Under the pieces are notes generated by a model. That model ran no database searches, was not told the origin of the DNA, and worked only from the letters and a program-made list of their open reading frames with translations. Positions 1-64,000 of a stretch of 64,000 bases of DNA are shown here, in pieces. Made by a program: the position numbers and the translations under genes. Position 1 is the first letter of the stretch. Each line of letters starts with the position of its first letter. The DNA comes from Nitrosophilus kaiyonis (GTDB lineage Bacteria; Campylobacterota; Campylobacteria; Campylobacterales; Nitratiruptoraceae): positions 372,001 to 436,000 of the forward strand of contig NZ_AP025696.1 in assembly GCF_027943725.1 (NCBI RefSeq), written 5' to 3'.

Positions 1-775
1 AGTTAGAATCATTAACTATAAAGCCGAAAAAGAGGCTCCAAGTTTTGGAGCACTAAGAGAAGGCATTATTGAAAAACCAGCTATAGAAGTTTTGGATGCA
101 AGAGGTCTTCCAGTTTCTATAGATATAACAGTCCAATATAAACTTAATCCTCAAGGCGCTCCACAAACCATTGCAACTTGGGGCTTAACTTGGGAAGAAA
201 AAATTATAAATGCAGTTGTTAGGGAAGTGGTTAGAAATGTTGTTGGAAGATATAAAGCTGAAGAGCTACCTATAAAAAGAAATGAGATTGCAAAACTTAT
301 AGAGTCTCAAATAAGAGAAAAGATAAGCTCTTTACCAAATAAACCAGTTACTTTAGTCGCTGTTCAACTTAGAGAAATCTCACTTCCACCTAAAATAAAA
401 GAGCAGATTGAGAGAGTTCAAATAGCAAAACAAGAGGCTGAACGAGTAAAATATGAGGTAGAAAGAGCAAGACAAGAGGCTGAAAAAAGAGCAGCTCTTG
501 CAAGAGGTGAAGCTGAAGCTAAAAAGATTAAAGCGCAAGGTGAAGCAGATAGAATAATGATTGAAGCGAAAGCACAAGCTCAAGCAAATATAGTGATTGG
601 TAAAAGTATAACTCCAGAGTTACTTCAATTAAAGCAGATTGAAGTTCAAGGAAAATTTAATGAGGCTCTAAAAGCAAATAAAGATGCAAAAATTTTCCTT
701 ACTCCAGGTGGAGCAGTTCCAAATATTTGGGTAGATACAAAAGATAAACAAAAAGCAACATCAGTGGGAAGATAA
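1..775 (+). CDS. SPFH/prohibitin-family membrane-associated protein (5' partial)
   Basis: The frame is open from base 2 to the TAA at 773-775, so the true start and the N-terminal membrane anchor lie outside the window; a TTG at 92 is only the first start-like codon inside. The visible part has the second half of an SPFH/prohibitin domain (IDITVQYKLNP, then VVRNVVGRYKAEEL) followed by a long charged coiled coil rich in E, A, K and R (about residues 100-170 of the visible part) and an Ile/Val-rich tail, the usual prohibitin/HflK-like layout. Such proteins form ring-like membrane scaffolds that often regulate proteases; which one is served here is not visible. hisIE follows 24 bp downstream on the same strand and may be cotranscribed. 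Family call is secure, exact orthology is not. Confidence 0.85.
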   Translation, partial: VRIINYKAEKEAPSFGALREGIIEKPAIEVLDARGLPVSIDITVQYKLNPQGAPQTIATWGLTWEEKIINAVVREVVRNVVGRYKAEELPIKRNEIAKLIESQIREKISSLPNKPVTLVAVQLREISLPPKIKEQIERVQIAKQEAERVKYEVERARQEAEKRAALARGEAEAKKIKAQGEADRIMIEAKAQAQANIVIGKSITPELLQLKQIEVQGKFNEALKANKDAKIFLTPGGAVPNIWVDTKDKQKATSVGR

Positions 776-799
776 CTATTCCCATTTTAAGGTTTATAA

Positions 800-1471
800 A
801 TGAAGTTTGATATAAATTGGGAAAAAAATTCATTAATACCAGTCATTGTTCAAGATATCGAAAGTAATGAAGTTTTAATGCTTGCATATATGAATAAAGA
901 GGCTTTTGAGAAAACATTATATACAGGATATGCACACTACTTTTCAAGAAGTAGAGAAAAGCTTTGGAAAAAAGGTGAAACAAGCGGGAATATTCAAGAG
1001 GTTAAAGAGATTTTATTAGATTGTGACAGCGATACACTTCTTTTAAAAGTAAAACAAACTGGGCCAGCTTGCCATACAGGAAGAAAAAGCTGCTTTTATA
1101 AGGATATTAAAGGTGGAGAAATTATAAGTGAACCAATAAAAAATCCTAATGAAATGTATGAAAATGTTATAGATACTCTTTATCATACAATACAAGAAAA
1201 AAAGGATTCAGACCCAAATATATCTTGGACCGCAAAACTTTTTAGCAAAGGTGAAAACACAATCTTAAAAAAAGTAATAGAAGAGGCAGGAGAGTTCTGT
1301 TTTGCTATTAAAGATAACAAAAAAGAAGAGATAATTTATGAATGTGCAGATTTAGTTTATCACTCTTTAGTAGCTCTTGCATATAAAGATATATCCCCAG
1401 AGCTTATTAGAAAAGAGCTAAAAAGAAGATTTGGTATAAGTGGTATTGAGGAGAAGAAGAGTAGGAAATAA
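800..1471 (+). CDS. hisIE: Bifunctional phosphoribosyl-AMP cyclohydrolase / phosphoribosyl-ATP pyrophosphatase
   Basis: 223 aa fusion catalysing the second and third steps of histidine synthesis: PR-ATP to PR-AMP (HisE) and opening of the adenine ring of PR-AMP (HisI), in the cytoplasm. The N-terminal half is HisI: Zn-binding cysteines C75, C91 and C98 lie in LDCDSD and [12 protein letters not shown], and GETSGN is the conserved turn. From about residue 120 the HisE all-alpha domain carries acidic metal-binding residues in VIEEAGEF (E161, E162, E165) and ECADLVYH (E181, D184). ATG start has an AAGG Shine-Dalgarno. Length matches normal HisIE fusions. No other his gene is near. The gene is followed by structured repeat copy A. 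Confidence 0.96.
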
Positions 1472-1510
1472 AATAGGGGCATAGGTGACAAGGTGGTAAG
1501 GGGATAAGGA
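1472..1510 (+). repeat. Purine-rich word array flanking structured repeat A
   Basis: After hisIE the + strand runs through GGGGCATAGG, ACAAGGTGG and TAAGGGGATAAGG, the reverse complement of the ACCACCTTA/CCCCTTA words that flank structured repeats B (7715-7750) and C (30100-30125). No ORF or terminator-like U-tract is visible. Confidence 0.6.
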
Positions 1511-1690
1511 GTGAAGTGAGCAAAGGCAAAGCAAAGGCTTTAGGACAATAACTGCTTGTTGTCCGTGCCTGAGCGAAAGCCTTGAGTATATGTGAGTCCG
1601 AAAAACAATATTTTTCGTGACAAATATACGAAAGGCTGGTTTACCTTGAAGAAAATCAAGCTAGCGAAGCAAGCAAAGATTTTCGGTTAG
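1511..1690 (+). repeat. Structured RNA-like intergenic repeat, copy A
   Basis: One of three ~180-bp full-length copies of an intergenic repeat (others 7758-7935 and 30130-30306, opposite strand). Read on + (the hisIE sense) it folds as: stem AGGC 1524-1527 with GCCT 1567-1570, enclosing AAAGC/GCTTT (1528-1532/1537-1541) and GGACAATAA/TTGTTGTCC (1543-1551/1556-1564, loop CTGC); AGCCTT/AAGGCT (1578-1583/1632-1637) enclosing GTATAT/ATATAC (1586-1591/1624-1629) and CGAAAAA/TTTTTCG (1599-1605/1611-1617); and GAAAATC/GATTTTC (1651-1657/1678-1684) enclosing GCTAGC-GAA-GCAAGC. The pair T1549-G1558 is a G-U wobble only on this strand. Arms differ from copies B and C but stay complementary. No ORF spans it. 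Function unknown. Confidence 0.85.
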
Positions 1691-1734
1691 TTTTAAGCGG
1701 GATAGTGGAGAACTTAGTAAGGTTGAAGGTTAAA

Positions 1735-1835
1735 GGTAGAAGGATTTATTGATAGTGGATAGTGATAATAATAGACTAACACTAATTACCAATTCCTAAT
1801 TCCTAATTACCAATGACCAATGTCTGATGTACAAT
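1735..1835. repeat. Degenerate short-word array before the RNase T2 gene
   Basis: Contains GGTTGAAGGTTAAAGGTAGAAGG, GATAGTGGATAGTGATAATAATAG and then ACTAATTACCAATTCCTAATTCC-type words ending in ACCAATGACCAATG. The same words recur at other spacers in both orientations. The array supplies a false ATG at 1820 for the following gene. The whole 1472-1858 gap holds only the two flanking arrays and repeat A. Confidence 0.75.
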
Positions 1836-1858
1836 TTACTTATCACAAAAGGTATGTA

Positions 1859-2506
1859 ATGAAAAAGCTATTAGTATCATTGCTACTAACAATCGCAGCA
1901 TTAGCAAATGAGTATATATTAGCAATTCAGTGGTTTCCTTCTGTGTGTAAAGTAAAAAATTATAAAGAGTGTAAAATTGATTATCCCTTTTGGAGAGAAA
2001 ATTTTACCCTTCATGGTTTATGGCCTAAAAAGACTTATTGCAAAGTATCACCAAGAGATAAAATTTTAGATAAAAAAGGGGATTGGAAAAATATTAGTAC
2101 AAAAATTTCACCAAGTCTTGCTCAAGTTTTAGTTATGTATATGCCAGGTTATCTCTCCGGTCTTCATAAGCATGAATGGATTAAACATGGAAGTTGTATG
2201 AGTAAAACTGCCGAAGAGTACTATTTAAATTCTATAAATTTAATATCACAACTAAACAATTCAAAAATAAAGGATTTCTTTTTAAAAAATAGAGGAAAAA
2301 GAGTTCAGACAATTAAAATAAGGAATCTTTTTAAAAAAGAGTTTGGAAATGGAAAAAATATAAAATTTATATGTAAAAAAGGATATTTAACAGAACTTCG
2401 TATCAAATTAGAAGGGAAAATAACACCAATTACGCCTCTTTTTGATCTCATATACAAAGCAAAACCTATATCTATAGGCTGTAAAATAGGAAAAATAGCA
2501 CGCTAA
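1859..2506 (+). CDS. Secreted RNase T2 family ribonuclease
   Basis: 215 aa endoribonuclease of the T2/RNase I type, which cleaves single-stranded RNA through a 2',3'-cyclic phosphate. The two diagnostic active-site blocks are present: FTLHGLWPKK (CAS I, first catalytic His) and KHEWIKHGSCM (CAS II, Glu and second His). A typical signal peptide (MKKLLVSLLLTIAALA, then NEY) puts the enzyme in the periplasm. I start it at the ATG at 1859, preceded by AAAGGT; a longer frame from 1820 begins inside the repeat array and has no ribosome site. The 3' end overlaps the convergent radical SAM gene by 4 bp. A likely role is periplasmic RNA scavenging; that is inference. Confidence 0.92.
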   Translation: MKKLLVSLLLTIAALANEYILAIQWFPSVCKVKNYKECKIDYPFWRENFTLHGLWPKKTYCKVSPRDKILDKKGDWKNISTKISPSLAQVLVMYMPGYLSGLHKHEWIKHGSCMSKTAEEYYLNSINLISQLNNSKIKDFFLKNRGKRVQTIKIRNLFKKEFGNGKNIKFICKKGYLTELRIKLEGKITPITPLFDLIYKAKPISIGCKIGKIAR

Positions 2507-3453
2507 TAGATATATCCCTCTTTTCTTAAAGCCTCCCTTATCTCTTTTAATAAGGCATTTTTATTTTTGCACCAATTTGGAGCAAGCAAAGTTTCATCGT
2601 CTATTCCAGCTGTTACTCTTTGAACAAACATATCTTTTGGAAGCATCTTTATAGCTTTAACTAAAGTATCAATATATAACTCTTTTGAGATTGGCTTAAA
2701 TTCCCCCTTCTTATATTCAACTGCTAACATAGTATTTTTAACAACATATAAAGGGTGAAATTTGATTGAATCTATCCCCCACTCAATCGATTTTTCTACA
2801 GTTTTTAGCATCATCTCTTGATTTTCATCAGGAAGGCCAAAAATTATATGACCACAAACTTTTAAACCTTTATCTTTTGTCTTTTTGATCCAAGTTTCAA
2901 TATTTTTACTATCATGTCCTCTATTTATCTTTTTTAAGGTTTCATCAAAAATTGATTGAATACCATATTCCACCCATATATCATAATTTTTATCTAAATC
3001 TTTTAAATAATTCAAAATATCTTCATTTACACTATCACTTCTTGTTCCAATACTAAGCCCTATACAATCTTTTTGAATCAAAGCTTTTTCATAAAGAGCT
3101 TTTAGGGTATCAAGAGGAGCATAAGTATTTGTAAAAGCTTGAAAATAGGCTAAAAATTTCTCATATCCTAATGATTTATATCTATCTCTTGTTGCATTAT
3201 ATTGAAATTGAACCTCTAAAAGTTGCTTTTGCAAAATAGGATTTTCTTTTGAATCTGGATTTAGAAAGAATTTTTTACTATTTTTTGCAAGATTTGGACT
3301 AAATGATTCATTTTCACAAAAACTACATCCGCCCTTTGCAACAGTTCCATCAATATTTGGACATGTAAATCCAGAAATTCCCAAAGGTATTTTTTTTACT
3401 CTTTTTTTTATTTTCTTTTTATAGTATCTTCCAAAGGTTAAAATCTCTTTCAA
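2503..3453 (-). CDS. Radical SAM protein of the YhcC/YtqA (TIGR01212-type) family
   Basis: 316 aa. The N-terminus has the family signature GFTCPNIDGTVAKGGCSFC, giving an unusual widely spaced cysteine set (C-x11-C-x2-C) for the radical SAM [4Fe-4S] cluster, followed by ENESFSP. The rest is a radical SAM barrel (LSIGTRSDSV, WVEYGIQS, GHIIFGLPDE). It is related to Elp3-like enzymes; homologues have been linked to tRNA wobble-uridine modification, which would fit mnmG and mnmD in the same window, but function here is inference. The start is a TTG with GGAAGG upstream. Convergent with RNase T2, overlapping by 4 bp; purF lies 61 bp upstream. Confidence 0.88.
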   Translation of the reverse strand: MKEILTFGRYYKKKIKKRVKKIPLGISGFTCPNIDGTVAKGGCSFCENESFSPNLAKNSKKFFLNPDSKENPILQKQLLEVQFQYNATRDRYKSLGYEKFLAYFQAFTNTYAPLDTLKALYEKALIQKDCIGLSIGTRSDSVNEDILNYLKDLDKNYDIWVEYGIQSIFDETLKKINRGHDSKNIETWIKKTKDKGLKVCGHIIFGLPDENQEMMLKTVEKSIEWGIDSIKFHPLYVVKNTMLAVEYKKGEFKPISKELYIDTLVKAIKMLPKDMFVQRVTAGIDDETLLAPNWCKNKNALLKEIREALRKEGYIY

Positions 3454-3514
3454 AAAACACCCTTCCCCATAAAAATTTTAGGGAAAATAACATTTTTAAT
3501 AAAATTTGTCAATA

Positions 3515-4876
3515 TTAAACATTCTTATTTTCAACTGGATAGTTCCCATCAAAACAGCCCATACAATAACTTAAATCATTACCAACACTTCTTAACAAGC
3601 CATCAATTGAAAGATAAGCCAATGTATCAGCCCCTATATACTCTCTAATCTGTTCTGTATTCATATGTGAAGCAATCAACTCCTCTTTCGTTGGAGTATC
3701 AACTCCATAAAAACATGGACCAGTTGTTGGAGGTGAGCTTATTCTCATATGAACCTCTTTTGCTCCTGCCTCTTTTAAAATATTTACTATTTTTCTACTT
3801 GTTGTACCTCTTACAATACTATCATCGATAACAACAAGTCTTTTCCCTTTAATAAGCTCTTTTATAGGATTTAATTTCATTTTTACTTTTAAATCTCTTA
3901 TCTCTTGAGTTGGCTCTATAAAAGTTCGGCCAACATAATGGTTTCTGATGATTCCAAGTTCAAAAGGAATACCACTTTCCTCACTATATCCAATTGCTGC
4001 AGCAAGACCACTATCTGGTACTGGAACTACCATATCTGCTTCAACTGGAAACTCTCTTGCAAGCTCTCTTCCCATAGCTTTTCTTGCTTTATAAACACTC
4101 TTTCCAAAAATATAGCTATCAGGTCTTGCAAAATAGATAAACTCAAATATACATTTATGAGGCTTTGGCTCAAAAACTTGTATACTTTTTGGCTCTTTAT
4201 TCTTTTCAAATACTAACATTTCACCAGGTTTAATATCTCTAATATATTGAGCACCTATCAAATCAAAAGCACAAGTTTCACTAGCAACAACATATCCATT
4301 ATCAAGCTTTGCTAAAGACAAAGGCCTAAATCCATAAGGATCCCTTATTGCAAACATCTTTTTTCTACTTAAAAAAATCATAGAATAAGCACCCTCTATC
4401 TGCTTAACAGAATCTATTATCCTATCATAAAGATGCTCTTTTTCACTTCTTGCAATTAAATGAATCAAATTTTCAGTATCCATAAAAGTTTGAAAAATTG
4501 CTCCCTCTTTTATAAGCTTTTTTCGTACCTCTTTAGAATTGGTAAGATTTCCATTATGTACAACAGCAATTTGGCCTAAATCATATCTTGCAAAAATTGG
4601 CTGAGCATCAAGAACAGATTCTTCCCCTGCTGTTGAGTATCTTGTATGACCTACTGCACTATCTCCTATTAATTTTTTAAGTTTTTTCTCATCAAATACC
4701 TGTGTTACAAGACCTCTATCTTTTGTTATATAAATCCTTTCTCCATCGCTTGAAGCAATTCCTGCAGCCTCTTGTCCTCTATGTTGTAATGAAAATAGCG
4801 AAAAATATGCATATTTAGAAGCATCTTTTACATTAAAAACACCTACTACTGAGCATTTTTCATTTAATGAAAACAA
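3515..4876 (-). CDS. purF: Amidophosphoribosyltransferase
   Basis: 453 aa. Transfers ammonia from glutamine to PRPP, the first committed step of purine synthesis. The N-terminal nucleophile glutaminase domain begins MFSLNEKCSVVGVF: a short propeptide would be cut before Cys8, and RGQEAAGIA and HNGNLTN are the matching Ntn motifs. The C-terminal half is a PRTase with VVIDDSIVRGTTSRK. Four cysteines in GPCFYG and YCMGC near the end suggest the Bacillus-type [4Fe-4S] PurF. It uses a TTG start with AAGGA six bases upstream. Separated from dapB by a quasi-palindromic word array rather than being tightly coupled. Confidence 0.97.
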   Translation of the reverse strand: MFSLNEKCSVVGVFNVKDASKYAYFSLFSLQHRGQEAAGIASSDGERIYITKDRGLVTQVFDEKKLKKLIGDSAVGHTRYSTAGEESVLDAQPIFARYDLGQIAVVHNGNLTNSKEVRKKLIKEGAIFQTFMDTENLIHLIARSEKEHLYDRIIDSVKQIEGAYSMIFLSRKKMFAIRDPYGFRPLSLAKLDNGYVVASETCAFDLIGAQYIRDIKPGEMLVFEKNKEPKSIQVFEPKPHKCIFEFIYFARPDSYIFGKSVYKARKAMGRELAREFPVEADMVVPVPDSGLAAAIGYSEESGIPFELGIIRNHYVGRTFIEPTQEIRDLKVKMKLNPIKELIKGKRLVVIDDSIVRGTTSRKIVNILKEAGAKEVHMRISSPPTTGPCFYGVDTPTKEELIASHMNTEQIREYIGADTLAYLSIDGLLRSVGNDLSYCMGCFDGNYPVENKNV

Positions 4877-5014
4877 TTTCCATCCTTTATTTGTTTGTTA
4901 AAATAGTTAAAAAGGTTAAAATGGTTGAGTAGTTATTCTTAGTTGAGTGGTTAAAAAAGTTAAAATGATTAAGTAGTTACAACCACTCAACTACTTAACT
5001 GTTCAACCACTCAA
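4877..5014. repeat. Quasi-palindromic word array between dapB and purF
   Basis: Left side repeats AGTTAAAA, GGTTAAAATGG and GGTTGAGTAGTT; right side reads CAACCACTCAACTACTTAAC and ends AACCACTCAACTAA. The last 14 bases are a perfect reverse complement of TTAGTTGAGTGGTT at about 4939-4952, so the spacer folds into a long imperfect hairpin in the dapB-to-purF spacer. No coding potential. Confidence 0.85.
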
Positions 5015-5779
5015 CTAAATCCCAAGACAATCATATATGCTATAAAAACCTGCCTCTTGTGAAATTATCCATTTTGCCGCTTTAATAGCACCTTTTGCAA
5101 ATGTGTCTCTGCTTGTAGCTGTGTGATTTAATTCTAAATATTCACCATCATTATAAAATCCAACAGTATGTCTTCCTACAATATCACCACCTCTTAAGGC
5201 AAATATTCCAATCTCATCTTTACTTCTTTCACCAATATTACCATTTCTGCCACTAACTCTAACTTTATCAAGATCCAAACCTCTTGCTTTTGCAGCAAAT
5301 TCACCAAGAGTTAAAGCAGTACCACTTGGAGCATCTTTTTTATATCTATGATGCATCTCTACAATCTCAATATCAAAATCTCTAAGTTTTTTAGAAGCAA
5401 TCTCTACAAGCCTATTTAAAACAGCTATTCCCATAGACATATTTGTAGCATAGAGTATTGGCATCTTTTTTGATGCCTCTTTCATTAAATTTATCTGATG
5501 CTCATTTAAACCAGTTGTTCCACTTACTATTGGTTTAGGATTTTCAAGTGCTCTTTTTAAAAGAGCTTCAGTCCCTTCAGGTAAAGTAAAATCAATAACC
5601 ACATCACAATTTTTTAAAAGAGTATCAGTATCATTTGTAACAATTGCTCCTTTTACATCTAACTCTATACCTTCCAAAACATGAACACAAGAAATTTTTG
5701 CTTCCTTATCATCTTTCAAATTTTTTATCAAAAGAGTACCTACTCTTCCACTACCTCCGTAAATACCAACATTTAACAT
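5015..5779 (-). CDS. dapB: 4-hydroxy-tetrahydrodipicolinate reductase
   Basis: 254 aa NAD(P)H-dependent reductase of the lysine/meso-diaminopimelate pathway. The N-terminal Rossmann fold opens with [14 protein letters not shown]. The family signature [14 protein letters not shown] supplies the catalytic His pair and Lys and the substrate-binding turn; SGTTGL and [12 protein letters not shown] are also typical. The ATG start overlaps the end of trxB by 7 bp, so the two are translationally coupled; AGGAGA within the trxB tail can serve as the ribosome site. Normal length for the family. Confidence 0.97.
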
Positions 5780-6723
5780 GGTTTTAACTCTCCTATTTTT
5801 TCTATATAATCTATCGCATTTATTGCAGCAGTTGCCCCATCACCAGCAGCACAAACCACCTGTTTTGAAGCAAACTCTCTTATATCGCCTGCTGCAAAAA
5901 GGCCCGGAATATCTGTTCTCATTCTTAAATCAACTATAACTTCGCCCCAATGATTTACGCTGCATAAAAAAGTTCCATCTTCTTGTTTTAAAACTTCATT
6001 ATTTACATTCATACCAACAAATACAAAAATCCCTGGAACTTTTAAGTCTATCTCTTTTCCTTTTTGATCAATTAAAACACCTTGTAATCCCATATTATCG
6101 CCATAGGCTTTTTTAATAGTTGCATTTAAAATCAATTCAATTTTAGGATTGTTTTTTACTCTCTCAATAGTTGCAGGAGCTGCTCTAAATCTGTCTCTTC
6201 TATGTATTAGATAAACTTTTGAGCATATATTTGATAAATATATAGCCTCTTCTAATGCTGTATCTCCCCCTCCTAAAACTGCAACCTCCTTATCTTTATA
6301 AAAAAATCCATCACAGGTTGCACAAGTGCTTACACCTTTGCCAAAAAACTCTTCTTCGCCATCAAAACCTGCTCTTTTTGGGGTACTTCCTGTTGCAACT
6401 ATAACAGCTTTTGACTCTACTTTTTTTCCACTCAAAAGCTCTAATGTAAATATTCCATTACACTCTCTTTTTACTCTTGTTACCTCTTCCATTTCATGCT
6501 TAAGACCAAATTTCATACACTGCTTAGGCCAGCACTCCATAAGTTCCATACCGGTAACTACATTGCAAACACCAGGATAGTTTTCAACTTCACTTGATTG
6601 AGTTATCTGTCCTCCAGGCAATCCTTTTTCAAACATTACAACATTTTTAAGTCCGCCTCTTGTTGCATAAAGTCCAGCAGTAAGTCCAGCAGGTCCTCCA
6701 CCAACTATGGCTAAATCCAACAT
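5773..6723 (-). CDS. trxB: Thioredoxin reductase
   Basis: 316 aa FAD/NADPH flavoprotein that reduces thioredoxin. FAD-binding [17 protein letters not shown] at the N-terminus, redox-active CATC (C134, C137), NADPH-binding [14 protein letters not shown] and the second FAD motif [10 protein letters not shown] are all present. Normal length. ATG start with AAGGA upstream. It precedes dapB with a 7-bp overlap and follows trxA after a quasi-palindromic spacer; trxA-trxB adjacency is as in Campylobacter. Confidence 0.97.
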
Positions 6724-6841
6724 TATATTTCCTTAAAGTGAGATAGTTAGAAAGTAAAAAGTTAGAGAGTGAGAAAGCGAGAGAGTTTTTTGGCTATTTA
6801 CTTTCTAACTATCTAACTTTCTCACTTTATAACTTTATATA
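6724..6841. repeat. Quasi-palindromic word array between trxB and trxA
   Basis: GATAGTTAGAAAGTAAAAAG and GAGAGTGAGAAAGCGAGAGAG are followed by TTTACTTTCTAACTATCTAAC and TTTCTCACTTT. TTTACTTTCTAACTATCT on the right is an exact 18-base reverse complement of the left arm, giving a long hairpin with a short apex. Word set is private to this spacer. Confidence 0.88.
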
Positions 6842-6843
6842 TT

Positions 6844-6858
6844 GCGGGCAAAGCCCGC
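6844..6858 (-). terminator. Terminator-like GC hairpin after trxA
   Basis: GCGGGC-AAA-GCCCGC, six perfect base pairs, seven bases after the trxA stop. No clean U-tract follows on the minus strand, so it may be a processing or partial terminator. The same CGGGC/GCCCG design recurs at 50231-50244, and as AGAGGC/GCCTCT at 32572-32587. Confidence 0.6.
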
Positions 6859-6864
6859 GAAAGA

Positions 6865-7185
6865 TTAGCTTAAAAGAGCATCAAGTTTTTGTTTAAATGC
6901 ATCTTTGCTTGCAGCACCAATCATCTGATCAACTAATTGTCCATCTTTGAAAAATAAAATAGTTGGAATTGATCTTATTCCATATCTAATAGCTATATCT
7001 TGCTCTTCATCAGTATTAACTTTACATATTTTTGCTTTGCCTTCATATTCTTCAGCTAACTCATCAATAACTGGAGCAATCATTCTACAAGGTCCACACC
7101 ATGGAGCCCAAAAATCAACTAGTACAACACCCTCTTTGATAGTTTCATCAAAATTTGATGCATTTAACTCTATATATTTTCCCAT
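6865..7185 (-). CDS. trxA: Thioredoxin
   Basis: 106 aa thioredoxin with [11 protein letters not shown] (C30, C33), the [21 protein letters not shown] strand-turn with the conserved cis-Pro, and a typical C-terminal helix. I start it at the ATG at 7185, which has AAAGGAGA upstream and gives [10 protein letters not shown]; a longer frame to 7224 adds 13 residues with no ribosome site of its own. Electron donor for ribonucleotide reductase, methionine sulfoxide reductase and other partners, reduced by the neighbouring TrxB. Confidence 0.96.
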
Positions 7186-7310
7186 ATCTTCTCCTTTAAA
7201 TAATAAATAGTTTTTAAAGAGCAAAAAATTATACCCTTACTATTTGTTTACACATATTGTAAACGGTTAATATTATACAAATTAAATTCTTTAACTTGTA
7301 TTATATAAAT

Positions 7311-7634
7311 TTAAAAGGTTATATTCTCAACTATTTCTATTTTTTCATTTACTATAACAGCATCAATTTGATAAGGCATAGTAATATTTTTAATCATTAA
7401 AAAATAGTTGATAGTTTTTATTATTTTTTCCAATTTTTTAAAAGTTATATTATATATTGGTTCAAAATTTTCGCCACTTTTTACCTCTATAAAATGTAAA
7501 ACTTTATCTTTTTGAACAATGATATCTATTTCACCAAATTTTGAATAAAAATTTCTCTCCACAATTTTAAATCCATTATTTTCTAAAAATTCACAAGCTA
7601 AATCCTCTGCAATGTTTCCTTTCTTTTTGCTCAA
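7311..7634 (-). CDS. YraN/UPF0102 family putative nuclease
   Basis: 107 aa. The short alpha/beta fold has the restriction-endonuclease-like signature [11 protein letters not shown] followed by FIEVKSG (E-x-D...E-x-K), so metal-dependent DNA binding or cleavage is likely, though the cellular role of the family is unresolved. TTG start with AAGGA six bases upstream. In Campylobacter a homologue sits at the same position between trxA and hom, but here a molybdoenzyme gene and structured repeat B are inserted between it and hom. Confidence 0.85.
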
Positions 7635-7639
7635 AATTT

Positions 7640-7757
7640 ATCCTTAGTATTAATTGGACATTAGCCATTAGTCATTAGGAATTAGGAATTGGCCGCTTCA
7701 CTGCTTCTCCGCTACCCCCTTACCACCTTATCCCCTTATCACCTCATTCACCCAAAT
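7640..7757. repeat. Layered word array leading into structured repeat B
   Basis: Three word classes in order: TTAGCCATTAGTCATTAGGAATTAGGAATTGG, then CCGCTTCACTGCTTCTCCGCT, then ACCCCCTTACCACCTTATCCCCTTATCACC. The same order of classes occurs before other structured elements. The 7635-7945 gap holds only this array, repeat B and ten bases before the molybdoenzyme stop. Confidence 0.8.
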
Positions 7758-7935
7758 CTAACCGCAAACTTGTTTCGCTTTGCTCTACTTCGTTTGCTTT
7801 AGGTAATCCAGCTATTCGCATGCTCAGACACGAAATTCCTTGAATTTCGGCCTCGCATATACTCTCAGCTTTCGCTAGGGCACGGACAACAAGTAGTTGT
7901 TGTTCTAAAGCATCGCTTTACCCTCGCTCACTTCA
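7758..7935 (-). repeat. Structured RNA-like intergenic repeat, copy B
   Basis: Full-length copy; RNA sense inferred as minus, i.e. just downstream of the molybdoenzyme gene. Arms (plus coordinates): GCAAAC 7764-7769 with GTTTGC 7792-7797; CGAAATT 7831-7837 with AATTTCG 7843-7849; AGCTA 7810-7814 with CAGCT 7866-7870; ACAACAA 7886-7892 with TTGTTGT 7897-7903; AAAGC 7907-7911 with GCTTT 7915-7919; GGGC 7878-7881 with ACCC 7920-7923. Compared with copy C the central hairpin changed AAAAA/TTTTT to AAATT/AATTT and the ACGATAA hairpin changed two pairs, all compensated. C7881/A7920 and one end pair of AGCTA/CAGCT form only as G-U wobbles on the minus strand. Confidence 0.87.
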
Positions 7936-7945
7936 TCCTTCTCCG

Positions 7946-9994
7946 CTATTCTACCTTTACCTTTACAGATTTAAATCTTGCAGTTTTTACAAATTCATCA
8001 GATTCATCACCAAAAAGATAATTAATATGACTTTTTGAATGGTGAAATGAGACATACATTGTGCCTCTTTTTAAACTTTTGGAAAATTTAATCTTTAAAG
8101 GCTTGCTTCTTCCATATTTTGATGTAAGAATCACTTTTTCTTTGTTTTCAAAAAAGGCTTTATCTTTTATACTTACAAGCAAAATATCCTCTTTATGTCT
8201 TTTATAAAGAGTCTCACACTCTTTTGTTTGAGCTGAATTATTATAATGGGTTATAATTCTACCAGTAGTGAGATAAAAATGCGGATCTTTTTTATTTATA
8301 AGCTCTTTTACCATACCCCTTAATTCATACTGCTTATATCTAAAATATCCAAATCCATCTTCTGTTCTAAACTCTTTTTCATGAAGAATTGGAGTATCTT
8401 TTTCAAAAACTGGCCATTGAAGACCTTTTAGTGGATCTTTTTGAAGTTTTTCATATGTAGCTCCACTAAATCTCTCTTTTGCTACTTCTCTTACCTCATC
8501 CCAAATCTCTTTAGAGCTTTTATACCTTAAATCACTACCAAGATATTTTGAAATATTTGCTATAACTTCCCAATCATCTGGCAAATTTGATTTGATTAAA
8601 GGAGTTGATAAATGGAGTCTTCTTTCAGCATTAACATAAACTCCAACTTTTTCATAAGCGCTTTTTACACCAAAAATAACATCTGCATATTTTGTTATCT
8701 CATTTGGAAAAATTTCATTCACTACTAAAAAATCGAGCTTTTTTAAAGCTTTATGAATTTTATTTTGATTTGGATGTATATGGGCCAAATCCTCTCCCAT
8801 ATTAAAAATAGCTTTTATTTTGCCAACCATTATTGCTTCAATAATATCTGGAGTCATTAAGCCAATTTTTTTAGGTTTTTTATAATCTGGTAAATAATAG
8901 GGCAGCATTCCCATATCGCAAGTACCTTGAACATTATTCTGACCTCTTAATGGCATCAAACCAGCACCAACCTTTCCAATATTGCCTGTTAAAAGAGCAA
9001 GATGTGTAATTGCCATAACAGCATAACTTCCATCAATATGTTCAGTTACGCCAAGGCCCCAAAGTATTAAAGTTTTTTTATGAGATATATCATAAGCTAA
9101 TTTTTTTATTTTTTGGGGTAGCTCTTCATACCCTCTAATATGTGAAAAAAAATCTGGATCAGCAAATTTGTCATTTAATATATTTTCTTTATACTCTTTA
9201 AAATTTTTTGTTCTTTTTTCAATAAAATCTTTATTTTCCCATCCATTTTCTAAAATCACTCTAGCAATCATATTTAATATCAAAAGATTTGATTCATAGG
9301 GAATAGTTAAATGGTTTTGAGCAAATTTTGAAAGGGCAATCTCTCTTACATCTATTACAGATAGATTTACACCTTTTTTTACAACTTCTAAAATCCTATT
9401 TGCAACAATAGGATGAGCTTCAGTTGTATTTGATCCAATTACAACTATATTTTCACATTCATATATATCATCGAAAGGGTTTGTAGCCGCACCCTCTCCT
9501 ATAGTTGCTCTCATACCTTTTAAACTTGGAGAGTGACATACTCTTGCACAGTTATCAACATGAGGAGAGCCAATAATTTCTCTAGCAAATTTTTGAAAAA
9601 TATAGCCACTTTCACAATTTGTTCTAGCTCCACCTATTGCAGCAAAAGATTCTGGATCAAAAGATTTTATCTCTTTTAATTTTTTTGCAACAAGCCTGTA
9701 AGCTAAATCATAATCCAATTTATAATGATCTACATCAAAATTTTCCAATTTTTCTTTAAATTCATCATAAAGTTTAGGATTTTTTTGAAAAAAACTTTTT
9801 TTTATTAAAGCATTTTTTAGTCTATTTTCACTATAAAGATATTCATATCCATATTTTCCTTTTATGCAAAGTTTTCCTCTGCTTACTACACCATCACTTT
9901 TTGCAAAAATTTTTGTAATCTTTTCATTTTCTACAACTGCTGCAATATCACAACCTACACCACAATAGGTGCATACAGAATCTATAATTTTCAC
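7946..9994 (-). CDS. Molybdopterin oxidoreductase, formate dehydrogenase alpha-like
   Basis: 682 aa from the GTG at 9994, which has TTGGAG upstream; the longer frame to 10024 begins in the repeat array. The N-terminal Mo/W-bisPGD [4Fe-4S] motif is CTYCGVGC...KLCIKG. NCARVCHSPS places a cysteine (C153) where FdhA/FdhF enzymes have Sec or Cys as Mo ligand, with the following His conserved, so a cysteine-type formate dehydrogenase is the best guess; assimilatory nitrate reductase-like relatives cannot be excluded. No TAT signal, so cytoplasmic. There are no beta or gamma subunits and no fdhD nearby, although moaA and moeA are in the window. It lies between yraN and hom, which I recall as adjacent in Campylobacter. 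Confidence 0.82.
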   Translation of the reverse strand: MKIIDSVCTYCGVGCDIAAVVENEKITKIFAKSDGVVSRGKLCIKGKYGYEYLYSENRLKNALIKKSFFQKNPKLYDEFKEKLENFDVDHYKLDYDLAYRLVAKKLKEIKSFDPESFAAIGGARTNCESGYIFQKFAREIIGSPHVDNCARVCHSPSLKGMRATIGEGAATNPFDDIYECENIVVIGSNTTEAHPIVANRILEVVKKGVNLSVIDVREIALSKFAQNHLTIPYESNLLILNMIARVILENGWENKDFIEKRTKNFKEYKENILNDKFADPDFFSHIRGYEELPQKIKKLAYDISHKKTLILWGLGVTEHIDGSYAVMAITHLALLTGNIGKVGAGLMPLRGQNNVQGTCDMGMLPYYLPDYKKPKKIGLMTPDIIEAIMVGKIKAIFNMGEDLAHIHPNQNKIHKALKKLDFLVVNEIFPNEITKYADVIFGVKSAYEKVGVYVNAERRLHLSTPLIKSNLPDDWEVIANISKYLGSDLRYKSSKEIWDEVREVAKERFSGATYEKLQKDPLKGLQWPVFEKDTPILHEKEFRTEDGFGYFRYKQYELRGMVKELINKKDPHFYLTTGRIITHYNNSAQTKECETLYKRHKEDILLVSIKDKAFFENKEKVILTSKYGRSKPLKIKFSKSLKRGTMYVSFHHSKSHINYLFGDESDEFVKTARFKSVKVKVE

Positions 9995-10171
9995 AATAAC
10001 TCCAAAATTTGGTGTGTTGGACATTAAATATTCGTGAATCGTAATTCGTAATTCGTAATTGGGAATTGGTATATTTTCCGCTTTCCCGCTTCACTGCTTC
10101 ACAGCTTCTCTGCTATTTCACCAAATATTACCAACTCAAAAATTATTATCATCTAAAAAAATATTTTAATT
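9995..10171. repeat. Word array between hom and the molybdoenzyme gene
   Basis: CGTGAATCGTAATTCGTAATT-type words, then AATTGGGAATTGG, then CCGCTTTCCCGCTTCACTGC and TTCACAGCTTCTCTGC. The TAATTCGTAATTCG words are specific to this spacer and the right end of the window (about 63725). No inverted partner is obvious here. Confidence 0.75.
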
Positions 10172-11431
10172 TTATTCGATTCTCATCATAAAAGGTTTGC
10201 CATCAATAAAATCTAACTTCTCTAACTCTTTTAAAGCTTTTTGGATATCTTTTTCATAACATTCATGAGTTGAAAGCAGAAGATTTGCTTTAGATTTCTC
10301 TTTTGGTTTTTGAAGCATAGACTCTATTGATATATTAAGATTTCCAAAGAGTTCAGCTATTTTTGCTAATACTCCGGGTCTATCTTCAACAAGAACTCTT
10401 AAGTAATATTTTGATTTTATATCATCAATATTTAATAGTTTCATACCACTCTCTAAAGGTTTTTTAAATCCAAGCATTGGTGAGCATTTTCCACCTCTTG
10501 CAATATCTATAATATTCGATACTACAGCACTTGCAGTTGCATCACCACCAGCTCCTGGCCCATAATACATTGTCTCACCTACAAAATCACCTATAACACT
10601 AATTCCATTCATCACTCCATCTACTTTTGCAATCATCTGTTCTTTAGAAATAAGTGTTGGATGAACTCTTAATTCAACATGATTATTGATTTTTTTTGCA
10701 ATTCCAAGAAGTTTTATAGAATATCCAAACTCATTTGCAAATGAAAAATCCAATGAAGTGATTTTGGTTATTCCTTCAATTAAAATATCTTCTGGTTTAG
10801 CATCTATTCCATAAGCAATACTTGCTAAAATCAAAAGCTTATGTGCTGCATCAAATCCTTCTATATCAAATGTAGGATCAGCCTCTGCATAGCCAAGGTC
10901 TTGAGCCTCTTTTAAAACTAAATCAAAATCTACGCTCTCTTTTTCCATTTTAGTCAAGATAAAGTTGCATGTTCCATTCATTATACCCTTAATAGCTTCT
11001 ATATGGTTAGCACTAAGCCCTTCTCTTAATGCTTTAATAATTGGAATTCCACCTGCTACACTTGCCTCAAACTCAAAAGGTATATCACCAGCTAAATTTT
11101 GCAGCTCATACCTATGATATGCAAGCAGAGCTTTATTTGCAGTGACAACAGCTTTTTTATTCAGTAGCGCCTTTTTAACTACATTATATGCTTCATCAAC
11201 TCCGCCCATAAGCTCAACAACTATATCTATTTGAGGCTCATTAACAATTTCATAAGGATCGGTAGTTAAAGGGATATTTACATCTCTTTTTTTATTTAAG
11301 TTTCTAACTGCTCCTTTAGCAACAACTATCTCTTTTCCACTTCTTGCATTAATAATATCTCTGTTTTTTTCTAAAATTTTTACTACACTTTCTCCTACTG
11401 TTCCAACTCCAACTATTCCTACTTTTATCAT
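10172..11431 (-). CDS. hom: Homoserine dehydrogenase
   Basis: 419 aa NAD(P)-dependent reductase making homoserine for threonine and methionine. Rossmann motif KVGIVGVGTVGESVV at the N-terminus, TANKALLA and the catalytic-domain signature GIMNGTCNFILTKME / GYAEADPTFDIEGFDAAHKL, then a C-terminal ACT domain from about residue 340 (YYLRVLVEDRPGVLAKIAELF), the usual site of threonine feedback inhibition. Three close ATGs exist; the one at 11431 has AAAGGA at the best spacing. Length normal for the ACT-containing class. Confidence 0.96.
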   Translation of the reverse strand: MIKVGIVGVGTVGESVVKILEKNRDIINARSGKEIVVAKGAVRNLNKKRDVNIPLTTDPYEIVNEPQIDIVVELMGGVDEAYNVVKKALLNKKAVVTANKALLAYHRYELQNLAGDIPFEFEASVAGGIPIIKALREGLSANHIEAIKGIMNGTCNFILTKMEKESVDFDLVLKEAQDLGYAEADPTFDIEGFDAAHKLLILASIAYGIDAKPEDILIEGITKITSLDFSFANEFGYSIKLLGIAKKINNHVELRVHPTLISKEQMIAKVDGVMNGISVIGDFVGETMYYGPGAGGDATASAVVSNIIDIARGGKCSPMLGFKKPLESGMKLLNIDDIKSKYYLRVLVEDRPGVLAKIAELFGNLNISIESMLQKPKEKSKANLLLSTHECYEKDIQKALKELEKLDFIDGKPFMMRIE

Positions 11432-11455
11432 TTTCATCCTTTTGTAAAAAGTCAA

Positions 11456-11568
11456 AATTAGTTGAGTAAGATAAGTGTGGTTAGTGAGGTATATAATTAA
11501 ATTATAAAATATTAAGTAATTTAAAAAATTTTATTTATTACTCACCATACTAAACTTACTCACCTTGC
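11456..11568. repeat. Quasi-palindromic word array between aminotransferase and hom
   Basis: GTTGAGTAAGATAAGTGTGG and TTAGTGAGG on the left face TTACTCACCATACTAAACTT and ACTCACCTTGCTTACC on the right, again an inverted arrangement of degenerate words around an AT-rich apex. The AGTAAG/GTTAGTGAG word set differs from neighbouring spacers. Confidence 0.78.
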
Positions 11569-12774
11569 TTACCTATTATTTAAAAATTTTTTTATATTTC
11601 TTGCAGCTTGTCTTATTCTTTTTTCATTTTCAATCAAAGCTATTCTAACCCATCCTTCGCCAAATTCGCCAAATCCAACACCAGGACTTACGGCTACTTT
11701 TGCATCGGTTAAGAGTTTTTTACTAAATTCTAAGCTTCCTAGATGTTCAAACTCTTTTGGAATTTTTGCCCATACAAACATTGTTGCTTTTGGTTTTACT
11801 ATCTCCCATCCAGCTTTATTAAAACTTTCAACTAAAACATCTCTTCTTTTTTCGTATTTTAATCTTATCTTTTCAACCTCATCTTCATGATAATCTAAAG
11901 CAACAGTTGCAGCAATCTGAATAGGAGTAAACATACCATAATCTATCCAGCTTTTTATTTTTTGAAGAGCACCTATTAATCTTTCATTTCCTACCATAAA
12001 ACCAACACGCCAACCTGCCATATTGTAGCTTTTAGATAGAGTAAAACTCTCAACTGCAACATCTTTTGCACCATCAACTTCTAAAATAGAAGGAGTTTTG
12101 TATCCATCATAAGTTAAATCTGCATATGCTATATCACTAATGATATAAAATCTCTCTTTTTTCGCTATTTTTACAAGCTCTTTGTAAAATTCTGGAGTTA
12201 CTGTTGCCGTTGAAGGATTGTGAGGAAAATTTACTACCAAAAATTTAGGTTTTGGAAAAGCTTCATTAAGCGCAGAATGAAGATTTTTAAAAAATTTCTC
12301 CTCATCAACCTCATAATATTCATCAAAATCCAATTTAAAATTATGCACACTACCACCAGCTAATATAAATGCATATGAATGAATAGGATATGTCGGTCCA
12401 GGAACTATGGCAACATCACCAGGATTTGTAACAGCATGTACAAGATGTACATACCCCTCTTTACTTCCCATTGTTGCAACCGCTTCTGTTTCTGGGTCTA
12501 AAGCAACTCCATATCTTCTTTCATACCAGTTACAAATAGCAAGTCTTAATTTATAAATACCTTTACTTGCACTATATCCATGATTTTTAGGTTTTTTTGC
12601 TGCTTCTATTAGTTTATCTATGATTGGTTTTGGAGCAGGGCCATCTGGATTTCCCATACTAAAATCGATAATATCTTCTCCTGCTCTTCTAGCAGCCATT
12701 TTAATCTCATTAACCGCAGCAAAAACATATTTTGGAAGTCTTTCAATTTTATTAAATCTTATCTCTTCAAACAT
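11569..12774 (-). CDS. Class I/II PLP aminotransferase (AlaA/aspartate aminotransferase-like)
   Basis: 401 aa fold-type I aminotransferase. The PLP-binding lysine is K248 in [40 protein letters not shown] and the C-terminal WVRIALIE arginine motif bind cofactor and the substrate carboxylate. The sequence resembles the alanine/aspartate transaminases that precede hom in Campylobacter; an LL-diaminopimelate aminotransferase role is possible but not shown. ATG start with AAGGA upstream. The neighbouring gene is hom, but a hairpin-forming word array separates them. Confidence 0.9.
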
Positions 12775-12911
12775 CTTTTTCCTTGATTAATATTATTTAG
12801 TATATTAGTGTATTGGTTATTAGTTATTAGCAAAAAAATATTTATATATTAAATATACCAATAACCAATAAACCAATTACACTTTTCTAACTCATCACAC
12901 TCAACTAAGTT
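12775..12911. repeat. Quasi-palindromic word array after a hypothetical gene
   Basis: TATTAGTGTATTGGTTATTAG is followed, after a short AT-rich apex, by ACCAATAACCAATAAACCAATTAC. The two halves are imperfect reverse complements, giving a stem of about 25 bp. Same word set as 36227-36357 and 49689-49807. Confidence 0.85.
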
Positions 12912-13724
12912 TTATTCCAAAGTTACTCTAAGCCCATATTTTAAATTATTTAATGTATATGAATCTGAAATTTTAATATAATATGAACTTGGTGGCAAAT
13001 ATATAACAAGCCAATCTGTTTTTTCATCTTTTTTGTAAACTTTTAATATATGCAAATTTTTATCGTAAATTACAATTTTTGGATACCATCTATTACCACC
13101 AAAACTAGCAATAGATATTTTAGAACCACCTTCAATATTTAGCCAATAATCGCTAAGAGGTTTTTTTAATCTTGTTCTTTCTTTTAAAACAAGCTTTTTA
13201 GCATTTAGAGTTGCTCTATCTACATTTATAAAATATTCCCATTTACTTTCACTTTTTCTTGTGATTTCTAGTATATCACAACCATTTTTTATTAAAAATG
13301 AACTAAATATTTCAGGATCTAATGTATATTCTGAATCAAATTTTATTTTCCAAATAAAAAGATTATCATCAAAATCAACCTCTTGTGTAAAAGTAAATAA
13401 AAATCCTAAATTGTTTAAATTATCTTGAATTATTTTCATAAAAAATATAGGATTTGAATTAGTTTTAAATGTAATAATATTCTCTTTTGGAGATTGAAAA
13501 AAAAGATTTAACAACCCATTTTCTTTAAGAGTTTTTATAACTTTTAATATATCTACTTTTTCATCAGTTAAATAGTACTGCTCTTTGTTTTGAAAGATTT
13601 TATTTATAAGTCTAAAATGTTTTTGGTAAACATTTTCACTAACCAAATTTTTAATACTTTCTTCTAAAGGGTCGCCAAACAGTAAAGAAAAAGCAAAAAT
13701 CAGTAATATAAAAACTCTTACCAA
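12912..13724 (-). CDS. Exported hypothetical protein
   Basis: 270 aa. Starts MVRVFILLIFAFSLLFG, a signal peptide, so periplasmic. I recognise no enzymatic motif; the sequence is a mix of short helices (first ~100 residues, with repeated NNLGF/NTF elements) and beta-rich segments toward the C-terminus (WLVIYLPPSSYYIKISDSYT). TTG start, overlapping the upstream membrane-protein gene by 7 bp, so the two are coupled. I recall a pair of uncharacterised proteins at the equivalent position in Campylobacter (between the aminotransferase and the rRNA methylase), which suggests a conserved envelope role, but function is unknown. Confidence 0.85.
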   Translation of the reverse strand: MVRVFILLIFAFSLLFGDPLEESIKNLVSENVYQKHFRLINKIFQNKEQYYLTDEKVDILKVIKTLKENGLLNLFFQSPKENIITFKTNSNPIFFMKIIQDNLNNLGFLFTFTQEVDFDDNLFIWKIKFDSEYTLDPEIFSSFLIKNGCDILEITRKSESKWEYFINVDRATLNAKKLVLKERTRLKKPLSDYWLNIEGGSKISIASFGGNRWYPKIVIYDKNLHILKVYKKDEKTDWLVIYLPPSSYYIKISDSYTLNNLKYGLRVTLE

Positions 13725-14545
13725 TTTTTACCTCTATTAAATCTTATGAAAGTCTCTTTATCAATTTTTTCAAGCTCACCAGCTCTATATAAAAATCTTA
13801 GTTTTCCTTTACTGTTATAATCGGTTATATTTCCATCAATATCTATTTTTATATTTCCATGTCCAGTTACAATGAGCTGGTCTCTTGAACTATTTAACTC
13901 AATAGGAAAAGAAGTTATATAATTTTTTCTTGAATAATCATCAAGATATATAATACCTATCCAAACCTTTTGTTTTGGAATGATTGCAATTGTAGGCAAG
14001 ATAGCTTCAGTTTTTATCTCTTTTGAAACTGTTTTATTTACTTCATCAGATATTGTTACATTTTCTTCAGATTCACTCTCTTGTATAGATTGAGTTTTGG
14101 TTTCTGATTCATTTTTTTCATTGCTAAAAAATTTCTCTTTTTTTACTTTTTGTTTATTTTCTACTTTTTCTTTTTTAGTCTCTTTTTTTCCATTAAATAT
14201 TATAAAGAATAAAGCAATTAAAATAATTATTAGAATTATTAAAATTAAATATTTTTTATTTTCTTTTTTATTATTATCAGTTTCATTAATAGTTTCTAAA
14301 TTTTGATCTTCATCTTTTGGTTTTATAAGACTTTTTTTTGCAAAATATTCATCAATCTCTTTTTTTAAATCGCTAAGGTCATAATTAAATTCTCTTTCTA
14401 TTATTTTTACAAAACCAAGAGCTTTTAATCTATCAAACTTTGAAAAATCTTTATCCAAAAGAGCTTTAATATATTTTCTAGCAATATATGTTTTGTGGTA
14501 TATCTCTTCAATATCTTTTTCTTTAAGTTTATCTAAATCACTCAT
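13718..14545 (-). CDS. Single-pass membrane hypothetical protein
   Basis: 275 aa. The cytoplasmic N-terminal ~95 residues are charged and helical (LKEKDIEEIYHKTYIARKYI), followed by one transmembrane segment of Ile/Leu/Phe (about residues 100-118), a Lys/Glu-rich linker (ETKKEKVENKQKVKKEKF) and a C-terminal periplasmic beta-rich domain (VWIGIIYLDDYSRKNY...GHGNIKIDIDGNIT). The layout (cytoplasmic helix domain, one TM, flexible linker, small periplasmic domain) resembles RodZ-like or other cell-shape adaptors, but no helix-turn-helix is convincing. Overlaps both neighbours (TAATG with the methylase, 7 bp with the exported protein), so it is in a tight operon. Confidence 0.8.
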   Translation of the reverse strand: MSDLDKLKEKDIEEIYHKTYIARKYIKALLDKDFSKFDRLKALGFVKIIEREFNYDLSDLKKEIDEYFAKKSLIKPKDEDQNLETINETDNNKKENKKYLILIILIIILIALFFIIFNGKKETKKEKVENKQKVKKEKFFSNEKNESETKTQSIQESESEENVTISDEVNKTVSKEIKTEAILPTIAIIPKQKVWIGIIYLDDYSRKNYITSFPIELNSSRDQLIVTGHGNIKIDIDGNITDYNSKGKLRFLYRAGELEKIDKETFIRFNRGKNW

Positions 14546-15222
14546 TATCTCATCCTATCTATGAGAATCGCCGCTGCAGCACTAACATTTAATGAATCAA
14601 ATTCTCTTTCCATAACTATTTTAATCTTTTTATCGCTTTTTTGCTCTAATCTTAAAGGTATACCTTCCCCTTCACTTCCAAGAATAAGAACTCTTTTCTT
14701 ATTAAATGAAACTTTTCTTACATCAACTCCATTTAACGAGGCTACACTTATTTCAAATCCATTCATTTTAAGCTCATTTATAAGATCATAAATATTAAAA
14801 TATTTTATTATTGGAAGATCAAGAGCTGCACCGCTACTTACTCTTATAATGCCTTCCATTTTTATATTTTTTATATTTGAAATAACTAAAGCATCTGCAC
14901 CTAAAGCATAAGCGGATCTTACAATTGATCCTATATTGCCCACATCTGTTACACCATACAAGACGACAATAAAATTTTTATCTTTAACATCATTTAAATC
15001 ATAAAAACTATACTCTTCAATTTCAAGCAAGAAACCTTGATGATTTCCTCCATGACATAGACTTTGAGCCTTTTTATTATCAATATTTAAAATCTCTTTA
15101 CCAAGTTTTTGAACTCTTTTGAAAATTTTTTCATCTACTTTTTTTGAAAAAATTACTTTTTTTATAAGTTCTGGATGTTTATCTAAAATATAAAAAAATA
15201 TCTGTTTTCCATATACTATCAT
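14545..15222 (-). CDS. TrmH/RlmB-type SPOUT RNA 2'-O-methyltransferase
   Basis: 225 aa. The SPOUT trefoil-knot motifs are clear: motif 1 GVTDVGNIGSIVRSA (with the catalytic-site Asn and Arg), motif 2 VLILGSEGEGIP and motif 3 SLNVSAAAAILIDRM. A short N-terminal RNA-binding domain (about 75 residues, LDKHPELIKKVIFSKKVDEK) resembles RlmB, which makes Gm2251 in 23S rRNA; substrate assignment is by family only. Stop and next start overlap as TAATG. Confidence 0.9.
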   Translation of the reverse strand: MIVYGKQIFFYILDKHPELIKKVIFSKKVDEKIFKRVQKLGKEILNIDNKKAQSLCHGGNHQGFLLEIEEYSFYDLNDVKDKNFIVVLYGVTDVGNIGSIVRSAYALGADALVISNIKNIKMEGIIRVSSGAALDLPIIKYFNIYDLINELKMNGFEISVASLNGVDVRKVSFNKKRVLILGSEGEGIPLRLEQKSDKKIKIVMEREFDSLNVSAAAAILIDRMR

Positions 15223-15259
15223 AAGCTGATTTTATCTTTTTAATACTTATTGAAAGGTT

Positions 15260-15394
15260 AAAAAATATTAGAGATTTGATATAAGTTATTGGTAATTGGT
15301 TTATTGGTAGCTTCACAACTTTACTGCTTTTCCACTTCATCCCTTATCATTTTACTGCCTTATCTCCCTAATCTCCTAACTCACCATACTAACC
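15260..15394. repeat. Mixed word array between rsmI and the methylase gene
   Basis: GTTATTGGTAATTGGTTTATTGG, GCTTCACAACTTTACTGC and ACTCACCATACTAACCCTACTC words, the same classes as in other spacers but arranged mainly head to tail here. No clear terminator hairpin. Confidence 0.65.
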
Positions 15395-16216
15395 CTACTC
15401 ACCTTTAATTAACTCCTGATACCACTCTTTAACACTTTTATCTGTTATTTTTGACAAAAGTTTGGCTTTTTCTTTTTTTGATATATCTAAATTCAATATA
15501 TCATTAATATCTAAATTTGTAATAGCAGTTTTTTCTTTCGAAGGTGAAATTATAACAACCCATTCACCTTTTATATTTTCATTTTTTAGTATCTCTAAAA
15601 GCTCATATGCTCTATTTTTAAAAAATTTTTGATGCTTTTTTGTTATCTCTTTTGCTAAAAAGAGCTCTCTTTGTGGATCTATATTTACAATTTCCTCTAA
15701 TAACTTTATTAACCTATGGGGAGCTTCATAAAGAATTGATGGATGAGAATTTTGCATAATTTGTGATAGTTTTTTAACTCTTTCTTGAGATTTATGAGAC
15801 AAAAAAGCATAAAAAGAAAATTCACTACTTTCAAATCCACTTGCTGCATATGCAGTTGTCAAAGCTGTAGGGCCAGGTAATACATCATACTCAATATCAT
15901 TTTCTTGGCAAAATTTTACAAGCAAGGCTCCTGGATCACTAATCCCAGGCATCCCTGCATCACTTACATAAACTACATTTTGAGAAAAAAAATCTTTATC
16001 TATATTTTTTAAAAAATTTTTTTGATTGTGTTCATGAAAAGAGATAAATTTTGAAGATTTTATATTTATATTAAATCTATTTTTTAAAAGATTTAGAAGC
16101 TTTTTTGTTACTCTTGTATCTTCACAAAGAAAAATATCAGCATTTTCAAAAGCTTTTAAAGCTCTTATGCTGATATCTTCAAGATTACCTATTGGAGTAG
16201 GGATTAATTGAAGCAA
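15395..16216 (-). CDS. rsmI: 16S rRNA 2'-O-ribose C1402 methyltransferase
   Basis: 273 aa SAM-dependent methyltransferase of the tetrapyrrole-methylase fold, modifying the ribosomal P-site region. Signatures: LIPTPIGNLEDISIRAL at the N-terminus, CEDTRVTKKLL, and the SAM-binding SDAGMPGISDPG. The start is a TTG two bases after the rpmE stop codon, so translation is coupled to rpmE. Order rsmI-rpmE is as in Campylobacter. Confidence 0.95.
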   Translation of the reverse strand: MLQLIPTPIGNLEDISIRALKAFENADIFLCEDTRVTKKLLNLLKNRFNINIKSSKFISFHEHNQKNFLKNIDKDFFSQNVVYVSDAGMPGISDPGALLVKFCQENDIEYDVLPGPTALTTAYAASGFESSEFSFYAFLSHKSQERVKKLSQIMQNSHPSILYEAPHRLIKLLEEIVNIDPQRELFLAKEITKKHQKFFKNRAYELLEILKNENIKGEWVVIISPSKEKTAITNLDINDILNLDISKKEKAKLLSKITDKSVKEWYQELIKGE

Positions 16217-16217
16217 A

Positions 16218-16418
16218 CTATTTCATGCCAAATTTTTTCTTAAATTTTTCTACTCTACCAGTAGTGTCAACAATTTTTTCACTTCCAGTGAAAAATGGAT
16301 GACATTTATTGCATATATCAATTTTTAATTTAGGTTTATTTGAATAAACTACAAAATGATTACCACATGCGCAAGTTACTTCGCACTCTACATATTCTGG
16401 ATGGATACCTTTTTTCAT
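16218..16418 (-). CDS. rpmE: 50S ribosomal protein L31
   Basis: 66 aa L31 of the cysteine-containing (zinc-binding, C+) type: CACGNHF and [10 protein letters not shown] supply the Cys set. ATG start with AAGGA upstream. It is preceded by a ~140-nt leader with its own -10 element and a strong hairpin, and followed after one base by the rsmI start. In Campylobacter rsmE comes next upstream; here a pilus cluster intervenes. Confidence 0.96.
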
Positions 16419-16519
16419 TATCTTTTCCTTAAATTTATTAGATTTTAATTTTGGAGCGTAATAATACCAGCTATTTTTTTTTATTTCAATAAAAATTACA
16501 AATTAATTTTTTAAATCAC

Positions 16520-16543
16520 AGCAGACTCGAAAATGAGCCTGCT
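16520..16543 (-). promoter_or_regulatory. Hairpin in the rpmE leader
   Basis: On the minus strand AGCAGGCTC-ATTTTC-GAGTCTGCT makes a 9-bp stem with one G-U wobble; on the plus strand that pair would be an A-C mismatch, so the structure favours a minus-strand RNA. A C-rich tract (CCCCTCCCCC, 16550-16561 region) lies just 5' of it. It could be an L31 autoregulatory leader or a small RNA. Confidence 0.5.
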
Positions 16544-16568
16544 GCTACATAGGGGGAGGGGAATAAGC

Positions 16569-16574
16569 ATTATA
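16569..16574 (-). promoter_or_regulatory. Predicted -10 element for rpmE
   Basis: TATAAT in the context GATATAATGC, placed so that transcription would begin just before the C-rich tract and the leader hairpin. Upstream is A/T-rich without a clear -35, as usual for Campylobacterota promoters. Confidence 0.5.
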
Positions 16575-16611
16575 TCAAAAAAATATTTTTATTTCAATTT
16601 AATAATGCTTT

Positions 16612-17826
16612 TTAAGTTGTAACTTTGGAAACTAAGTCATATACTGGCCCAAATAGTGCCAACATTATAACTGCCATAAATATTCCAAGTACTATAATAA
16701 CGATAGGTTCAATAAATTTTGCTACATTTTGTGCCATATAATCGACTTTTTCATAATAATAATCTGAAATATGCTGTAGTTGTTCTTCTAATGCACCACT
16801 ATCTTCTCCCATTGCTATCATTCTAATAGTAAATGGTGTATATAGATTACTTTCCTTAAGCGCATCTGAAATTCTGCTGCCTTTTGCAATTTTTTCAATA
16901 GCATTTTCTATATGTTTTTTAAAAACTTCATTTTTAATATTTTCTTGCAATGTTTTTAATGCATCAAAAATAGGCAGTCCAGATACAACAGAAAGTCTTA
17001 AATATTCAGAAAAAAAAGCGATATTGAAAAATATAATAAATTTTGAAACAACAGGAGTTTTCAAAAGAAGCTGACTCATTTTATATCGAAATTTATAATT
17101 TTTCTTTAAAAATATAATAAAACCTGATATAGCTATTATGAAAAATAATAAAATCCAAAAAAAATATTCTTGCATAAAATTTGAAAAACTTATAACCGCT
17201 TTTGTGATCCAAGGAAGTTCAACATCCATCTCTTTAAAAGCATCAATTATTTTAGGCAACACATACAAAATCCATACAAGCATTGCTGAAAATATTGCAA
17301 AAAAAGCAAAAGATGGATATATCATTGCCTGTTTTGCCTTTTTTTTAATATTTTCTATTCTAGATAAGAAATCTGCTCCTTTTTTGAGTGTTGACTGAAG
17401 CTCGCCTGTAGCCTCTCCAATTTTTACAAGATTTATTATGGTAGGAGAAAAATATTTTTCATATTTTCTAATAGAATTAGACAAAGAGTTTCCCTCTTTT
17501 ATACTTGTTGATATATCAATAAGCATATCTTTTAAATCTTTATTGGAAGACTCTTTTGCCATATCTTCCAAACCAGCTTGTATAGGCATTCCCGATTTTA
17601 TAATGAGGTGCAGATTTTCCAATATCTCGATAATATCTTCTTTTTTTATCTTTTTTCTTGAAAACAGAAGCTCAAAAAAAGATAAAAATGCTGGAAGTTC
17701 AAAAATATTTAATGGAATTGCATTTTCATTTTCTATCTTTTTTAATACCTCTTCAATATTTGATGATTTTACAACCTCTTTTATCTTTTTCCCATTAGTA
17801 TCAATCTTTTCAACTATATAGAACAT
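16612..17826 (-). CDS. Type II secretion/type IV pilus inner-membrane platform protein (GspF/PilC/MshG family)
   Basis: 404 aa polytopic protein that anchors the assembly ATPase. Two repeated T2SSF domains (about residues 60-190 and 270-395), each with conserved SGMPIQAGLEDMA / SGLPIFDALKTLQ and GEATGELQ / GEDSGALEEQL turns, with three hydrophobic segments. Start at 17826 coincides with the end of the ATPase gene. Last gene of a tightly packed nine-gene pilus cluster on the minus strand; the set (pilins, secretin, PilO/PilM-like proteins) resembles MSHA systems more than a general secretion pathway. Confidence 0.9.
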   Translation of the reverse strand: MFYIVEKIDTNGKKIKEVVKSSNIEEVLKKIENENAIPLNIFELPAFLSFFELLFSRKKIKKEDIIEILENLHLIIKSGMPIQAGLEDMAKESSNKDLKDMLIDISTSIKEGNSLSNSIRKYEKYFSPTIINLVKIGEATGELQSTLKKGADFLSRIENIKKKAKQAMIYPSFAFFAIFSAMLVWILYVLPKIIDAFKEMDVELPWITKAVISFSNFMQEYFFWILLFFIIAISGFIIFLKKNYKFRYKMSQLLLKTPVVSKFIIFFNIAFFSEYLRLSVVSGLPIFDALKTLQENIKNEVFKKHIENAIEKIAKGSRISDALKESNLYTPFTIRMIAMGEDSGALEEQLQHISDYYYEKVDYMAQNVAKFIEPIVIIVLGIFMAVIMLALFGPVYDLVSKVTT

Positions 17827-19484
17827 TATCCAACTACCCGTTTAATCTCTTCAAGTGTTGTGATACCTTTTAAAACCTTAATAAGAGCATCCATTCTTAA
17901 AGGCCTCATACCCTTTTCTCTTGCTTTGCTTTCTATCTCTAAAGAGCTTTTTCCAGAAACTATCATCTCTTTTATATCTTTATCGATTTCTAAAAACTCA
18001 GCAATTGATATCCTCCCATTATATCCTGTAAATCTACAATGTTCACATCCAACTTTTTCATATATTTTTAAATTATCATCTAAATTTTCTATATCTTTTT
18101 CACTAAAGCCATAATTTAATAAATCCTTTTTTGAGATTTCAATCTCTTTTTTGCAATAGTTACAAAGTTTTCTAACAAGTCTTTGAGATATTACAAGTAA
18201 AAGACCTTCTGCTATCATATATGATTTTAAACCTAAATCTTCCATTCTTGAAACTGTACTTACTGCATCATTTGTATGTAAAGTAGATAAAACTAAATGA
18301 CCAGTAATAGAGGCTCTAATAGCAAGTTCTGCAGTCTCTTCATCTCTAATTTCACCCACAAGCATTACATCAGGATCTTGTCTCATAAATGTTTTTATAG
18401 CTGTTGCAAATGTATATCCTGCTTTAACATTTACTTGTGATTGCTTTATAAATGTAAATCGATACTCAATTGGATCTTCAACACTTAATACATTTTTTTC
18501 TAAGGTATTTATTTTTCTAAGAGCTGAATATAATGTAGTAGTTTTTCCACTTCCAGTTGGACCAGTTACCAATATTATGCCAAAAGGTTTTGAAAAATAG
18601 TATTCAATTTTTTTAACATAATCCTCTTCAAAACCAAGATTATTAATATTAAAAAGAGAAGCATTCTTAGTAAGCATTCTCATAACAATATTTTCACCAT
18701 AATTGGTAGGTAAAGTTGATACTCTCACATCATAATCTGTTTCTAAAAAGTTAAAAGCAAATCCACCATCTTGGGGTATTCTTTGTTCTGCAATATTTAA
18801 AGATGAAAGAATTTTTATCCTTGAAACTATTGAAGGATGTAAAAAAGAAGGGATTGCAAAATAGTGATTTAAGACTCCATCAATTCTATAAAAAATATGT
18901 GTTGTATTTTCCTCAGGAGTAATATGAATGTCAGTAGCTCTATCTTTTACCCCATTTTGCAAAACAAGATCAACAAAAGAGACAACATCAATCTCTCTCC
19001 CAGATGCGGTCTCTTTTATCATCTTTTCTATTCTAGCTTCAATTGGATTTTCCAATTGATAATAAAAAAGCTGTGTATATTTAGCAATTTTATTTTTATC
19101 AGATATTACAAATTTTATCTGTTTTTTAGTTGTTCTTGTTAGATAATCATAAACATTTAAATCATTTGGATTTTCAACAGCTATAATTAAAACAGAGTCA
19201 TTTTCAATTTTTAAAGGAAGAGTTAAAGATGATAAGGCAAAATCTTTAGGAACAAGTTTTAATGCATTGTTATCTGGTACAACTGTATCTAAATCGATAT
19301 ATTCAAGCTTGCTTTGAAGCGCTATTGCTCTTGCAATCTCATCAGAAGTTACAAAATCAAGCTCTTGTAGAATTTCACCCAATAACTTTGGATGCGCTTT
19401 TTGCACATCCAAAGCAACTTTTATCTGCTCTTCATTTATAAACCCTAGCTCTTCTAAAAGCTTACCAATTGGTTTATTTGTCAT
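17826..19484 (-). CDS. Type IV pilus/T2SS assembly ATPase (GspE/PilB/MshE family)
   Basis: 552 aa hexameric cytoplasmic ATPase that powers pilin polymerisation. The N-terminal GspE/MshE domain (GKLLEELGFINEEQIKVAL) may bind a nucleotide or c-di-GMP in relatives; then Walker A GPTGSGKT (K314), Asp box VEDPIEYR, Walker B VMLVGEIRDEETAE and His box STLHTNDAVS. A tetracysteine zinc site (CNYC...CEHC) near the C-terminus is typical of extension ATPases rather than PilT. Four bases separate it from the pilin gene upstream. No separate PilT retraction ATPase is in the cluster. Confidence 0.93.
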   Translation of the reverse strand: MTNKPIGKLLEELGFINEEQIKVALDVQKAHPKLLGEILQELDFVTSDEIARAIALQSKLEYIDLDTVVPDNNALKLVPKDFALSSLTLPLKIENDSVLIIAVENPNDLNVYDYLTRTTKKQIKFVISDKNKIAKYTQLFYYQLENPIEARIEKMIKETASGREIDVVSFVDLVLQNGVKDRATDIHITPEENTTHIFYRIDGVLNHYFAIPSFLHPSIVSRIKILSSLNIAEQRIPQDGGFAFNFLETDYDVRVSTLPTNYGENIVMRMLTKNASLFNINNLGFEEDYVKKIEYYFSKPFGIILVTGPTGSGKTTTLYSALRKINTLEKNVLSVEDPIEYRFTFIKQSQVNVKAGYTFATAIKTFMRQDPDVMLVGEIRDEETAELAIRASITGHLVLSTLHTNDAVSTVSRMEDLGLKSYMIAEGLLLVISQRLVRKLCNYCKKEIEISKKDLLNYGFSEKDIENLDDNLKIYEKVGCEHCRFTGYNGRISIAEFLEIDKDIKEMIVSGKSSLEIESKAREKGMRPLRMDALIKVLKGITTLEEIKRVVG

Positions 19485-19488
19485 TATT

Positions 19489-20106
19489 TTAATCTAGTAA
19501 ATAAACAAATTCTACAAAGTCGTTTTCATTAGTACAACTCCAAGCCGCATTCTGACTAACTTGCCCTCCGGTAGTTTCAATAATTCTTCCAGCACTTGCA
19601 TCTTGAGTGTTGTCAATAGCTGAATCTATAATTCTTGCAGCGAAACAAGGTATATGTTCAACTAAAATTACATTATCTCTAGTATTATCACCATTTATAT
19701 CATGAGCCATAAAGAAAAAGCCCCCATTAAATGCATGTCTAGCCGTAGTTCTATGTGGTGCAACTGGAATTAATTGTGCTCTTTCTAATTCAGCATAAGG
19801 TGCATCTGGATCACCATTTGCACTAGTTAAAAAAGTATTTGAAGGATTATCATCGAAATTATTATCTAAACTCCAATTTAAATTATTTCCATCTAAAATA
19901 CCATCTTTATCCCCATCTCCAGGTAATCTGTTATATCTATCGTAAAATGACAAAGCTAAAACTTCCATACTCTTTAAATCATTTAATGCTCTTTTTGCTT
20001 TAGCATTATTTATAAGTTCTTTCCCTTTCAAAACTCCACCTAAAATTATTCCTATGATAACTAGCACTATAGCCAACTCAACCAATGTAAAACCACGTCT
20101 TCTCAT
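19489..20106 (-). CDS. Type IV pilin-like protein (major pilin candidate)
   Basis: 205 aa. Class III/IV prepilin signature right at the N-terminus: MRRRG cleaved before FTLVELAIVLVIIGIILGG, with Glu5 of the mature protein conserved. The globular part (GDGDKDGILDG, DINGDNTRDN) has Asp/Asn-rich turns that resemble calcium-binding loops of pseudopilins, and paired cysteines (C154ish and C195ish) could form a disulfide loop. ATG start. Because it lies between the ATPase and the larger lectin-fused pilin, it may be the main subunit or a minor pseudopilin; sequence alone does not decide. Confidence 0.88.
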   Translation of the reverse strand: MRRRGFTLVELAIVLVIIGIILGGVLKGKELINNAKAKRALNDLKSMEVLALSFYDRYNRLPGDGDKDGILDGNNLNWSLDNNFDDNPSNTFLTSANGDPDAPYAELERAQLIPVAPHRTTARHAFNGGFFFMAHDINGDNTRDNVILVEHIPCFAARIIDSAIDNTQDASAGRIIETTGGQVSQNAAWSCTNENDFVEFVYLLD

Positions 20107-20150
20107 ATTTACTCCTTTTATGATAATTTAGAATTATTACATACCTTTTC

Positions 20151-21881
20151 TTAATAAAATCCTATACCAAAATTTTCAATTTTTATATCTTGTGTTTTTC
20201 CTCCTGTCCCCTCAGTAAAGCCAAAATAGACATTTTCTAAATCTTTTTTCAATTGTATACAGTATTCAAAATTGGAAATATTATTAAAATCTTTTGTCAA
20301 ATCATTACAATTTTTACAATCAACCCATACTTTTACTTTTATATATTTTCCATTTTTTTTTTGATTACAATTTTTATCATAATTTGGAAGTATTTCAATT
20401 CTAGCTATATGTTTTTTCCCATCCTCTAACCATGTTGCAGGATGACCTATATACCTACCTTCATCTTCTGCAGATGGATTTGGCGAAATATGTTTTATAT
20501 TTCCATCTGTATCCAGGGCAATATGATTATTTGACGGATCATATACTGGGTAATAATTATTTGGATAAACATCATATTCTATTGCCAAGCTTTTATCAAT
20601 ACCGCCATAGCCAAGTCCACCACCTGCCCATCCACATGTATCAATATCATTTTTATCACTCATCAATGCAAAAGTAAATCCATCAGCTTTCCCTCTACTA
20701 TCATTGCTTGTATCTTCACTTAAAAAAGTAAATTCAAAATAGGCTCTCATTGTTTTATTTTTTAATTTTTGGGAGGTTGGAAACCAAAAACAACCTCTAG
20801 TACTATTTGTATTTCCTCCTAAATATAGGATATTGGTTGAACTATCAACACTTATTGCTTCATTCTTATTTTCAACAGTATTAAAATCATCTATATTATT
20901 AGCAAAACTGACTTGTGCCCCTGTTGGTCCACTATTTGAAGAGCTGCTTGCTGTTTGCGGATTGATAGTGATAACAAAAGATTTTGAGACTATATTGTCA
21001 TTATTGCTTGATGGATCATTATCATCTCTTACATAAACTTTTAAATTATATGTACCTTGAGATGAAGGTATCCCAGAAATTGAAAAAGAATCACTTTGCT
21101 CCCATAAAGACTCATCATCTCCTATGCAGTTATTTGATTTATATGCTGGAGTTGCATTAAGTCCAGGCGGTATATCGCCTTCATAGCACCATTTATATTT
21201 TCCGCCACTTGAAAATGGTACACCGCCATCAGCAAAAATTGTAGCATTATAGTCACTATTTACATAGCCATACGGAAGCTCGTTATTGACTATTTTTATT
21301 TGAGAGCCTTGACAGCCTATTTTTACTCTTAATTCATTTAATGTTACCCAACCAACAATATCGTCATAATCTTCTACTCTTGAAAAATCAGAGCTATTGT
21401 CATCAACTTTAACTCCCGGCTCATATATCTTGATAACATTTGGATTGGAAGAGGTATCTAAGCTAGTTTGATTATTATAATTGCCTCCAGAACTCAAAAT
21501 AACAAAAGCAATATTATCAATCTGTTGAGAAACATTTGAACATGTGCTATCTTTACATTTTTTTATTATTAAATTTGTTGTTTTTCTCTCACAAATAGAA
21601 TTATCATTTAAAAGATTTGCATCAGCATAATAAACAAAATCTTTGCCCCAAGAATCTTTTTCTGTTTTTAATATATTTTTATAATTTGAATAGTTTGGAA
21701 GTTTATCATTGCTTGTAGCATAACTTATAATAGCTTCTATATTTGCTTGTAAATTATCCTTTGTCTCAATAACCTTGCTTCTTTTTACAAGCATAGAAAA
21801 TATTCCCATGCCCCCACCAAGAAGTAAACCAATAATTACTAAAACAATAGCAAGCTCTATAAGAGTAAAAGCTTTTCTCAA
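20151..21881 (-). CDS. Large pilin-like protein with Ig-like and legume-lectin-like domains (putative tip adhesin)
   Basis: 576 aa. The N-terminus is a prepilin (MRKAFTLIELAIVLVIIGLL). Residues ~30-170 are pilin-like. A putative Ig (He_PIG-type) module follows around residues 200-310, with NNELPYGYVNSDYNAT and GDIPPGLNA, the usual LP-x-GL hallmark. From about 330 to the end is a concanavalin A/L-type lectin-like domain: KADGFTFALM, LAIEYDVYPN, NNHIALDTDG, HIARIEILPNY and VYFGFTEGTGG match strands of that fold. Such a fusion would display a carbohydrate-binding head on a pilus, comparable in concept with MshQ-like adhesins. Domain calls are by eye. Confidence 0.8.
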   Translation of the reverse strand: MRKAFTLIELAIVLVIIGLLLGGGMGIFSMLVKRSKVIETKDNLQANIEAIISYATSNDKLPNYSNYKNILKTEKDSWGKDFVYYADANLLNDNSICERKTTNLIIKKCKDSTCSNVSQQIDNIAFVILSSGGNYNNQTSLDTSSNPNVIKIYEPGVKVDDNSSDFSRVEDYDDIVGWVTLNELRVKIGCQGSQIKIVNNELPYGYVNSDYNATIFADGGVPFSSGGKYKWCYEGDIPPGLNATPAYKSNNCIGDDESLWEQSDSFSISGIPSSQGTYNLKVYVRDDNDPSSNNDNIVSKSFVITINPQTASSSSNSGPTGAQVSFANNIDDFNTVENKNEAISVDSSTNILYLGGNTNSTRGCFWFPTSQKLKNKTMRAYFEFTFLSEDTSNDSRGKADGFTFALMSDKNDIDTCGWAGGGLGYGGIDKSLAIEYDVYPNNYYPVYDPSNNHIALDTDGNIKHISPNPSAEDEGRYIGHPATWLEDGKKHIARIEILPNYDKNCNQKKNGKYIKVKVWVDCKNCNDLTKDFNNISNFEYCIQLKKDLENVYFGFTEGTGGKTQDIKIENFGIGFY

Positions 21882-21882
21882 G

Positions 21883-22836
21883 TTATTTCCTTAATTGTTC
21901 AACTCTTTTTTTGGTGTATATTATTATATTATTATTTTTTTTATTATCGGCATATTCTAAGATTTTTTTATAATATTTATACGCTTTTTGATATTTTTTT
22001 TGAATATCTAAAGCTCTTGCATATGCATATATAAAATATATATTTTTACTATTTTTTAAATAGGCGTTTTTATAAAAATTTAAAGCTTTTAAGATATCAC
22101 CATTCTTTTCATATATATATCCCAAAAGTAGATCTAAATATCCCTCTTGAGAGTATTTTAAATTCTTTATCAAAATATCTTTAGCAATTATATCTTCATC
22201 AATCTCTATACTTCCGATTCCAAAAGCATAAAGAGGTATCTCTTTTTCATCTTCACTTTTTAATAAATTTTGAAAATTTTTAATATTTTTTGTTCTTCCC
22301 ATAAGATAAGAGATGTTTATTAGCATTATATCTGTTTTTTTATTTTGATTATACAGTTTTAAATATTCATTTAAACTCTTTTGATATTTACCTTGTTCAA
22401 AATATCTATCTGCTTTAGATAAAATAGTAGCATAATCAACTGGCTTTTTATTTATATTTTTTTTAATTTTTTTTAATTTTATAGATTTTATTATTTTTTC
22501 TTTAGTCATTTTTACAATAAAAGCATCCTGAAAACCAATGTTTTTTACATCTTCTAAAAATTTTTTAACTTGTATAAAACTTGGCTTGAAAAGATATCTA
22601 ACAACATAATAGTTTCCTATTTTAACAATAAAACTATCTTTTTGAATCTTTAAAGGAGTAGTTTTTATAAATTTTAAAGCAGGCGGCAAAGCTTTTGATG
22701 TATATATCTGTATAGAGTATCCATAACTATTTTTTATATTTAAAATATCTTTCTTTTCTTTAATATCAACCTGCGAATTTCCAAATAGATTTAAAGCCAA
22801 AATAAAAATAGTTAATATTCTAATCATTATTGACAA
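21883..22836 (-). CDS. Exported TPR-repeat protein of the pilus cluster
   Basis: 317 aa with an N-terminal signal segment (IRILTIFILALNLFG). Residues ~35-110 resemble a SPOR-type peptidoglycan-binding fold (YGYSIQIYTSK...YYVVRYLF), followed by tetratricopeptide-like helices from ~130 to the end (YFEQGKYQKSLNEYLKLYNQNK, GDILKALNFYKNAYLKN, KYQKAYKYYKKILEYA). It could be an MshN-like assembly factor. Overlaps the secretin gene end by 17 bp, so coupled. Confidence 0.8.
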   Translation of the reverse strand: MSIMIRILTIFILALNLFGNSQVDIKEKKDILNIKNSYGYSIQIYTSKALPPALKFIKTTPLKIQKDSFIVKIGNYYVVRYLFKPSFIQVKKFLEDVKNIGFQDAFIVKMTKEKIIKSIKLKKIKKNINKKPVDYATILSKADRYFEQGKYQKSLNEYLKLYNQNKKTDIMLINISYLMGRTKNIKNFQNLLKSEDEKEIPLYAFGIGSIEIDEDIIAKDILIKNLKYSQEGYLDLLLGYIYEKNGDILKALNFYKNAYLKNSKNIYFIYAYARALDIQKKYQKAYKYYKKILEYADNKKNNNIIIYTKKRVEQLRK

Positions 22837-24328
22837 CTTTTAGCCTTAAAAGTATTACAAGCTCTTTTTTTGTTTTAGAGTTTTCCTGTTTTGTAAACAT
22901 TTTCCCTAAAAGCGGCATATTAGAAAAACCTGGGACTTCTTGAGTAGTTTTTATATCGATATCACTTATAAGTCCACCAATAATTATAAGATCATCATCT
23001 TTTGCTTTGACTACAGTTCCTGCCTCTTTTATATTAAGCTTTGGAGCTTTCGCTACTACTTCTCCATTATCTTCAAATGTAATAACATCTTCAATATATG
23101 TAGAAACTGGTACTATATTTAAAAGAATAGTTCCATCATCTTTTACTATAGGTGTAACCCCCATTGAGATACCTTCTAAGACATCTCTTCTATTATATGT
23201 TACTTCTGGAACTACTGATGTATTTGATCCAGATGTTACAGCAGTATATTCAACCTCTTTTTCCCAAAATGGAACAATATCCCCTGATAATATAAGAGCA
23301 CTTTGACCACTTAAAACTCTTATCCTAGGATTTGAAAGTGTTTGAACATCTCCAGATGTTTTTAATGCTTGAAGCAAAAATCTTAAATTATCTCCTGTGA
23401 ATCTAACACTTCCTGCAACTGCTCCACTTAAACCAAGTGTTTGTGCAAATTCAAGCGTTCCTTCATGAGCAAAATTGTTAAAAACATAATTCCAGTCAAT
23501 TCCAAGCTGATGACCTTTATTTAAAATAACCTCTAAAATTTTTGCTTCTATCAATACCCCTTTGCTTGATTGATGCAAAATAGTATCTATAAATTTTTCA
23601 ATTCTTTGAATATTCTCTTTTTTATCATAAACGATTAGAGTACCAGTAAACTTATTAAGGGTATATTTTCCTTTATCAGAAATTAAAGCTTTTATATTTT
23701 CTTCTATCTGTTTATAAAAATCATTAGACTCTTTTGGATTGTCATATTTTAAAGAGAAATCTCCACTTAAATTTTGTGTTCCACCAGAAGAGCCTGAATT
23801 TCCACCCCCACTTGATGTATCATTTGAACCAAGTACATCTCCACCCAGTTTTGATTTAAAAGATGAATTTGTATGAATATATGGCAATTTAAAAATTTTA
23901 GTCATTGTAGATTTAACATGTAAAATATTTCCTTTTATTTCATAATAGTATCCAGATAGGTCCATTACAGTATCTAATGCTTTTTTAAGCGGGGCATTAT
24001 CAAGAGTAATGGTTATTGGCATATTTACATCAATATCTTTGTCAATTACAAGATTTAAATTAGCGCTTTTAGCAATGGAATATAAAAGTTTAGACAAAGG
24101 TGCATTTACTGCTGAAAATGTAAAATATCTGCCTTCAAACACAGATGGCTTTTTATATGGAGTTGGCAAAATAAGAGGTGGAGGAGCATTTTCTTTTTGA
24201 ACAATTTTTCTCTCTTTTTGAAAATCAATATTTAAACTTTTGCTTTTTATCTCTGGCTGTTTTGTAGCACATCCTGTTAAAAATAAAAAAGCCAAAAAAT
24301 ATACTACTACTCTAATATACTTATCCAT
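22820..24328 (-). CDS. Type IV pilus/MSHA outer-membrane secretin (PilQ/MshL family)
   Basis: 502 aa lipoprotein: lipobox LFLTGC with Cys20. An N-terminal secretin/TonB short domain (FSAVNAPLSKLLYSIAKSANLN, residues ~70-150) precedes a Gly/Ser-rich linker (about residues 170-190), an N1-type domain, and the C-terminal secretin barrel with VLSGQSALILSGD, NIVPVSTYIEDV and the signature GTVVKAKDDDLIIIGGLI...VPGFSNMPLLGKMF. It would form the outer-membrane pore through which the pilus passes. 3' end overlaps the TPR gene, 5' end overlaps the PilP-like gene. Confidence 0.92.
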   Translation of the reverse strand: MDKYIRVVVYFLAFLFLTGCATKQPEIKSKSLNIDFQKERKIVQKENAPPPLILPTPYKKPSVFEGRYFTFSAVNAPLSKLLYSIAKSANLNLVIDKDIDVNMPITITLDNAPLKKALDTVMDLSGYYYEIKGNILHVKSTMTKIFKLPYIHTNSSFKSKLGGDVLGSNDTSSGGGNSGSSGGTQNLSGDFSLKYDNPKESNDFYKQIEENIKALISDKGKYTLNKFTGTLIVYDKKENIQRIEKFIDTILHQSSKGVLIEAKILEVILNKGHQLGIDWNYVFNNFAHEGTLEFAQTLGLSGAVAGSVRFTGDNLRFLLQALKTSGDVQTLSNPRIRVLSGQSALILSGDIVPFWEKEVEYTAVTSGSNTSVVPEVTYNRRDVLEGISMGVTPIVKDDGTILLNIVPVSTYIEDVITFEDNGEVVAKAPKLNIKEAGTVVKAKDDDLIIIGGLISDIDIKTTQEVPGFSNMPLLGKMFTKQENSKTKKELVILLRLKVVNND

Positions 24329-24780
24329 TTTACACCTTCATCTGTTTTTATTTTTACTCTATTTTTTCTAATATCAAGAATTTTTGCATCAAAAACTTTA
24401 TCACCTATATGCACAATTTTTCCATTTAAATATGCAATTTTTTTATTTTTTGTAATTATTGTAAATTTTAATCTCCATTTTTTTTCTATTTTTTTATAAT
24501 TTTTGAAAGTATTTAAAGTTTTTGGCTTTAAAATTGTTTTTAAAATATCTGATTGGTCATAATCTTCTTTTTTTAAATTTTCATATTTTATTAGCTCTCT
24601 ATTTAATAAAAAATAGTCTTTTGCAATCTCTTGTTCTATTTTTAAATCATCTTTTTTTTCTTGTTTAAAATAGTTAAATATGTCATCTTGATAATAATCT
24701 TTTGAAAAATAAAATAAAATCCAAAATATTATCGGCAATAAAAGGATAAATATTTGTTTTTGATTTATATATATTTTCAT
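24307..24780 (-). CDS. MshK/PilP-like pilus assembly protein
   Basis: 157 aa with one N-terminal membrane segment (IFILLLPIIFWILFYF) and a C-terminal beta domain, AYLNGKIVHIGDKVFDAKILDIRKNRVKIK, of the kind found in MshK, GspC and PilP (inner-to-outer membrane connector). Assigned mostly from position between the secretin and PilO-like genes and this C-terminal domain. Overlaps the secretin gene by 22 bp and the next gene by 4 bp. Confidence 0.7.
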   Translation of the reverse strand: MKIYINQKQIFILLLPIIFWILFYFSKDYYQDDIFNYFKQEKKDDLKIEQEIAKDYFLLNRELIKYENLKKEDYDQSDILKTILKPKTLNTFKNYKKIEKKWRLKFTIITKNKKIAYLNGKIVHIGDKVFDAKILDIRKNRVKIKTDEGVKWISILE

Positions 24781-25262
24781 TTATTGTTCCTATAAATGAT
24801 TGACAGTTCAAAATTGGATTTTATTTCTCCTGGAATATAATTAAACTCTTTATATGTTATTAGTGCATTTTCAAGACTATTTTTCTCATAAAAATCTGCA
24901 ATATTTTTTATATCTTTATATGATTTGAGATATTTTTCCATTTTTATATTCATAAATATTCTATTATTATCAAAACCATAATTTTCTATTTTAAATCCAA
25001 AAATATCTTTGTATTTATCAAAAATTTTTACAATCTTTTCCTCTGCTTTTTCTTTATCAAAGATTTTTATATTATCTTTGTTAACTATTGAAAAAAGCTT
25101 ACTGTTTATTTTTGATACCTCTCTCATTTTATTTATGTATGTATTATACTTGTTTATCTTCCTGTCAAGCTGGAAATTTTTTTGTATTAAAAATTGTTGA
25201 TACTCATATAAAAATATTCCTATTAATGTAAAAAAGGTCAAAATAACTATTTTTTTTATCAT
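24777..25262 (-). CDS. PilO/MshJ-like membrane protein
   Basis: 161 aa: short N-terminal TM (IVILTFFTLIGIFLYEY), a coiled-coil segment (NKYNTYINKMREVSKINSK) and a small ferredoxin-like periplasmic domain (RIFMNIKMEKYLKSYKDIKNIADFYEKNSL), the standard PilO layout. Overlaps both neighbours by 4 bp. Identity is from architecture and position, not from residue motifs. Confidence 0.7.
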   Translation of the reverse strand: MIKKIVILTFFTLIGIFLYEYQQFLIQKNFQLDRKINKYNTYINKMREVSKINSKLFSIVNKDNIKIFDKEKAEEKIVKIFDKYKDIFGFKIENYGFDNNRIFMNIKMEKYLKSYKDIKNIADFYEKNSLENALITYKEFNYIPGEIKSNFELSIIYRNNK

Positions 25263-26599
25263 TGCTTTTTCCGTTTTAAAATCAATATAGATTTAAAAAC
25301 AAGATTTTCAAAATCTAATTCTGTTTTTTCTATCAATTCCGCTTTTTGCTTTATTTTTTCTATCTCATTTTTAAATTTTTTATTAAGATTCATTAAGTTT
25401 TGCAATCTATTGAATTTTTTATAAATCTCAACTTTTATTATTGCATCATTTGCACCAATTTTTTCAGGTTTTATTATCCTTAAAATCGGCTCTATTATTG
25501 CAAAATCATTTAAAAATTCACTCTTTATAGATAAGTTTTGATTTTGAAAATAATTTATATAAAATTCTAAATCTTTTGAATCTAAAATTTTTGTATTTTG
25601 TTTTAATCTTTTTATAGTTTCTATTTTTTCATCAATAATATCTTGTTTTTTTAATAAGTCAGTAAAAAGATTAAAATCTTCATATCCAAAATATAATCCT
25701 ATTAATACAATAACAGATAGAACAAAATAGTAAAATTTATTAAACTGCTTTTGTGATTTTAATTCAATGGGCTCAAAATTTATTATATCTTTATCATTTA
25801 ACAATCCTAAATTGATAAAATTTTTTAAAAAATTATCAACAGTTATACTTTTTGAAAATACTTTTGCATAAGGCATAGATAACAAAAATCCATGCAATGA
25901 AAGATTTTCAAAAACACCTTCCAAATCTTTTAAATCACCTGCAAAAACTATATTTTTAAAGTCAATATTTCTATATTGCTGTTTTATAAACATCACTGTT
26001 CTTGATATATCACTTGCAATATTTTCAGGTCTAAGCAGAGGATTTTCTATATATATAAAACTCTCTCTTCGATATAAAACTTTATCTTCATATGTAGCCA
26101 CATAAATTATATGATTGTTTTCTATAAAAACTGAAATAAATGTATTTAAATTAGTAGTTTTTTTTGTAGCCGCTTTTAAAGCATGATAATCTGTAGTAAT
26201 TATTTTTATATTTTCTTTTTTATCTATAGAAGAGATTTTTTCTAAAATTTCGCTCTTTTTAATAGCTTCTATGTGATAAATATTTTGATTGTTTGCTTCA
26301 TTTTTTTCAGATAGATAGTAATTAAATACAAAATCTTCTTTATACTCTTTTTTTAGATTAAATTCCAATATTTTTTCAATAGTTTTTTCATTTTTTATTG
26401 CGCTATTTATAGGAAAATCTTTACTGATTATTTCTGAAGGTAAAAAAGAGATATATATATTTTTTTTGTTTTTTATATAATTTGTAAACTCATTAGTTTC
26501 TTGGAAAAATTGTTCAAATTTAATTTCAAAATTTTCTTTTTTTACGTTAGCTTCTAAGATAGAGTATCCATCTTTTTTTATTCTAACTAAATACTTCAC
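25259..26599 (-). CDS. PilM-PilN-like fusion (MshI-type) pilus assembly protein
   Basis: 446 aa. Residues ~1-270 look like a degenerate actin-like PilM/GspL cytoplasmic domain (YISFLPSEIISKDFPI, ISVFIENNHIIYVATYEDKVLY); a single TM follows near residue 285 (FYYFVLSVIVLIGLYFGY), then a PilN-like coiled coil and small domain (DEKIETIKRLKQNTKILD). MshI proteins of MSHA systems have such a fusion. First gene of the pilus cluster by transcription order; ten bases separate it from rsmE, so it may be expressed with the rsmE operon. Confidence 0.75.
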   Translation of the reverse strand: MKYLVRIKKDGYSILEANVKKENFEIKFEQFFQETNEFTNYIKNKKNIYISFLPSEIISKDFPINSAIKNEKTIEKILEFNLKKEYKEDFVFNYYLSEKNEANNQNIYHIEAIKKSEILEKISSIDKKENIKIITTDYHALKAATKKTTNLNTFISVFIENNHIIYVATYEDKVLYRRESFIYIENPLLRPENIASDISRTVMFIKQQYRNIDFKNIVFAGDLKDLEGVFENLSLHGFLLSMPYAKVFSKSITVDNFLKNFINLGLLNDKDIINFEPIELKSQKQFNKFYYFVLSVIVLIGLYFGYEDFNLFTDLLKKQDIIDEKIETIKRLKQNTKILDSKDLEFYINYFQNQNLSIKSEFLNDFAIIEPILRIIKPEKIGANDAIIKVEIYKKFNRLQNLMNLNKKFKNEIEKIKQKAELIEKTELDFENLVFKSILILKRKKQ

Positions 26600-26608
26600 T
26601 TTTTCTCT

Positions 26609-27274
26609 TTATATCAATATTTTAGATGACATAGCTATAGCAGCTGTTTCGCTTTTTAGTACCATCTGAGTATCAAATCCTAATGTTTCAAAATTTTTCA
26701 AAATTTCCAACTCCTTATCTGAAAAACCTCCCTCACACCCTATCAATACTCTTTGTGGTTTTTTGTTTTCCAATTTTTTTTGGCTAAAGTTAATCAAAAC
26801 AAAATCTTTATATTTTGCAATAAACTCTTCTATATTTTTTAATATTTCAAACTCTATTAAAGAACTTCTGCCACATTGCTGTGATGATGAAATATTTATT
26901 TTATGTAGTTTATCTAAATTTATCTTAAAATTTTTCTGACTTCTATCACAATAGATAAAAGATATTTTGCTAACACCAATCTCATTTAGAAAATGGATAC
27001 TCTTTTCTATAGTTTTTGGCTCAATTACGCACCATCCAATATGAAGATATCTTTTTGGCAAAACCTCTTTTTTTATCTTTTCTCTTAAAGATAAAATTGC
27101 ATATCTTTTTGATACATCATCAATTCTATAATAATAAATATATGAATCCTTTAAATTTCTAAATGGAATAGTTTCTCCTACTTTTTCCCTTCTTACCTTA
27201 AAAAGATAGTTATATATATCTTTTTCAATTTTTAAAATATCTATGCCACTTTGAGAATGATACACAAACTGCAT
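26609..27274 (-). CDS. rsmE: 16S rRNA m3U1498 methyltransferase
   Basis: 221 aa SPOUT methyltransferase. C-terminal knot motifs RVLIGCEGGFSDKELEIL and MVLKSETAAIAM are those of RsmE, and the N-terminal PUA-like domain contains YYYRIDDVSKRYAILSL. Acts on the small subunit decoding region. Its stop codon overlaps nothing, but the start touches the end of the upstream membrane-protein gene. In Campylobacter rsmE lies directly upstream of rpmE; here ~9 kb of pilus genes intervene. Confidence 0.92.
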   Translation of the reverse strand: MQFVYHSQSGIDILKIEKDIYNYLFKVRREKVGETIPFRNLKDSYIYYYRIDDVSKRYAILSLREKIKKEVLPKRYLHIGWCVIEPKTIEKSIHFLNEIGVSKISFIYCDRSQKNFKINLDKLHKINISSSQQCGRSSLIEFEILKNIEEFIAKYKDFVLINFSQKKLENKKPQRVLIGCEGGFSDKELEILKNFETLGFDTQMVLKSETAAIAMSSKILI

Positions 27275-27687
27275 TAATCTAAAATCCTTGCAAGAATATA
27301 TACAACCACTCCTGCCAATGCTTCGCTTAAATATATCTTTGAAGCATAACTTTTAAAACTATTTTGTAAATCTTTTTCTGTAGATTTAATAGGTCTTACT
27401 TTTTTATATAATAAAATTTGATGAACTAAAATTGCAACTGCTAAAAATATCATCAAAAAAATTTCAATATTCCACAATGTAAATTGTGTAACAGCCATAA
27501 CAACAATGCCAGTAAATGCAGTCATTCCGAAAATAATATTTTGAATTAGAAGTAAAAATCTAAACCTTTTTGAAAAAATTATAAAATTTTCCTCATTTTT
27601 TATAGCAAAAAAAGCTAATTGTGATAAAATCAACAAAATAGCAACACTCATATGTATATGGATAGACATTTTAACCATCTGTTCCAA
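27274..27687 (-). CDS. Four-helix integral membrane protein
   Basis: 137 aa with four hydrophobic helices: IHMSVAILLILSQLAFFA, FLLLIQNIIFGMTAFTGIVV, IEIFLMIFLAVAILVHQIL and LSEALAGVVVYILARIL. His residues in IHIHMSV and LVHQIL could bind haem or metal, as in small CopD-like or cytochrome b-like proteins, but this is not demonstrated. I recall an uncharacterised membrane protein at the same place (between rsmE and a c-type cytochrome) in Campylobacter, which hints at a role with that cytochrome. Confidence 0.8.
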   Translation of the reverse strand: MEQMVKMSIHIHMSVAILLILSQLAFFAIKNEENFIIFSKRFRFLLLIQNIIFGMTAFTGIVVMAVTQFTLWNIEIFLMIFLAVAILVHQILLYKKVRPIKSTEKDLQNSFKSYASKIYLSEALAGVVVYILARILD

Positions 27688-27730
27688 AAGTAACTCCTTA
27701 TTTTTATAAAATTATATCAAAAGGAAGCTA

Positions 27731-28957
27731 ATGAAAGTTACTATAAATGAGGCACTTAAAATCATTAAAAATCAAAAATTTTTAAAAAGAATTGAAGTTT
27801 TGCCAATAGAATTTGTAAAAAAAAGAGTTTGTGCAAAAGATTATTATGCAAATTTTAATCTTCCAAGATTTGATAATTCTGCTATGGATGGATATGCTAT
27901 AAAAATTGATGATGCAGGCAAAGAGGTAGAAGTAATAAAAACAGTTCTTGCTGGAGAAATATGTGAAATTGAAGTTAAAAATGGCTTTGCTATCAAAATT
28001 ATGACTGGAGCAAAAATTCCAAAAGGCACTGAAGCTATAGTTCCTTTTGAAGATGTACAGATAATTAAAGAAAATAAAATTTTACTTCCTAAAAATATAA
28101 AAAAATATGCAAATATAAGATTTAGTGGTGAAGATATTAAAAAAGATGAATTAATTATAAAAGAAGGAGATATTCTTGATGGATATAAAATAGGAGTTCT
28201 TGCAAGCCAAGGATATTCACATATAGAAGTTTTTAAAAAAGTAAAAGTAGGTATTTTTGCTACAGGGAAGGAGCTAAAACTTCATTTTGAAAAAATAAAA
28301 CCTCATCAAATATATAATTCAAATACTCCAACATTTTTAACAAGAGCAAAAGAACTTGGATGTGAAGTAACTTTTTTAGGTAGATGTGATGATAATAAAG
28401 AGTCTATTAAAGAGCTTATCTTAAGTTCATTAGATCAAGACTTAATCATAACAAGTGGTGGAGTTAGTGTTGGAGAAGCTGATTTTACAAAAGAGTCATT
28501 TTTAGAACTTGGGGGAGAGATTTTCTTTGATAAAGTTGAAATAAAACCTGGAAAACCAACAACTTTCGGAAAAATTCAAAACTCTTTTTTTCTAAATCTT
28601 CCGGGAAATCCTTTGGCTGCTGCATTAAACTTTGAGATATTTGGAAGATTTATTATAAATCTCTTATCACATAAAAATAGAGTTTTTCAAAATTTTATAT
28701 TATGTAAATTGAGCCTAGATTTAAAAAATAAGCCCGGAAGAAATGTTGTAATACCTGGCTTTTTTGATGGAGAATATTTTACTCCTTCCAAAAAAAGAGG
28801 CCCTGGAATGGTTAGCCCATTAAGTGAATCAAATGGATATATCATTTTAGATAAAGATGTTGAAGTTTTAAAAAAAGATAGATTTGTAAAATTTATACCT
28901 ATAAAATTTGACTTTTTTACTGATAAATTGAAAGACTTTTATACATATAGTGAGTAG
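27731..28957 (+). CDS. moeA: Molybdopterin molybdenumtransferase
   Basis: 408 aa enzyme that inserts molybdate into adenylated molybdopterin. Motifs: FDNSAMDGYAI, KIMTGAKIPKGTEAIVPFEDV, TSGGVSVGEADFTK (MoaB/MPT-binding domain) and FLNLPGNPLAA. ATG start with AAGGAAG. It is the only + gene between two minus-strand blocks; only 43 bp separate it from the divergent membrane-protein gene. With moaA nearby it would supply cofactor to the formate dehydrogenase-like enzyme in this window. Confidence 0.95.
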   Translation: MKVTINEALKIIKNQKFLKRIEVLPIEFVKKRVCAKDYYANFNLPRFDNSAMDGYAIKIDDAGKEVEVIKTVLAGEICEIEVKNGFAIKIMTGAKIPKGTEAIVPFEDVQIIKENKILLPKNIKKYANIRFSGEDIKKDELIIKEGDILDGYKIGVLASQGYSHIEVFKKVKVGIFATGKELKLHFEKIKPHQIYNSNTPTFLTRAKELGCEVTFLGRCDDNKESIKELILSSLDQDLIITSGGVSVGEADFTKESFLELGGEIFFDKVEIKPGKPTTFGKIQNSFFLNLPGNPLAAALNFEIFGRFIINLLSHKNRVFQNFILCKLSLDLKNKPGRNVVIPGFFDGEYFTPSKKRGPGMVSPLSESNGYIILDKDVEVLKKDRFVKFIPIKFDFFTDKLKDFYTYSE

Positions 28958-28976
28958 GTAAATCCACCTACTCACT
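28949..28976. terminator. Bidirectional hairpin between convergent moeA and cytochrome genes
   Basis: AGTGAGTAGGT-AAATCC-ACCTACTCACT, an 11-bp perfect stem overlapping the moeA stop codon and ending seven bases before the stop of the convergent gene. Built from the same GTGAGTAGG-type words as the spacer arrays. Confidence 0.7.
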
Positions 28977-28982
28977 ACTCAA

Positions 28983-29468
28983 CTATTTTAGTTTTGAAAT
29001 ATATTCACTTAAAGCTTCTATCTCTTCATCACTTAGGCTTCCAACTTGACCTTTCATAAGAGGTCCCATACCATATTGATTTAAAGTGCCTTCTTTATAC
29101 CCTTTTATCAATTTAGTAAGTTTTGCTTTATCCATTCCACCAATAGGAGCAGATTTACCAAGAGCCTTTTTTTCACCTTTGCTTCCATGACATCCTGCGC
29201 ATTTAGCATATAAAGATACTGCATTAATCTCTTTTTTTGTTTCTTCTACCTTTTGTTCAATATCTTCTTTAACCTTTTCTACTGGAGATTGGGCTTTTTC
29301 AGATTTTTCTTGAGGTGCTTCTTTAGGCTTTTCAATCTTTTTTTCTACCTTTTGAACCTGCTCTTTTTTTACCTCAACACTTTTTTTAGCCTCTTCTTTT
29401 GGCTTTTCGCCACATCCTACAAATAATAAACCTGCTGTTACGACTGAAATTAATAGAAACTTTTTCAT
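28983..29468 (-). CDS. c-type cytochrome lipoprotein
   Basis: 161 aa. Start set at the ATG at 29468 with AAAGGAGGGG upstream (a longer frame overlaps queD without ribosome site). Lipobox LLFVGC: the mature protein is anchored at the outer face of a membrane. A long Lys/Glu/Pro-rich tether (KKEQVQKVEKKIEKPKEAPQ) leads to one class I haem domain with CAGCHG and axial Met in GPLMKGQ. A small mobile electron carrier or tethered donor to the cbb3 oxidase is plausible. Order membrane protein - cytochrome - queD - queE - moaA matches what I recall in Campylobacter. Confidence 0.9.
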   Translation of the reverse strand: MKKFLLISVVTAGLLFVGCGEKPKEEAKKSVEVKKEQVQKVEKKIEKPKEAPQEKSEKAQSPVEKVKEDIEQKVEETKKEINAVSLYAKCAGCHGSKGEKKALGKSAPIGGMDKAKLTKLIKGYKEGTLNQYGMGPLMKGQVGSLSDEEIEALSEYISKLK

Positions 29469-29478
29469 TTCCCCTCCT

Positions 29479-30060
29479 TTATATCTCTTTTGGATTAATA
29501 AACATTTCACCTTTTAAAAGTTTATCCCACATTAAACTATCGGTCCACTCCTCTTTAATACCTTCAGAAAAAATGATCTCTTTTAAATCAATTGGAATCA
29601 TTTTTTCATTATATGCATCAAATCTATCACATTTTGCATAACCGGTATCTGTTTCATGAACGATTACACTATCTATTGTAACATTTTTTTCTTCATTTAC
29701 CATAATAGTTTGATTTAATACATGATCAACCATAACAAAAAAAATTCTAGCAAACTGCTCTGCACTTGGATTTACTGGAATCTCTATCCATCTTCTACTC
29801 CATTTTTTCATATCCTTTAAATATTCAGGATTATCTTTACTCCATAATGTAATAGCATGATCAAATGAATCAATTAACTCTTTTATTGTAAGTTTTGTAA
29901 GTCCAAAATCATAAACCATCTGCCCTCTATCAAGAGTGTCTGATTTAAAAAAAAGCTCCACTTTATATGAATGCCCATGAATACTTTGGGAACATCTTTT
30001 TGATATACAATTTCTAACAATATGGGCATTTTCAAACTTAAATAGTTTTCTTATTATCAT
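29479..30060 (-). CDS. queD: 6-carboxytetrahydropterin synthase
   Basis: 193 aa member of the PTPS/QueD family, making 6-carboxytetrahydropterin for queuosine. CSQSIHGHSYKVELFF provides the catalytic Cys and two zinc-binding histidines (C-x3-H-x-H), with a further His in FENAHIV; the acidic DSFDHAITLW and HETDTGYAKC regions are also conserved. About 60 residues longer than minimal QueD. Structured repeat C lies between it and queE. Confidence 0.93.
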   Translation of the reverse strand: MIIRKLFKFENAHIVRNCISKRCSQSIHGHSYKVELFFKSDTLDRGQMVYDFGLTKLTIKELIDSFDHAITLWSKDNPEYLKDMKKWSRRWIEIPVNPSAEQFARIFFVMVDHVLNQTIMVNEEKNVTIDSVIVHETDTGYAKCDRFDAYNEKMIPIDLKEIIFSEGIKEEWTDSLMWDKLLKGEMFINPKEI

Positions 30061-30129
30061 CTTTTCCTCTTTTTAACATTGGAAATTAAAACTTCTCATC
30101 TTCCTCCCTTACCACCTTACCACCCAAAT
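30061..30129. repeat. Word array preceding structured repeat C
   Basis: CTTCCTCCCTTACCACCTTACC directly before CCAAATCTAACC, the same lead-in as before repeat B (CACCTCATTCACCCAAATCTAACC). No gene in this stretch. Confidence 0.65.
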
Positions 30130-30306
30130 CTAACCGCAAACTTGTTTCGCTTTGCTCAACTTCGTTTGCTTCAAGGTAAACCAGCCTCTCGTATGTTCGG
30201 CACGAAAAACCTTGTTTTTCGGACTCACATATACTCAAGGCTTTCGCTCGGGCACTAACGATAAGCAGTTATCGTTCTAAAGCTTCGCTTTGCCCTCGCT
30301 CACTTA
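30130..30306 (-). repeat. Structured RNA-like intergenic repeat, copy C
   Basis: Full-length copy; RNA sense inferred as minus, i.e. immediately downstream of queE, its end touching the queE stop codon. Arms (plus coordinates): GCAAAC 30136-30141 with GTTTGC 30164-30169; AGCCT 30183-30187 with AGGCT 30238-30242; CGAAAAA 30203-30209 with TTTTTCG 30215-30221; GGGC 30250-30253 with GCCC 30292-30295; AACGATAA 30257-30264 with TTATCGTT 30269-30276; AAAGC 30279-30283 with GCTTT 30287-30291. All these pairs are Watson-Crick in this copy. The GCAAAC hairpin contains a GUUGAGC/GCGAAAC segment with tandem G-A mismatches, a common RNA motif. Confidence 0.87.
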
Positions 30307-31062
30307 CCTTCTTATCTCCCTATTCCAAAGTCTAACATGAAGTCTGTCACTATAAATAAATCCATATATTAAACAAAATTCAGCAACAGCTTTATCATGC
30401 TTTTTTAAAATATCGATTTTATCTCCAAGAGGCATACAAAAAATTTCAACTTCAGGATAAGGTTCTACAATATCAACTATTTCATCAATGGCACGAGTTT
30501 CAATCAATCCTCTATCAAGAGTAAATTTAAAAAAAGAGAATTTTGTATTTTTTACAATTTTATCAATTGCTTTTTTATTGACTCTTTTTTCATAAGGATC
30601 GCCACAGTTACTTAATTTTACCGCCATTGCAAAAATAACATCTTTATATGCACTATATTTTTCAAAATCTATTTCTATAGTTGTATTTGTCTCAATTGTA
30701 ACTATAAAACCATTTTCTATTAAATATTTAACAAATTCATAAAATGACTTATCTGTTGCATAAAGCAGGGGCTCTCCACCAGTTAAAACAATATGAGGTT
30801 TAAAATCTAAATTTTCTAAATAATCATTTAAAATTTCTATTAACTCTTTATAATCTTTAATCTCTTTCCACTCTTTTTGAAACAAATCTCTTTTAACAGC
30901 TCTAATAGTATCACATCCATATACAATTTTACCCTTTACAAAATATTCACCAAAAGATGGGCATTTTAAATTACATCCACCAAATCGGAAAAATATACTT
31001 GGTGTTCCAACAAATTTACCCTCTCCTTGTATACTATAGAAGTGTTCGACAAGATACAGCAT
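30304..31062 (-). CDS. queE: 7-carboxy-7-deazaguanine synthase
   Basis: 252 aa radical SAM enzyme converting carboxytetrahydropterin to 7-carboxy-7-deazaguanine (queuosine/preQ0 pathway). Signature EHFYSIQGEGKFVGTPSIFFR at the N-terminus, then the cluster cysteines in GCNLKCPS and a third in YGCDT after an insertion, as in the epsilonproteobacterial subclass; LTGGEPLLY is the GGE motif and IETNTT the ribose motif. Flanked on the 3' side by repeat C and on the 5' side by the multibranched element at 31111-31326. Confidence 0.94.
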   Translation of the reverse strand: MLYLVEHFYSIQGEGKFVGTPSIFFRFGGCNLKCPSFGEYFVKGKIVYGCDTIRAVKRDLFQKEWKEIKDYKELIEILNDYLENLDFKPHIVLTGGEPLLYATDKSFYEFVKYLIENGFIVTIETNTTIEIDFEKYSAYKDVIFAMAVKLSNCGDPYEKRVNKKAIDKIVKNTKFSFFKFTLDRGLIETRAIDEIVDIVEPYPEVEIFCMPLGDKIDILKKHDKAVAEFCLIYGFIYSDRLHVRLWNREIRR

Positions 31063-31110
31063 TTATTTCCTTTTGATGTAATACATTAGTCATTAGTCAT
31101 TAAGACCTTA
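31063..31110. repeat. Short word array between queE and the multibranched element
   Basis: ATACATTAGTCATTAGTCATTAAG; the words match the ATTAGTCATTAG arrays at 7650, 36245 and 63700. The gap 31063-31373 contains this array, the multibranched element and a second array at 31327-31373. Confidence 0.65.
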
Positions 31111-31326
31111 AAAAATTACAAATTGAACGAAGGCTTTGTATTTTGTCCTCGCTTTGCTGCGGGGTTGTCGCCTTCGGCTCGGACACCTAGAAAATTTTAT
31201 GTTGGCCTTTAGGCCAAAAAAGTGCACTCACCCGTAAGGGCGCTTGCGTTTGCACTTTTTAATAAAATTTTTAAGCGTTAGTAAACTAAAAATTTCAACT
31301 CGCCTAAGTGAAATTTGATAATTTTT
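31111..31326. repeat. Multibranched inverted-repeat element (MITE- or RNA-like)
   Basis: Ends pair: AAAAATTACAAATT 31111-31124 with AATTTGATAATTTTT 31312-31326 (one bulged base). Inside: TGTCC 31144-31148 with GGACA 31181-31185 enclosing TCGC/GCGG and GCC-TTC-GGC hairpins; AAAATTTTAT 31191-31200 with ATAAAATTTT 31262-31271 enclosing TTGGCC-TTTA-GGCCAA (31202-31217) and AAAAAGTGCA/TGCACTTTTT (31217-31226/31251-31260), which itself holds CCC-GTAA-GGG (31231-31240); and AAATTTCA/TGAAATTT (31290-31297/31309-31316). A GNRA-type GTAA loop and one T-G pair favour the plus strand as RNA. No ORF. Unrelated in sequence to repeats A-C. CATTAA occurs on both sides (31098-31103, 31332-31337). Confidence 0.8.
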
Positions 31327-31373
31327 CAGAACATTAAATTACCAATTCCAAATTACAAATTACTAATTAAAAA
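31327..31373. repeat. Short word array downstream of moaA
   Basis: ATTAAATTACCAATTCC, AAATTACAAATTACTAATT; reverse-complement partners of the ATTAGT words at 31085-31101 on the other side of the multibranched element, so the element sits at the apex of an inverted word array. Confidence 0.6.
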
Positions 31374-32342
31374 TCATCCCCCTGTCTCATAAAAAGCCCT
31401 ATTTGAAGCTTCACTCTCTTCTTCACTCCAGCGATTCTCTTTTGGTTTATTTCTTAAAACTTCTTTTAAAATTTCAACTGCTCTGTCTATATCTCCTGCT
31501 TGAACTGCATCTTTGATACTCATAGCTTCATCAAAATATAAACAAGGAATCAAATATCCTTCAGCGGTAAGTCTAATTCGATTACATGTTTCGCAAAAAT
31601 CGTGTTTATGAGGATCTATAAGTCCAAAAATGTAATCTTCATTTTTTATTTTGTATAAAAATGCAGGTGAGCTGCCTTTTCTGCCAATTTTTTCAATTTC
31701 ATATTTCTCTTTAATCTTATTTAATATCTCTTTTCCCTGCATACCTTTTAAACTACTATGGGCATGGACATTTTCCATATACTCTATAAACCTTACCTGC
31801 ATACCTCTATCTTTACAAAAATCCAAAATATCAACTATCTCATCCTCATTAACACCTTTTAATGGAACCATATTTATTTTTACTTTTAATCCAACTTTTA
31901 AAGCCTCTTCAATTCCATCCAGAACATTTCGTAAAACATCTTTTCCAGCAATTTTAGCTGCAACCTCTGGCTTTAGACTATCAAGAGAGATATTTAATCT
32001 TTTAAGACCTGCTTCTTTTAAATCTTTTGCAATAGATTTTAATAGATATCCATTAGTTGTCATAGCTAAATCTATATCATTTTTATAATCATATATCATC
32101 TTTATAAATTTATCTAAATCTGCTCTTAATGTTGGCTCTCCACCAGTTAATCTTATCTTTGTGATTCCCTCATCAATAGCAGCTTTTATAAATTTAAAAA
32201 GATCTTCAAAACTTAGAAGATTTTCTTTTGGAACCCATGAAAACGGTTTTTCTGGCATACAATATTGACATCTAAAATTGCATCTCTCAGTCAAAGATAC
32301 TCTTAAATAGTTAACTTCTCTTCCATGTCCATCAATTAGCAT
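31374..32342 (-). CDS. moaA: GTP 3',8-cyclase (molybdenum cofactor synthesis)
   Basis: 322 aa radical SAM enzyme of the first Moco step. N-terminal cluster [19 protein letters not shown] (C-x3-C-x2-C), GGEPTLR, and the second C-terminal cluster [18 protein letters not shown]. The C-terminus ends in the essential Gly-Gly tail (ETGG), so the protein looks intact. Separated from queE by the multibranched element; upstream is a quasi-palindromic array, so it likely has its own promoter. Confidence 0.96.
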
Positions 32343-32520
32343 ATCTACCTCTTTTTTAGAGTTAAGGATTAAGAATTAAGAATTAAGATTTAAGTATTAA
32401 GAATTAAGAGTTAAATTAAATTGAATATTAGCCACTTCACAGCTTCTCTGCTTCACAGTTATCACTTTTTATTTATTTAATTCTTAGCTCTTAACACTTA
32501 AATCTAATAATACAAGATTT
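32343..32520. repeat. Quasi-palindromic TTAAG word array upstream of moaA
   Basis: GGATTAAGAATTAAGAATT, GATTTAAGTATTAAG and GAGTTAAATT face TTAATTCTTAGCTCTTAAC and ACTTAAATCTAAT; the apex holds a GCTTCAC class array (CACTTCACAGCTTCTCTGC). ACTTAAATCT is an exact 10-base partner of AGATTTAAGT. Word set unique to this spacer. The 32343-32595 gap contains no gene. Confidence 0.82.
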
Positions 32521-32571
32521 TACCTAAAAGAAGAAGGTGAGTAAATGAAGTAGGTCAAATTTTTAAATTCA

Positions 32572-32587
32572 AGAGGCAAAAGCCTCT
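32572..32587 (-). terminator. Terminator-like hairpin after petC
   Basis: AGAGGC-AAAA-GCCTCT, six base pairs, eight bases past the petC stop on the minus strand, followed by TTGAATTTAAAAATTTG. Same layout as the hairpins after trxA and rpsI. Confidence 0.6.
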
Positions 32588-32595
32588 CGAAATTA

Positions 32596-33522
32596 TTAAT
32601 GTAAATCTCTCCAGATTTTCTTTTTCCATGCATAAGCAAGAAGAGAAAAGATAACAAAATAAAGAAGAATCCACGGTCCAAGAGAGTTTCTTTTATCTTT
32701 TTTTCTATCTCCAACTTTTTCCATGTATTCAATAACTTTATGAGTTGAAGCTTCAGTCAAACCAACTCTTGGCATTGCTGTTCCATGAAGAATTTTTTGA
32801 GGATCTTCTACAAAATCTCTAATATATTCATGGCCTCTTGATCTTATATACATGCTTAAATCTGGTGGATTAGTACCAAGATATTTTTTAAGATTAGCCT
32901 GATATTCAGCATGTTTTTTATTAAATTCAGCTTTTTGAAGTTCTGTATCCATTTTAGGCTTTTCACCAATTACATACCAATTATCATATTTCATATCGTG
33001 GCATCTACCACAAGCGTTAACAAATGCTTCTTTTGCACTCACTTCTTTTGGTGCAATAGATTTTAGATAAGCAACTATATCAGCAACCTCTTGTTCTAAA
33101 TCACCACCAGTTCCATAAAAGTTAGGCATTGGAAAAGGTCTTTTGTCATTAAATTTATGTGTAAGTTTCATAGCATGAGCTGGATTTTTTATAATTGCTG
33201 CAAGAAATTTCTCATCATACAATGCTCCTGCTGTACTTAAATCTGGTGGATTAACACCATAGCTAGCACTAGCTGCAACAGGATCCATTGGAGCAGGCAT
33301 TCCTTGAGATTTTACAGAGTGACATCCTACACATCCAGCATTCATAAAAACCTCTGCACCCTTTTGTGCATTTCCTTTTTTAGCTAGAGCAGGAAGATCT
33401 TCATATTTAAAAGTAGCAGGCTCATGGTGTGCATGCATTTGAGAATGTGCAAATGGTTCTACTCCCCAATATGTTATAAGAGTAAATATAACTACAACAA
33501 TTAATATTTTAATCTCTCTCAT
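32596..33522 (-). CDS. petC: Di-haem cytochrome c1-type subunit of the bc1 complex
   Basis: 308 aa. N-terminal signal/anchor (KILIVVVIFTLITYWG), two class I haem motifs (CVGCHS and CGRCHDMKYD) with Met ligands in PFPMPNF and AMPRVGL, and a C-terminal TM (LGPWILLYFVIFSLLAY) that anchors it to the membrane. Campylobacterota use such a di-haem cytochrome in place of mono-haem c1. It overlaps petB by 4 bp; the unit passes electrons from menaquinol to periplasmic cytochromes and on to the cbb3 oxidase. Confidence 0.94.
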   Translation of the reverse strand: MREIKILIVVVIFTLITYWGVEPFAHSQMHAHHEPATFKYEDLPALAKKGNAQKGAEVFMNAGCVGCHSVKSQGMPAPMDPVAASASYGVNPPDLSTAGALYDEKFLAAIIKNPAHAMKLTHKFNDKRPFPMPNFYGTGGDLEQEVADIVAYLKSIAPKEVSAKEAFVNACGRCHDMKYDNWYVIGEKPKMDTELQKAEFNKKHAEYQANLKKYLGTNPPDLSMYIRSRGHEYIRDFVEDPQKILHGTAMPRVGLTEASTHKVIEYMEKVGDRKKDKRNSLGPWILLYFVIFSLLAYAWKKKIWRDLH

Positions 33523-34775
33523 AGCACACCTCCTGCTCTCTTAGCTTCCCTTTTTGTAATGATAGGAAGAACTATCAATAAAAGAATTAAAAATGTAATA
33601 GATGCAAAAAAGCCTATCCAAGCATTTGCACCTGTTGGAGGGAGTTTTCCCCAGATAGTAAGAACAATCATATCCACTAAAAGAATCCAAAACCAAATAT
33701 TAAATGCACCTCTTTTATGAGCTGGGGCTACAACATCACTTCTATCTAACCAAGGCATTAAAAAGAATATAACATTTGCAATTCCAAATGCCATAAGACC
33801 AATATCCATTGCAGAAAGTGGCCCTACATCAAAGAAAAATCCTCTAAGAACCTCATAACTCCATAAGAAATACCATTCTGGATAGATATGTGGTGGAGTT
33901 TTCATTGGATTTGCTGGATCAAAGTTAATTGGGTCCATTGCAAAATTGTAATGATAAAAAACAAGATAAAAATAGAAAATCATAAATACACCAACTACAA
34001 AAAGGTCTTTACTAATAAAAACTGGCCAAAATGGTATAACTTTTGATTCAGCTTTTCTTCCAGCTTTATATTTTTCTGCTTCTGCGTCAAAATCTATATC
34101 TTCACCCTCTTGGTTATTAACATGAGGAATTCTTAATGAATAAAAGTGAAGACCAATTATCATCATAATAATTAATGGCAATAATAATACATGGAGCATA
34201 AAAAATCTAGTTAATGTTGCATCTGCAACATAAAAGTTACCTCTAATCCAGATTACTAGTTCATCACCAATAAAAGGAATACCACCAAATAGGTTTGTAA
34301 TAACTTGAGCTGCCCAGTAACTCATTTGTCCCCAAGGAAGCATATAACCACTGAAAGCTTCAGCAGAAAAAGTCACAAAAAGTAGCATACCTGAAATCCA
34401 TATCATTTCACGGCCCCTTTTATACGAGCCATAATATATACCTGTAAACATATGTATATAAATAACTAAAAATACAACAGAGGCTGCAACACCATGCATG
34501 TGTCTCCAAAGCCATCCATACCATACCTCTTGCATAATAGTATAGTTTACACTATCAAATGCAAGCTTTGTATCTGGCTTATAATACATTAAAAGAAAAA
34601 TACCACTGATAACAAGTATAGTGAACATTGTCATCAATACAACACCCATTGCCCAAAGAAAATTGATATTTTTTGGTACCCAATACTCAGCAGCCAAAAC
34701 TTTCCAAAGAGTTTTGGTAGCAAGTCTTTGGTCTAACCATTCTCCTATGCTATTCGCCTTTTCAAAATGTGCCAT
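33519..34775 (-). CDS. petB: Cytochrome b subunit of the bc1 complex
   Basis: 418 aa from the ATG at 34775, which has AAGGAG upstream; the frame continues upstream but into the petA end. Eight or nine hydrophobic helices. The paired haem-b histidines are in WLWRHMHGVAASVVFLVIYIH and FFMLHVLLLP...GLHFYSLR; the Qo-site PEWY signature is in YPEWYFLWSYEVLRG. A split after helix IV (cyt b6/subunit IV style) is absent. Standard membrane quinol oxidase core. Confidence 0.95.
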   Translation of the reverse strand: MAHFEKANSIGEWLDQRLATKTLWKVLAAEYWVPKNINFLWAMGVVLMTMFTILVISGIFLLMYYKPDTKLAFDSVNYTIMQEVWYGWLWRHMHGVAASVVFLVIYIHMFTGIYYGSYKRGREMIWISGMLLFVTFSAEAFSGYMLPWGQMSYWAAQVITNLFGGIPFIGDELVIWIRGNFYVADATLTRFFMLHVLLLPLIIMMIIGLHFYSLRIPHVNNQEGEDIDFDAEAEKYKAGRKAESKVIPFWPVFISKDLFVVGVFMIFYFYLVFYHYNFAMDPINFDPANPMKTPPHIYPEWYFLWSYEVLRGFFFDVGPLSAMDIGLMAFGIANVIFFLMPWLDRSDVVAPAHKRGAFNIWFWILLVDMIVLTIWGKLPPTGANAWIGFFASITFLILLLIVLPIITKREAKRAGGVL

Positions 34776-34785
34776 ATCTTGCTCC

Positions 34786-35289
34786 TTACGCTTTACCAAC
34801 TAATTTTTTATACTCAGGTCCCTCTTCTCCCAATACCAACTTAGTTCCTTCTATCTTAAATGGAGGAATATCAAAAGGTCTTGGAGGAGGTCCAAATGTA
34901 TTAGTCCCACAAGCATCAAATTCACCACCGTGGCAAGCACATTTGAATATCTTTTTATCAGGTTCCCAAGCAGGAATACATCCTAGGTGTGTACATAGGC
35001 CAATTCTTACCAAATAGTCGCCTTCGCCTACTTTCACATCTGCATTATCACACTTTTTTAGATCAGTATGATCTTTTTTTAGTATAAAAATAGGTTTACC
35101 TCTCCAAGTAACAGTTCTAAATTCACCTGGTTTCATTGGTGAAAGATCAACTGTAGTAAATCCTGCTGCCATAACACTTGGTAATGGATCCCAAGTTCTT
35201 TTCATGGCATAAAGAGCTGCAACTCCACCAGCAGCTGCAAACCCACCAAAGACCATTCCTAAAAAGTCGCGTCTTTTTTGATCTGCCAT
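34786..35289 (-). CDS. petA: Rieske iron-sulfur subunit of the bc1 complex
   Basis: 167 aa from the ATG at 35289, preceded by AAAGGA. The N-terminus MADQKRRDFLGMVFGG is a twin-arginine signal anchor. The [2Fe-2S] ligands are in CTHLGCIP and CACHGGEFD (C-x-H ... C-x2-H), with PPPRPFDIPPF as the proline loop. First gene of petABC; ten bases separate it from petB. A TAT system elsewhere in the genome would be needed for export. Confidence 0.95.
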   Translation of the reverse strand: MADQKRRDFLGMVFGGFAAAGGVAALYAMKRTWDPLPSVMAAGFTTVDLSPMKPGEFRTVTWRGKPIFILKKDHTDLKKCDNADVKVGEGDYLVRIGLCTHLGCIPAWEPDKKIFKCACHGGEFDACGTNTFGPPPRPFDIPPFKIEGTKLVLGEEGPEYKKLVGKA

Positions 35290-35353
35290 ATGACGTCCTT
35301 TCATTTTTTAATTAAATAGTCGAGCTTATTCTAATATAATAGAAATTAAAAAA

Positions 35354-36226
35354 TCATAAAAAAAGATTATTTTTCAAATTTGTTGCAGTAATTGTCACAT
35401 TTTTTTCATATAAAATATTTTTATTAAGAATAAATTCAGTTTCTATTGCATTTTTTACAAGATTTTTATCAAATTTTTCAATAACTTTTACACCTAAGGA
35501 AGAAAAAAGAGGAATTAAATTTGAATCTTTGTCTTCTCTTTGAATATATATAACATCTGCACCAGATGCTATTGCTTCTAAAGAACTCTGAGCAGATGAA
35601 GATATAAATAGTTTAGTTTTTTTTATCACTTCTTCATAATCTTCAATCTCAAATATATTTTTATAATATTTTTTTAATTCATCAGAGTAATTTATAAAAA
35701 AATAAAAACCTTCTAATAAATTCATATTTAAATCTTCAAATATATTTGAAACCTTAAGTAAATCTTTTTCATAATCATCATCACCAAAAAAGAAGGTTTT
35801 ATCAATATTTTTTTCAAAATCTCCAAAATATTTTTTATCAACAAGAATAGAGTTTATTATATTTTCTCCTTTTAGATAAGGAGATATTAAAATCTCTCCT
35901 TTTTTTGGTTTATCTTTAGGATTATCGCTAATTCTTATAAATTTTCCAAAAAAATCTATCATATCTTGATGCATCAAATCATTATATTCATCACTATCAA
36001 AAATAATAATATCTCCCCTTTGGCATATATTCGCCATATTTCTTACATCATCTATACCTACGCTTCTTTTAACTCCTAAATCACTTTTTGCATAACTTGC
36101 TGCTCTAAAATCTTGAACCATTAAAAGAGGATTATATTCATCAAACTCTTTCATTAATGCAACTGTTCTTCTTAATCTATCAAGACCTATTCTATGCCCC
36201 GTTTTTGCATAAAAATATAGATTCAT
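35354..36226 (-). CDS. Hypothetical protein with GT-B/PseG-like fold
   Basis: 290 aa. I do not recognise a named family. The N-terminus MNLYFYAKTGHRIGLDRLRR and the C-terminal block TKLFISSSAQSSLEAIASGADVIYIQ resemble the UDP-sugar-handling GT-B proteins MurG and PseG, where a Gly/Ser-rich loop followed by helix E-A-I/L-A-x-G binds the nucleotide sugar. The usual N-terminal GxGHxxR loop is present only as GHRIGLDRLRR. It sits between petA and mnmG with a word array upstream. A sugar or flagellin-glycan role would be speculative. Confidence 0.75.
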   Translation of the reverse strand: MNLYFYAKTGHRIGLDRLRRTVALMKEFDEYNPLLMVQDFRAASYAKSDLGVKRSVGIDDVRNMANICQRGDIIIFDSDEYNDLMHQDMIDFFGKFIRISDNPKDKPKKGEILISPYLKGENIINSILVDKKYFGDFEKNIDKTFFFGDDDYEKDLLKVSNIFEDLNMNLLEGFYFFINYSDELKKYYKNIFEIEDYEEVIKKTKLFISSSAQSSLEAIASGADVIYIQREDKDSNLIPLFSSLGVKVIEKFDKNLVKNAIETEFILNKNILYEKNVTITATNLKNNLFL

Positions 36227-36357
36227 AAAATTCCTTTAAATGTTTTTTTGACATTAGTCATTAGATATTGGTGTATTAGTTATTAGTGTATTGGTATATT
36301 AGATATATAATTTTTTACCAATAACTAATAACCAATATACCAATTACCTTTTTCTCA
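36227..36357. repeat. Quasi-palindromic word array between mnmG and hypothetical gene
   Basis: TATTGGTGTATTAGTTATTAG and TGTATTGGTATATTAG face ACCAATAACTAATAACCAAT and ATACCAATTACC. Aligning one half with the reverse complement of the other leaves a two-base gap and two or three mismatches over about 30 bases: the clearest palindromic example in the window. Confidence 0.88.
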
Positions 36358-38232
36358 CTAACTACTCTTCTTCTTTTCTCTCATCTTAATGTAAATATGA
36401 AGTATCTCTATAGCAGCTGGTGTTATTCCACTTATTTCACTTGCTGCAAATAGTGTTGGAGGTTTAAATTTTTTAAGTTTTTCTTTTACCTCATTTGATA
36501 AACCACTAATACTATCTATATCTAAATCTTGTGGGATTTTTATATTCATTAACTCTTTCATTCTATCAATTTGGCTTTTTTGCTTTTGAATATATTGATG
36601 ATATTTTGATTCAATTAATATCTGCTCTTTAGCTTCAGGGCTAAAATCTTTTATAATTGGAGCCAATTTTTCTAACTTTTCTATAGTAAAACTACTTCTT
36701 GATGCAATATTTTTCAAACTTGTTTTATCTGTAATTTTTTCTTCGCTTATACTTTCTAAAAATTTCAGAGTCTCTTTAGTTGGAGTTAAATAGTTTTCTT
36801 CTAAATATTTTAAACCTTTTTCAATTTCCTCTTTTTTCTTTAGCATTTTAGAGTATGTATCTTCATCAATAAGTCCTATTTTATGACCATAGTGCATAAG
36901 TCTTAAATCTGCATTATCTTCTCTTAATAAAAGTCTGTATTCTGCTCTACTTGTAAACATTCTATAAGGCTCTTTTGTACCTTTTGTTACCAAATCATCA
37001 ATTAAAACCCCAATATATGCTTCATCTCTTCTTAGAATAAGTGGCTCTTTTTCTTTTATAGCCAAACTTGCATTTATTCCAGCCATAAGCCCTTGTGCAG
37101 CTGCTTCTTCATATCCAGTTGTTCCATTTATCTGACCTGCTAAATAGAGGCCCTCAATTTTTTTAGTTTCTAATGTGTGTTTAAGTTCAGTTGGATCAAC
37201 CCAGTCATACTCTATTGCATATCCATATCTTACAATTTCAGCTTTTTCTAAACCTTTTACACTTCTTATCATATCCCTTTGAACATCTGGGGGCAAAGAA
37301 GTACTCATTCCATTTATATAATATTCTGTTGCCTCTAATGTTTGAGGCTCAACAAAAATATGGTGTCTCTCTTTATCCCTAAATCTATATATTTTATCCT
37401 CAATGCTTGGACAATATCTTGGCCCCACTCCTTCAATTTGACCTGTGAAAAGAGGGGCTCTACTAAAATTTGACTCAATTATTTCGTGAGTTCTTTCATT
37501 TGTATATGTTACATAACAAGGAAGCTGTGTAGGATTAAAATTTTTTCTATCAGTCCTAAAACTAAATGGGATTGGATTTTCATCTCCACTTTGAATCTCC
37601 ATTTTTGAAAAATCTATACTTTTTGCATCGATTCTTGCACAAGTCCCTGTTTTAAGCCTTCCCATTTTTAAACCAAAACTTTTTAAACATTCACTAAGTT
37701 TTTTTGATGGAAACTCACCTGCTCGTCCAGCCTCTTGCTTTATCTCACCTATATGAACAAGCCCCTTTAAAAATGTTCCTGTTGTTACAATAACTTTTTT
37801 TGCATGATATACATTTTTAAGATTTGTTAAAACTCCTATAACTTTTGAATTTTTTACCAAAATTTCATCAACCATCTCTTGAGAAACTTCAAGATTTGGA
37901 GTATTTAAAACAACTGTTCTCATATAAATTCTATATCTATCCATATCAATTTGAGCCCTGCTTCCTCTAACTGCGGGCCCTTTTGAAGCATTTAATATTC
38001 TAAATTGAATACCTGTTTTATCAGTTGTAAGCCCCATCTGCCCACCAAGAGCATCTATCTCTTTTACAAGATGCCCTTTTGCAAGACCTCCAATAGCTGG
38101 GTTACAACTCGCAGCACCAATTTGTTCAGCTAAAATTGTTATCATTAATGTTTTCAGCCCCATTCTTGCAGCAGCTAAACTGGCTTCAATACCGGCGTGT
38201 CCACCTCCAATAACAATTACATCATATTTCAT
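36358..38232 (-). CDS. mnmG: tRNA uridine-5-carboxymethylaminomethyl(34) modification enzyme
   Basis: 624 aa FAD- and NADH-binding partner of MnmE (GidA). N-terminal FAD loop [41 protein letters not shown] with the active-site Cys region, [32 protein letters not shown] and [17 protein letters not shown] are all hallmark segments; the C-terminal helical domain ([19 protein letters not shown]...[12 protein letters not shown]) binds MnmE. Full length. ATG start; divergent from ribE across 69 bp. Acts in the same wobble-uridine pathway as mnmD at 42.1-42.9 kb. Confidence 0.97.
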
Positions 38233-38301
38233 TTCAATCCTCTTTAGGCTATAATTTTATGCTATTTATACAATAGTTAAAGATAAAAATCAAGGTATAA
38301 A

Positions 38302-38910
38302 ATGTTCACAGGACTTATAAGAGAGATTGCAAAAGTTGAAAGTTTTAATGGTAAATTTTTAAGATTAAAAGCAAAATATAGACCAAATTTAGGTGACTCT
38401 ATAGCTATAAATGGAGCATGTTTAAGTGTAACTAAAATTTTTGATAATGGATTTGAAGTTGAAGTTAGTGATGAAACAAGAAAGATCGTTGCTTTAGAAA
38501 ATTATAAAGATTTAGTTCATATTGAACCAGCTATGAAACTTAGCGATAGATTAGAAGGACATATTGTTCAAGGTCATATCGATTGTGTTGGCGTAATAGA
38601 AAAAATTGAAAAAAAAATTAATTCATACGATTTTTATATAAAAATACCAAAAAGTTATATAAAATTTGTAATACCAAAAGGAAGTATAGCAGTCGATGGA
38701 GTAAGCTTGACTGTAAATGATGTTTTTGAAGATAGTTTTAGATTAACAATTATTCCATTAACAATGAAAGAGACTCTTTTTGGAAAATATAAAATAAAAA
38801 GAAGAGTAAATATTGAAACAGATATGTTTGCTAGATATCTATATTATATGTTTAAAAAAGAGAAAAAAATTAGTTGGGAAGAGATTGAGAGAATACAGGC
38901 TATTTTTTGA
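38302..38910 (+). CDS. ribE: Riboflavin synthase alpha subunit
   Basis: 202 aa. Dismutates two 6,7-dimethyl-8-ribityllumazine molecules to riboflavin. Two tandem lumazine-binding barrels: MFTGLIREIAKVESF...GDSIAINGACLSVT and MKLSDRLEGHIVQGHIDCVG...KGSIAVDGVSLTVN. Normal length. Short 69-bp divergent spacer with mnmG leaves no room for an FMN riboswitch, and none is seen. Confidence 0.96.
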   Translation: MFTGLIREIAKVESFNGKFLRLKAKYRPNLGDSIAINGACLSVTKIFDNGFEVEVSDETRKIVALENYKDLVHIEPAMKLSDRLEGHIVQGHIDCVGVIEKIEKKINSYDFYIKIPKSYIKFVIPKGSIAVDGVSLTVNDVFEDSFRLTIIPLTMKETLFGKYKIKRRVNIETDMFARYLYYMFKKEKKISWEEIERIQAIF

Positions 38911-38985
38911 TATTAGGAATTGGTAATTAGGAATTAGTAAAAGATATATAAAAACACTAATTCCTAATTCCAAATTACAAAAGGA
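38911..38985. repeat. Quasi-palindromic word array between ribE and thpR
   Basis: AGGAATTGGTAATTAGGAATTAGT, then a 17-base apex, then ACTAATTCCTAATTCCAAATTAC. Fourteen consecutive bases (ACTAATTCCTAATT) are an exact reverse complement. It probably acts as an operon-internal hairpin between co-oriented genes. Confidence 0.87.
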
Positions 38986-38990
38986 AACAG

Positions 38991-39488
38991 ATGCGACTTT
39001 TTCTTGGAACTTTTGCAAAAATTGAAGGGTTTGAAAATATAAAAAAAGATTTTTCAAATATTATTGAAGGGAAATGGGTAGAAGATGAAAATATTCATTT
39101 AACCTATATATTTTTGGGAAATGTAGAAGATCCAAAAGAGATTATTTTAAAATTAAAAGATATTAAATTTAAAAAAAAGAGTATCAATATAAGAGGATTA
39201 GGATATTTTGGAAGACCTCCAAAAATTTTATATGCAAATATAAATGATAAAGAGATAAAAAAGCTATATGAAAAATTATGTAAAAAACTACATCTTGATA
39301 TAGATGATAATTTTATCTCTCATATTACTTTAATTAGAATAAAAAAAGTAAAAGGAATAAAAAAATTTTTGGAAATGGTTGAAAAATATAAAAATAGAAA
39401 ACTTGGTGTTCTTCATTTAAAGTTAGCTCTAATTAAAAGTGAACTCACACCAAAAGGTCCTAAATATTCTATAATAAAAGAGTTTTAA
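38991..39488 (+). CDS. thpR: RNA 2',3'-cyclic phosphodiesterase (2'-5' RNA ligase family)
   Basis: 165 aa two-His phosphoesterase. The two catalytic H-x-T/S-x motifs are HLTYIFLG (about residue 36) and HITLIRIKK (about 109). ATG start with AAAGGAAACAG. The family opens 2',3'-cyclic phosphates on RNA or joins 2'-5' linked halves in vitro; biological role uncertain. Its stop codon is followed directly by the cupin start (TAA ATG). Confidence 0.9.
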   Translation: MRLFLGTFAKIEGFENIKKDFSNIIEGKWVEDENIHLTYIFLGNVEDPKEIILKLKDIKFKKKSINIRGLGYFGRPPKILYANINDKEIKKLYEKLCKKLHLDIDDNFISHITLIRIKKVKGIKKFLEMVEKYKNRKLGVLHLKLALIKSELTPKGPKYSIIKEF

Positions 39489-39782
39489 ATGAATTTTTTT
39501 GATTACGAAACACCAATAATTGATGAAAATTTTGACACTTTATTTGAAAATAAAAATATAAAAATTCAAAGAATAGTATCAAGTAATATTGATACACCTA
39601 AAGAGTTTTTGCAAAAAGAGAATGAATGGGTGATTTTATTAAAGGGTGAAGCTGAAATAGAAATGAATAATAAAAAATATAATATAAAAAAAGGCGAATA
39701 TATTTTTATTCCTTCAAATACTCCTCATAAACTACTAAAAACCAAAGAAGGCACTCTTTGGCTTGCAATTCATTTTATTTAA
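39489..39782 (+). CDS. Small cupin-domain protein
   Basis: 97 aa single-domain cupin: WVILLKGEAEIEMNNKKYNIKKGEYIFIPSNTPHKLLKTKEGTLW carries the G(x)5HxH-like and G(x)5PxG(x)2H(x)3N motifs, although the first motif lacks its His pair (ends in EIEM), so the metal site may be incomplete or different; the His in TPHKLL is kept. Translated together with thpR. 3' end overlaps the convergent AMMECR1 gene by 8 bp. Substrate unknown. Confidence 0.85.
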   Translation: MNFFDYETPIIDENFDTLFENKNIKIQRIVSSNIDTPKEFLQKENEWVILLKGEAEIEMNNKKYNIKKGEYIFIPSNTPHKLLKTKEGTLWLAIHFI

Positions 39783-40353
39783 AATCCTCTTCACTAAATT
39801 TTTCCACTTGATATGTAAAAATTTCAGGATGAAGTTCTAAACAGTTTGGTCTAAGGCCAGCTTTTAAACATAGATGTGCAAAAAACTGATCAAAATCACT
39901 CAATTCCTCCCAAACTTGTGGTAAAAAAGTTGCTTGATATCCATCCAATTTTAAAACAACACCATCAATATTTGGCCTAATTTTGCTCTTTAAATCTTGA
40001 ATATCTTTATATTCAAGAGGTTTTGGCTCGCTTAAAACAGATATCTCTATAGATATTTTGTCAAATTCATCAGGAGCTAATGGAGGAAATCTTGGATCAC
40101 TAAAAGCTGCTGCCTTTGCATTTTCTATAACATCATCAATTAAAGGTCTATATGCCACAAGAGAGCCGATACATCCTCTAAGAGAGCTTCTTTCATTTAT
40201 TGTTACAAATACAGCACCTGGTTTTTTTAATTCAGGAAACATATCAATAAGTCTTTTTTTGACATCCTCATTTAACTCTTTGTGTCCAATAAATTCCTCT
40301 TTTATTGCAATTCTTGCAATATTTAAAAGAGTTCTTTTTAGATTTTCTTCCAT
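39775..40353 (-). CDS. AMMECR1/AmmA domain protein
   Basis: 192 aa. Conserved signature RSSLRGCIGSLVAYRPL, then NAKAAAFSDPRFPPL and ISIEISVLSEPKPL, diagnostic for AMMECR1. Bacterial members often occur with a MEMO-like protein and a radical SAM protein; neither is adjacent here. Biochemical function unknown. Overlaps the convergent cupin gene by 8 bp. Confidence 0.9.
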   Translation of the reverse strand: MEENLKRTLLNIARIAIKEEFIGHKELNEDVKKRLIDMFPELKKPGAVFVTINERSSLRGCIGSLVAYRPLIDDVIENAKAAAFSDPRFPPLAPDEFDKISIEISVLSEPKPLEYKDIQDLKSKIRPNIDGVVLKLDGYQATFLPQVWEELSDFDQFFAHLCLKAGLRPNCLELHPEIFTYQVEKFSEEDFK

Positions 40354-40355
40354 AA

Positions 40356-42161
40356 CTATTCCTTTTCTAAAAATATTTTATCTTTACCACTCTTTTTAGC
40401 TTCATAAAGCAGTTTATCTGCTCTTGAAAAAATTGATTTAAAATCATCTTCTTCTTTTAGCTTTGCAACTCCTGCACTAAAAGTAATTGATTTATTTAAA
40501 ATATCAAATTTTTTCCTTTTAATGTTTTCTTTGATTCTATTTAAAATATTTTCTACTATATCTTTAGAAAGCCCTAAAAATATAATAGCAAACTCTTCAC
40601 CACCAATTCTAAAAACAAGATCATTTCCTCTTAATGAATGTTTTAAAACTTTTGAAAACTCTTTTAAAACCATATCTCCTATTTGATGACCATATGTATC
40701 ATTTATATTTTTAAAATTATCTATATCTAAAATGGCAAACTATAAATCTTCTTTCTCTTCTTTAGCAATCTTTATTTGCTCTTTAGAAATTTTTTCAAAA
40801 AAAGTCCTATTATAAAGGTTTGTTAATTTATCTTTTATTGCCATCTCTTGAAGTTTTTGTTCATAATTATAATTTTTTGTAATATCTATAAAAATAACTG
40901 CATATTCATTCTCTTTAATTTTTGAAGCTTTTACTAAAAAAATAAAATTTTTATTGTTATAAGCGATTTTTACTTTATATGGTCTATTTATATTTTCTAT
41001 TAAAATATCTATCCAATTTTTATTATTAATTTTAGATGGTAAAAAGCCTTCTTCCTCAACAAAAAAATCACATATGCATTTATGTTTTTTGGTAAAATCT
41101 TCAATATTTTTATAATCTTTAAAATAGTCAAAAAATCTTCTATTTGCATATTTAATTTTTTTACCATCTGTTAAAATTATTATCTCTTGCAAAGAATCTA
41201 ATATATTAAAGTAGTATATATTTCTCTCTTTTAATGCTCTCTCTTTATCTTTTGAATATATAAATATTATTAAAGCAATGAAAATTGTAATAACAGCAAA
41301 AAATATAAAAATTCTTAAAAAAATACTATTTTGATAAAGAGCAGATTTAATATCATTTTTGTCTTTTAAAAAAATAGCCCATCCTACAATATTTTTTTGA
41401 AAATCTTTAATAGGATAGCTATAAATATAATATTTTTCGCTCTTTATAAAATTTCTACTTTTTATAATTTTTTCAATATCTGTATTTTTTATAGTATTTA
41501 AAATATTATTATCTATATTAAAATTTGCAATATAATATCCATCAATAAATTTTTTTGATATTGGATATTTGAATCTGTTTTTATATTTTTTATCGGCTAA
41601 TATTACTATTTCATATCCAAGTTTTTTCATATTTTTTTCAATTGAGTTAAAATGGCTAATTGTCTCTACAAAACCAAGAAGTTTTTTGTTTTCATAAATA
41701 GGAGAGATAGCATTTAAACCTATTGTGTATTTACAAATAGAGATAGTTTTTAAATATTTTGGATTTTCAATTAGATATTTTATATCATCTCTGCAATTAG
41801 ATAGATTATCTCCTTTTCTTTTAGACCAGCTTCTGTAAATAGAGATACCATTTTTATCAAAAATTTGAATCCATATATTTTTATAATTTGTATATTTTTT
41901 ATAAAGAGATGGTAAAGTTTTGATTTTATTTAGAAAAGAATTTTTATTTTTAAAAATTTCATATAAATGTGGATCATTAGCTAAAGTCAGGCTAATTGCC
42001 ATGGTACTTTTTAATTTATTATCTATCTCGTTTTCAAACTCTTTTGTTGCAGTTCTAAAAGAGTTGATTACAAAGTTTTTTGTAAAACTATTTAAATTTT
42101 CATATCCAAAAATTATAAAAATAGTAAAAAGTATAAATAAGAAACTATATCTTTTTAACAT
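40356..42161 (-). pseudogene. Cache-PAS-GGDEF diguanylate cyclase interrupted by an in-frame amber codon
   Basis: One continuous minus-strand frame of ~602 codons split by a single TAG at 40740-40742. Upstream part (473 codons): TM, extracellular Cache-like sensor (NIWIQIFDKNGISIYRSWS...GLNAISPIYENKKLLGFVET), second TM near residue 285, a PAS domain, and the start of GGDEF (LQEMAIKDKLTNLYNRTFFEK). After the stop the same frame continues FAILDIDNFKNINDTYGHQ, IGD, then GGEEF in RIGGEEFAIIF. The intact protein would make c-di-GMP. With the stop, the product lacks the catalytic half; an ATG at 40673 could restart the second part, but without the substrate-binding first segment. Sequencing error, recent nonsense mutation or suppression are the options. 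Confidence 0.88.
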
Positions 42162-42888
42162 CTTTATCTCTTAAAGGTTGAGAACTGCTTCTTCTTTTTT
42201 TCTCTTTCATATTTATCTCTTTGAAAGGAAGAGATTTAAAAGAAGCAATAGTCTGCTTTTTTAACCCTTCTATTTCTCTTTCATATACCCTAAATCCAGC
42301 TTCATAAAGTGCAAGTCTAACTGGCGTTGCAATAGAGTATGTTGTTATAAGAGCATTATAATCTAAAATTTTTGAAATATCTTTAAAATATTCGACCGTC
42401 CATAAAAGTGGATTTTTTTTAGGACTAAATGGATCTTGATAAACGATATCAATTTTTTTATCAATTTTTTTTATTATATCTCTTGCATTACCTATTTTAA
42501 CTTCAATCTTAATATTTTCATCTTCATAATAAAAATCATTGCTTATTTTTTCAATAATATCTTTCAAAAAATCAAACTCTTTTGGATAGGAAAAATTTTT
42601 TAATGATTGAACCAGTTCTTTATCCATTTCAGGAGAGATAATGTGAATTTTTTTATTAATATTTTCTTTTTTTAGATAATAAAGAGTAGAAAAAGTGTTG
42701 TAACCAAGACCAAAACATATATCTAAAATCGTTATATCATCTTTTTTTTCAAAAAATTTAAATGCAACTTCAACATGCTTTTTTAATGATTCACTAAGTG
42801 CACCATCTTTTATATTATGGTAGCACTCATCAAAATTTTCACTGTATGCTGTAAAAGTTCCATCTAAACTTTTAACTATTTTCATCAA
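42145..42888 (-). CDS. mnmD: tRNA 5-(aminomethyl)-2-thiouridine methyltransferase (MnmC N-domain-like)
   Basis: 247 aa. Corresponds to the methyltransferase half of MnmC: DICFGLGYNTFSTLYYL is the SAM-binding loop and DIVYQDPFSPKKNPLLWT the catalytic motif of the DUF752 family. The FAD-dependent oxidoreductase half of MnmC is absent, as in stand-alone MnmD of Gram-positives. Would finish mnm5U at wobble position 34 downstream of MnmEG; mnmG is in the window. 3' end overlaps the diguanylate cyclase start by 17 bp and 5' end overlaps the ArsC-like gene by 17 bp. Confidence 0.88.
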   Translation of the reverse strand: MMKIVKSLDGTFTAYSENFDECYHNIKDGALSESLKKHVEVAFKFFEKKDDITILDICFGLGYNTFSTLYYLKKENINKKIHIISPEMDKELVQSLKNFSYPKEFDFLKDIIEKISNDFYYEDENIKIEVKIGNARDIIKKIDKKIDIVYQDPFSPKKNPLLWTVEYFKDISKILDYNALITTYSIATPVRLALYEAGFRVYEREIEGLKKQTIASFKSLPFKEINMKEKKRRSSSQPLRDKDVKKI

Positions 42889-43222
42889 TAAGCTCTTTAA
42901 ATTTTTCAGGTGGTCTACCTAAAACAGCTTTATCGCCTTTTATCAATATTGGCCTTTCAATTAGTTTTGGATGTTCGCACATAGCCTTTAAAATTGTCTC
43001 TTCGTCAGCATCTTTGAGTCCAAGTTCACGAAAAAGTTTCTCTTTTTTTCTTACCAATTCGCTTGGCTTCATATTTAATTTTTTCAATACCTCTTGTAAC
43101 TCTTCACAAGTTGGAGGATTATCTAAATATTTTCTAACCTCTACATCTAAACCTTCTAAAATTTTAAATCCTTCTCTACTTTTTGCACATCTTGGATTAT
43201 GCCACAAAATGTATTTTGCCAT
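42872..43222 (-). CDS. ArsC/Spx-family glutaredoxin-like reductase
   Basis: 116 aa. WHNPRCAKSREGFKIL contains the catalytic cysteine of glutaredoxin-linked arsenate reductases, and RPILIKGDKAVLGRPPEKF the arginine-rich oxyanion segment (R-P-I ... G-R-P-P-E). Could reduce arsenate or act as a general thiol oxidoreductase (YfgD type); no ars transporter or regulator adjoins. Overlaps mnmD by 17 bp. Confidence 0.87.
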   Translation of the reverse strand: MAKYILWHNPRCAKSREGFKILEGLDVEVRKYLDNPPTCEELQEVLKKLNMKPSELVRKKEKLFRELGLKDADEETILKAMCEHPKLIERPILIKGDKAVLGRPPEKFKELIDENS

Positions 43223-43230
43223 ATTTCACC

Positions 43231-43524
43231 TCACAATATTTCATCAAGCTCTGCAAACATTAAAGCTTCTATAATATCTTCTATATACATATTTTCTCTT
43301 GCTAAAAGTGCACGCGCTCCAAGCTCAAAAACATCCTCAAGCTCTTCATTTTTACTGTTAACTATAATATAATCAAACATCTCATTTTCAAAACTATCTT
43401 TAAATTGATAATCTTTTATTTTGCCACTTTCTGTATCAATAAATGCAAAACTTTTAGCTTTATTAATTGATACTATCTTAGCCTCTTCTATATCACTCTT
43501 ATCAACTGGTATAACAACTAACAT
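43231..43524 (-). CDS. Small protein with NifX/NifB-type cofactor-binding fold (tentative)
   Basis: 97 aa. Start LVVIPVDKSDIEEAKI, then KAKSFAFIDTESGKIKDYQF, which resembles the dinitrogenase FeMo-cofactor-binding domain (VPVD..., AKYF-x-I-Y-D-x-E-x-G). No Cys or His cluster ligands. No nif genes nearby, so a role in N2 fixation is not implied; the family also appears as stand-alone proteins. Lies between luxS and the ArsC-like gene, each a few bases away, so cotranscribed. Low certainty on family. Confidence 0.7.
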   Translation of the reverse strand: MLVVIPVDKSDIEEAKIVSINKAKSFAFIDTESGKIKDYQFKDSFENEMFDYIIVNSKNEELEDVFELGARALLARENMYIEDIIEALMFAELDEIL

Positions 43525-43528
43525 ATTT

Positions 43529-44077
43529 TTATCCTATTACAATAATCTCTTCAGGATTTACATCACATTTATGGATATCAATCTTGCTTAAATCCAAAGC
43601 CAATTCTTTATTATCCATTATTCCTATACCCTTTTCAATAATATGTTTAGCTATTTTTTGAGCGCCATTTAATGAATGCATATAACAACTTCCACATTGA
43701 TAAATATTTAACTCTGGAATATCTTTAATATCTTTTAGGTCTAAAATATCTCTCATACTTTTTTCCCAAGCTTGTGCAACTTCTAATTGTGTAGGTTTTC
43801 CAATAACGCTCATATAAAATCCAGTTCTGCATCCCATTGGAGATATATCAATAATTTCTACAGTTTCACTGTTTAAATGATCTCTCATAAAACCAGCAAA
43901 GAGATGCTCTAAAGTATGAATTCCTTTTTCGCTCATGATTTCAACATTTGGTTTACAAAATCTTAAATCATAAACTCTTATATTATCTCCACAAGGAGTT
44001 TGCATATCCTTTGCTACTCTTACTCCAGGAGCATTCATTTTTGTATGATCAACCATAAAACTCTCAAGTAATGGCAT
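43529..44077 (-). CDS. luxS: S-ribosylhomocysteine lyase
   Basis: 182 aa Fe/Zn enzyme cleaving S-ribosylhomocysteine to homocysteine and DPD, precursor of autoinducer-2. Metal site HTLEH in [16 protein letters not shown] plus Cys in [32 protein letters not shown] is the substrate-side N-terminus. About ten residues longer than typical LuxS at the C-terminus. Followed by the NifX-like and ArsC-like genes with minimal spacing. Confidence 0.96.
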
Positions 44078-44175
44078 AATTAATCCTTATATATTTTTTG
44101 AAATTTTATCATAAATAAAAAACGAGGATTGCAGAAAATGAAGAAATAGTATTAATTTTTATTTAAAATAAAAAA

Positions 44176-44219
44176 AGAGGCAAATCGCATTATTGCGATT
44201 TTTATACTCCTGCCTCTTC
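44176..44219 (-). terminator. Terminator of the por operon
   Basis: AAATCGCA-TTAT-TGCGATTT (44182-44201), 8 perfect pairs, immediately after the porB stop on the minus strand; reading on, a GCC is followed by a run of Ts then ATTTT. An outer GAGGCA/TGCCTC pair reaches into the end of porB, which may extend the hairpin. Confidence 0.78.
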
Positions 44220-45200
44220 TCTTCTTTGAAGATTTTCCCATCTTGTATCAACAGCTTTTTGCCACAAGTCAATAATATGTCTATTTTCAGGTTTAAATAG
44301 ATGTCTAAATCTTGGCTGAGCAGCAAGATACTCTTCAACAGGTATTTTATTTTTAGGTCTATAAGTGATATTTAATTTTGTACTATAGATAATTCCATGC
44401 TCATCTCTTTCATTAATGATTTCATAAAGAGGCCATACACAGCTTTCAACCCCAAGGTCACTAACTTCTATAGTATCTTCTGGAGCATGTTTCCACTCAG
44501 TTGTACAAGCACTTTGAGCATTAATATAAACTGGCCCTTTTGCTTCAAAACCTTTTTGAACTTTTTTTACTAAATCTTTCCATTTAGATGGACTAACTTG
44601 TGCTACATATGGAGCTCCATGGTCAGCCATTATTTCAACCATGCTTTTTTTCATCATCTTCTCACCATAGCTGACAGTTCCAGCTGGACTTGTTGTTGTG
44701 CTTGCACCAATAGGAGTAGAAGAGCTTCTTTGACCACCAGTATTTGCATATACTTCATTATCTAAACATACATACATAAAATTGTGGCCTCTTTCAAATG
44801 CTCCACTTAAACTCTGAAATCCTATATCATATGTTCCACCATCACCACCAAATGCTACAAATTTTGGCTCACGTCCCTCTTCTATCATCTTTTTTGTAGC
44901 TTCAGGAAGTCTTCCTTTTCTTTTTAATACTTGATATGCTGCTTCTGCTGTTGCAATAGCAACTGCTGCATTTTCAAACCCTATATGAATCCAACTAACA
45001 TCCCAACTTGTTCTTGGATATACAGCTGTACAAACTTCTAAACATCCCGTTGCAGTTGCAACAATTACAGGATCATTTGTTGCATTTAATACTTCTCTTA
45101 CTATAATATTGTGCGAACACCCGGGACACATTAAGTTCCCGCCTTCATATCTATCATTTGAAAGAGAAAACTCTTTTAAATTTTTTATCTTTTTAGTCAT
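44202..45200 (-). CDS. porB: Pyruvate:ferredoxin oxidoreductase, beta subunit
   Basis: 332 aa. Thiamine-diphosphate and [4Fe-4S] subunit: CPGCSHNIIVREVL and GCLEVC hold cluster cysteines, a further Cys lies in ACTTEW, and FGGDGGTYDIGFQSLSGA...DNEVYANTGGQRSS is the TPP-binding GDG...N motif. Last gene of porCDAB. The complex interconverts pyruvate and acetyl-CoA plus CO2 with a ferredoxin or flavodoxin; in autotrophic relatives it works in the reductive direction. I recall that Campylobacter jejuni has a single-chain POR instead, so the four-subunit form points elsewhere in the phylum. Confidence 0.95.
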   Translation of the reverse strand: MTKKIKNLKEFSLSNDRYEGGNLMCPGCSHNIIVREVLNATNDPVIVATATGCLEVCTAVYPRTSWDVSWIHIGFENAAVAIATAEAAYQVLKRKGRLPEATKKMIEEGREPKFVAFGGDGGTYDIGFQSLSGAFERGHNFMYVCLDNEVYANTGGQRSSSTPIGASTTTSPAGTVSYGEKMMKKSMVEIMADHGAPYVAQVSPSKWKDLVKKVQKGFEAKGPVYINAQSACTTEWKHAPEDTIEVSDLGVESCVWPLYEIINERDEHGIIYSTKLNITYRPKNKIPVEEYLAAQPRFRHLFKPENRHIIDLWQKAVDTRWENLQRREEAGV

Positions 45201-45218
45201 TTTATTCTCCTTGCTTGA

Positions 45219-46436
45219 TTAAAAAAAGCTAAGTTTTGGACCTCTTAGCCCAATAAATTGCTGTAATGGATACTTAGCTTCACCAGCTTTTGCACATTCA
45301 TCTAACTGTTTATAAATATCTAACAACTGTTCAATTGTTGTATCTCTTCCGCCAAGTCCATAAATATAATTTAAAAGAATTGGAGATTTTCCAGTTGCAA
45401 GCATAGCTGCACTTATTTCATTAAACATTGCTCCCATAGTTCCACCTGGAGCACTTCTATCCATAATACCAACTGCTTTAATATTTGATAGAGCCTCAGC
45501 TATTTCTTTAAATGGGAAAGGTCTTAAAACTCTAAGACTTACAACACCAGCTTTTACTCCATTTTCTCTCATTTTGTCAGCTGCAATTTCTGCACTCTCA
45601 ACAGTAGTTCCAAGAGCAAAAATTGCAATATCTGCATCATCCATTTTATATTTATACACTAAATCATACTCTCTACCTGTTAAATCTTTAAACTCTTCAA
45701 AAACTTTTTTTATCACTTTTGTTGAATTCATTAAATCATTATGCTGTCTTGCTTTATGTTCAAAATGCCAATCCTCTTCTGTTTGAACACCATGTGTTAC
45801 AGGGTTAGAAACATCTAACATCGTATTTACAGGTTTGTATTCACCTATAAATGCTGCTGCATCCTCATCTTGTAAAGGTTTTACATTTTGTGCTGTATGA
45901 GAACAGATAAATCCATCTTGATGTACCATTACTGGAAGTCTAACATCTAAATCCTCTCCAATTTTAAAAGCCATTAAAGTTAAATCATAAGCTTCTTGAG
46001 GATTGTATGAACAAAGATTTATCCATCCAGCATCTCTACCTAAATACATATCTGAATGGTCCCCATTAACATTCAATGGAGCTGCAAGCGCTCTGTTAAC
46101 CACTGTCAGTACTATAGGCAGTCTCATACCGCTTGCTTGGTATAATACTTCAACCATTAAAGCAAAACCTTGAGAACTTGTTGCAGTAGCAGCCCTTGCT
46201 CCTGCAGCACTTGCTGCAACACAACCACTCATAGCAGAGTGTTCACTCTCAACCATAATAAAATCACCATCTACATAACCATCTGCTAAAAATTTTGAAT
46301 AATTTTGTACTATCGGTGTAGAAGGAGTAATAGGATATGCTGCAACTACATCAACTTGAGCTTGTCTAAGTGCCTGAGCTGCAGCCATATTTCCATCCCA
46401 AACCTCTACTTCATTTAATTCATACTTTTTTGCCAT
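45219..46436 (-). CDS. porA: Pyruvate:ferredoxin oxidoreductase, alpha subunit
   Basis: 405 aa. N-terminal pyrimidine-binding domain with QAQVDVVAAYPITPSTPIVQN and the E residue in MVESEHSAMSGCVAASAAGARAATATSSQGFALMVE split across conserved turns; the C-terminal transketolase-like domain contains GVVSLRVLRPFPFKEIAEAL. Eighteen bases upstream of porB and eleven downstream of porD. Highly conserved, full length. Confidence 0.95.
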   Translation of the reverse strand: MAKKYELNEVEVWDGNMAAAQALRQAQVDVVAAYPITPSTPIVQNYSKFLADGYVDGDFIMVESEHSAMSGCVAASAAGARAATATSSQGFALMVEVLYQASGMRLPIVLTVVNRALAAPLNVNGDHSDMYLGRDAGWINLCSYNPQEAYDLTLMAFKIGEDLDVRLPVMVHQDGFICSHTAQNVKPLQDEDAAAFIGEYKPVNTMLDVSNPVTHGVQTEEDWHFEHKARQHNDLMNSTKVIKKVFEEFKDLTGREYDLVYKYKMDDADIAIFALGTTVESAEIAADKMRENGVKAGVVSLRVLRPFPFKEIAEALSNIKAVGIMDRSAPGGTMGAMFNEISAAMLATGKSPILLNYIYGLGGRDTTIEQLLDIYKQLDECAKAGEAKYPLQQFIGLRGPKLSFF

Positions 46437-46447
46437 CTTCTTTTCCT

Positions 46448-46849
46448 TTATTTCTTTTCTTTTTTAGGCCAATTTTTTAAAGCCTCTTCATTTTCCATAT
46501 GCTCTGGAAACATTAAAAGAGATTTTGGATTTGTTGGACAAACTTCAACACAAATACCACACCCTTTACATGGATCATACTGTATTCCTATCATTTTTTT
46601 ATCTCTACTAAGTATTGCTATATCTGGACAGAAAACCCAGCAAAATTGACAATCAATACATAGATCTCTATTAAAAACAGGTTTTTCTACCCTCCAATCA
46701 CCAACACTATATTCATGAGAGTTTGTTGGAGCATATGGTCTCTCTTCAGGTTTTACCTCAACAACATCCTCTACCGGCTCTTCAAAAGAGAAAAGAGCTG
46801 CTCCAGGAATTAGCTCATTCCAACCTAAATCTTTAATATCTTTTGCCAT
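46448..46849 (-). CDS. porD: Pyruvate:ferredoxin oxidoreductase, delta (ferredoxin-like) subunit
   Basis: 133 aa. Two [4Fe-4S] motifs, CIDCQFCWVFCPD and CKGCGICVEVCP, transfer electrons from the TPP centre to external ferredoxin. The N-terminal ~45 residues (GWNELIPGAALFSFEEPVED) are the extension typical of epsilonproteobacterial PorD. Ten bases from porC and eleven from porA. Confidence 0.95.
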   Translation of the reverse strand: MAKDIKDLGWNELIPGAALFSFEEPVEDVVEVKPEERPYAPTNSHEYSVGDWRVEKPVFNRDLCIDCQFCWVFCPDIAILSRDKKMIGIQYDPCKGCGICVEVCPTNPKSLLMFPEHMENEEALKNWPKKEKK

Positions 46850-46859
46850 TTTCTATCCT

Positions 46860-47417
46860 TTATTTAACTTCGTTATAGGCTCTCTCAATTGCAGCCATAT
46901 TTGCATCTATTATTTTTTGAGGAAATTTACTTAAAACTTTTTTCATAGCATCTTGAAAATAATCAAGTTCAAACATACCTGATACTTTCATCAAAGCACC
47001 AAGCATTGGAGCATTTGGAATTGCTCTTCCAATTGTGTCAAGAGAGATTTGCATACAATCAACAACATAAACATCTTTGCCCTCTAATTTTGGTTGAGAC
47101 TTTATAAGCTCTTCTTTGCTTAAATGTGTTGTGATTATATATTTGGTTGTATCTTTCTCATTTGCAGTAATGTCTGCAGTATATGTTAGACCCGGATCTA
47201 TAACAAGTACATAATCTGGCCTCATAAATTTTTCATGGTTTAATATTGGTTTATCATCAACCCTGTTATATGCAGTCATTGCTGCTCCACGCTTTGCCGA
47301 ACCGTAAAACGCAAATGCTTGTACATATTTACCCGTATTTGCAACAACATCGGCAAGACCTTTAGCTCCGGTTACAGCACCTTGTCCAGCGCGGCTATGC
47401 CATCTAATCTCTAACAT
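46860..47417 (-). CDS. porC: Pyruvate:ferredoxin oxidoreductase, gamma subunit
   Basis: 185 aa. MLEIRWHSRAGQGAVTGAKGLADVV with the GQGA CoA-domain hallmark and FYGSAKRGAAMTAYNRV is the POR gamma signature. First gene of the operon; upstream AGGAG and an A/T-rich region (47418-47544) presumably hold the promoter. Gene order C-D-A-B matches Helicobacter pylori as I recall it. Confidence 0.94.
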   Translation of the reverse strand: MLEIRWHSRAGQGAVTGAKGLADVVANTGKYVQAFAFYGSAKRGAAMTAYNRVDDKPILNHEKFMRPDYVLVIDPGLTYTADITANEKDTTKYIITTHLSKEELIKSQPKLEGKDVYVVDCMQISLDTIGRAIPNAPMLGALMKVSGMFELDYFQDAMKKVLSKFPQKIIDANMAAIERAYNEVK

Positions 47418-47544
47418 AATAACTCCTCTTCTTTTATAAAAAAATAAATATAGTTTGTTGCTTAATTGTAATCATTTTGTTCTTAAATAAGGCTTTATTA
47501 TGTTATAAGTGTAGTATGTTAAGTGTATTTAATATAGATTTTTT

Positions 47545-48192
47545 TCAATTTTTTTCACACTTTTTTACAAACTTTACTGCTTCAAATGAGTCATTTTTAA
47601 TATGGATTGCACATCTTTTTAATTCATTTAAAGAGCCATATCCACATGTTAGTGCTATGCTTTTAATATCAGCAGCATTTGCTGATTCAATATCTAAACA
47701 TGTATCACCTATCATCCATGTATGCTCTTTTAAAGAGTTCATAAAATGCATAGCTTTTAAAATTGGTTCTGGATGTGGTTTTGGATTTATAACATCTTCT
47801 CTTCCTATTACAACATCAAAAAATTTCGATACTTCAAAATATTCTAATAGTTCTTTTGAATAAAGACCAGTTTTTGTTGTAACAACTCCAAGCTTTGCAA
47901 AAGAGTGTGCATATTCAATACTATCTTTTGCATAAGGCAAAAGTTTTGTTTTAAATTTTGAAATAACTCTATAATTTTCTTTATATGCCTTTACAAATTT
48001 TTCAATATCTTTTTTTATTCCAAGATGAAAAAACATAAAATCTAAAGGATGGCCAATTAAAGATAAAATTTTCTCTTTTGATGGAGTAGATAGATTAATT
48101 TTTTTAAATGCATAATCAAAACTTTCTAAAATTGCCTCAGTAGAATCAATAAGAGTTCCATCAAGGTCAAAAAGGATTGTTGTTTTTTTCAC
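47545..48192 (-). CDS. HAD-superfamily phosphatase (phosphoglycolate phosphatase-like)
   Basis: 215 aa. HAD motif I ILFDLDGTLIDSTEA, motif II VVTTKTGLY, motif III Lys in NPKPHPEPIL and motif IV MIGDTCLDIESANAA, with the C1 helical cap of the Gph type. Substrate unproven; 2-phosphoglycolate is the family default. Overlaps the peptide-binding protein gene by 4 bp. Confidence 0.88.
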   Translation of the reverse strand: MKKTTILFDLDGTLIDSTEAILESFDYAFKKINLSTPSKEKILSLIGHPLDFMFFHLGIKKDIEKFVKAYKENYRVISKFKTKLLPYAKDSIEYAHSFAKLGVVTTKTGLYSKELLEYFEVSKFFDVVIGREDVINPKPHPEPILKAMHFMNSLKEHTWMIGDTCLDIESANAADIKSIALTCGYGSLNELKRCAIHIKNDSFEAVKFVKKCEKN

Positions 48193-49688
48193 GGTTTAAT
48201 CCAATCGATTTCATTATGAAAAATTCCTACAATGGATGGTTCTACATTTTTTATATTTTTATTAACAGCAGTTATAGAGTTTGGAATATACAAAAATATA
48301 TATGGAAGATCATCTGCAATTATTGCAAATATTTTTTTATAAATTTGTGATAGTTTTTTTCTATCTACTGTAACTTCAGCTTTTTCTATTAATCTATCAA
48401 CCTTTTTATTATGATATCCTACAAGATTAAAGCCTCCTGGCTTATCTGATTTGCTATGCCAGAGTGGATATGCATCTGGAGTTAAACCAAGGCCCCATCC
48501 AAGTAAAATAGTATCAAAATTTCTTGGATGAACTATTGTATTTAAAAAGGCCTGCCACTCCATAGCTTTTATTTTTACTTTTACACCAATTTTTGAGAGT
48601 TGATATTGAATAATTTGTGCTGCATAAAGTCTTATAGAATTATTGGAATTTGTAGCTATTTCAAAAACTAATGGATGATTTTTATCATATCCAGCCTCTT
48701 TTAAAAGCTTTTTTGCTCTTTTGAGATCTTTTTTTGGAGCTTTTATATTTTCATTAAATGCAAATGTATTTGGCATAAAAGGGCCTGTGCAAACTTTTCC
48801 ATGAGAGAAAAACAAAATATCAACAAGCTCTTTTCTATCTATTGCCAAGCTAATAGCTTCTCGAACCCTTTTATCTTTAAATTTTTCCTTTTTTAAATTA
48901 AATCCAAGATATGTATATCCATGAGATGGTTGTTCAATTATTTTATAATACTCTTTAAAACTTTTATCAATCTGCCTTTCTAATTGCAGCGGAGAGAGTC
49001 CTCCAACATCAAGCTTTTTTGATTTTAGCATAAGAAATTGGGTAGATGGATCTGGTATAAAATGGTAAACAATATTTTGAATTTTTGGTTTATGCTCAAA
49101 ATAATTTTCATTTGCCTCTAAAATAATATCTTCTGAAATTTTAAATTTTTTAAGTTTATATGGTCCAGTACCTATTGGATGTTGATTGAAACTGCTTGTC
49201 ATTATATCTTTTTCATTTTTTAATAGATGTTCGGGCAATATCCCCATCATCCAAGTCTCAAGAGCTTTAAAATAGGGCTTTTTATATGTTACTTTTATAG
49301 TATAATCATCAACAATTTCAACATTTTTAACATATCTAAATTCACTTGCATATGGAGTAAATACTTTTGGAGAAGTGATCGTTTTATAGGTAAAAAGTAC
49401 ATCTTTTGCACTAAATTTTACACCATCGTGCCATTTTACGTTTTTTCTTAGATTAAAAATTAAAGTTTTATCATCTATAAATTTAAAATTTTTAGCAAGG
49501 TCACCAACAATATTTCCATTTTTATCATATTTAACTAATGAATTGAATATCCATCCTGAAATTTCTCCACTTGCACTATCTGTTGCTAAAATAGGATTTA
49601 TTCTACTTGGATTTGCACTTATAGATAAATGAAGGGTAGAAGAAAAAAGAGAAAATGCAATTATTAAAAGAAGGGCAATTTTTTTCAT
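48189..49688 (-). CDS. Peptide/nickel ABC transporter substrate-binding protein (SBP_bac_5 family)
   Basis: 499 aa periplasmic binding protein: signal peptide MKKIALLLIIAFSLFSSTLHL, then the family-5 lobes (NPILATDSASGEISGWIF, NLRKNVKWHDGVKFSAKDVLFTYK, HPIGTGPYKLKKF, VREAISLAIDRKELVD, GWGLGLTPDAYPLWHSK). No permease or ATPase genes are adjacent, so it either works with components elsewhere or has another role such as a binding subunit for dipeptides or nickel-chelates. Coupled to the downstream HAD gene. Confidence 0.9.
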   Translation of the reverse strand: MKKIALLLIIAFSLFSSTLHLSISANPSRINPILATDSASGEISGWIFNSLVKYDKNGNIVGDLAKNFKFIDDKTLIFNLRKNVKWHDGVKFSAKDVLFTYKTITSPKVFTPYASEFRYVKNVEIVDDYTIKVTYKKPYFKALETWMMGILPEHLLKNEKDIMTSSFNQHPIGTGPYKLKKFKISEDIILEANENYFEHKPKIQNIVYHFIPDPSTQFLMLKSKKLDVGGLSPLQLERQIDKSFKEYYKIIEQPSHGYTYLGFNLKKEKFKDKRVREAISLAIDRKELVDILFFSHGKVCTGPFMPNTFAFNENIKAPKKDLKRAKKLLKEAGYDKNHPLVFEIATNSNNSIRLYAAQIIQYQLSKIGVKVKIKAMEWQAFLNTIVHPRNFDTILLGWGLGLTPDAYPLWHSKSDKPGGFNLVGYHNKKVDRLIEKAEVTVDRKKLSQIYKKIFAIIADDLPYIFLYIPNSITAVNKNIKNVEPSIVGIFHNEIDWIKP

Positions 49689-49807
49689 TGAAAATCCTAA
49701 ATTTAGTTATTGGTATATTGGTAATTAGTTATTAGTAAAAGTATAGAAAAAAACAGTCAATATCCAATATTAAATTACCAATTACTAATACACCAATAAC
49801 CAATACA
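49689..49807. repeat. Quasi-palindromic word array upstream of the binding-protein gene
   Basis: TTATTGGTATATTGGTAATTAG and GTTATTAGTA face AATTACCAATTACTAATACACC and AATAACCAATACAC. Same TTATTGGT/ATTAGT word set as 12775-12911 and 36227-36357. Confidence 0.87.
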
Positions 49808-50209
49808 CTAATGCCTAACTACCGGCTTTTGTTCCCTAATCCATGCATATATTCCGCCAGCTAAATGCATAGCTTTTTTATATCCGAGCTGATTTGCCAA
49901 AAAATCGCCAACAGATTTTGTTCTACTTCCTGTTCTGCAAACCAGAATGAATTTTGTATCTTTCGTTGGTACATATTTTGAAAATTCTTTCATAAATTTA
50001 TCAATATCATAATTTCCATACATATCAAAAAAAGTTATTAGTTTGCTTCCCTCAATTATACCAGTTTGAGACCACTCTGGAGCAGTTCTTATATCAATAA
50101 TAACAACACCTTCATTTTTTAGTTTTTCAACATCTTTTGGAGTCAAATCTTTTAAACCAGCCATTAGCAATCCTGAAAATAAAAATAGTAGTATTAAAAA
50201 TCTTTTCAT
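49808..50209 (-). CDS. Periplasmic rhodanese-like protein
   Basis: 133 aa from the ATG at 50209, preceded by AAGGA; the longer frame to 50314 runs back through rpsI and is rejected. Signal peptide MKRFLILLFLFSGLLMAG, then one rhodanese domain: VVIIDIRTAPEWSQTGIIEGS, catalytic loop LVCRTGSRTKSVG with the active Cys, and MHLAGGIYAWI. Sulfur-transfer or redox role in the periplasm. Preceded by a GC hairpin that follows rpsI. Confidence 0.9.
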   Translation of the reverse strand: MKRFLILLFLFSGLLMAGLKDLTPKDVEKLKNEGVVIIDIRTAPEWSQTGIIEGSKLITFFDMYGNYDIDKFMKEFSKYVPTKDTKFILVCRTGSRTKSVGDFLANQLGYKKAMHLAGGIYAWIREQKPVVRH

Positions 50210-50230
50210 AGATTTTCCTTGAAGAAAGGG

Positions 50231-50244
50231 CGGGCAAAAGCCCG
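50231..50244 (-). terminator. GC hairpin between rpsI and the rhodanese gene
   Basis: CGGGC-AAAA-GCCCG, five pairs, six bases after the rpsI stop; on the minus strand it is followed by CCCTTTCTTC rather than a U-tract, so termination would be partial. Similar to 6844-6858. Confidence 0.55.
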
Positions 50245-50249
50245 AAAAA

Positions 50250-50639
50250 TTATCTTTTTGAGAACTGTGGAGATCTTCTTGCTTTGTGTTTTCCGTATTT
50301 TTTTCTTTCAACAACTCTTGAATCTCTTGTTAATAATCCTTGAGGCTTCAAGATAGCTCTTAGCGATTCATCAAAACTTACTAAAGCTTTTGATATTCCA
50401 TGCTTTAAAGCGTCAGCTTGAGCAGAATAACCACCACCAAGAGTTTTTGCAACAATATCAACACTGCCTTCCATTTTTGTTAAAGCAAGTGGAAGTTTAA
50501 CTCTTTTTTTAATAGCCTCATGCCCTCCGAGCCACTCATCAAGACTCATACCGTTAACAACTATTTTTCCACTTCCATTTGTTAGCCAAACTTTGGCTAC
50601 TGATGTTTTTCTTTTGCCAGTTGCATATACTTTAGCCAT
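50250..50639 (-). CDS. rpsI: 30S ribosomal protein S9
   Basis: 129 aa. [15 protein letters not shown] at the start, [22 protein letters not shown] in the middle and the basic C-terminal tail ending RRSPQFSKR that reaches the P-site tRNA. Three bases downstream of rplM, the universal rplM-rpsI pair. Confidence 0.98.
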
Positions 50640-50642
50640 CTA

Positions 50643-51062
50643 TTATCCCTTTACTTGAGCTGTATGCGGATGTTCGCTTCCAGCATATACTTTTAATTTT
50701 TTTAGCATTTTTCTTCCAAGTTTTGTTTTTGGAAGCATACCTCTTGTTGCAAGTTTAAAAAGTTTTTCTGGGTTTTTATTTAGAAGTTCTTCAAGCTTTT
50801 CGCTTTTAACTCCTCCAAAATAACCAGTATGTCTATGATACATCTTATTTTGCAATTTATTTCCACTTACATTTACTTTTGATGCATTGATTACAACAAC
50901 ATAGTCACCACAATCAACATGTGGAGTATAGTAAGGTTTATGCTTTCCTCTTAAAAGAGTTGCAATTTGAGTTATAACTCTACCGAATGTTTTCCCTTCG
51001 GCATCGATAACAATCCAGTCTCTTTTTACCTCTTCAGGTTTAATTGATCTTGTAAATTTCAT
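50643..51062 (-). CDS. rplM: 50S ribosomal protein L13
   Basis: 139 aa. [45 protein letters not shown] and [12 protein letters not shown] are L13 signatures split over conserved blocks. ATG start at 51062. The 87-bp leader carries a small GAGT/ACTC hairpin that might mediate feedback, but this is weak. Upstream addA is also on the minus strand. Confidence 0.98.
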
Positions 51063-51149
51063 GTTCGGCTACCTTTTATAGCTTTTTAGTGAGTGTGATG
51101 ATACTCATTTTTTTATTAAAGTTAGCTTAAATTTAGTTTTTTTTAAGTA

Positions 51150-53864
51150 TTAAACCTTTTCAAACTCAATTTTATCAAAAAGAAGATAACAAATTATTCC
51201 ATCAGTATCTTTTTTTGTTATTTTTTTTACAGCCTCTACATATTCTCTAAGCTGTTTTTTATGAGAATAGATTCCTTCTTTTGAACTTTTATAATCAATA
51301 ACGATATTTCTTAAATCTCTTTCGATTAAAAGGTCTAACCTTTTCATATCCTCTTTGTATGAAAGAGGAATCTCTTTATATATTTTTGCCGAAGATATAT
51401 AATTTTTAAATTGTTCATTTTTTAAGAGATTTTCTACTCTATTTTTTAAATCTTTAAAATCTTCTTTTTCTAAAAATCTTCCATATCTATTATAAGCAGC
51501 ATTTAATGCTTTATCAATAGAGTTAAGATTGCTAAAATCTACCATTTCTAATATATAATGCAAGCATTCTCCAAATAGTGTCTCTTTTGTAAAAATTTTT
51601 TTATTCTTTTTCGTTCTTATATTTTGAAGTCCATAAAATTTCTCTTCAAAATCAAATTTTTTATCCAATTTTTCACTATTTTTTTCTTCTTTTGCAACAA
51701 TTTCTCCAGTTTTAATCTCTTTTAAATTGAGTATTTCAAATGCACTTTTTTGTTCCTTTTGTAAAACAATCAAAGTGTGTTTTGCTCTTGTAAAGGCTAC
51801 ATATAAACTATTTAAGAGATCCTCTTTTTGTAACTTTTTCTCTTTTTCTAATGCTAATCTATATTCACTATCAACCTTTTCTCTACCACTTTTTCTAAAA
51901 AAAACTCTTTTTAATTCAATTCCATCATAATCATAAACCAAACTACCTCCACCACCTCCAGGTGCGCCTAATCTATCTAAAACTATTACATGATCAAATT
52001 CTAAACCTTTTGATTTATGAATTGTTAATACTTTTATTCCCTCTTCATAAAATGAAATCACACTCTCATCAATTCTTTGCAGATCAAAAATAAACTCTCC
52101 AACACTCTCATAACCATTTAAAATATCGATCAGTTTTAATATATTTTCATCTAAATCTATTGAAAAATCTTTTATAATTTTTTTTGCCAAAATAGCTGGA
52201 GTGTGTTGTAAAGATATATAGTTTTCTATATCAATCTCATTTTTAATATCAAAAATATGTCTAAAATTTTCCAAAAAGATATCTTTTTTAAAATAGATAT
52301 ATTTTAAAAACTCTACAATTGCGGATATATTTTTTTGATTTAATAGTTTTGCACTTGTCTCAGTTACAACCTTTATATTTTGTATATTTTGTTTTAACTT
52401 TTCTTCGACTTGCAAAATCTCTTCATTTTTAAAACATAAAATTGCAATATCTCTTTGCAAGACTCCTTCATTTAATAGTTTTTTTACCATATCAACTAAA
52501 TCATCTAAAACCTCTTTAGATTTTCTTACCTCTACATAACCGCTTTTTTTACTATTTGGCTTAACTTTTGTAAAATGACCAAAAAACTCTTTATATTTTG
52601 GCTCAAAAATTTCATTGACAAATTCAACAATATTTATATCACTTCTATAATTTGTATCCATTGGGATTGTTTTTATATGAAATCTATTTGCCACAAAATA
52701 AAAAAGTTCCTTAAATCCCCCTCTAAATCTATAAATAGACTGTTTCACATCACCAACATAAAAAAAAGATCTACTCTTTTTTTGTCCCTCTCCAGATGCA
52801 ATCTCCTCTATAAAAGGCTCCAATAACTTATATTGTAAAATTGAAGTATCTTGAAATTCATCAATTAAAATATGATCTATTTTTGAATCTAATCTAAAAT
52901 ATAAAAAATCTTTGTTAACTGAAGTTTGTAAAAGTCTATAAACAAAAACTGCAATATCTTTAAATGTTAATCTGTCACTGTCTTTTTTTATTTTAATATT
53001 TACCTCTTTAAATAGTAAAAATAGATCATAAAGTTCTTTTAAATATATACTCTCTTTTGCATAGATATAAGACTTTAAAGCATTTTTCAGTTCAAAAAAA
53101 TAGCTATCGAGTTCATCACTAAAACATTTTTTAAAATCTGAATATTCACTTAAACTATCTTTTTCAAGCCATTTCTTTGATAAAATTTCATCAATATTTT
53201 CTAAAAGAACAGATTTTTGAGCTCTATTTGATGCTTTTGGACAATTTAAAATAAAATCTTTTATTTTTTCAAATGAAGCAAAAACCTCTTTTTCATATCC
53301 TTTTAATGAAACAACATTGCTTTCAAACTCAATTTCAACCATATTTTCATAAAGATTTTCAAAAAGAGAAAAGATATCTTTTAATTTTTTTCTTTCCAAT
53401 AAAAAGAGATTAACTAAATTTTTATCTTTATTAAATCTATATACAAAACTTAAAAAGTTTAGATAGAGATTTTCTATATCCTCTTTGGAAGATATGCTAA
53501 AATCTGGAGACAATCCTGTATGCATTGCAAATTTTCTCAAAATTGTTGTAAAGAAGCTATCAATTGTGGTTATCTTTATATCCGAATCCAAAAGTTTTTT
53601 ATAAATTTGTGGCTGTTTTTTTAAAATATCTTTAGTCTCTATTTTAGTTAATTGAGAAATTATTTTTAGTTCATCAGAATCTTTTAGATTTTTCAATCTA
53701 TTTAAAATTTTTACTCTCATCTCATTAGCAGCTTTATTTGTAAAAGTTAAAGCCAAAATATTTGACGGATTTACATCAAGAAAAAGAAGAGATAAATATC
53801 TAACCACAAGAGCAAAAGTTTTCCCAGTACCAGCACTTGCTTCATAAGCTAAGAGTCTTTCCAT
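51150..53864 (-). CDS. addA: AddA-type helicase-nuclease
   Basis: 904 aa UvrD/RecB-like subunit of the double-strand break processing AddAB complex. Helicase motif I EASAGTGKTFALVVRYLS, motif II HILIDEFQDTS, motif III VGDVKQSIYRFRGG, motif IV-VI region VLTIHKSKGLEFDHVIV and SLYVAFTRAKHTL; the C-terminal RecB-type nuclease contains NIVIDYKSSKEG. Shorter than Bacillus AddA (~1,230 aa), as usual in Campylobacterota. Located between rplM-rpsI and addB as in Campylobacter. Confidence 0.93.
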   Translation of the reverse strand: MERLLAYEASAGTGKTFALVVRYLSLLFLDVNPSNILALTFTNKAANEMRVKILNRLKNLKDSDELKIISQLTKIETKDILKKQPQIYKKLLDSDIKITTIDSFFTTILRKFAMHTGLSPDFSISSKEDIENLYLNFLSFVYRFNKDKNLVNLFLLERKKLKDIFSLFENLYENMVEIEFESNVVSLKGYEKEVFASFEKIKDFILNCPKASNRAQKSVLLENIDEILSKKWLEKDSLSEYSDFKKCFSDELDSYFFELKNALKSYIYAKESIYLKELYDLFLLFKEVNIKIKKDSDRLTFKDIAVFVYRLLQTSVNKDFLYFRLDSKIDHILIDEFQDTSILQYKLLEPFIEEIASGEGQKKSRSFFYVGDVKQSIYRFRGGFKELFYFVANRFHIKTIPMDTNYRSDINIVEFVNEIFEPKYKEFFGHFTKVKPNSKKSGYVEVRKSKEVLDDLVDMVKKLLNEGVLQRDIAILCFKNEEILQVEEKLKQNIQNIKVVTETSAKLLNQKNISAIVEFLKYIYFKKDIFLENFRHIFDIKNEIDIENYISLQHTPAILAKKIIKDFSIDLDENILKLIDILNGYESVGEFIFDLQRIDESVISFYEEGIKVLTIHKSKGLEFDHVIVLDRLGAPGGGGGSLVYDYDGIELKRVFFRKSGREKVDSEYRLALEKEKKLQKEDLLNSLYVAFTRAKHTLIVLQKEQKSAFEILNLKEIKTGEIVAKEEKNSEKLDKKFDFEEKFYGLQNIRTKKNKKIFTKETLFGECLHYILEMVDFSNLNSIDKALNAAYNRYGRFLEKEDFKDLKNRVENLLKNEQFKNYISSAKIYKEIPLSYKEDMKRLDLLIERDLRNIVIDYKSSKEGIYSHKKQLREYVEAVKKITKKDTDGIICYLLFDKIEFEKV

Positions 53865-53867
53865 TTA

Positions 53868-54008
53868 AAACCTTTAAAAAATCTGATTGGACATTGGATA
53901 TTAGACATTGGTAATTGGAAATTGGAATTGGTTTTCCTTCAACCTTCTGCCTTCAACCTTAATCCCTTCTCTACTATCCCGCTATGCCCCTATTCCACTA
54001 ATCCCCTA
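53868..54008. repeat. Word array between addA and addB
   Basis: TTGGACATTGGATATTAGACATTGGTAATTGG followed by TTCCTTCAACCTTCTGCCTTCAACC and CTACTATCCCGCTATGCCCC; the TTCCTTCAAC words also precede structured repeat D at the window's right end. No gene and no strong terminator. Confidence 0.7.
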
Positions 54009-56342
54009 TCAATCTCTATCACATAAAATCTTATATGGACAAAATCTACAAAATTTCTCCTCTTCACATTTGCTAAAATTAATATTTTTTTTATTCAAAC
54101 TTTCTAGAATTTTTCCAAGTTCTTCTATTTTTTCATCTAATTGCATCTCTTTTTTTAAAACTGCTTCATTCAAATCATAATAATAAGCACCTTCAATATC
54201 ACCTAAATCTTTTGATAAAAGATAATAAAATGTAAGCTGAAAATCGTTAACTTTTGATAAATCTTTTTTTATTTTATTATCAATTTTTCCTGTTTTATAA
54301 TCAATAATTTGATAATATTCATCATTAAAATCTATTCTATCTATTTTCCCCTCAAGTATAAAACCTTTATAATTTATACTTTTTTTTCTCTCTACTTGAT
54401 ATACTTTAAAGCCTTCATTGAATCTTTTTATATCATTTTCTAATACTTTCTTTATCTTTTCATTCCATATATTCATATGAAGTTTAAAAAAAAGATTTCT
54501 ATTTTTACTCTCATCTTCAATCAATGAAAAAAAACTTTTTTGAATCGTTTCTATGTCAGAATATCTTCTTTTTTTGCTATAGAGTTTTAGTAAGATATTG
54601 TGAATAATATTTCCAATCTCATTCTCTTTTGGAATCAATGATGGAATATCAAAATCCTCTATATTTTGAATATATTTATAATAAAATCTTCTTTTACACT
54701 CCAAAAAGTCCTTTAGTTTTGTAGGAGATATCTTTGTTTTTTTAAAATCATACTCTAAAATAATCTCTTTAGAATTATCCTTTTTTTGAAACTTTTTTAT
54801 AAAAAAGCTTTTTATACCCTCTTCATTAAAATCCTCTTTTTTTACATCTAACTCATCTAAAAATCTACTTTTTGTATCAACATCATTTTCAATATAACAG
54901 ATAGATACTTTTTTTGCACTGCGAAATAGTTCATAATAGTAATATTTTTGTAAATCTTCTCTATCTTTAGAAGTTGGTAAACCCACTTTTTTTCTAATAT
55001 TAGAATCTAAAAATATATCTTTTTGACTTGGTTTTGGAACTTTTCCCTCATTAAAATCAACAACAATTACTCCATCGAATTGGCTACCTCTTGTCTCAAG
55101 TGAACCAATTACAGTAATTTTACCCCCACTATTGTCTTCTATTTTTTCATCTTTTAATCTATTTAAAAATAGATGTAACTTTTTTTTAAAACTATAATCA
55201 TGTAAAAAATTGTATATATATTGAAATTCATATAGTTTCTCATCTATTATTTCTATATCTTTTTCATCTCCAAACTCTTTAAAATCATTAATAAATTTAG
55301 TATAAGTTTCAAAATCTATATGTTCATATATATATTTTTTCCATTTATTAAATAGCTCATTTATATTAAATTTCTCTATTTCATAACCGTATCTTATATG
55401 ATCATTTGATATGAATTTTTCAAATAGAGATAATATTTTAAAAATTTTTCTATTTTTAAAATCAAACCCCATTGCAAAGTTAAGATTGTTTATCTCATCA
55501 AACAGATTTAGATAGTTTTTAAAACTTTCATCTGGCATAATTACAACAATTTTCTCAGGAAGAAGTCCAGTATTTATAAAGTCATAAATCTTTTTTTTAA
55601 TGAAATATACCTGCATAGCACTATTTGATAGTTTAATAGAAGTTATCTCTTTTGGAGAAGAAAGCTCTTTAATAACCTTTATCTCTTTTTTTGTAATATT
55701 TAATTCATACTCTTTATCAATTTCAAATTCAAAACCAAACTTTTCAAATCTTTTTATAGCTTTTTGATTATATTTGCTTGTTTTTACTATTAAAATGAGT
55801 TCAGTTATATTTGAAATTTTTTCCAATATCTCAAGTTCAAAATTTGTCAAAATCCCTTCTACAAAAATCTCTATTCTTTCATAATTTTTTATAAAATTTT
55901 CATTTATTTTATAAATTTTCGGTAATATAATCTTGTCATAAAAGCCATTTTTTTCTAACTCTTTTATATATCTTTTTTGAAGTTTTTCTAAAATAGTTAA
56001 ATGTTCATAATATTCTGCATATACATCAAATTCAAAAAGTTTTTCAATATCAACTCTCTCTTGAGATAATTCCTCAAAAAATCTAAAAAAATAGTCACTA
56101 TTTTTTATAAATGAGAAAAATTCATCCTCTATTTTTAAATTTTTGAACTCTTTAAAATCTGCAGCATTTTTTAATAAAACAACTCTTGTATCATCATCTA
56201 TTAAAACTCTATCTTTAACAACTACTGCTTTTTTTTCAAAATCACCAATTGTTAATAGATTTGGTAAAAAAGAGTCTGTTTTTAATAGAGTATCTCTATA
56301 ATTTCTAAGGGATCTTGCAGTTGGAAAAACTTTTAAAATCAT
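54009..56342 (-). CDS. addB: AddB-type nuclease subunit
   Basis: 777 aa partner of AddA. N-terminal inactivated helicase-like part, C-terminal RecB-family nuclease with QIIDYKTGKIDN and an iron-sulfur staple: one Cys in LECKRRFYYKYI and three in CEEEKFCRFCPYKILC near the end. Overlaps fixH by 4 bp, so it is expressed downstream of the cbb3 oxidase operon, an unusual functional mix that I also recall from Campylobacter. Confidence 0.9.
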   Translation of the reverse strand: MILKVFPTARSLRNYRDTLLKTDSFLPNLLTIGDFEKKAVVVKDRVLIDDDTRVVLLKNAADFKEFKNLKIEDEFFSFIKNSDYFFRFFEELSQERVDIEKLFEFDVYAEYYEHLTILEKLQKRYIKELEKNGFYDKIILPKIYKINENFIKNYERIEIFVEGILTNFELEILEKISNITELILIVKTSKYNQKAIKRFEKFGFEFEIDKEYELNITKKEIKVIKELSSPKEITSIKLSNSAMQVYFIKKKIYDFINTGLLPEKIVVIMPDESFKNYLNLFDEINNLNFAMGFDFKNRKIFKILSLFEKFISNDHIRYGYEIEKFNINELFNKWKKYIYEHIDFETYTKFINDFKEFGDEKDIEIIDEKLYEFQYIYNFLHDYSFKKKLHLFLNRLKDEKIEDNSGGKITVIGSLETRGSQFDGVIVVDFNEGKVPKPSQKDIFLDSNIRKKVGLPTSKDREDLQKYYYYELFRSAKKVSICYIENDVDTKSRFLDELDVKKEDFNEEGIKSFFIKKFQKKDNSKEIILEYDFKKTKISPTKLKDFLECKRRFYYKYIQNIEDFDIPSLIPKENEIGNIIHNILLKLYSKKRRYSDIETIQKSFFSLIEDESKNRNLFFKLHMNIWNEKIKKVLENDIKRFNEGFKVYQVERKKSINYKGFILEGKIDRIDFNDEYYQIIDYKTGKIDNKIKKDLSKVNDFQLTFYYLLSKDLGDIEGAYYYDLNEAVLKKEMQLDEKIEELGKILESLNKKNINFSKCEEEKFCRFCPYKILCDRD

Positions 56343-56824
56343 TGAAGAGTTGTTAATTTAAATGTTTTAAAACCTTGTGCATCATCTATTTTTGCTTTTA
56401 TGATGATATTCCATCTACCTTCATGCTCTAAATCTACATCTGCAACATATTTTCTATTTTCAAATTTAGCAGTGACTTTTTTATCATATTTTGTAGTATC
56501 TGGCCTTGTAACTAAAATATCTATTTTTGCATTTTTTACAACTTTGCCATTTTTATCTTTTAAAACTATCTCAAGTTTGTTTTTCCCTACATTTATTTTG
56601 TTTGTTAATAGATTTAAATCATAATTTTTTTCAAAAATATGCTGTTTTTTTAATATATCATTTATATCTTCATCTACTGCATGATAATTTAACATATAAC
56701 TATTATCTAATTCTACCGGATTATCTATTGCAGCTTTTATTGTCCAAACACCCAATCCAATTGCAAAAAAGACTAATGCAACTATAAAATGAGGCCAATA
56801 ATTTTTTTCTTTAGATTTTGTCAT
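56339..56824 (-). CDS. FixH-like cbb3 oxidase assembly protein
   Basis: 161 aa. One N-terminal TM (WPHFIVALVFFAIGLGVWTIKAAI) then a periplasmic Ig-like domain with VELDNSYML, GKVVKNAKIDILVTRP and VDLEHEGRWNIIIKAKID, the FixH/YtkA-like pattern. Helps mature the cbb3 oxidase, possibly with copper delivery. Overlaps both neighbours by 4 bp. Confidence 0.83.
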   Translation of the reverse strand: MTKSKEKNYWPHFIVALVFFAIGLGVWTIKAAIDNPVELDNSYMLNYHAVDEDINDILKKQHIFEKNYDLNLLTNKINVGKNKLEIVLKDKNGKVVKNAKIDILVTRPDTTKYDKKVTAKFENRKYVADVDLEHEGRWNIIIKAKIDDAQGFKTFKLTTLQ

Positions 56825-57429
56825 TTTCTTTTTATTCTCCCATACATATATTTTGCTAAAACTAAAAGAATTATTCCATAAAAAAGGATTTTTAATATCT
56901 CATAAACTATTTTGTTTTGACTTCCAATAGCTGATTTTAATTTAACATTGTATGAATTTGCAACTTGTTCTACAATATCAGCATATCCGTTTAATAACGC
57001 AGCTTCAATGTTTGCTTTTGGGTTTTTACTCTTTGCTGTCAATAAAGGTAAAATTGTTCCACTCCAAGGATAAGGACTCAAAACCTGTTCTTTATCAAAT
57101 TTATTATTTAACTCTTTTGAATTTATAATATCTATTTTTTTATCATTTATAGATATAGTTAATAAAATAAAAGGTTTATTTAAGTTTTTGCTCAAATTCT
57201 CTTCATACTCTTTAATTGTTTTTCCATTTAGTGAGTGAATAGCAGCTAAATATACTGAAACTCCAGTTTTTTTAAAAAGCTCATTTCCTAATTCTTCTAT
57301 TTTATTGACTGTCTTTTCGGGCAGAATATTGTCATTTTTTATAACAAAAGAAGCATTTAATGAAGTTATAAATATAAAGAAAAGAAAAATAGGGGCAATT
57401 AGCCCCCTATTTTTTATATTAACCAACAT
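56821..57429 (-). CDS. TPM-domain (YgcG-like) membrane-anchored protein
   Basis: 202 aa. Signal segment (GLIAPIFLFFIFITSLNASF), then a TPM domain (TVNKIEELGNELFKKTGVSVYLAAI ... PFILLTISINDKKIDI ... GTILPLL) and a C-terminal TM (YEILKILFYGIILLVLAKYMY). TPM domains occur in photosystem-repair and YgcG proteins of unclear activity. The first 17 codons overlap an intrinsic terminator-like hairpin (57385-57414), and the ATG overlaps the end of the 33-codon ORF upstream. I recall uncharacterised exported proteins at this position in Campylobacter. Confidence 0.8.
   Translation of the reverse strand: MLVNIKNRGLIAPIFLFFIFITSLNASFVIKNDNILPEKTVNKIEELGNELFKKTGVSVYLAAIHSLNGKTIKEYEENLSKNLNKPFILLTISINDKKIDIINSKELNNKFDKEQVLSPYPWSGTILPLLTAKSKNPKANIEAALLNGYADIVEQVANSYNVKLKSAIGSQNKIVYEILKILFYGIILLVLAKYMYGRIKRK
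57385..57414 (-). terminator. Intrinsic terminator-like hairpin inside the start of the TPM gene
   Basis: Minus-strand RNA: AAAAATAGGGG, 8-base loop, CCCCTATTTTT, then CTTTTC, an 11-bp stem plus U-rich tract. It lies within codons ~6-16 of the TPM gene, so ribosomes starting at 57429 would disrupt it; it may uncouple ccoNOQP expression from the downstream addBA genes. Confidence 0.72.
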
Positions 57430-57520
57430 ATGCGTGAAAAGGAGTTGCTACTGCCCACAATGTTATTATTGCTGTTCCAAGCAGCATCCAGGCAATTATT
57501 GCTTCTAATTTATCTACCAT
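57419..57520 (-). CDS. 33-aa single-TM small protein in the cbb3 operon
   Basis: MVDKLEAIIAWMLLG...HAYVG, stop TAA at 57419-57421: one hydrophobic helix with a charged N-terminus (VDKLE) and a short periplasmic tail. ATG at 57520 has GGAGCC upstream, and the ORF sits between the DUF4006 gene (9 bp away) and the TPM gene (overlapping by 11 bp), as expected of a translated operon member. It is too short for standard ORF calls. A CcoM/CcoS-like small oxidase subunit is an attractive but unproven idea. Confidence 0.65.
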   Translation of the reverse strand: MVDKLEAIIAWMLLGTAIITLWAVATPFHAYVG

Positions 57521-57529
57521 AATGGCTCC

Positions 57530-57793
57530 TTATTTTTGCTTGAACTCATATTTGTGCAATTTATCTCCACCTACTGGAGAACCATATATTACAACCTGTT
57601 TTTCATTTTCTAAATCTGGACCAAATTTTTTGATTGCTTGAGGATTTTTTATCTCATATGCTTGATGTGCTGTTGCACTTTGTGTTTTTATAGCTGCAGC
57701 AGTTAAAAATGCAAGTATTGATAACAATAAAACAACAGCTATAAAATATCCTGTTAATCCATGTAATCCCCAAAGAGCTCTATTTTCATTCAT
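57530..57793 (-). CDS. DUF4006 family membrane protein
   Basis: 87 aa with one TM (LTGYFIAVVLLLSILAFLTAAAI) and a short soluble tail (GPDLENEKQVVIYGSPVGG). This small family follows ccoP in many Campylobacterota and is presumed to be an oxidase accessory. ATG start with AGGAG; ten bases from ccoP. Confidence 0.85.
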   Translation of the reverse strand: MNENRALWGLHGLTGYFIAVVLLLSILAFLTAAAIKTQSATAHQAYEIKNPQAIKKFGPDLENEKQVVIYGSPVGGDKLHKYEFKQK

Positions 57794-57803
57794 ACCACTC
57801 TCC

Positions 57804-58655
57804 TTATTCGCTCAAACTGCGTATATATGTAGCTACAGCTTTTTCTTGAACTGCTGTAAGTCTTCCTTTAAAGCTCGGCATTGTTCCAATAACTGATTGT
57901 TTACCATTATTTAGAACAGCTTTGATTAAAGCATCATCATATTCTCTTAAATTTGGAGCCATTCCTCCCATACCTTTTCCATCTGGTCCATGACAACTAG
58001 CACAAGCATTTGCATAAATTTGAGCACCTTTATCATTTCCGCTAAAGCCATTAGCTACATATTCAGCAACTGCTTCAGCATCTGCTCCACTTACTAATCC
58101 TGGAGGCATTTCTCCCATTTGATAACCAAATCTTCCTTTTCCATCCATTGCTTTATCACCTAGAGCAGCTGAACCTTGCTCAATTACAGCAAGAACAGTT
58201 TTTTTAAGTAATCTTTTTGTTAAATCTTGAGCTTTTCCTTCAATACCAGTAGCATCTATACCGTGACAAGGTGAGCATTGAACAAGATAAACACCTTCAC
58301 CCATACCAAGTAGATCCTCTTTTGTAGGATTTGCCCATTTGCTCTCAAATTTAGCAGCATGAGAAGCAACTTCTTCATTATACTCACCTATTTGAGAGTA
58401 TGCATTCAATGGATATCCAGCAAACCAGTACCAAACACCCCAAATAATAGTTCCTACAAAAGCTAAAGACCATCCTATAGGGGAGTTGTTTTTATATTCA
58501 CCAATTCCATCCCAATTTTCCTCTTTCAGCTCACCTTCGCTTTTTCCTTCTTTAATCTGTTTAAAATATTTTGCTGCAACACCTATAGTTAAGATCAAAA
58601 TTGCAGCAGCACCAAGCAAAGCGAGCTGGTTTACATTATCGCTTAACCAATTCAT
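57804..58655 (-). CDS. ccoP: cbb3 cytochrome oxidase di-haem subunit CcoP
   Basis: 283 aa. Two membrane segments at the N-terminus ([37 protein letters not shown]), then two cytochrome c domains with CSPCHG and CASCHG; Met ligands in GEMPPGL and GTMPSFKG. Accepts electrons from bc1/soluble cytochromes. One base from ccoQ. Confidence 0.95.
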
Positions 58656-58874
58656 TTACTGCTCCTTTTTTTCTTTAGCATTTTCATCTTTTTCAATTGG
58701 CTCAACTGGCTTGGATGTTATCTCATCATCCAAAGCCATCTTGCCATATTTTTCATAATCCCTCTCCCCTTTTTTCTCGCTTCTATATAGATGTACGATA
58801 TAACCATACAAAACAAGAGTTAATATAACGATAAAAAAGAAGTAAAGGTAACCTTGTACTTCTCTAATATCCAT
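58656..58874 (-). CDS. ccoQ: cbb3 oxidase small subunit CcoQ
   Basis: 72 aa with one TM (GYLYFFFIVILTLVLYGYIVHLY) and a charged C-terminal tail (EKKGERDYEKYG...KDENAKEKKEQ). Stop of ccoO and start overlap at 58874. Small accessory subunit that stabilises the complex. Confidence 0.9.
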   Translation of the reverse strand: MDIREVQGYLYFFFIVILTLVLYGYIVHLYRSEKKGERDYEKYGKMALDDEITSKPVEPIEKDENAKEKKEQ

Positions 58875-59557
58875 TATTTTAACCTATTTAAATATGCTAT
58901 AAGAGCAACAATTTCAGGAATTTTACCCTCTTTAACCATATTTACAAGGTCTTCTCTTTTTGTTTCTTTCGCAACTTTTAAAGCATAATCAAGTGCTCTT
59001 TTTTTAGCCTCTTCAAAACTTCCAAGAGGAACATCTATTTTTCCATCACCATCAATATCTGTATCATAAGGAACATTAAATACTTTTTTAACAGTCAAAG
59101 CTTCTGCATATGCAGTCTCAAGATCAGCAACATTTGTAAACATATGCTTATATGCTGGCATAATTGATCCTGGAACTACACTTGTTGGATCCCACATATG
59201 GTTTGCATGCCAATCACTTGTTCTATAGTTACCAACTCTGTGAAGATCTGGACCTGTTCTTTTTGAACCCCACAAAAATGGTCTATCATATGCATACTCA
59301 CCAGTTAAACTATACATACCATATCTATCTGTTTCGCTTTTAAAAGGTCTAATTAACTGTGAGTGACAAGCGTTACAGCTATCTTTTATATATACTTGTC
59401 TTCCAGCAAGCTCAAGAAGGCTATAAGGCTTAGTACCTACAACTGGTCTTGAAGCTTGAGCAAAATCTGGAATTATTTCAATTAATCCTGCAAATGCAAT
59501 CACTACAAATACACCGACTGCAAAGAAAAACGGGTTTCTTTCTAACCATCCAAACAT
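58874..59557 (-). CDS. ccoO: cbb3 oxidase mono-haem subunit CcoO
   Basis: 227 aa. N-terminal TM (PFFFAVGVFVVIAFAGLIE) and a single haem motif DSCNACHSQLIRPF, with axial Met in PGSIMPAYKHMF. RTGPDLHRVGNYRTSDWHANHMWDP is the highly conserved CcoO block. Eleven bases from ccoN. Confidence 0.96.
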   Translation of the reverse strand: MFGWLERNPFFFAVGVFVVIAFAGLIEIIPDFAQASRPVVGTKPYSLLELAGRQVYIKDSCNACHSQLIRPFKSETDRYGMYSLTGEYAYDRPFLWGSKRTGPDLHRVGNYRTSDWHANHMWDPTSVVPGSIMPAYKHMFTNVADLETAYAEALTVKKVFNVPYDTDIDGDGKIDVPLGSFEEAKKRALDYALKVAKETKREDLVNMVKEGKIPEIVALIAYLNRLK

Positions 59558-59567
59558 TCACGCCTCC

Positions 59568-61031
59568 TTACGCTGCCATCGGTGAAGTAAATTGAGGTTC
59601 TTTCTCAATTTCTTTCGCCGCAGTCATTGTTTTATAAAAATTATATGCCCACATAAATAGACCTATAAAATAGAATAATCCACCTATACCTCTTAATGTA
59701 TAGTATGGATGTAGAACTGTTACTGTATCAATGAATGAATAAGCTAAGTTACCATATTGGTCAACTGCTCTCCACATCATACCTTGTGTAATACCTGCAA
59801 TCCACATGCTTGAGAAATAAAGAACAATTCCTGTTGTTTGAAGCCAGAATTGCATTTCTAGAAGTTTTTTGCTGTAAATTTCTCTTTTATAAAATCTTGG
59901 TGCCATATGCATAATTGCAGCAATAATCATAAATCCAACCCAACCAAGAGTACCATCATGTACGTGTCCTGGAATCCAGTCTGTAAAGTGTGCAAGAGCA
60001 TTTACAGATTTGATTGATTGAATTGGTCCTTCAAGTGTACTTAGCATATAGAATGTTGATGCAAGAACCATAAATTTAATAAGTGGGTTCTCTTTTAATT
60101 GTCCCCATTCACCTTTCATTGTAAGAAGCATGTTTAGAGCACTACCCCAAGAAGGCAAAATCAAAATAACACTAAAGATTGAACCCATTGTTTGCATCCA
60201 ATCAGGAACAGTTGAATAGATCAAATGGTGTCCACCAGCCCACAAATAAACAAACATTAATCCCCAGAAAGATAAAAGTGAAAGTTTATATGAATAAACT
60301 GGTTGGCCAGACTCTTTTGGAAGATAATAGTAAATCATTGCAATAATAGGAACTGTAAAAACAAATGCAACCGCATTGTGTCCAAACCACCATTGAACTA
60401 ATGCATCATTACTTCCAGCATACATACTAACTGAGTGAAGTGGATCGCCCATGCCAGTTACAAGATATGTTGGTACTTCCATGTTATTAAAAAGATATAA
60501 CATTGCAACACCAAGAAAAGTAGCAATATAGTACCACATAGATATATAAAGAGTTTTCTCTCTTCTGATTCCTATAAGACCAAAAATAGAGATCCCCCAA
60601 ATAACCCAGATAAGAACAACTAAAATATCAAGTGGCCATTCAAATTGCGCATACTCTTTTGAAGTTGTATATCTTAAAAGTAAAGATACAACTGCTAAAA
60701 GAGCTGTTAAAAAATAGAGCCAAAAATGTAGTTTTGCTAAACCATTTAGAAATGGAGACTCTTTTAAAGATACTTTTAAAACTCTTTGACCAACATAATA
60801 CCAAGTAGCCCAGATACCGCTTAATGTAAATCCATAAGCTACAACATTTGTATGAATTGGTCTTAACCTACTAAAAAGACTATATTGGCCAGCAATATAG
60901 TTTAACTCAGGAAAAGCTAACTGAAAGGCAATTAAAACGCCAATACCCATACCTAAAATACCAAACAAAATGGCTAAATAGCTAAACCATTTTGCGACGG
61001 TATAATCATACTCAATAGCAGAATTTGCCAT
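59568..61031 (-). CDS. ccoN: cbb3 cytochrome oxidase catalytic subunit CcoN
   Basis: 487 aa, about 12 TM helices. Haem and CuB histidines are visible in LRPIHTNVVAYGF, WWFGHNAVAFVFT, GGHHLIYSTVPDW and TDWIPGHVHDGTLGW. High-affinity terminal oxidase for microaerobic growth. ATG start with AGGAGG; leader holds a -10 box and an inverted repeat. Order N-O-Q-P is standard. Confidence 0.97.
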   Translation of the reverse strand: MANSAIEYDYTVAKWFSYLAILFGILGMGIGVLIAFQLAFPELNYIAGQYSLFSRLRPIHTNVVAYGFTLSGIWATWYYVGQRVLKVSLKESPFLNGLAKLHFWLYFLTALLAVVSLLLRYTTSKEYAQFEWPLDILVVLIWVIWGISIFGLIGIRREKTLYISMWYYIATFLGVAMLYLFNNMEVPTYLVTGMGDPLHSVSMYAGSNDALVQWWFGHNAVAFVFTVPIIAMIYYYLPKESGQPVYSYKLSLLSFWGLMFVYLWAGGHHLIYSTVPDWMQTMGSIFSVILILPSWGSALNMLLTMKGEWGQLKENPLIKFMVLASTFYMLSTLEGPIQSIKSVNALAHFTDWIPGHVHDGTLGWVGFMIIAAIMHMAPRFYKREIYSKKLLEMQFWLQTTGIVLYFSSMWIAGITQGMMWRAVDQYGNLAYSFIDTVTVLHPYYTLRGIGGLFYFIGLFMWAYNFYKTMTAAKEIEKEPQFTSPMAA

Positions 61032-61051
61032 TTAATACCTCCTAAAGATTT

Positions 61052-61067
61052 TGTCACACTTTTGACA
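61052..61067. promoter_or_regulatory. Inverted repeat upstream of ccoN (operator candidate)
   Basis: TGTCA-CACTTT-TGACA, 5-bp arms, located between the -10 element and the ccoN ribosome site. Half-site spacing resembles CRP/FNR-family or response-regulator operators; the downstream-of-promoter position would suit repression. Confidence 0.4.
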
Positions 61068-61084
61068 CTTTACTACAAAAATGA

Positions 61085-61090
61085 ATTATA
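61085..61090 (-). promoter_or_regulatory. Predicted -10 element of the cco operon
   Basis: TATAAT in CTATTATAATTC, 54 bp upstream of the ccoN start, with A/T-rich DNA upstream and no clear -35, as usual for this phylum. Confidence 0.5.
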
Positions 61091-61186
61091 ATAGATGTAA
61101 GTTGTTATAAACCTTAAACGATATAATTTTTTAATTATCAAATTATATTTAAGGATTTATTAAGAAAGCATATATAAATTATGAAG

Positions 61187-61879
61187 CTATTTCTTTATTT
61201 CCAAACGATATCCAACACCTGGAAAATTTTTGATAAGCTCTTTTGAGGTTTTTTGTCTTACTCTTTTTACCAAAGCTCTAAGAGCAGCTTCACTAAAAGC
61301 TTCATCCGACCATATAATATTTTCAATCTCTTCTAAAGTAACAACTCTATTTCTATTTTTAATCAAAAGTTCTAAAAATTGAAGCTCTTTTTTTGTTAAA
61401 TGTACTCTTTTACCATCATTTGTAAAAACATCTTTTTTTATCTTATCATAGTAAAGATTTTCATTTAGCTTTAGCTTTTTATCTAGCTCTAACTCTTTCT
61501 TAGCAATTTCACATATAATATCTATAAGCTTATCAGGTGCAAAAGGCTTAACAAGATATTTTGTAATACCAACATCTATTGCTTTAAATAGTCTCTCTTT
61601 TTCACTATAAGCTGTTAAAAGAATTACTGGAGTATTTTTTGATATTTTTTTTATCTCACTTGCTAAAGCTAAACCATCCATTTTAGGCATCTCAATATCT
61701 GTAATTACTATATCAAATTTTGATTCTTTAAATTTTGAAAGTGCTTCAACTCCATCTTTTGCAGTTATAAATTTTTTAAAATCATTTTTTAATACATCTT
61801 TTAGCATCTCTCTTATGCTATCTTCATCTTCAGCATATAAAATCGATAAATTTTTCAATATATTTTCACAATTACTCAT
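61187..61879 (-). CDS. OmpR/PhoB-type response regulator
   Basis: 230 aa. Receiver domain with acidic pocket YAEDEDSIREML, phospho-acceptor Asp in FDIVITDIEMPKMDG, and K in YLVKPF; C-terminal winged helix (VHLTKKELQFLELLIKNRNRVVTLEEIE, AALRALVKRVRQKT). ATG with AGGAGA. It lies directly upstream of ccoN; a regulator/kinase pair at the same place in Campylobacter (I recall the butyrate-responsive BumSR there) makes control of respiration or colonisation genes possible. Confidence 0.93.
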   Translation of the reverse strand: MSNCENILKNLSILYAEDEDSIREMLKDVLKNDFKKFITAKDGVEALSKFKESKFDIVITDIEMPKMDGLALASEIKKISKNTPVILLTAYSEKERLFKAIDVGITKYLVKPFAPDKLIDIICEIAKKELELDKKLKLNENLYYDKIKKDVFTNDGKRVHLTKKELQFLELLIKNRNRVVTLEEIENIIWSDEAFSEAALRALVKRVRQKTSKELIKNFPGVGYRLEIKK

Positions 61880-62022
61880 TTAAACTTCTCCTAATTTTGG
61901 ACAATGGGCATTAGACATTGGACATTAGGAATTGGGAATTCCACTTCACTTCTTTTCCCCTAACTTTCTAACTCTTTCACTTTCTCACTTTCTTACTCTC
62001 TTACTCACCATACTAATCTAAC
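61880..62022. repeat. Word array between the regulator and kinase genes
   Basis: GACAATGGGCATTAGACATTGG, ATTAGGAATTGGGAATTCC, then ACTTTCTAACTCTTTCACTTTC and ACTCTCTTACTCACC. Several word classes in a row, mostly pyrimidine-rich on the right; no strong hairpin. Confidence 0.7.
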
Positions 62023-63675
62023 TTACAAAGGTAGCTTTATGGTAAATTTTGCTCCATCTTGTACATTTTGAACTTCCAAAATCCCGCTCATACTCTGTTC
62101 AATTATCATCTTAGACATATATAGTCCAAGACCGGTTCCTTGTTTAGAGTGTTTAGTTGTAAAATAAGGCTCAAATATTTTATCAATCAAATTATCTTTA
62201 ATACCTCCTCCATTATCAATGACTTCAATCAAAACATTATCTTTTTCTTTTTTGATATTTATCCATATCTTTTTGTCAAAAAGTCTATTTTGATTTAAAG
62301 CATCTTTTGCATTATTTATAAGATTTAAAATAACTTGTGAAAACTCATTTTTATATCCATAAACTTCTAAACTTTTTCCATCTGATAAAATAACTTCAAT
62401 ATCACTTTTTTTCAAGCTTCCTTCAATAATAGATATACTTTGTTTAATAGTTTCATAAATATTGAATTTCTCTTTTTCTTTATCTGGTCTAAAAAAGCTT
62501 TGAAAATCAGATATTGTTTGACTCATTTTTTCTAAAATAGAAGTTCCTATGTTATAAATATCCAATATATTTTTATTATCTTTTGCCTCTTTTTTTATTT
62601 TATAAAACAAAATTCCAAGCTCCATTAGAGGCTGCCTCCATTGATGAGCGATATTTCCAAGCATCTCTCCAAGTGAAGCAAGACGAGCCTGCTGAAACAT
62701 CATCCTATCTTTTTGTCTATTTTTTTCAACCTCTTTCTCTACTCTTTTTTCTAATGTGAGATTTAACTCTCTTAACTTTTTTGTCTGTTCTTCTACTCTT
62801 CTTTCTAAATCTTTATTTAATGATTCTAACTCTTTCTCTTTTCTTTGAAGTTTTTCTTGTAATAGAACACTTTTTGTAACATCATATCTTATAGCAACAA
62901 ATTCGACAATTTTGCCATTCCAATCAACAATAGGAATAACAGTGGTATTTACATAAAATGTTTTACCATTTTTTGCTCTATTTTTTACTGTGCCTTTCCA
63001 TATTTTTTTAGCAAGAATAGTTTTCCAAAATCTCTCAAAAGTCTCTTTGGGAACATCTGGATGTCTTACAATATTGTGGTTTTGTCCAATAAGCTCATCT
63101 TTTGTATAGCCAGAAATTTTACAAAATTCCTCATTAACATATGTAATAATTCCATTTATATCAGTTTTTGAAACAATGTTGCTACTATCTATGGCGTTTT
63201 TATATTGGTGAAGCATAAAAATGTTATACTCTTTTGCTTTTTTTAAAAAAAGATTTGTTTCAACTTCATCCAATACATTTTTTAATCTTTCTTTATCAAC
63301 TGGTTTAATTAAAAATTTTTCAACACCAATATTAATAGCCTCTAAAAGGCAATCACTACTTTTTTCTCCTGTTATTATTATAGGTATATCGCTGCAAATT
63401 TTTTTAATCTCTTTACACATTGAAATACCATCTAAAACTGGCATTTTAGTATCTGTAACAATAATATCTGGATTATATTTTTTAAAAAGCTCTAACCCCT
63501 CTTTTCCATCAGAAGCAATGTAAAGATGCGAAGAGTAAAATTTCAATATAGGTATTAATCTTTTTTGATCAAGCAATGAATTTTCAACATACAAAATAGA
63601 AAATTTTTTTAATGGAAGATTTTTAAACTTTATTTTGCCTATGTTTGTATAATTAAAACTTTTATCTAATTTCAT
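62023..63675 (-). CDS. Cytoplasmic REC-PAS sensor histidine kinase
   Basis: 550 aa from the ATG at 63675, which has AAAGAG upstream; the frame to 63699 starts inside the repeat array. Order: N-terminal receiver domain (YVENSLLDQKRL, Asp in DIIVTDTKMPVLDG), PAS domain (ITYVNEEFCKISGYTKDELIG, FYVNTTVIPI), coiled coil (about residues 280-335), HisKA with H-box LGNIAHQWRQPL, and HATPase_c (NLINNAKDAL, DNGGGIKD, TGLGLYMSKMI). No membrane segments, so it senses a cytoplasmic signal, possibly redox or a small ligand via PAS. Likely partner of the downstream regulator. Confidence 0.92.
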   Translation of the reverse strand: MKLDKSFNYTNIGKIKFKNLPLKKFSILYVENSLLDQKRLIPILKFYSSHLYIASDGKEGLELFKKYNPDIIVTDTKMPVLDGISMCKEIKKICSDIPIIITGEKSSDCLLEAINIGVEKFLIKPVDKERLKNVLDEVETNLFLKKAKEYNIFMLHQYKNAIDSSNIVSKTDINGIITYVNEEFCKISGYTKDELIGQNHNIVRHPDVPKETFERFWKTILAKKIWKGTVKNRAKNGKTFYVNTTVIPIVDWNGKIVEFVAIRYDVTKSVLLQEKLQRKEKELESLNKDLERRVEEQTKKLRELNLTLEKRVEKEVEKNRQKDRMMFQQARLASLGEMLGNIAHQWRQPLMELGILFYKIKKEAKDNKNILDIYNIGTSILEKMSQTISDFQSFFRPDKEKEKFNIYETIKQSISIIEGSLKKSDIEVILSDGKSLEVYGYKNEFSQVILNLINNAKDALNQNRLFDKKIWINIKKEKDNVLIEVIDNGGGIKDNLIDKIFEPYFTTKHSKQGTGLGLYMSKMIIEQSMSGILEVQNVQDGAKFTIKLPL

Positions 63676-63689
63676 GATACGCTCTTTAA

Positions 63690-63812
63690 AAATAGTCATT
63701 GGTCATTAGTCATTGGCCATAAAGTTAGTAATTCGTAATTAGTAATACGAGATAAGTGATAAGTAAATTTGACATTAGGTATTGATAACTAGTTTTCCTT
63801 CAACTTCAAAAT
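63690..63812. repeat. Layered word array at the right end
   Basis: GTCATTGGTCATTAGTCATTGG, AATTCGTAATTAGTAATACG, ACATTAGGTATTGATAACTAG and TTCCTTCAACTTC words leading into the truncated structured repeat D. The same arrangement precedes repeat B. Confidence 0.75.
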
Positions 63813-63848
63813 TAACCGAAAATCTTTGCTTTGACCTCATTCACTTCA
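63813..63848 (-). repeat. Structured RNA-like repeat, internally deleted copy D
   Basis: TAACCGAAAATCTTTGCTT matches the 5' end of copy A (antisense orientation) and then TGACCTCATTCACTTC matches the other end of the repeat (TGCCTTTGCTCACTTC in A). The joint is the 8-base CTTTGCTT, which occurs at both places in copy A, so copy D looks like a deletion by recombination or slippage between those short direct repeats, losing about 140 bases. All long stems are lost. Confidence 0.7.
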
Positions 63849-63959
63849 TAGATTCTCAGCTTTACAGCCTCACCCTTTACCACATATCTCACTAATCCAT
63901 TATCAACTATTAACATACTAATGTCTAATGTCCAATGTCCAATGACTAATGACTAATTT
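63849..63959. repeat. Word array between repeat D and the partial terminal ORF
   Basis: Contains ACTAATCCATTATCAACTATTAAC, ATACTAATGTCTAATGTCC and AATGTCCAATGACTAATGACTAAT: reverse complements of the ATTAGTCATTGG words at 63695-63720, so D lies at the apex of an inverted word array. Confidence 0.7.
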
Positions 63960-64000
63960 CTAATGACATGTATGTATTGATGCATTTGGATCAAATATAA
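63960..64000 (-). CDS. Possible C-terminal end of a gene running off the window
   Basis: A minus-strand frame ends ...FDPNASIHTCH with TAG at 63960-63962 and is open to the window edge. The adjacent arrays and repeat D would then lie downstream of it, in agreement with the rule seen for copies A-C. Thirteen codons are too few to be sure. Confidence 0.35.
   Translation of the reverse strand, partial: IFDPNASIHTCH

Follow-up and report, generated by a model that had tools for sequence, protein, structure and literature searches.

A putative MITE-like element with a conserved multibranched core in the moaA–queE spacer of Nitrosophilus kaiyonis and in other vent Campylobacterota

The spacer between moaA and queE in Nitrosophilus kaiyonis contains a folded element flanked by an array of short words. 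Both genes lie on the minus strand of the window, by which we mean the whole stretch of 64,000 nucleotides analysed here: moaA (31374–32342, recognised by Pfam Mob_synth_C) is the upstream neighbour and queE (30304–31062) the downstream one, the latter having a Pfam radical SAM match below the curated cut-off, a name taken from the first-pass annotation, and a conserved adjacency to moaA. Comparison with other copies places the element at about 31098–31340 on the plus strand, with AATT-like borders, so that the limits originally drawn, 31111–31326, are slightly short. Our covariance model matches it at 31102–31338 with 111.9 bits (E 6.4e-29) and, as had been noted, finds a single copy in the window. 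The initial description of the element as GC-rich and non-coding also holds: its GC content is 38%, against about 22–31% in most surrounding sequence windows, and no open reading frame of at least 80 amino acids covers it in the window.

The flanking ATTAGTC array (31081–31103, plus strand) is a separate feature. The element had been placed at the apex of an inverted word array, and while the array is real, the sister species G003 has a 235-nt moaA–queE spacer (L235) that is rich in the same words yet lacks the element. Matches to the words ATTAGTC and ATTAGAC (7–8 bp) number 20 in the window against 1.9 expected, roughly ten times chance, with further arrays at 7653–7678, 36253–36286, 61910–61928 and 63698–63964. 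The CATTAA remarked on both sides of the element is likewise present but unconvincing as a target duplication: on the left it belongs to the word array, and on the right it is the family end CATTCAATT in variant form.

The 216-nt stretch first noted does form a multibranched fold, with −61.4 kcal/mol (z −3.45) on the plus strand and −60.8 kcal/mol (z −4.55) on the minus strand; on either strand, none of 200 shuffles folds as well. Its minimum free energy (MFE) structure has the long closing stem, the nested junctions and the GTAA-capped hairpin (CCC-GTAA-GGG, 31231–31240) that had been drawn from the window copy. In plus-strand coordinates, the closing stem P1 joins a 5′ arm at 31111–31124 to a 3′ arm at 31311–31326. 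Two side hairpins of the MFE fold, TGGCC-TTT-AGGCC(A) at 31203–31215 and TTAG-TAAA-CTAA at 31278–31290, correspond to helix 6 and helix 10 of an 82-copy alignment, the latter with double changes in 4/4 pairs. The most conserved core, at 31216–31260, consists of A6, GTGCA, CCC(GTAA)GGG, GCGCTTGCGTT, TGCAC and T5, and its helix 7 is 96.7% paired in the 82 copies.

The window copy also has an extra GC-rich double hairpin of about 39 nt, GTCC...TTCG...GGAC (31145–31184, plus strand), which standard copies (about 190–200 bp) lack; in its own genome only one other copy (L002) has it, and a similar insert lies at the same place in copies of genome G098. This module of about 40 nt occupies the corresponding position in elements of two families (compare L258–L260), and similar sequence occurs within apparent open reading frames of G006 and G009 (L081, L077).

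Is the element peculiar to this spacer? The first-pass annotation had left copy number to a search of the full genome, and there the element is multicopy: a DNA search of its own 1.77-Mb genome gives seven copies, with 90–96% identity to the window copy, and the covariance model search an eighth, partial one. Of the 399 genomes of the order, 49 carry the family according to covariance model R1, and these fall in 18 of the 87 genera; the distribution is patchy, with often 6–25 copies per carrier. A deeper search of 15 genomes found matches in 12 (2–25 each, mostly at least 6) and none in three close relatives. A scan of 84,980 species genomes for the core pattern gave 36 contig stretches, every one titled as a Campylobacterota group and metagenome-assembled; the element is absent from the viral contigs, phages and plasmids searched. 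Rfam gave no relevant match at gathering or permissive thresholds, HEARO included, and the open-access literature yielded no earlier description of the family. MITEs as a kind are known; what is novel is a covarying multibranched core that persists while the ends change.

Since the element separates two neighbouring genes that point the same way, one might take it for a cis-regulatory RNA of moaA and queE, such as a leader, a riboswitch or an attenuator. We give this reading almost no credence. The strand that is conserved runs antisense to moaA and to queE alike, the remaining copies are scattered over other loci in every orientation, and Rfam offers no match. Moreover, the spacer is 311 bp long here, against 0–17 bp in most relatives; Nitratiruptor-like genomes and G001 have 0–2 bp, G002 has 17 bp and G005 about 100 bp. 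A queE/moaA riboswitch is rejected by the orientation together with the empty site, and the absent spacer in relatives refutes a conserved regulator.

The copies behave instead as mobile DNA. They are intergenic, their sites are not conserved and their orientation to genes follows no rule (28 antisense, 15 sense, 15 divergent and 10 convergent); the copies of the window's genome share no loci with those of G003. G003 and G002 do share one insertion site, with a full copy in the former (L127:2970–3240) and a reduced copy in the latter (L220:1930–2050). Direct repeats of 7–8 bp (TTCCTAA, AGAATAA, AAACTAA, TTAGGATA) border the copies ending in CTGANVTTACGCA at a constant offset, and target duplications are seen in the fixed-offset test of the distant, CTGA-ended group; when offsets were left free and all copies tested, the result did not clearly exceed its null expectation. 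Copies of the window's type mostly sit at AATT, so that no clean target duplication could be told apart. The family thus has several properties of a MITE: it is multicopy, short, non-coding and bounded by terminal inverted repeats, its sites are non-orthologous, and relatives have empty sites, although at moaA–queE the word array blurs the empty site.

The ends indicate what kind of transposon may have been involved. In the window copy, the left terminal inverted repeat (31098–31116, plus strand) is the degenerate CATTAAGACCTTAAAAAAT, of which the genus form is AATTGAGACCTCTGAAAAA, and the right one (31322–31340) reads AATTTAATGTTCTGAAAAA on the minus strand. The first-pass annotation had suggested looking for a transposase with matching inverted repeats, and although the window's own genome has no DDE_Tnp_1 transposase that we could find, a DDE transposase search led to an insertion sequence in the relative G088 (L283) with AATTGAACCCTCTGAAAAA at both ends, the left one with one mismatch. 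It encodes a 330-aa IS5-family transposase (NF033581, 245 bits against a cut-off of 140), and GAACCCTCTGAAAAA is the terminal repeat matched between it and the element. Copies of the window's type mostly agree with the L283 end at 14–18 of 19 positions on either side, whereas random 40-mers rarely exceed 13; the reduced G002 copy agrees at 19/19 on the left, and the window copy at 11/19 on the left and 15/19 on the right. Because its ends match the terminal inverted repeats of a relative's IS5-family insertion sequence, the window's type is, judged by its ends, an IS5-family MITE. The MITE option of the first-pass annotation is accordingly supported. The window copy itself is probably immobile at present, given the lack of such a transposase in its own genome and its degenerate left end; the sole insertion sequence carrying these ends belongs to a different family within the order.

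Other families carry this folded core between different ends, either CTGANVTTACGCA, with the 7–8-bp target duplications described above, or TACTRACTAAAT, and for neither did we find an autonomous partner. In G059, two CTGATGTTACGCA ends 1.7 kb apart were considered as the borders of an autonomous transposon and rejected, as they enclose an oxidoreductase gene. The same genome has 99 occurrences of the 13-bp CTGANVTTACGCA end motif, against 0 for a reversed-pattern control (for example L207–L212, L224 and L225), also in inward pairs 90–435 bp apart, some at spacings unlike those of the present element; perhaps several MITE families with common ends are present there, with no transposase seen. 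How could one core come to lie between different ends? It might be an RNA module in its own right, selfish or functional, that has been captured by transposon ends of at least three unrelated kinds, in which case the RNA structure would be the selected unit, and the RNA would aid its own spread or act in the host; we regard this as an unlikely account.

Parts of the element can be gained or lost. Longer copies of 268–290 nt, in at least two families, have an extra apical domain of about 85 nt (L250–L257); unit sizes across the family are about 165–330 bp. In G002 and G003, subfamilies of 176–182 nt that have lost the element's own apical domain are among the most numerous, from which we conclude that the lost domain is not needed for spread. 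The extra domain of about 85 nt is also found by itself, twice in the window's own genome (G000:C1:203149 and 1251055; L267:1456–1585) and, further, in the tRNA-containing 16S–23S spacer of two g3 genomes. It has the form GGCGTMTGCTATGC..GCATAWACGCMTCGCCGTGCGGAGCTAC..AAGCAGTT..TTWACGCTCCTCCC, with covarying stems and fixed loops (further examples in L262, L263, L265, L266 and L270–L277), and has no Rfam match; some copies start with CGTC, a possible link to CGTC-tagged REPs.

The fold is real, and compensatory change maintains it. When 21 diverse copies are aligned with MAFFT, double compensatory changes are found in 49 of the 67 predicted pairs, and 96.3% of cells are paired, against 82.4% in shuffles (0/500 as high) and 36–49% with slid partners. 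Over 82 copies, in an alignment that was fitted to the model's structure and hence leans toward it, the corresponding figures are 60 of 67 pairs and 94.7% of pairs kept, against 72.8% in shuffles (0/500 as high). In distant copies, aligned separately with MAFFT, the core stem emerged independently, with 15 of 20 pairs compensated. Other copies exist and their stems are conserved among them, and the covariance check proposed with the original description comes out in favour of the fold.

Such covariation could also arise in a purely DNA-level palindromic MITE, its arms held complementary by hairpin-templated repair and having no RNA role, and three observations fit this. Wobble pairs are rare (130 of 5159 cells, about 2.5% of pairs), double changes are seen at every P1 pair (17/17 in the 82 copies), and the reduced G002 copy has lost, relative to its G003 counterpart at the shared site, the stretch between two GAGCGAAA repeats at the stem base, as expected of hairpin slippage. 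However, on the plus strand G-U pairs exceed A-C mismatches by 109 to 48 (p about 1e-6, with one count per pair and genome, the sequences being related), and since mutation alone should be symmetrical, the excess is not expected from mutation alone and points to the plus strand as the folding strand. The conservation of loop and junction bases of the core across families, and the retention of the branched architecture over long divergence, also speak against a DNA-level origin, and we consider it rather improbable as a full explanation. The RNA option, which the first-pass annotation had left open beside the MITE, thus gains support from covariation and the G-U excess on the plus strand. Nevertheless, the share of G-U pairs seems low for an RNA family, so that DNA-level correction of the arms may also act.

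If the core is folded as RNA, one may ask whether it serves an RNA-guided nuclease, as a guide or scaffold RNA moved by a TnpB- or IscB-like system. Omega RNAs are of comparable size, multibranched and mobile, and the element recalls them in its anatomy, which is the level at which we compare them. The TnpB zinc-ribbon domain PF07282, however, is present in only 3 of 18 searched genomes, and TnpB was rejected as a partner on its absence from the other 15 (including the window's own genome, G002, G059, G009 and G080). With no match to HEARO or any other Rfam family either, we find this explanation very unlikely.

We propose that the element is, in all likelihood, a non-autonomous MITE-like element with a conserved multibranched core, widespread in vent Campylobacterota. 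In the window's lineage the ends are those of IS5-family insertion sequences, so that mobilisation in trans by an IS5-family DDE transposase is probable. This copy would then have landed between moaA and queE, within the short-word array, after the split from relatives. The plus-strand fold is probably selected at the RNA level, as a compact structure in a transcript that might act in processing or attenuation; a role as a hairpin of single-stranded DNA is the next candidate. The presence of the same core between different terminal repeats in other families suggests that the core is kept while ends change. The core hairpin with its A6 and T5 flanks could attenuate transcription on either strand, which we offer as speculation, since a terminator scan flagged nothing, the core hairpin included; the single hit of a promoter scan was weak and lay beyond the element.

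The family is a candidate for inclusion in Rfam and offers a convenient marker for following genome change in vent Campylobacterota, and a core persisting across changing ends makes it testable whether RNA structure keeps such elements alive. Among known systems, MITEs in general, as treated in PMC10969869, in which we found no Campylobacterota term, are among the closest described kinds. The present element resembles IS5-family MITEs in that its terminal repeats match an IS5-family insertion sequence and in being short, AT-rich, non-coding, intergenic and multicopy; it differs in its interior, a strongly covarying multibranched core found elsewhere with two other kinds of end. REP/RAYT and TIRYT repeats, of which the GTAG and CGTC types are both reported in Sulfurovum NBC37-1 (PMC3733652), are likewise palindromic and intergenic, but REPs measure 20–40 bp, far below the present unit. 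ERIC/RU-1, YPAL/RU-2 and NEMIS/Correia are mobile intergenic repeats of 100–200 bp whose transcripts fold by 5′–3′ pairing, with effects on transcripts reported for ERIC and NEMIS (PMC2229807). As folded mobile intergenic repeats they are, compared by description, likewise among the closest kinds, though they belong to a different phylum, whereas the present family has several junctions, covariation across families of the order and, in some lineages, 7–8-bp target duplications. Finally, while bacterial MITEs have often been drawn as folded RNAs from single sequences, here the structure has passed a covariation test on more than 80 copies from many genera.
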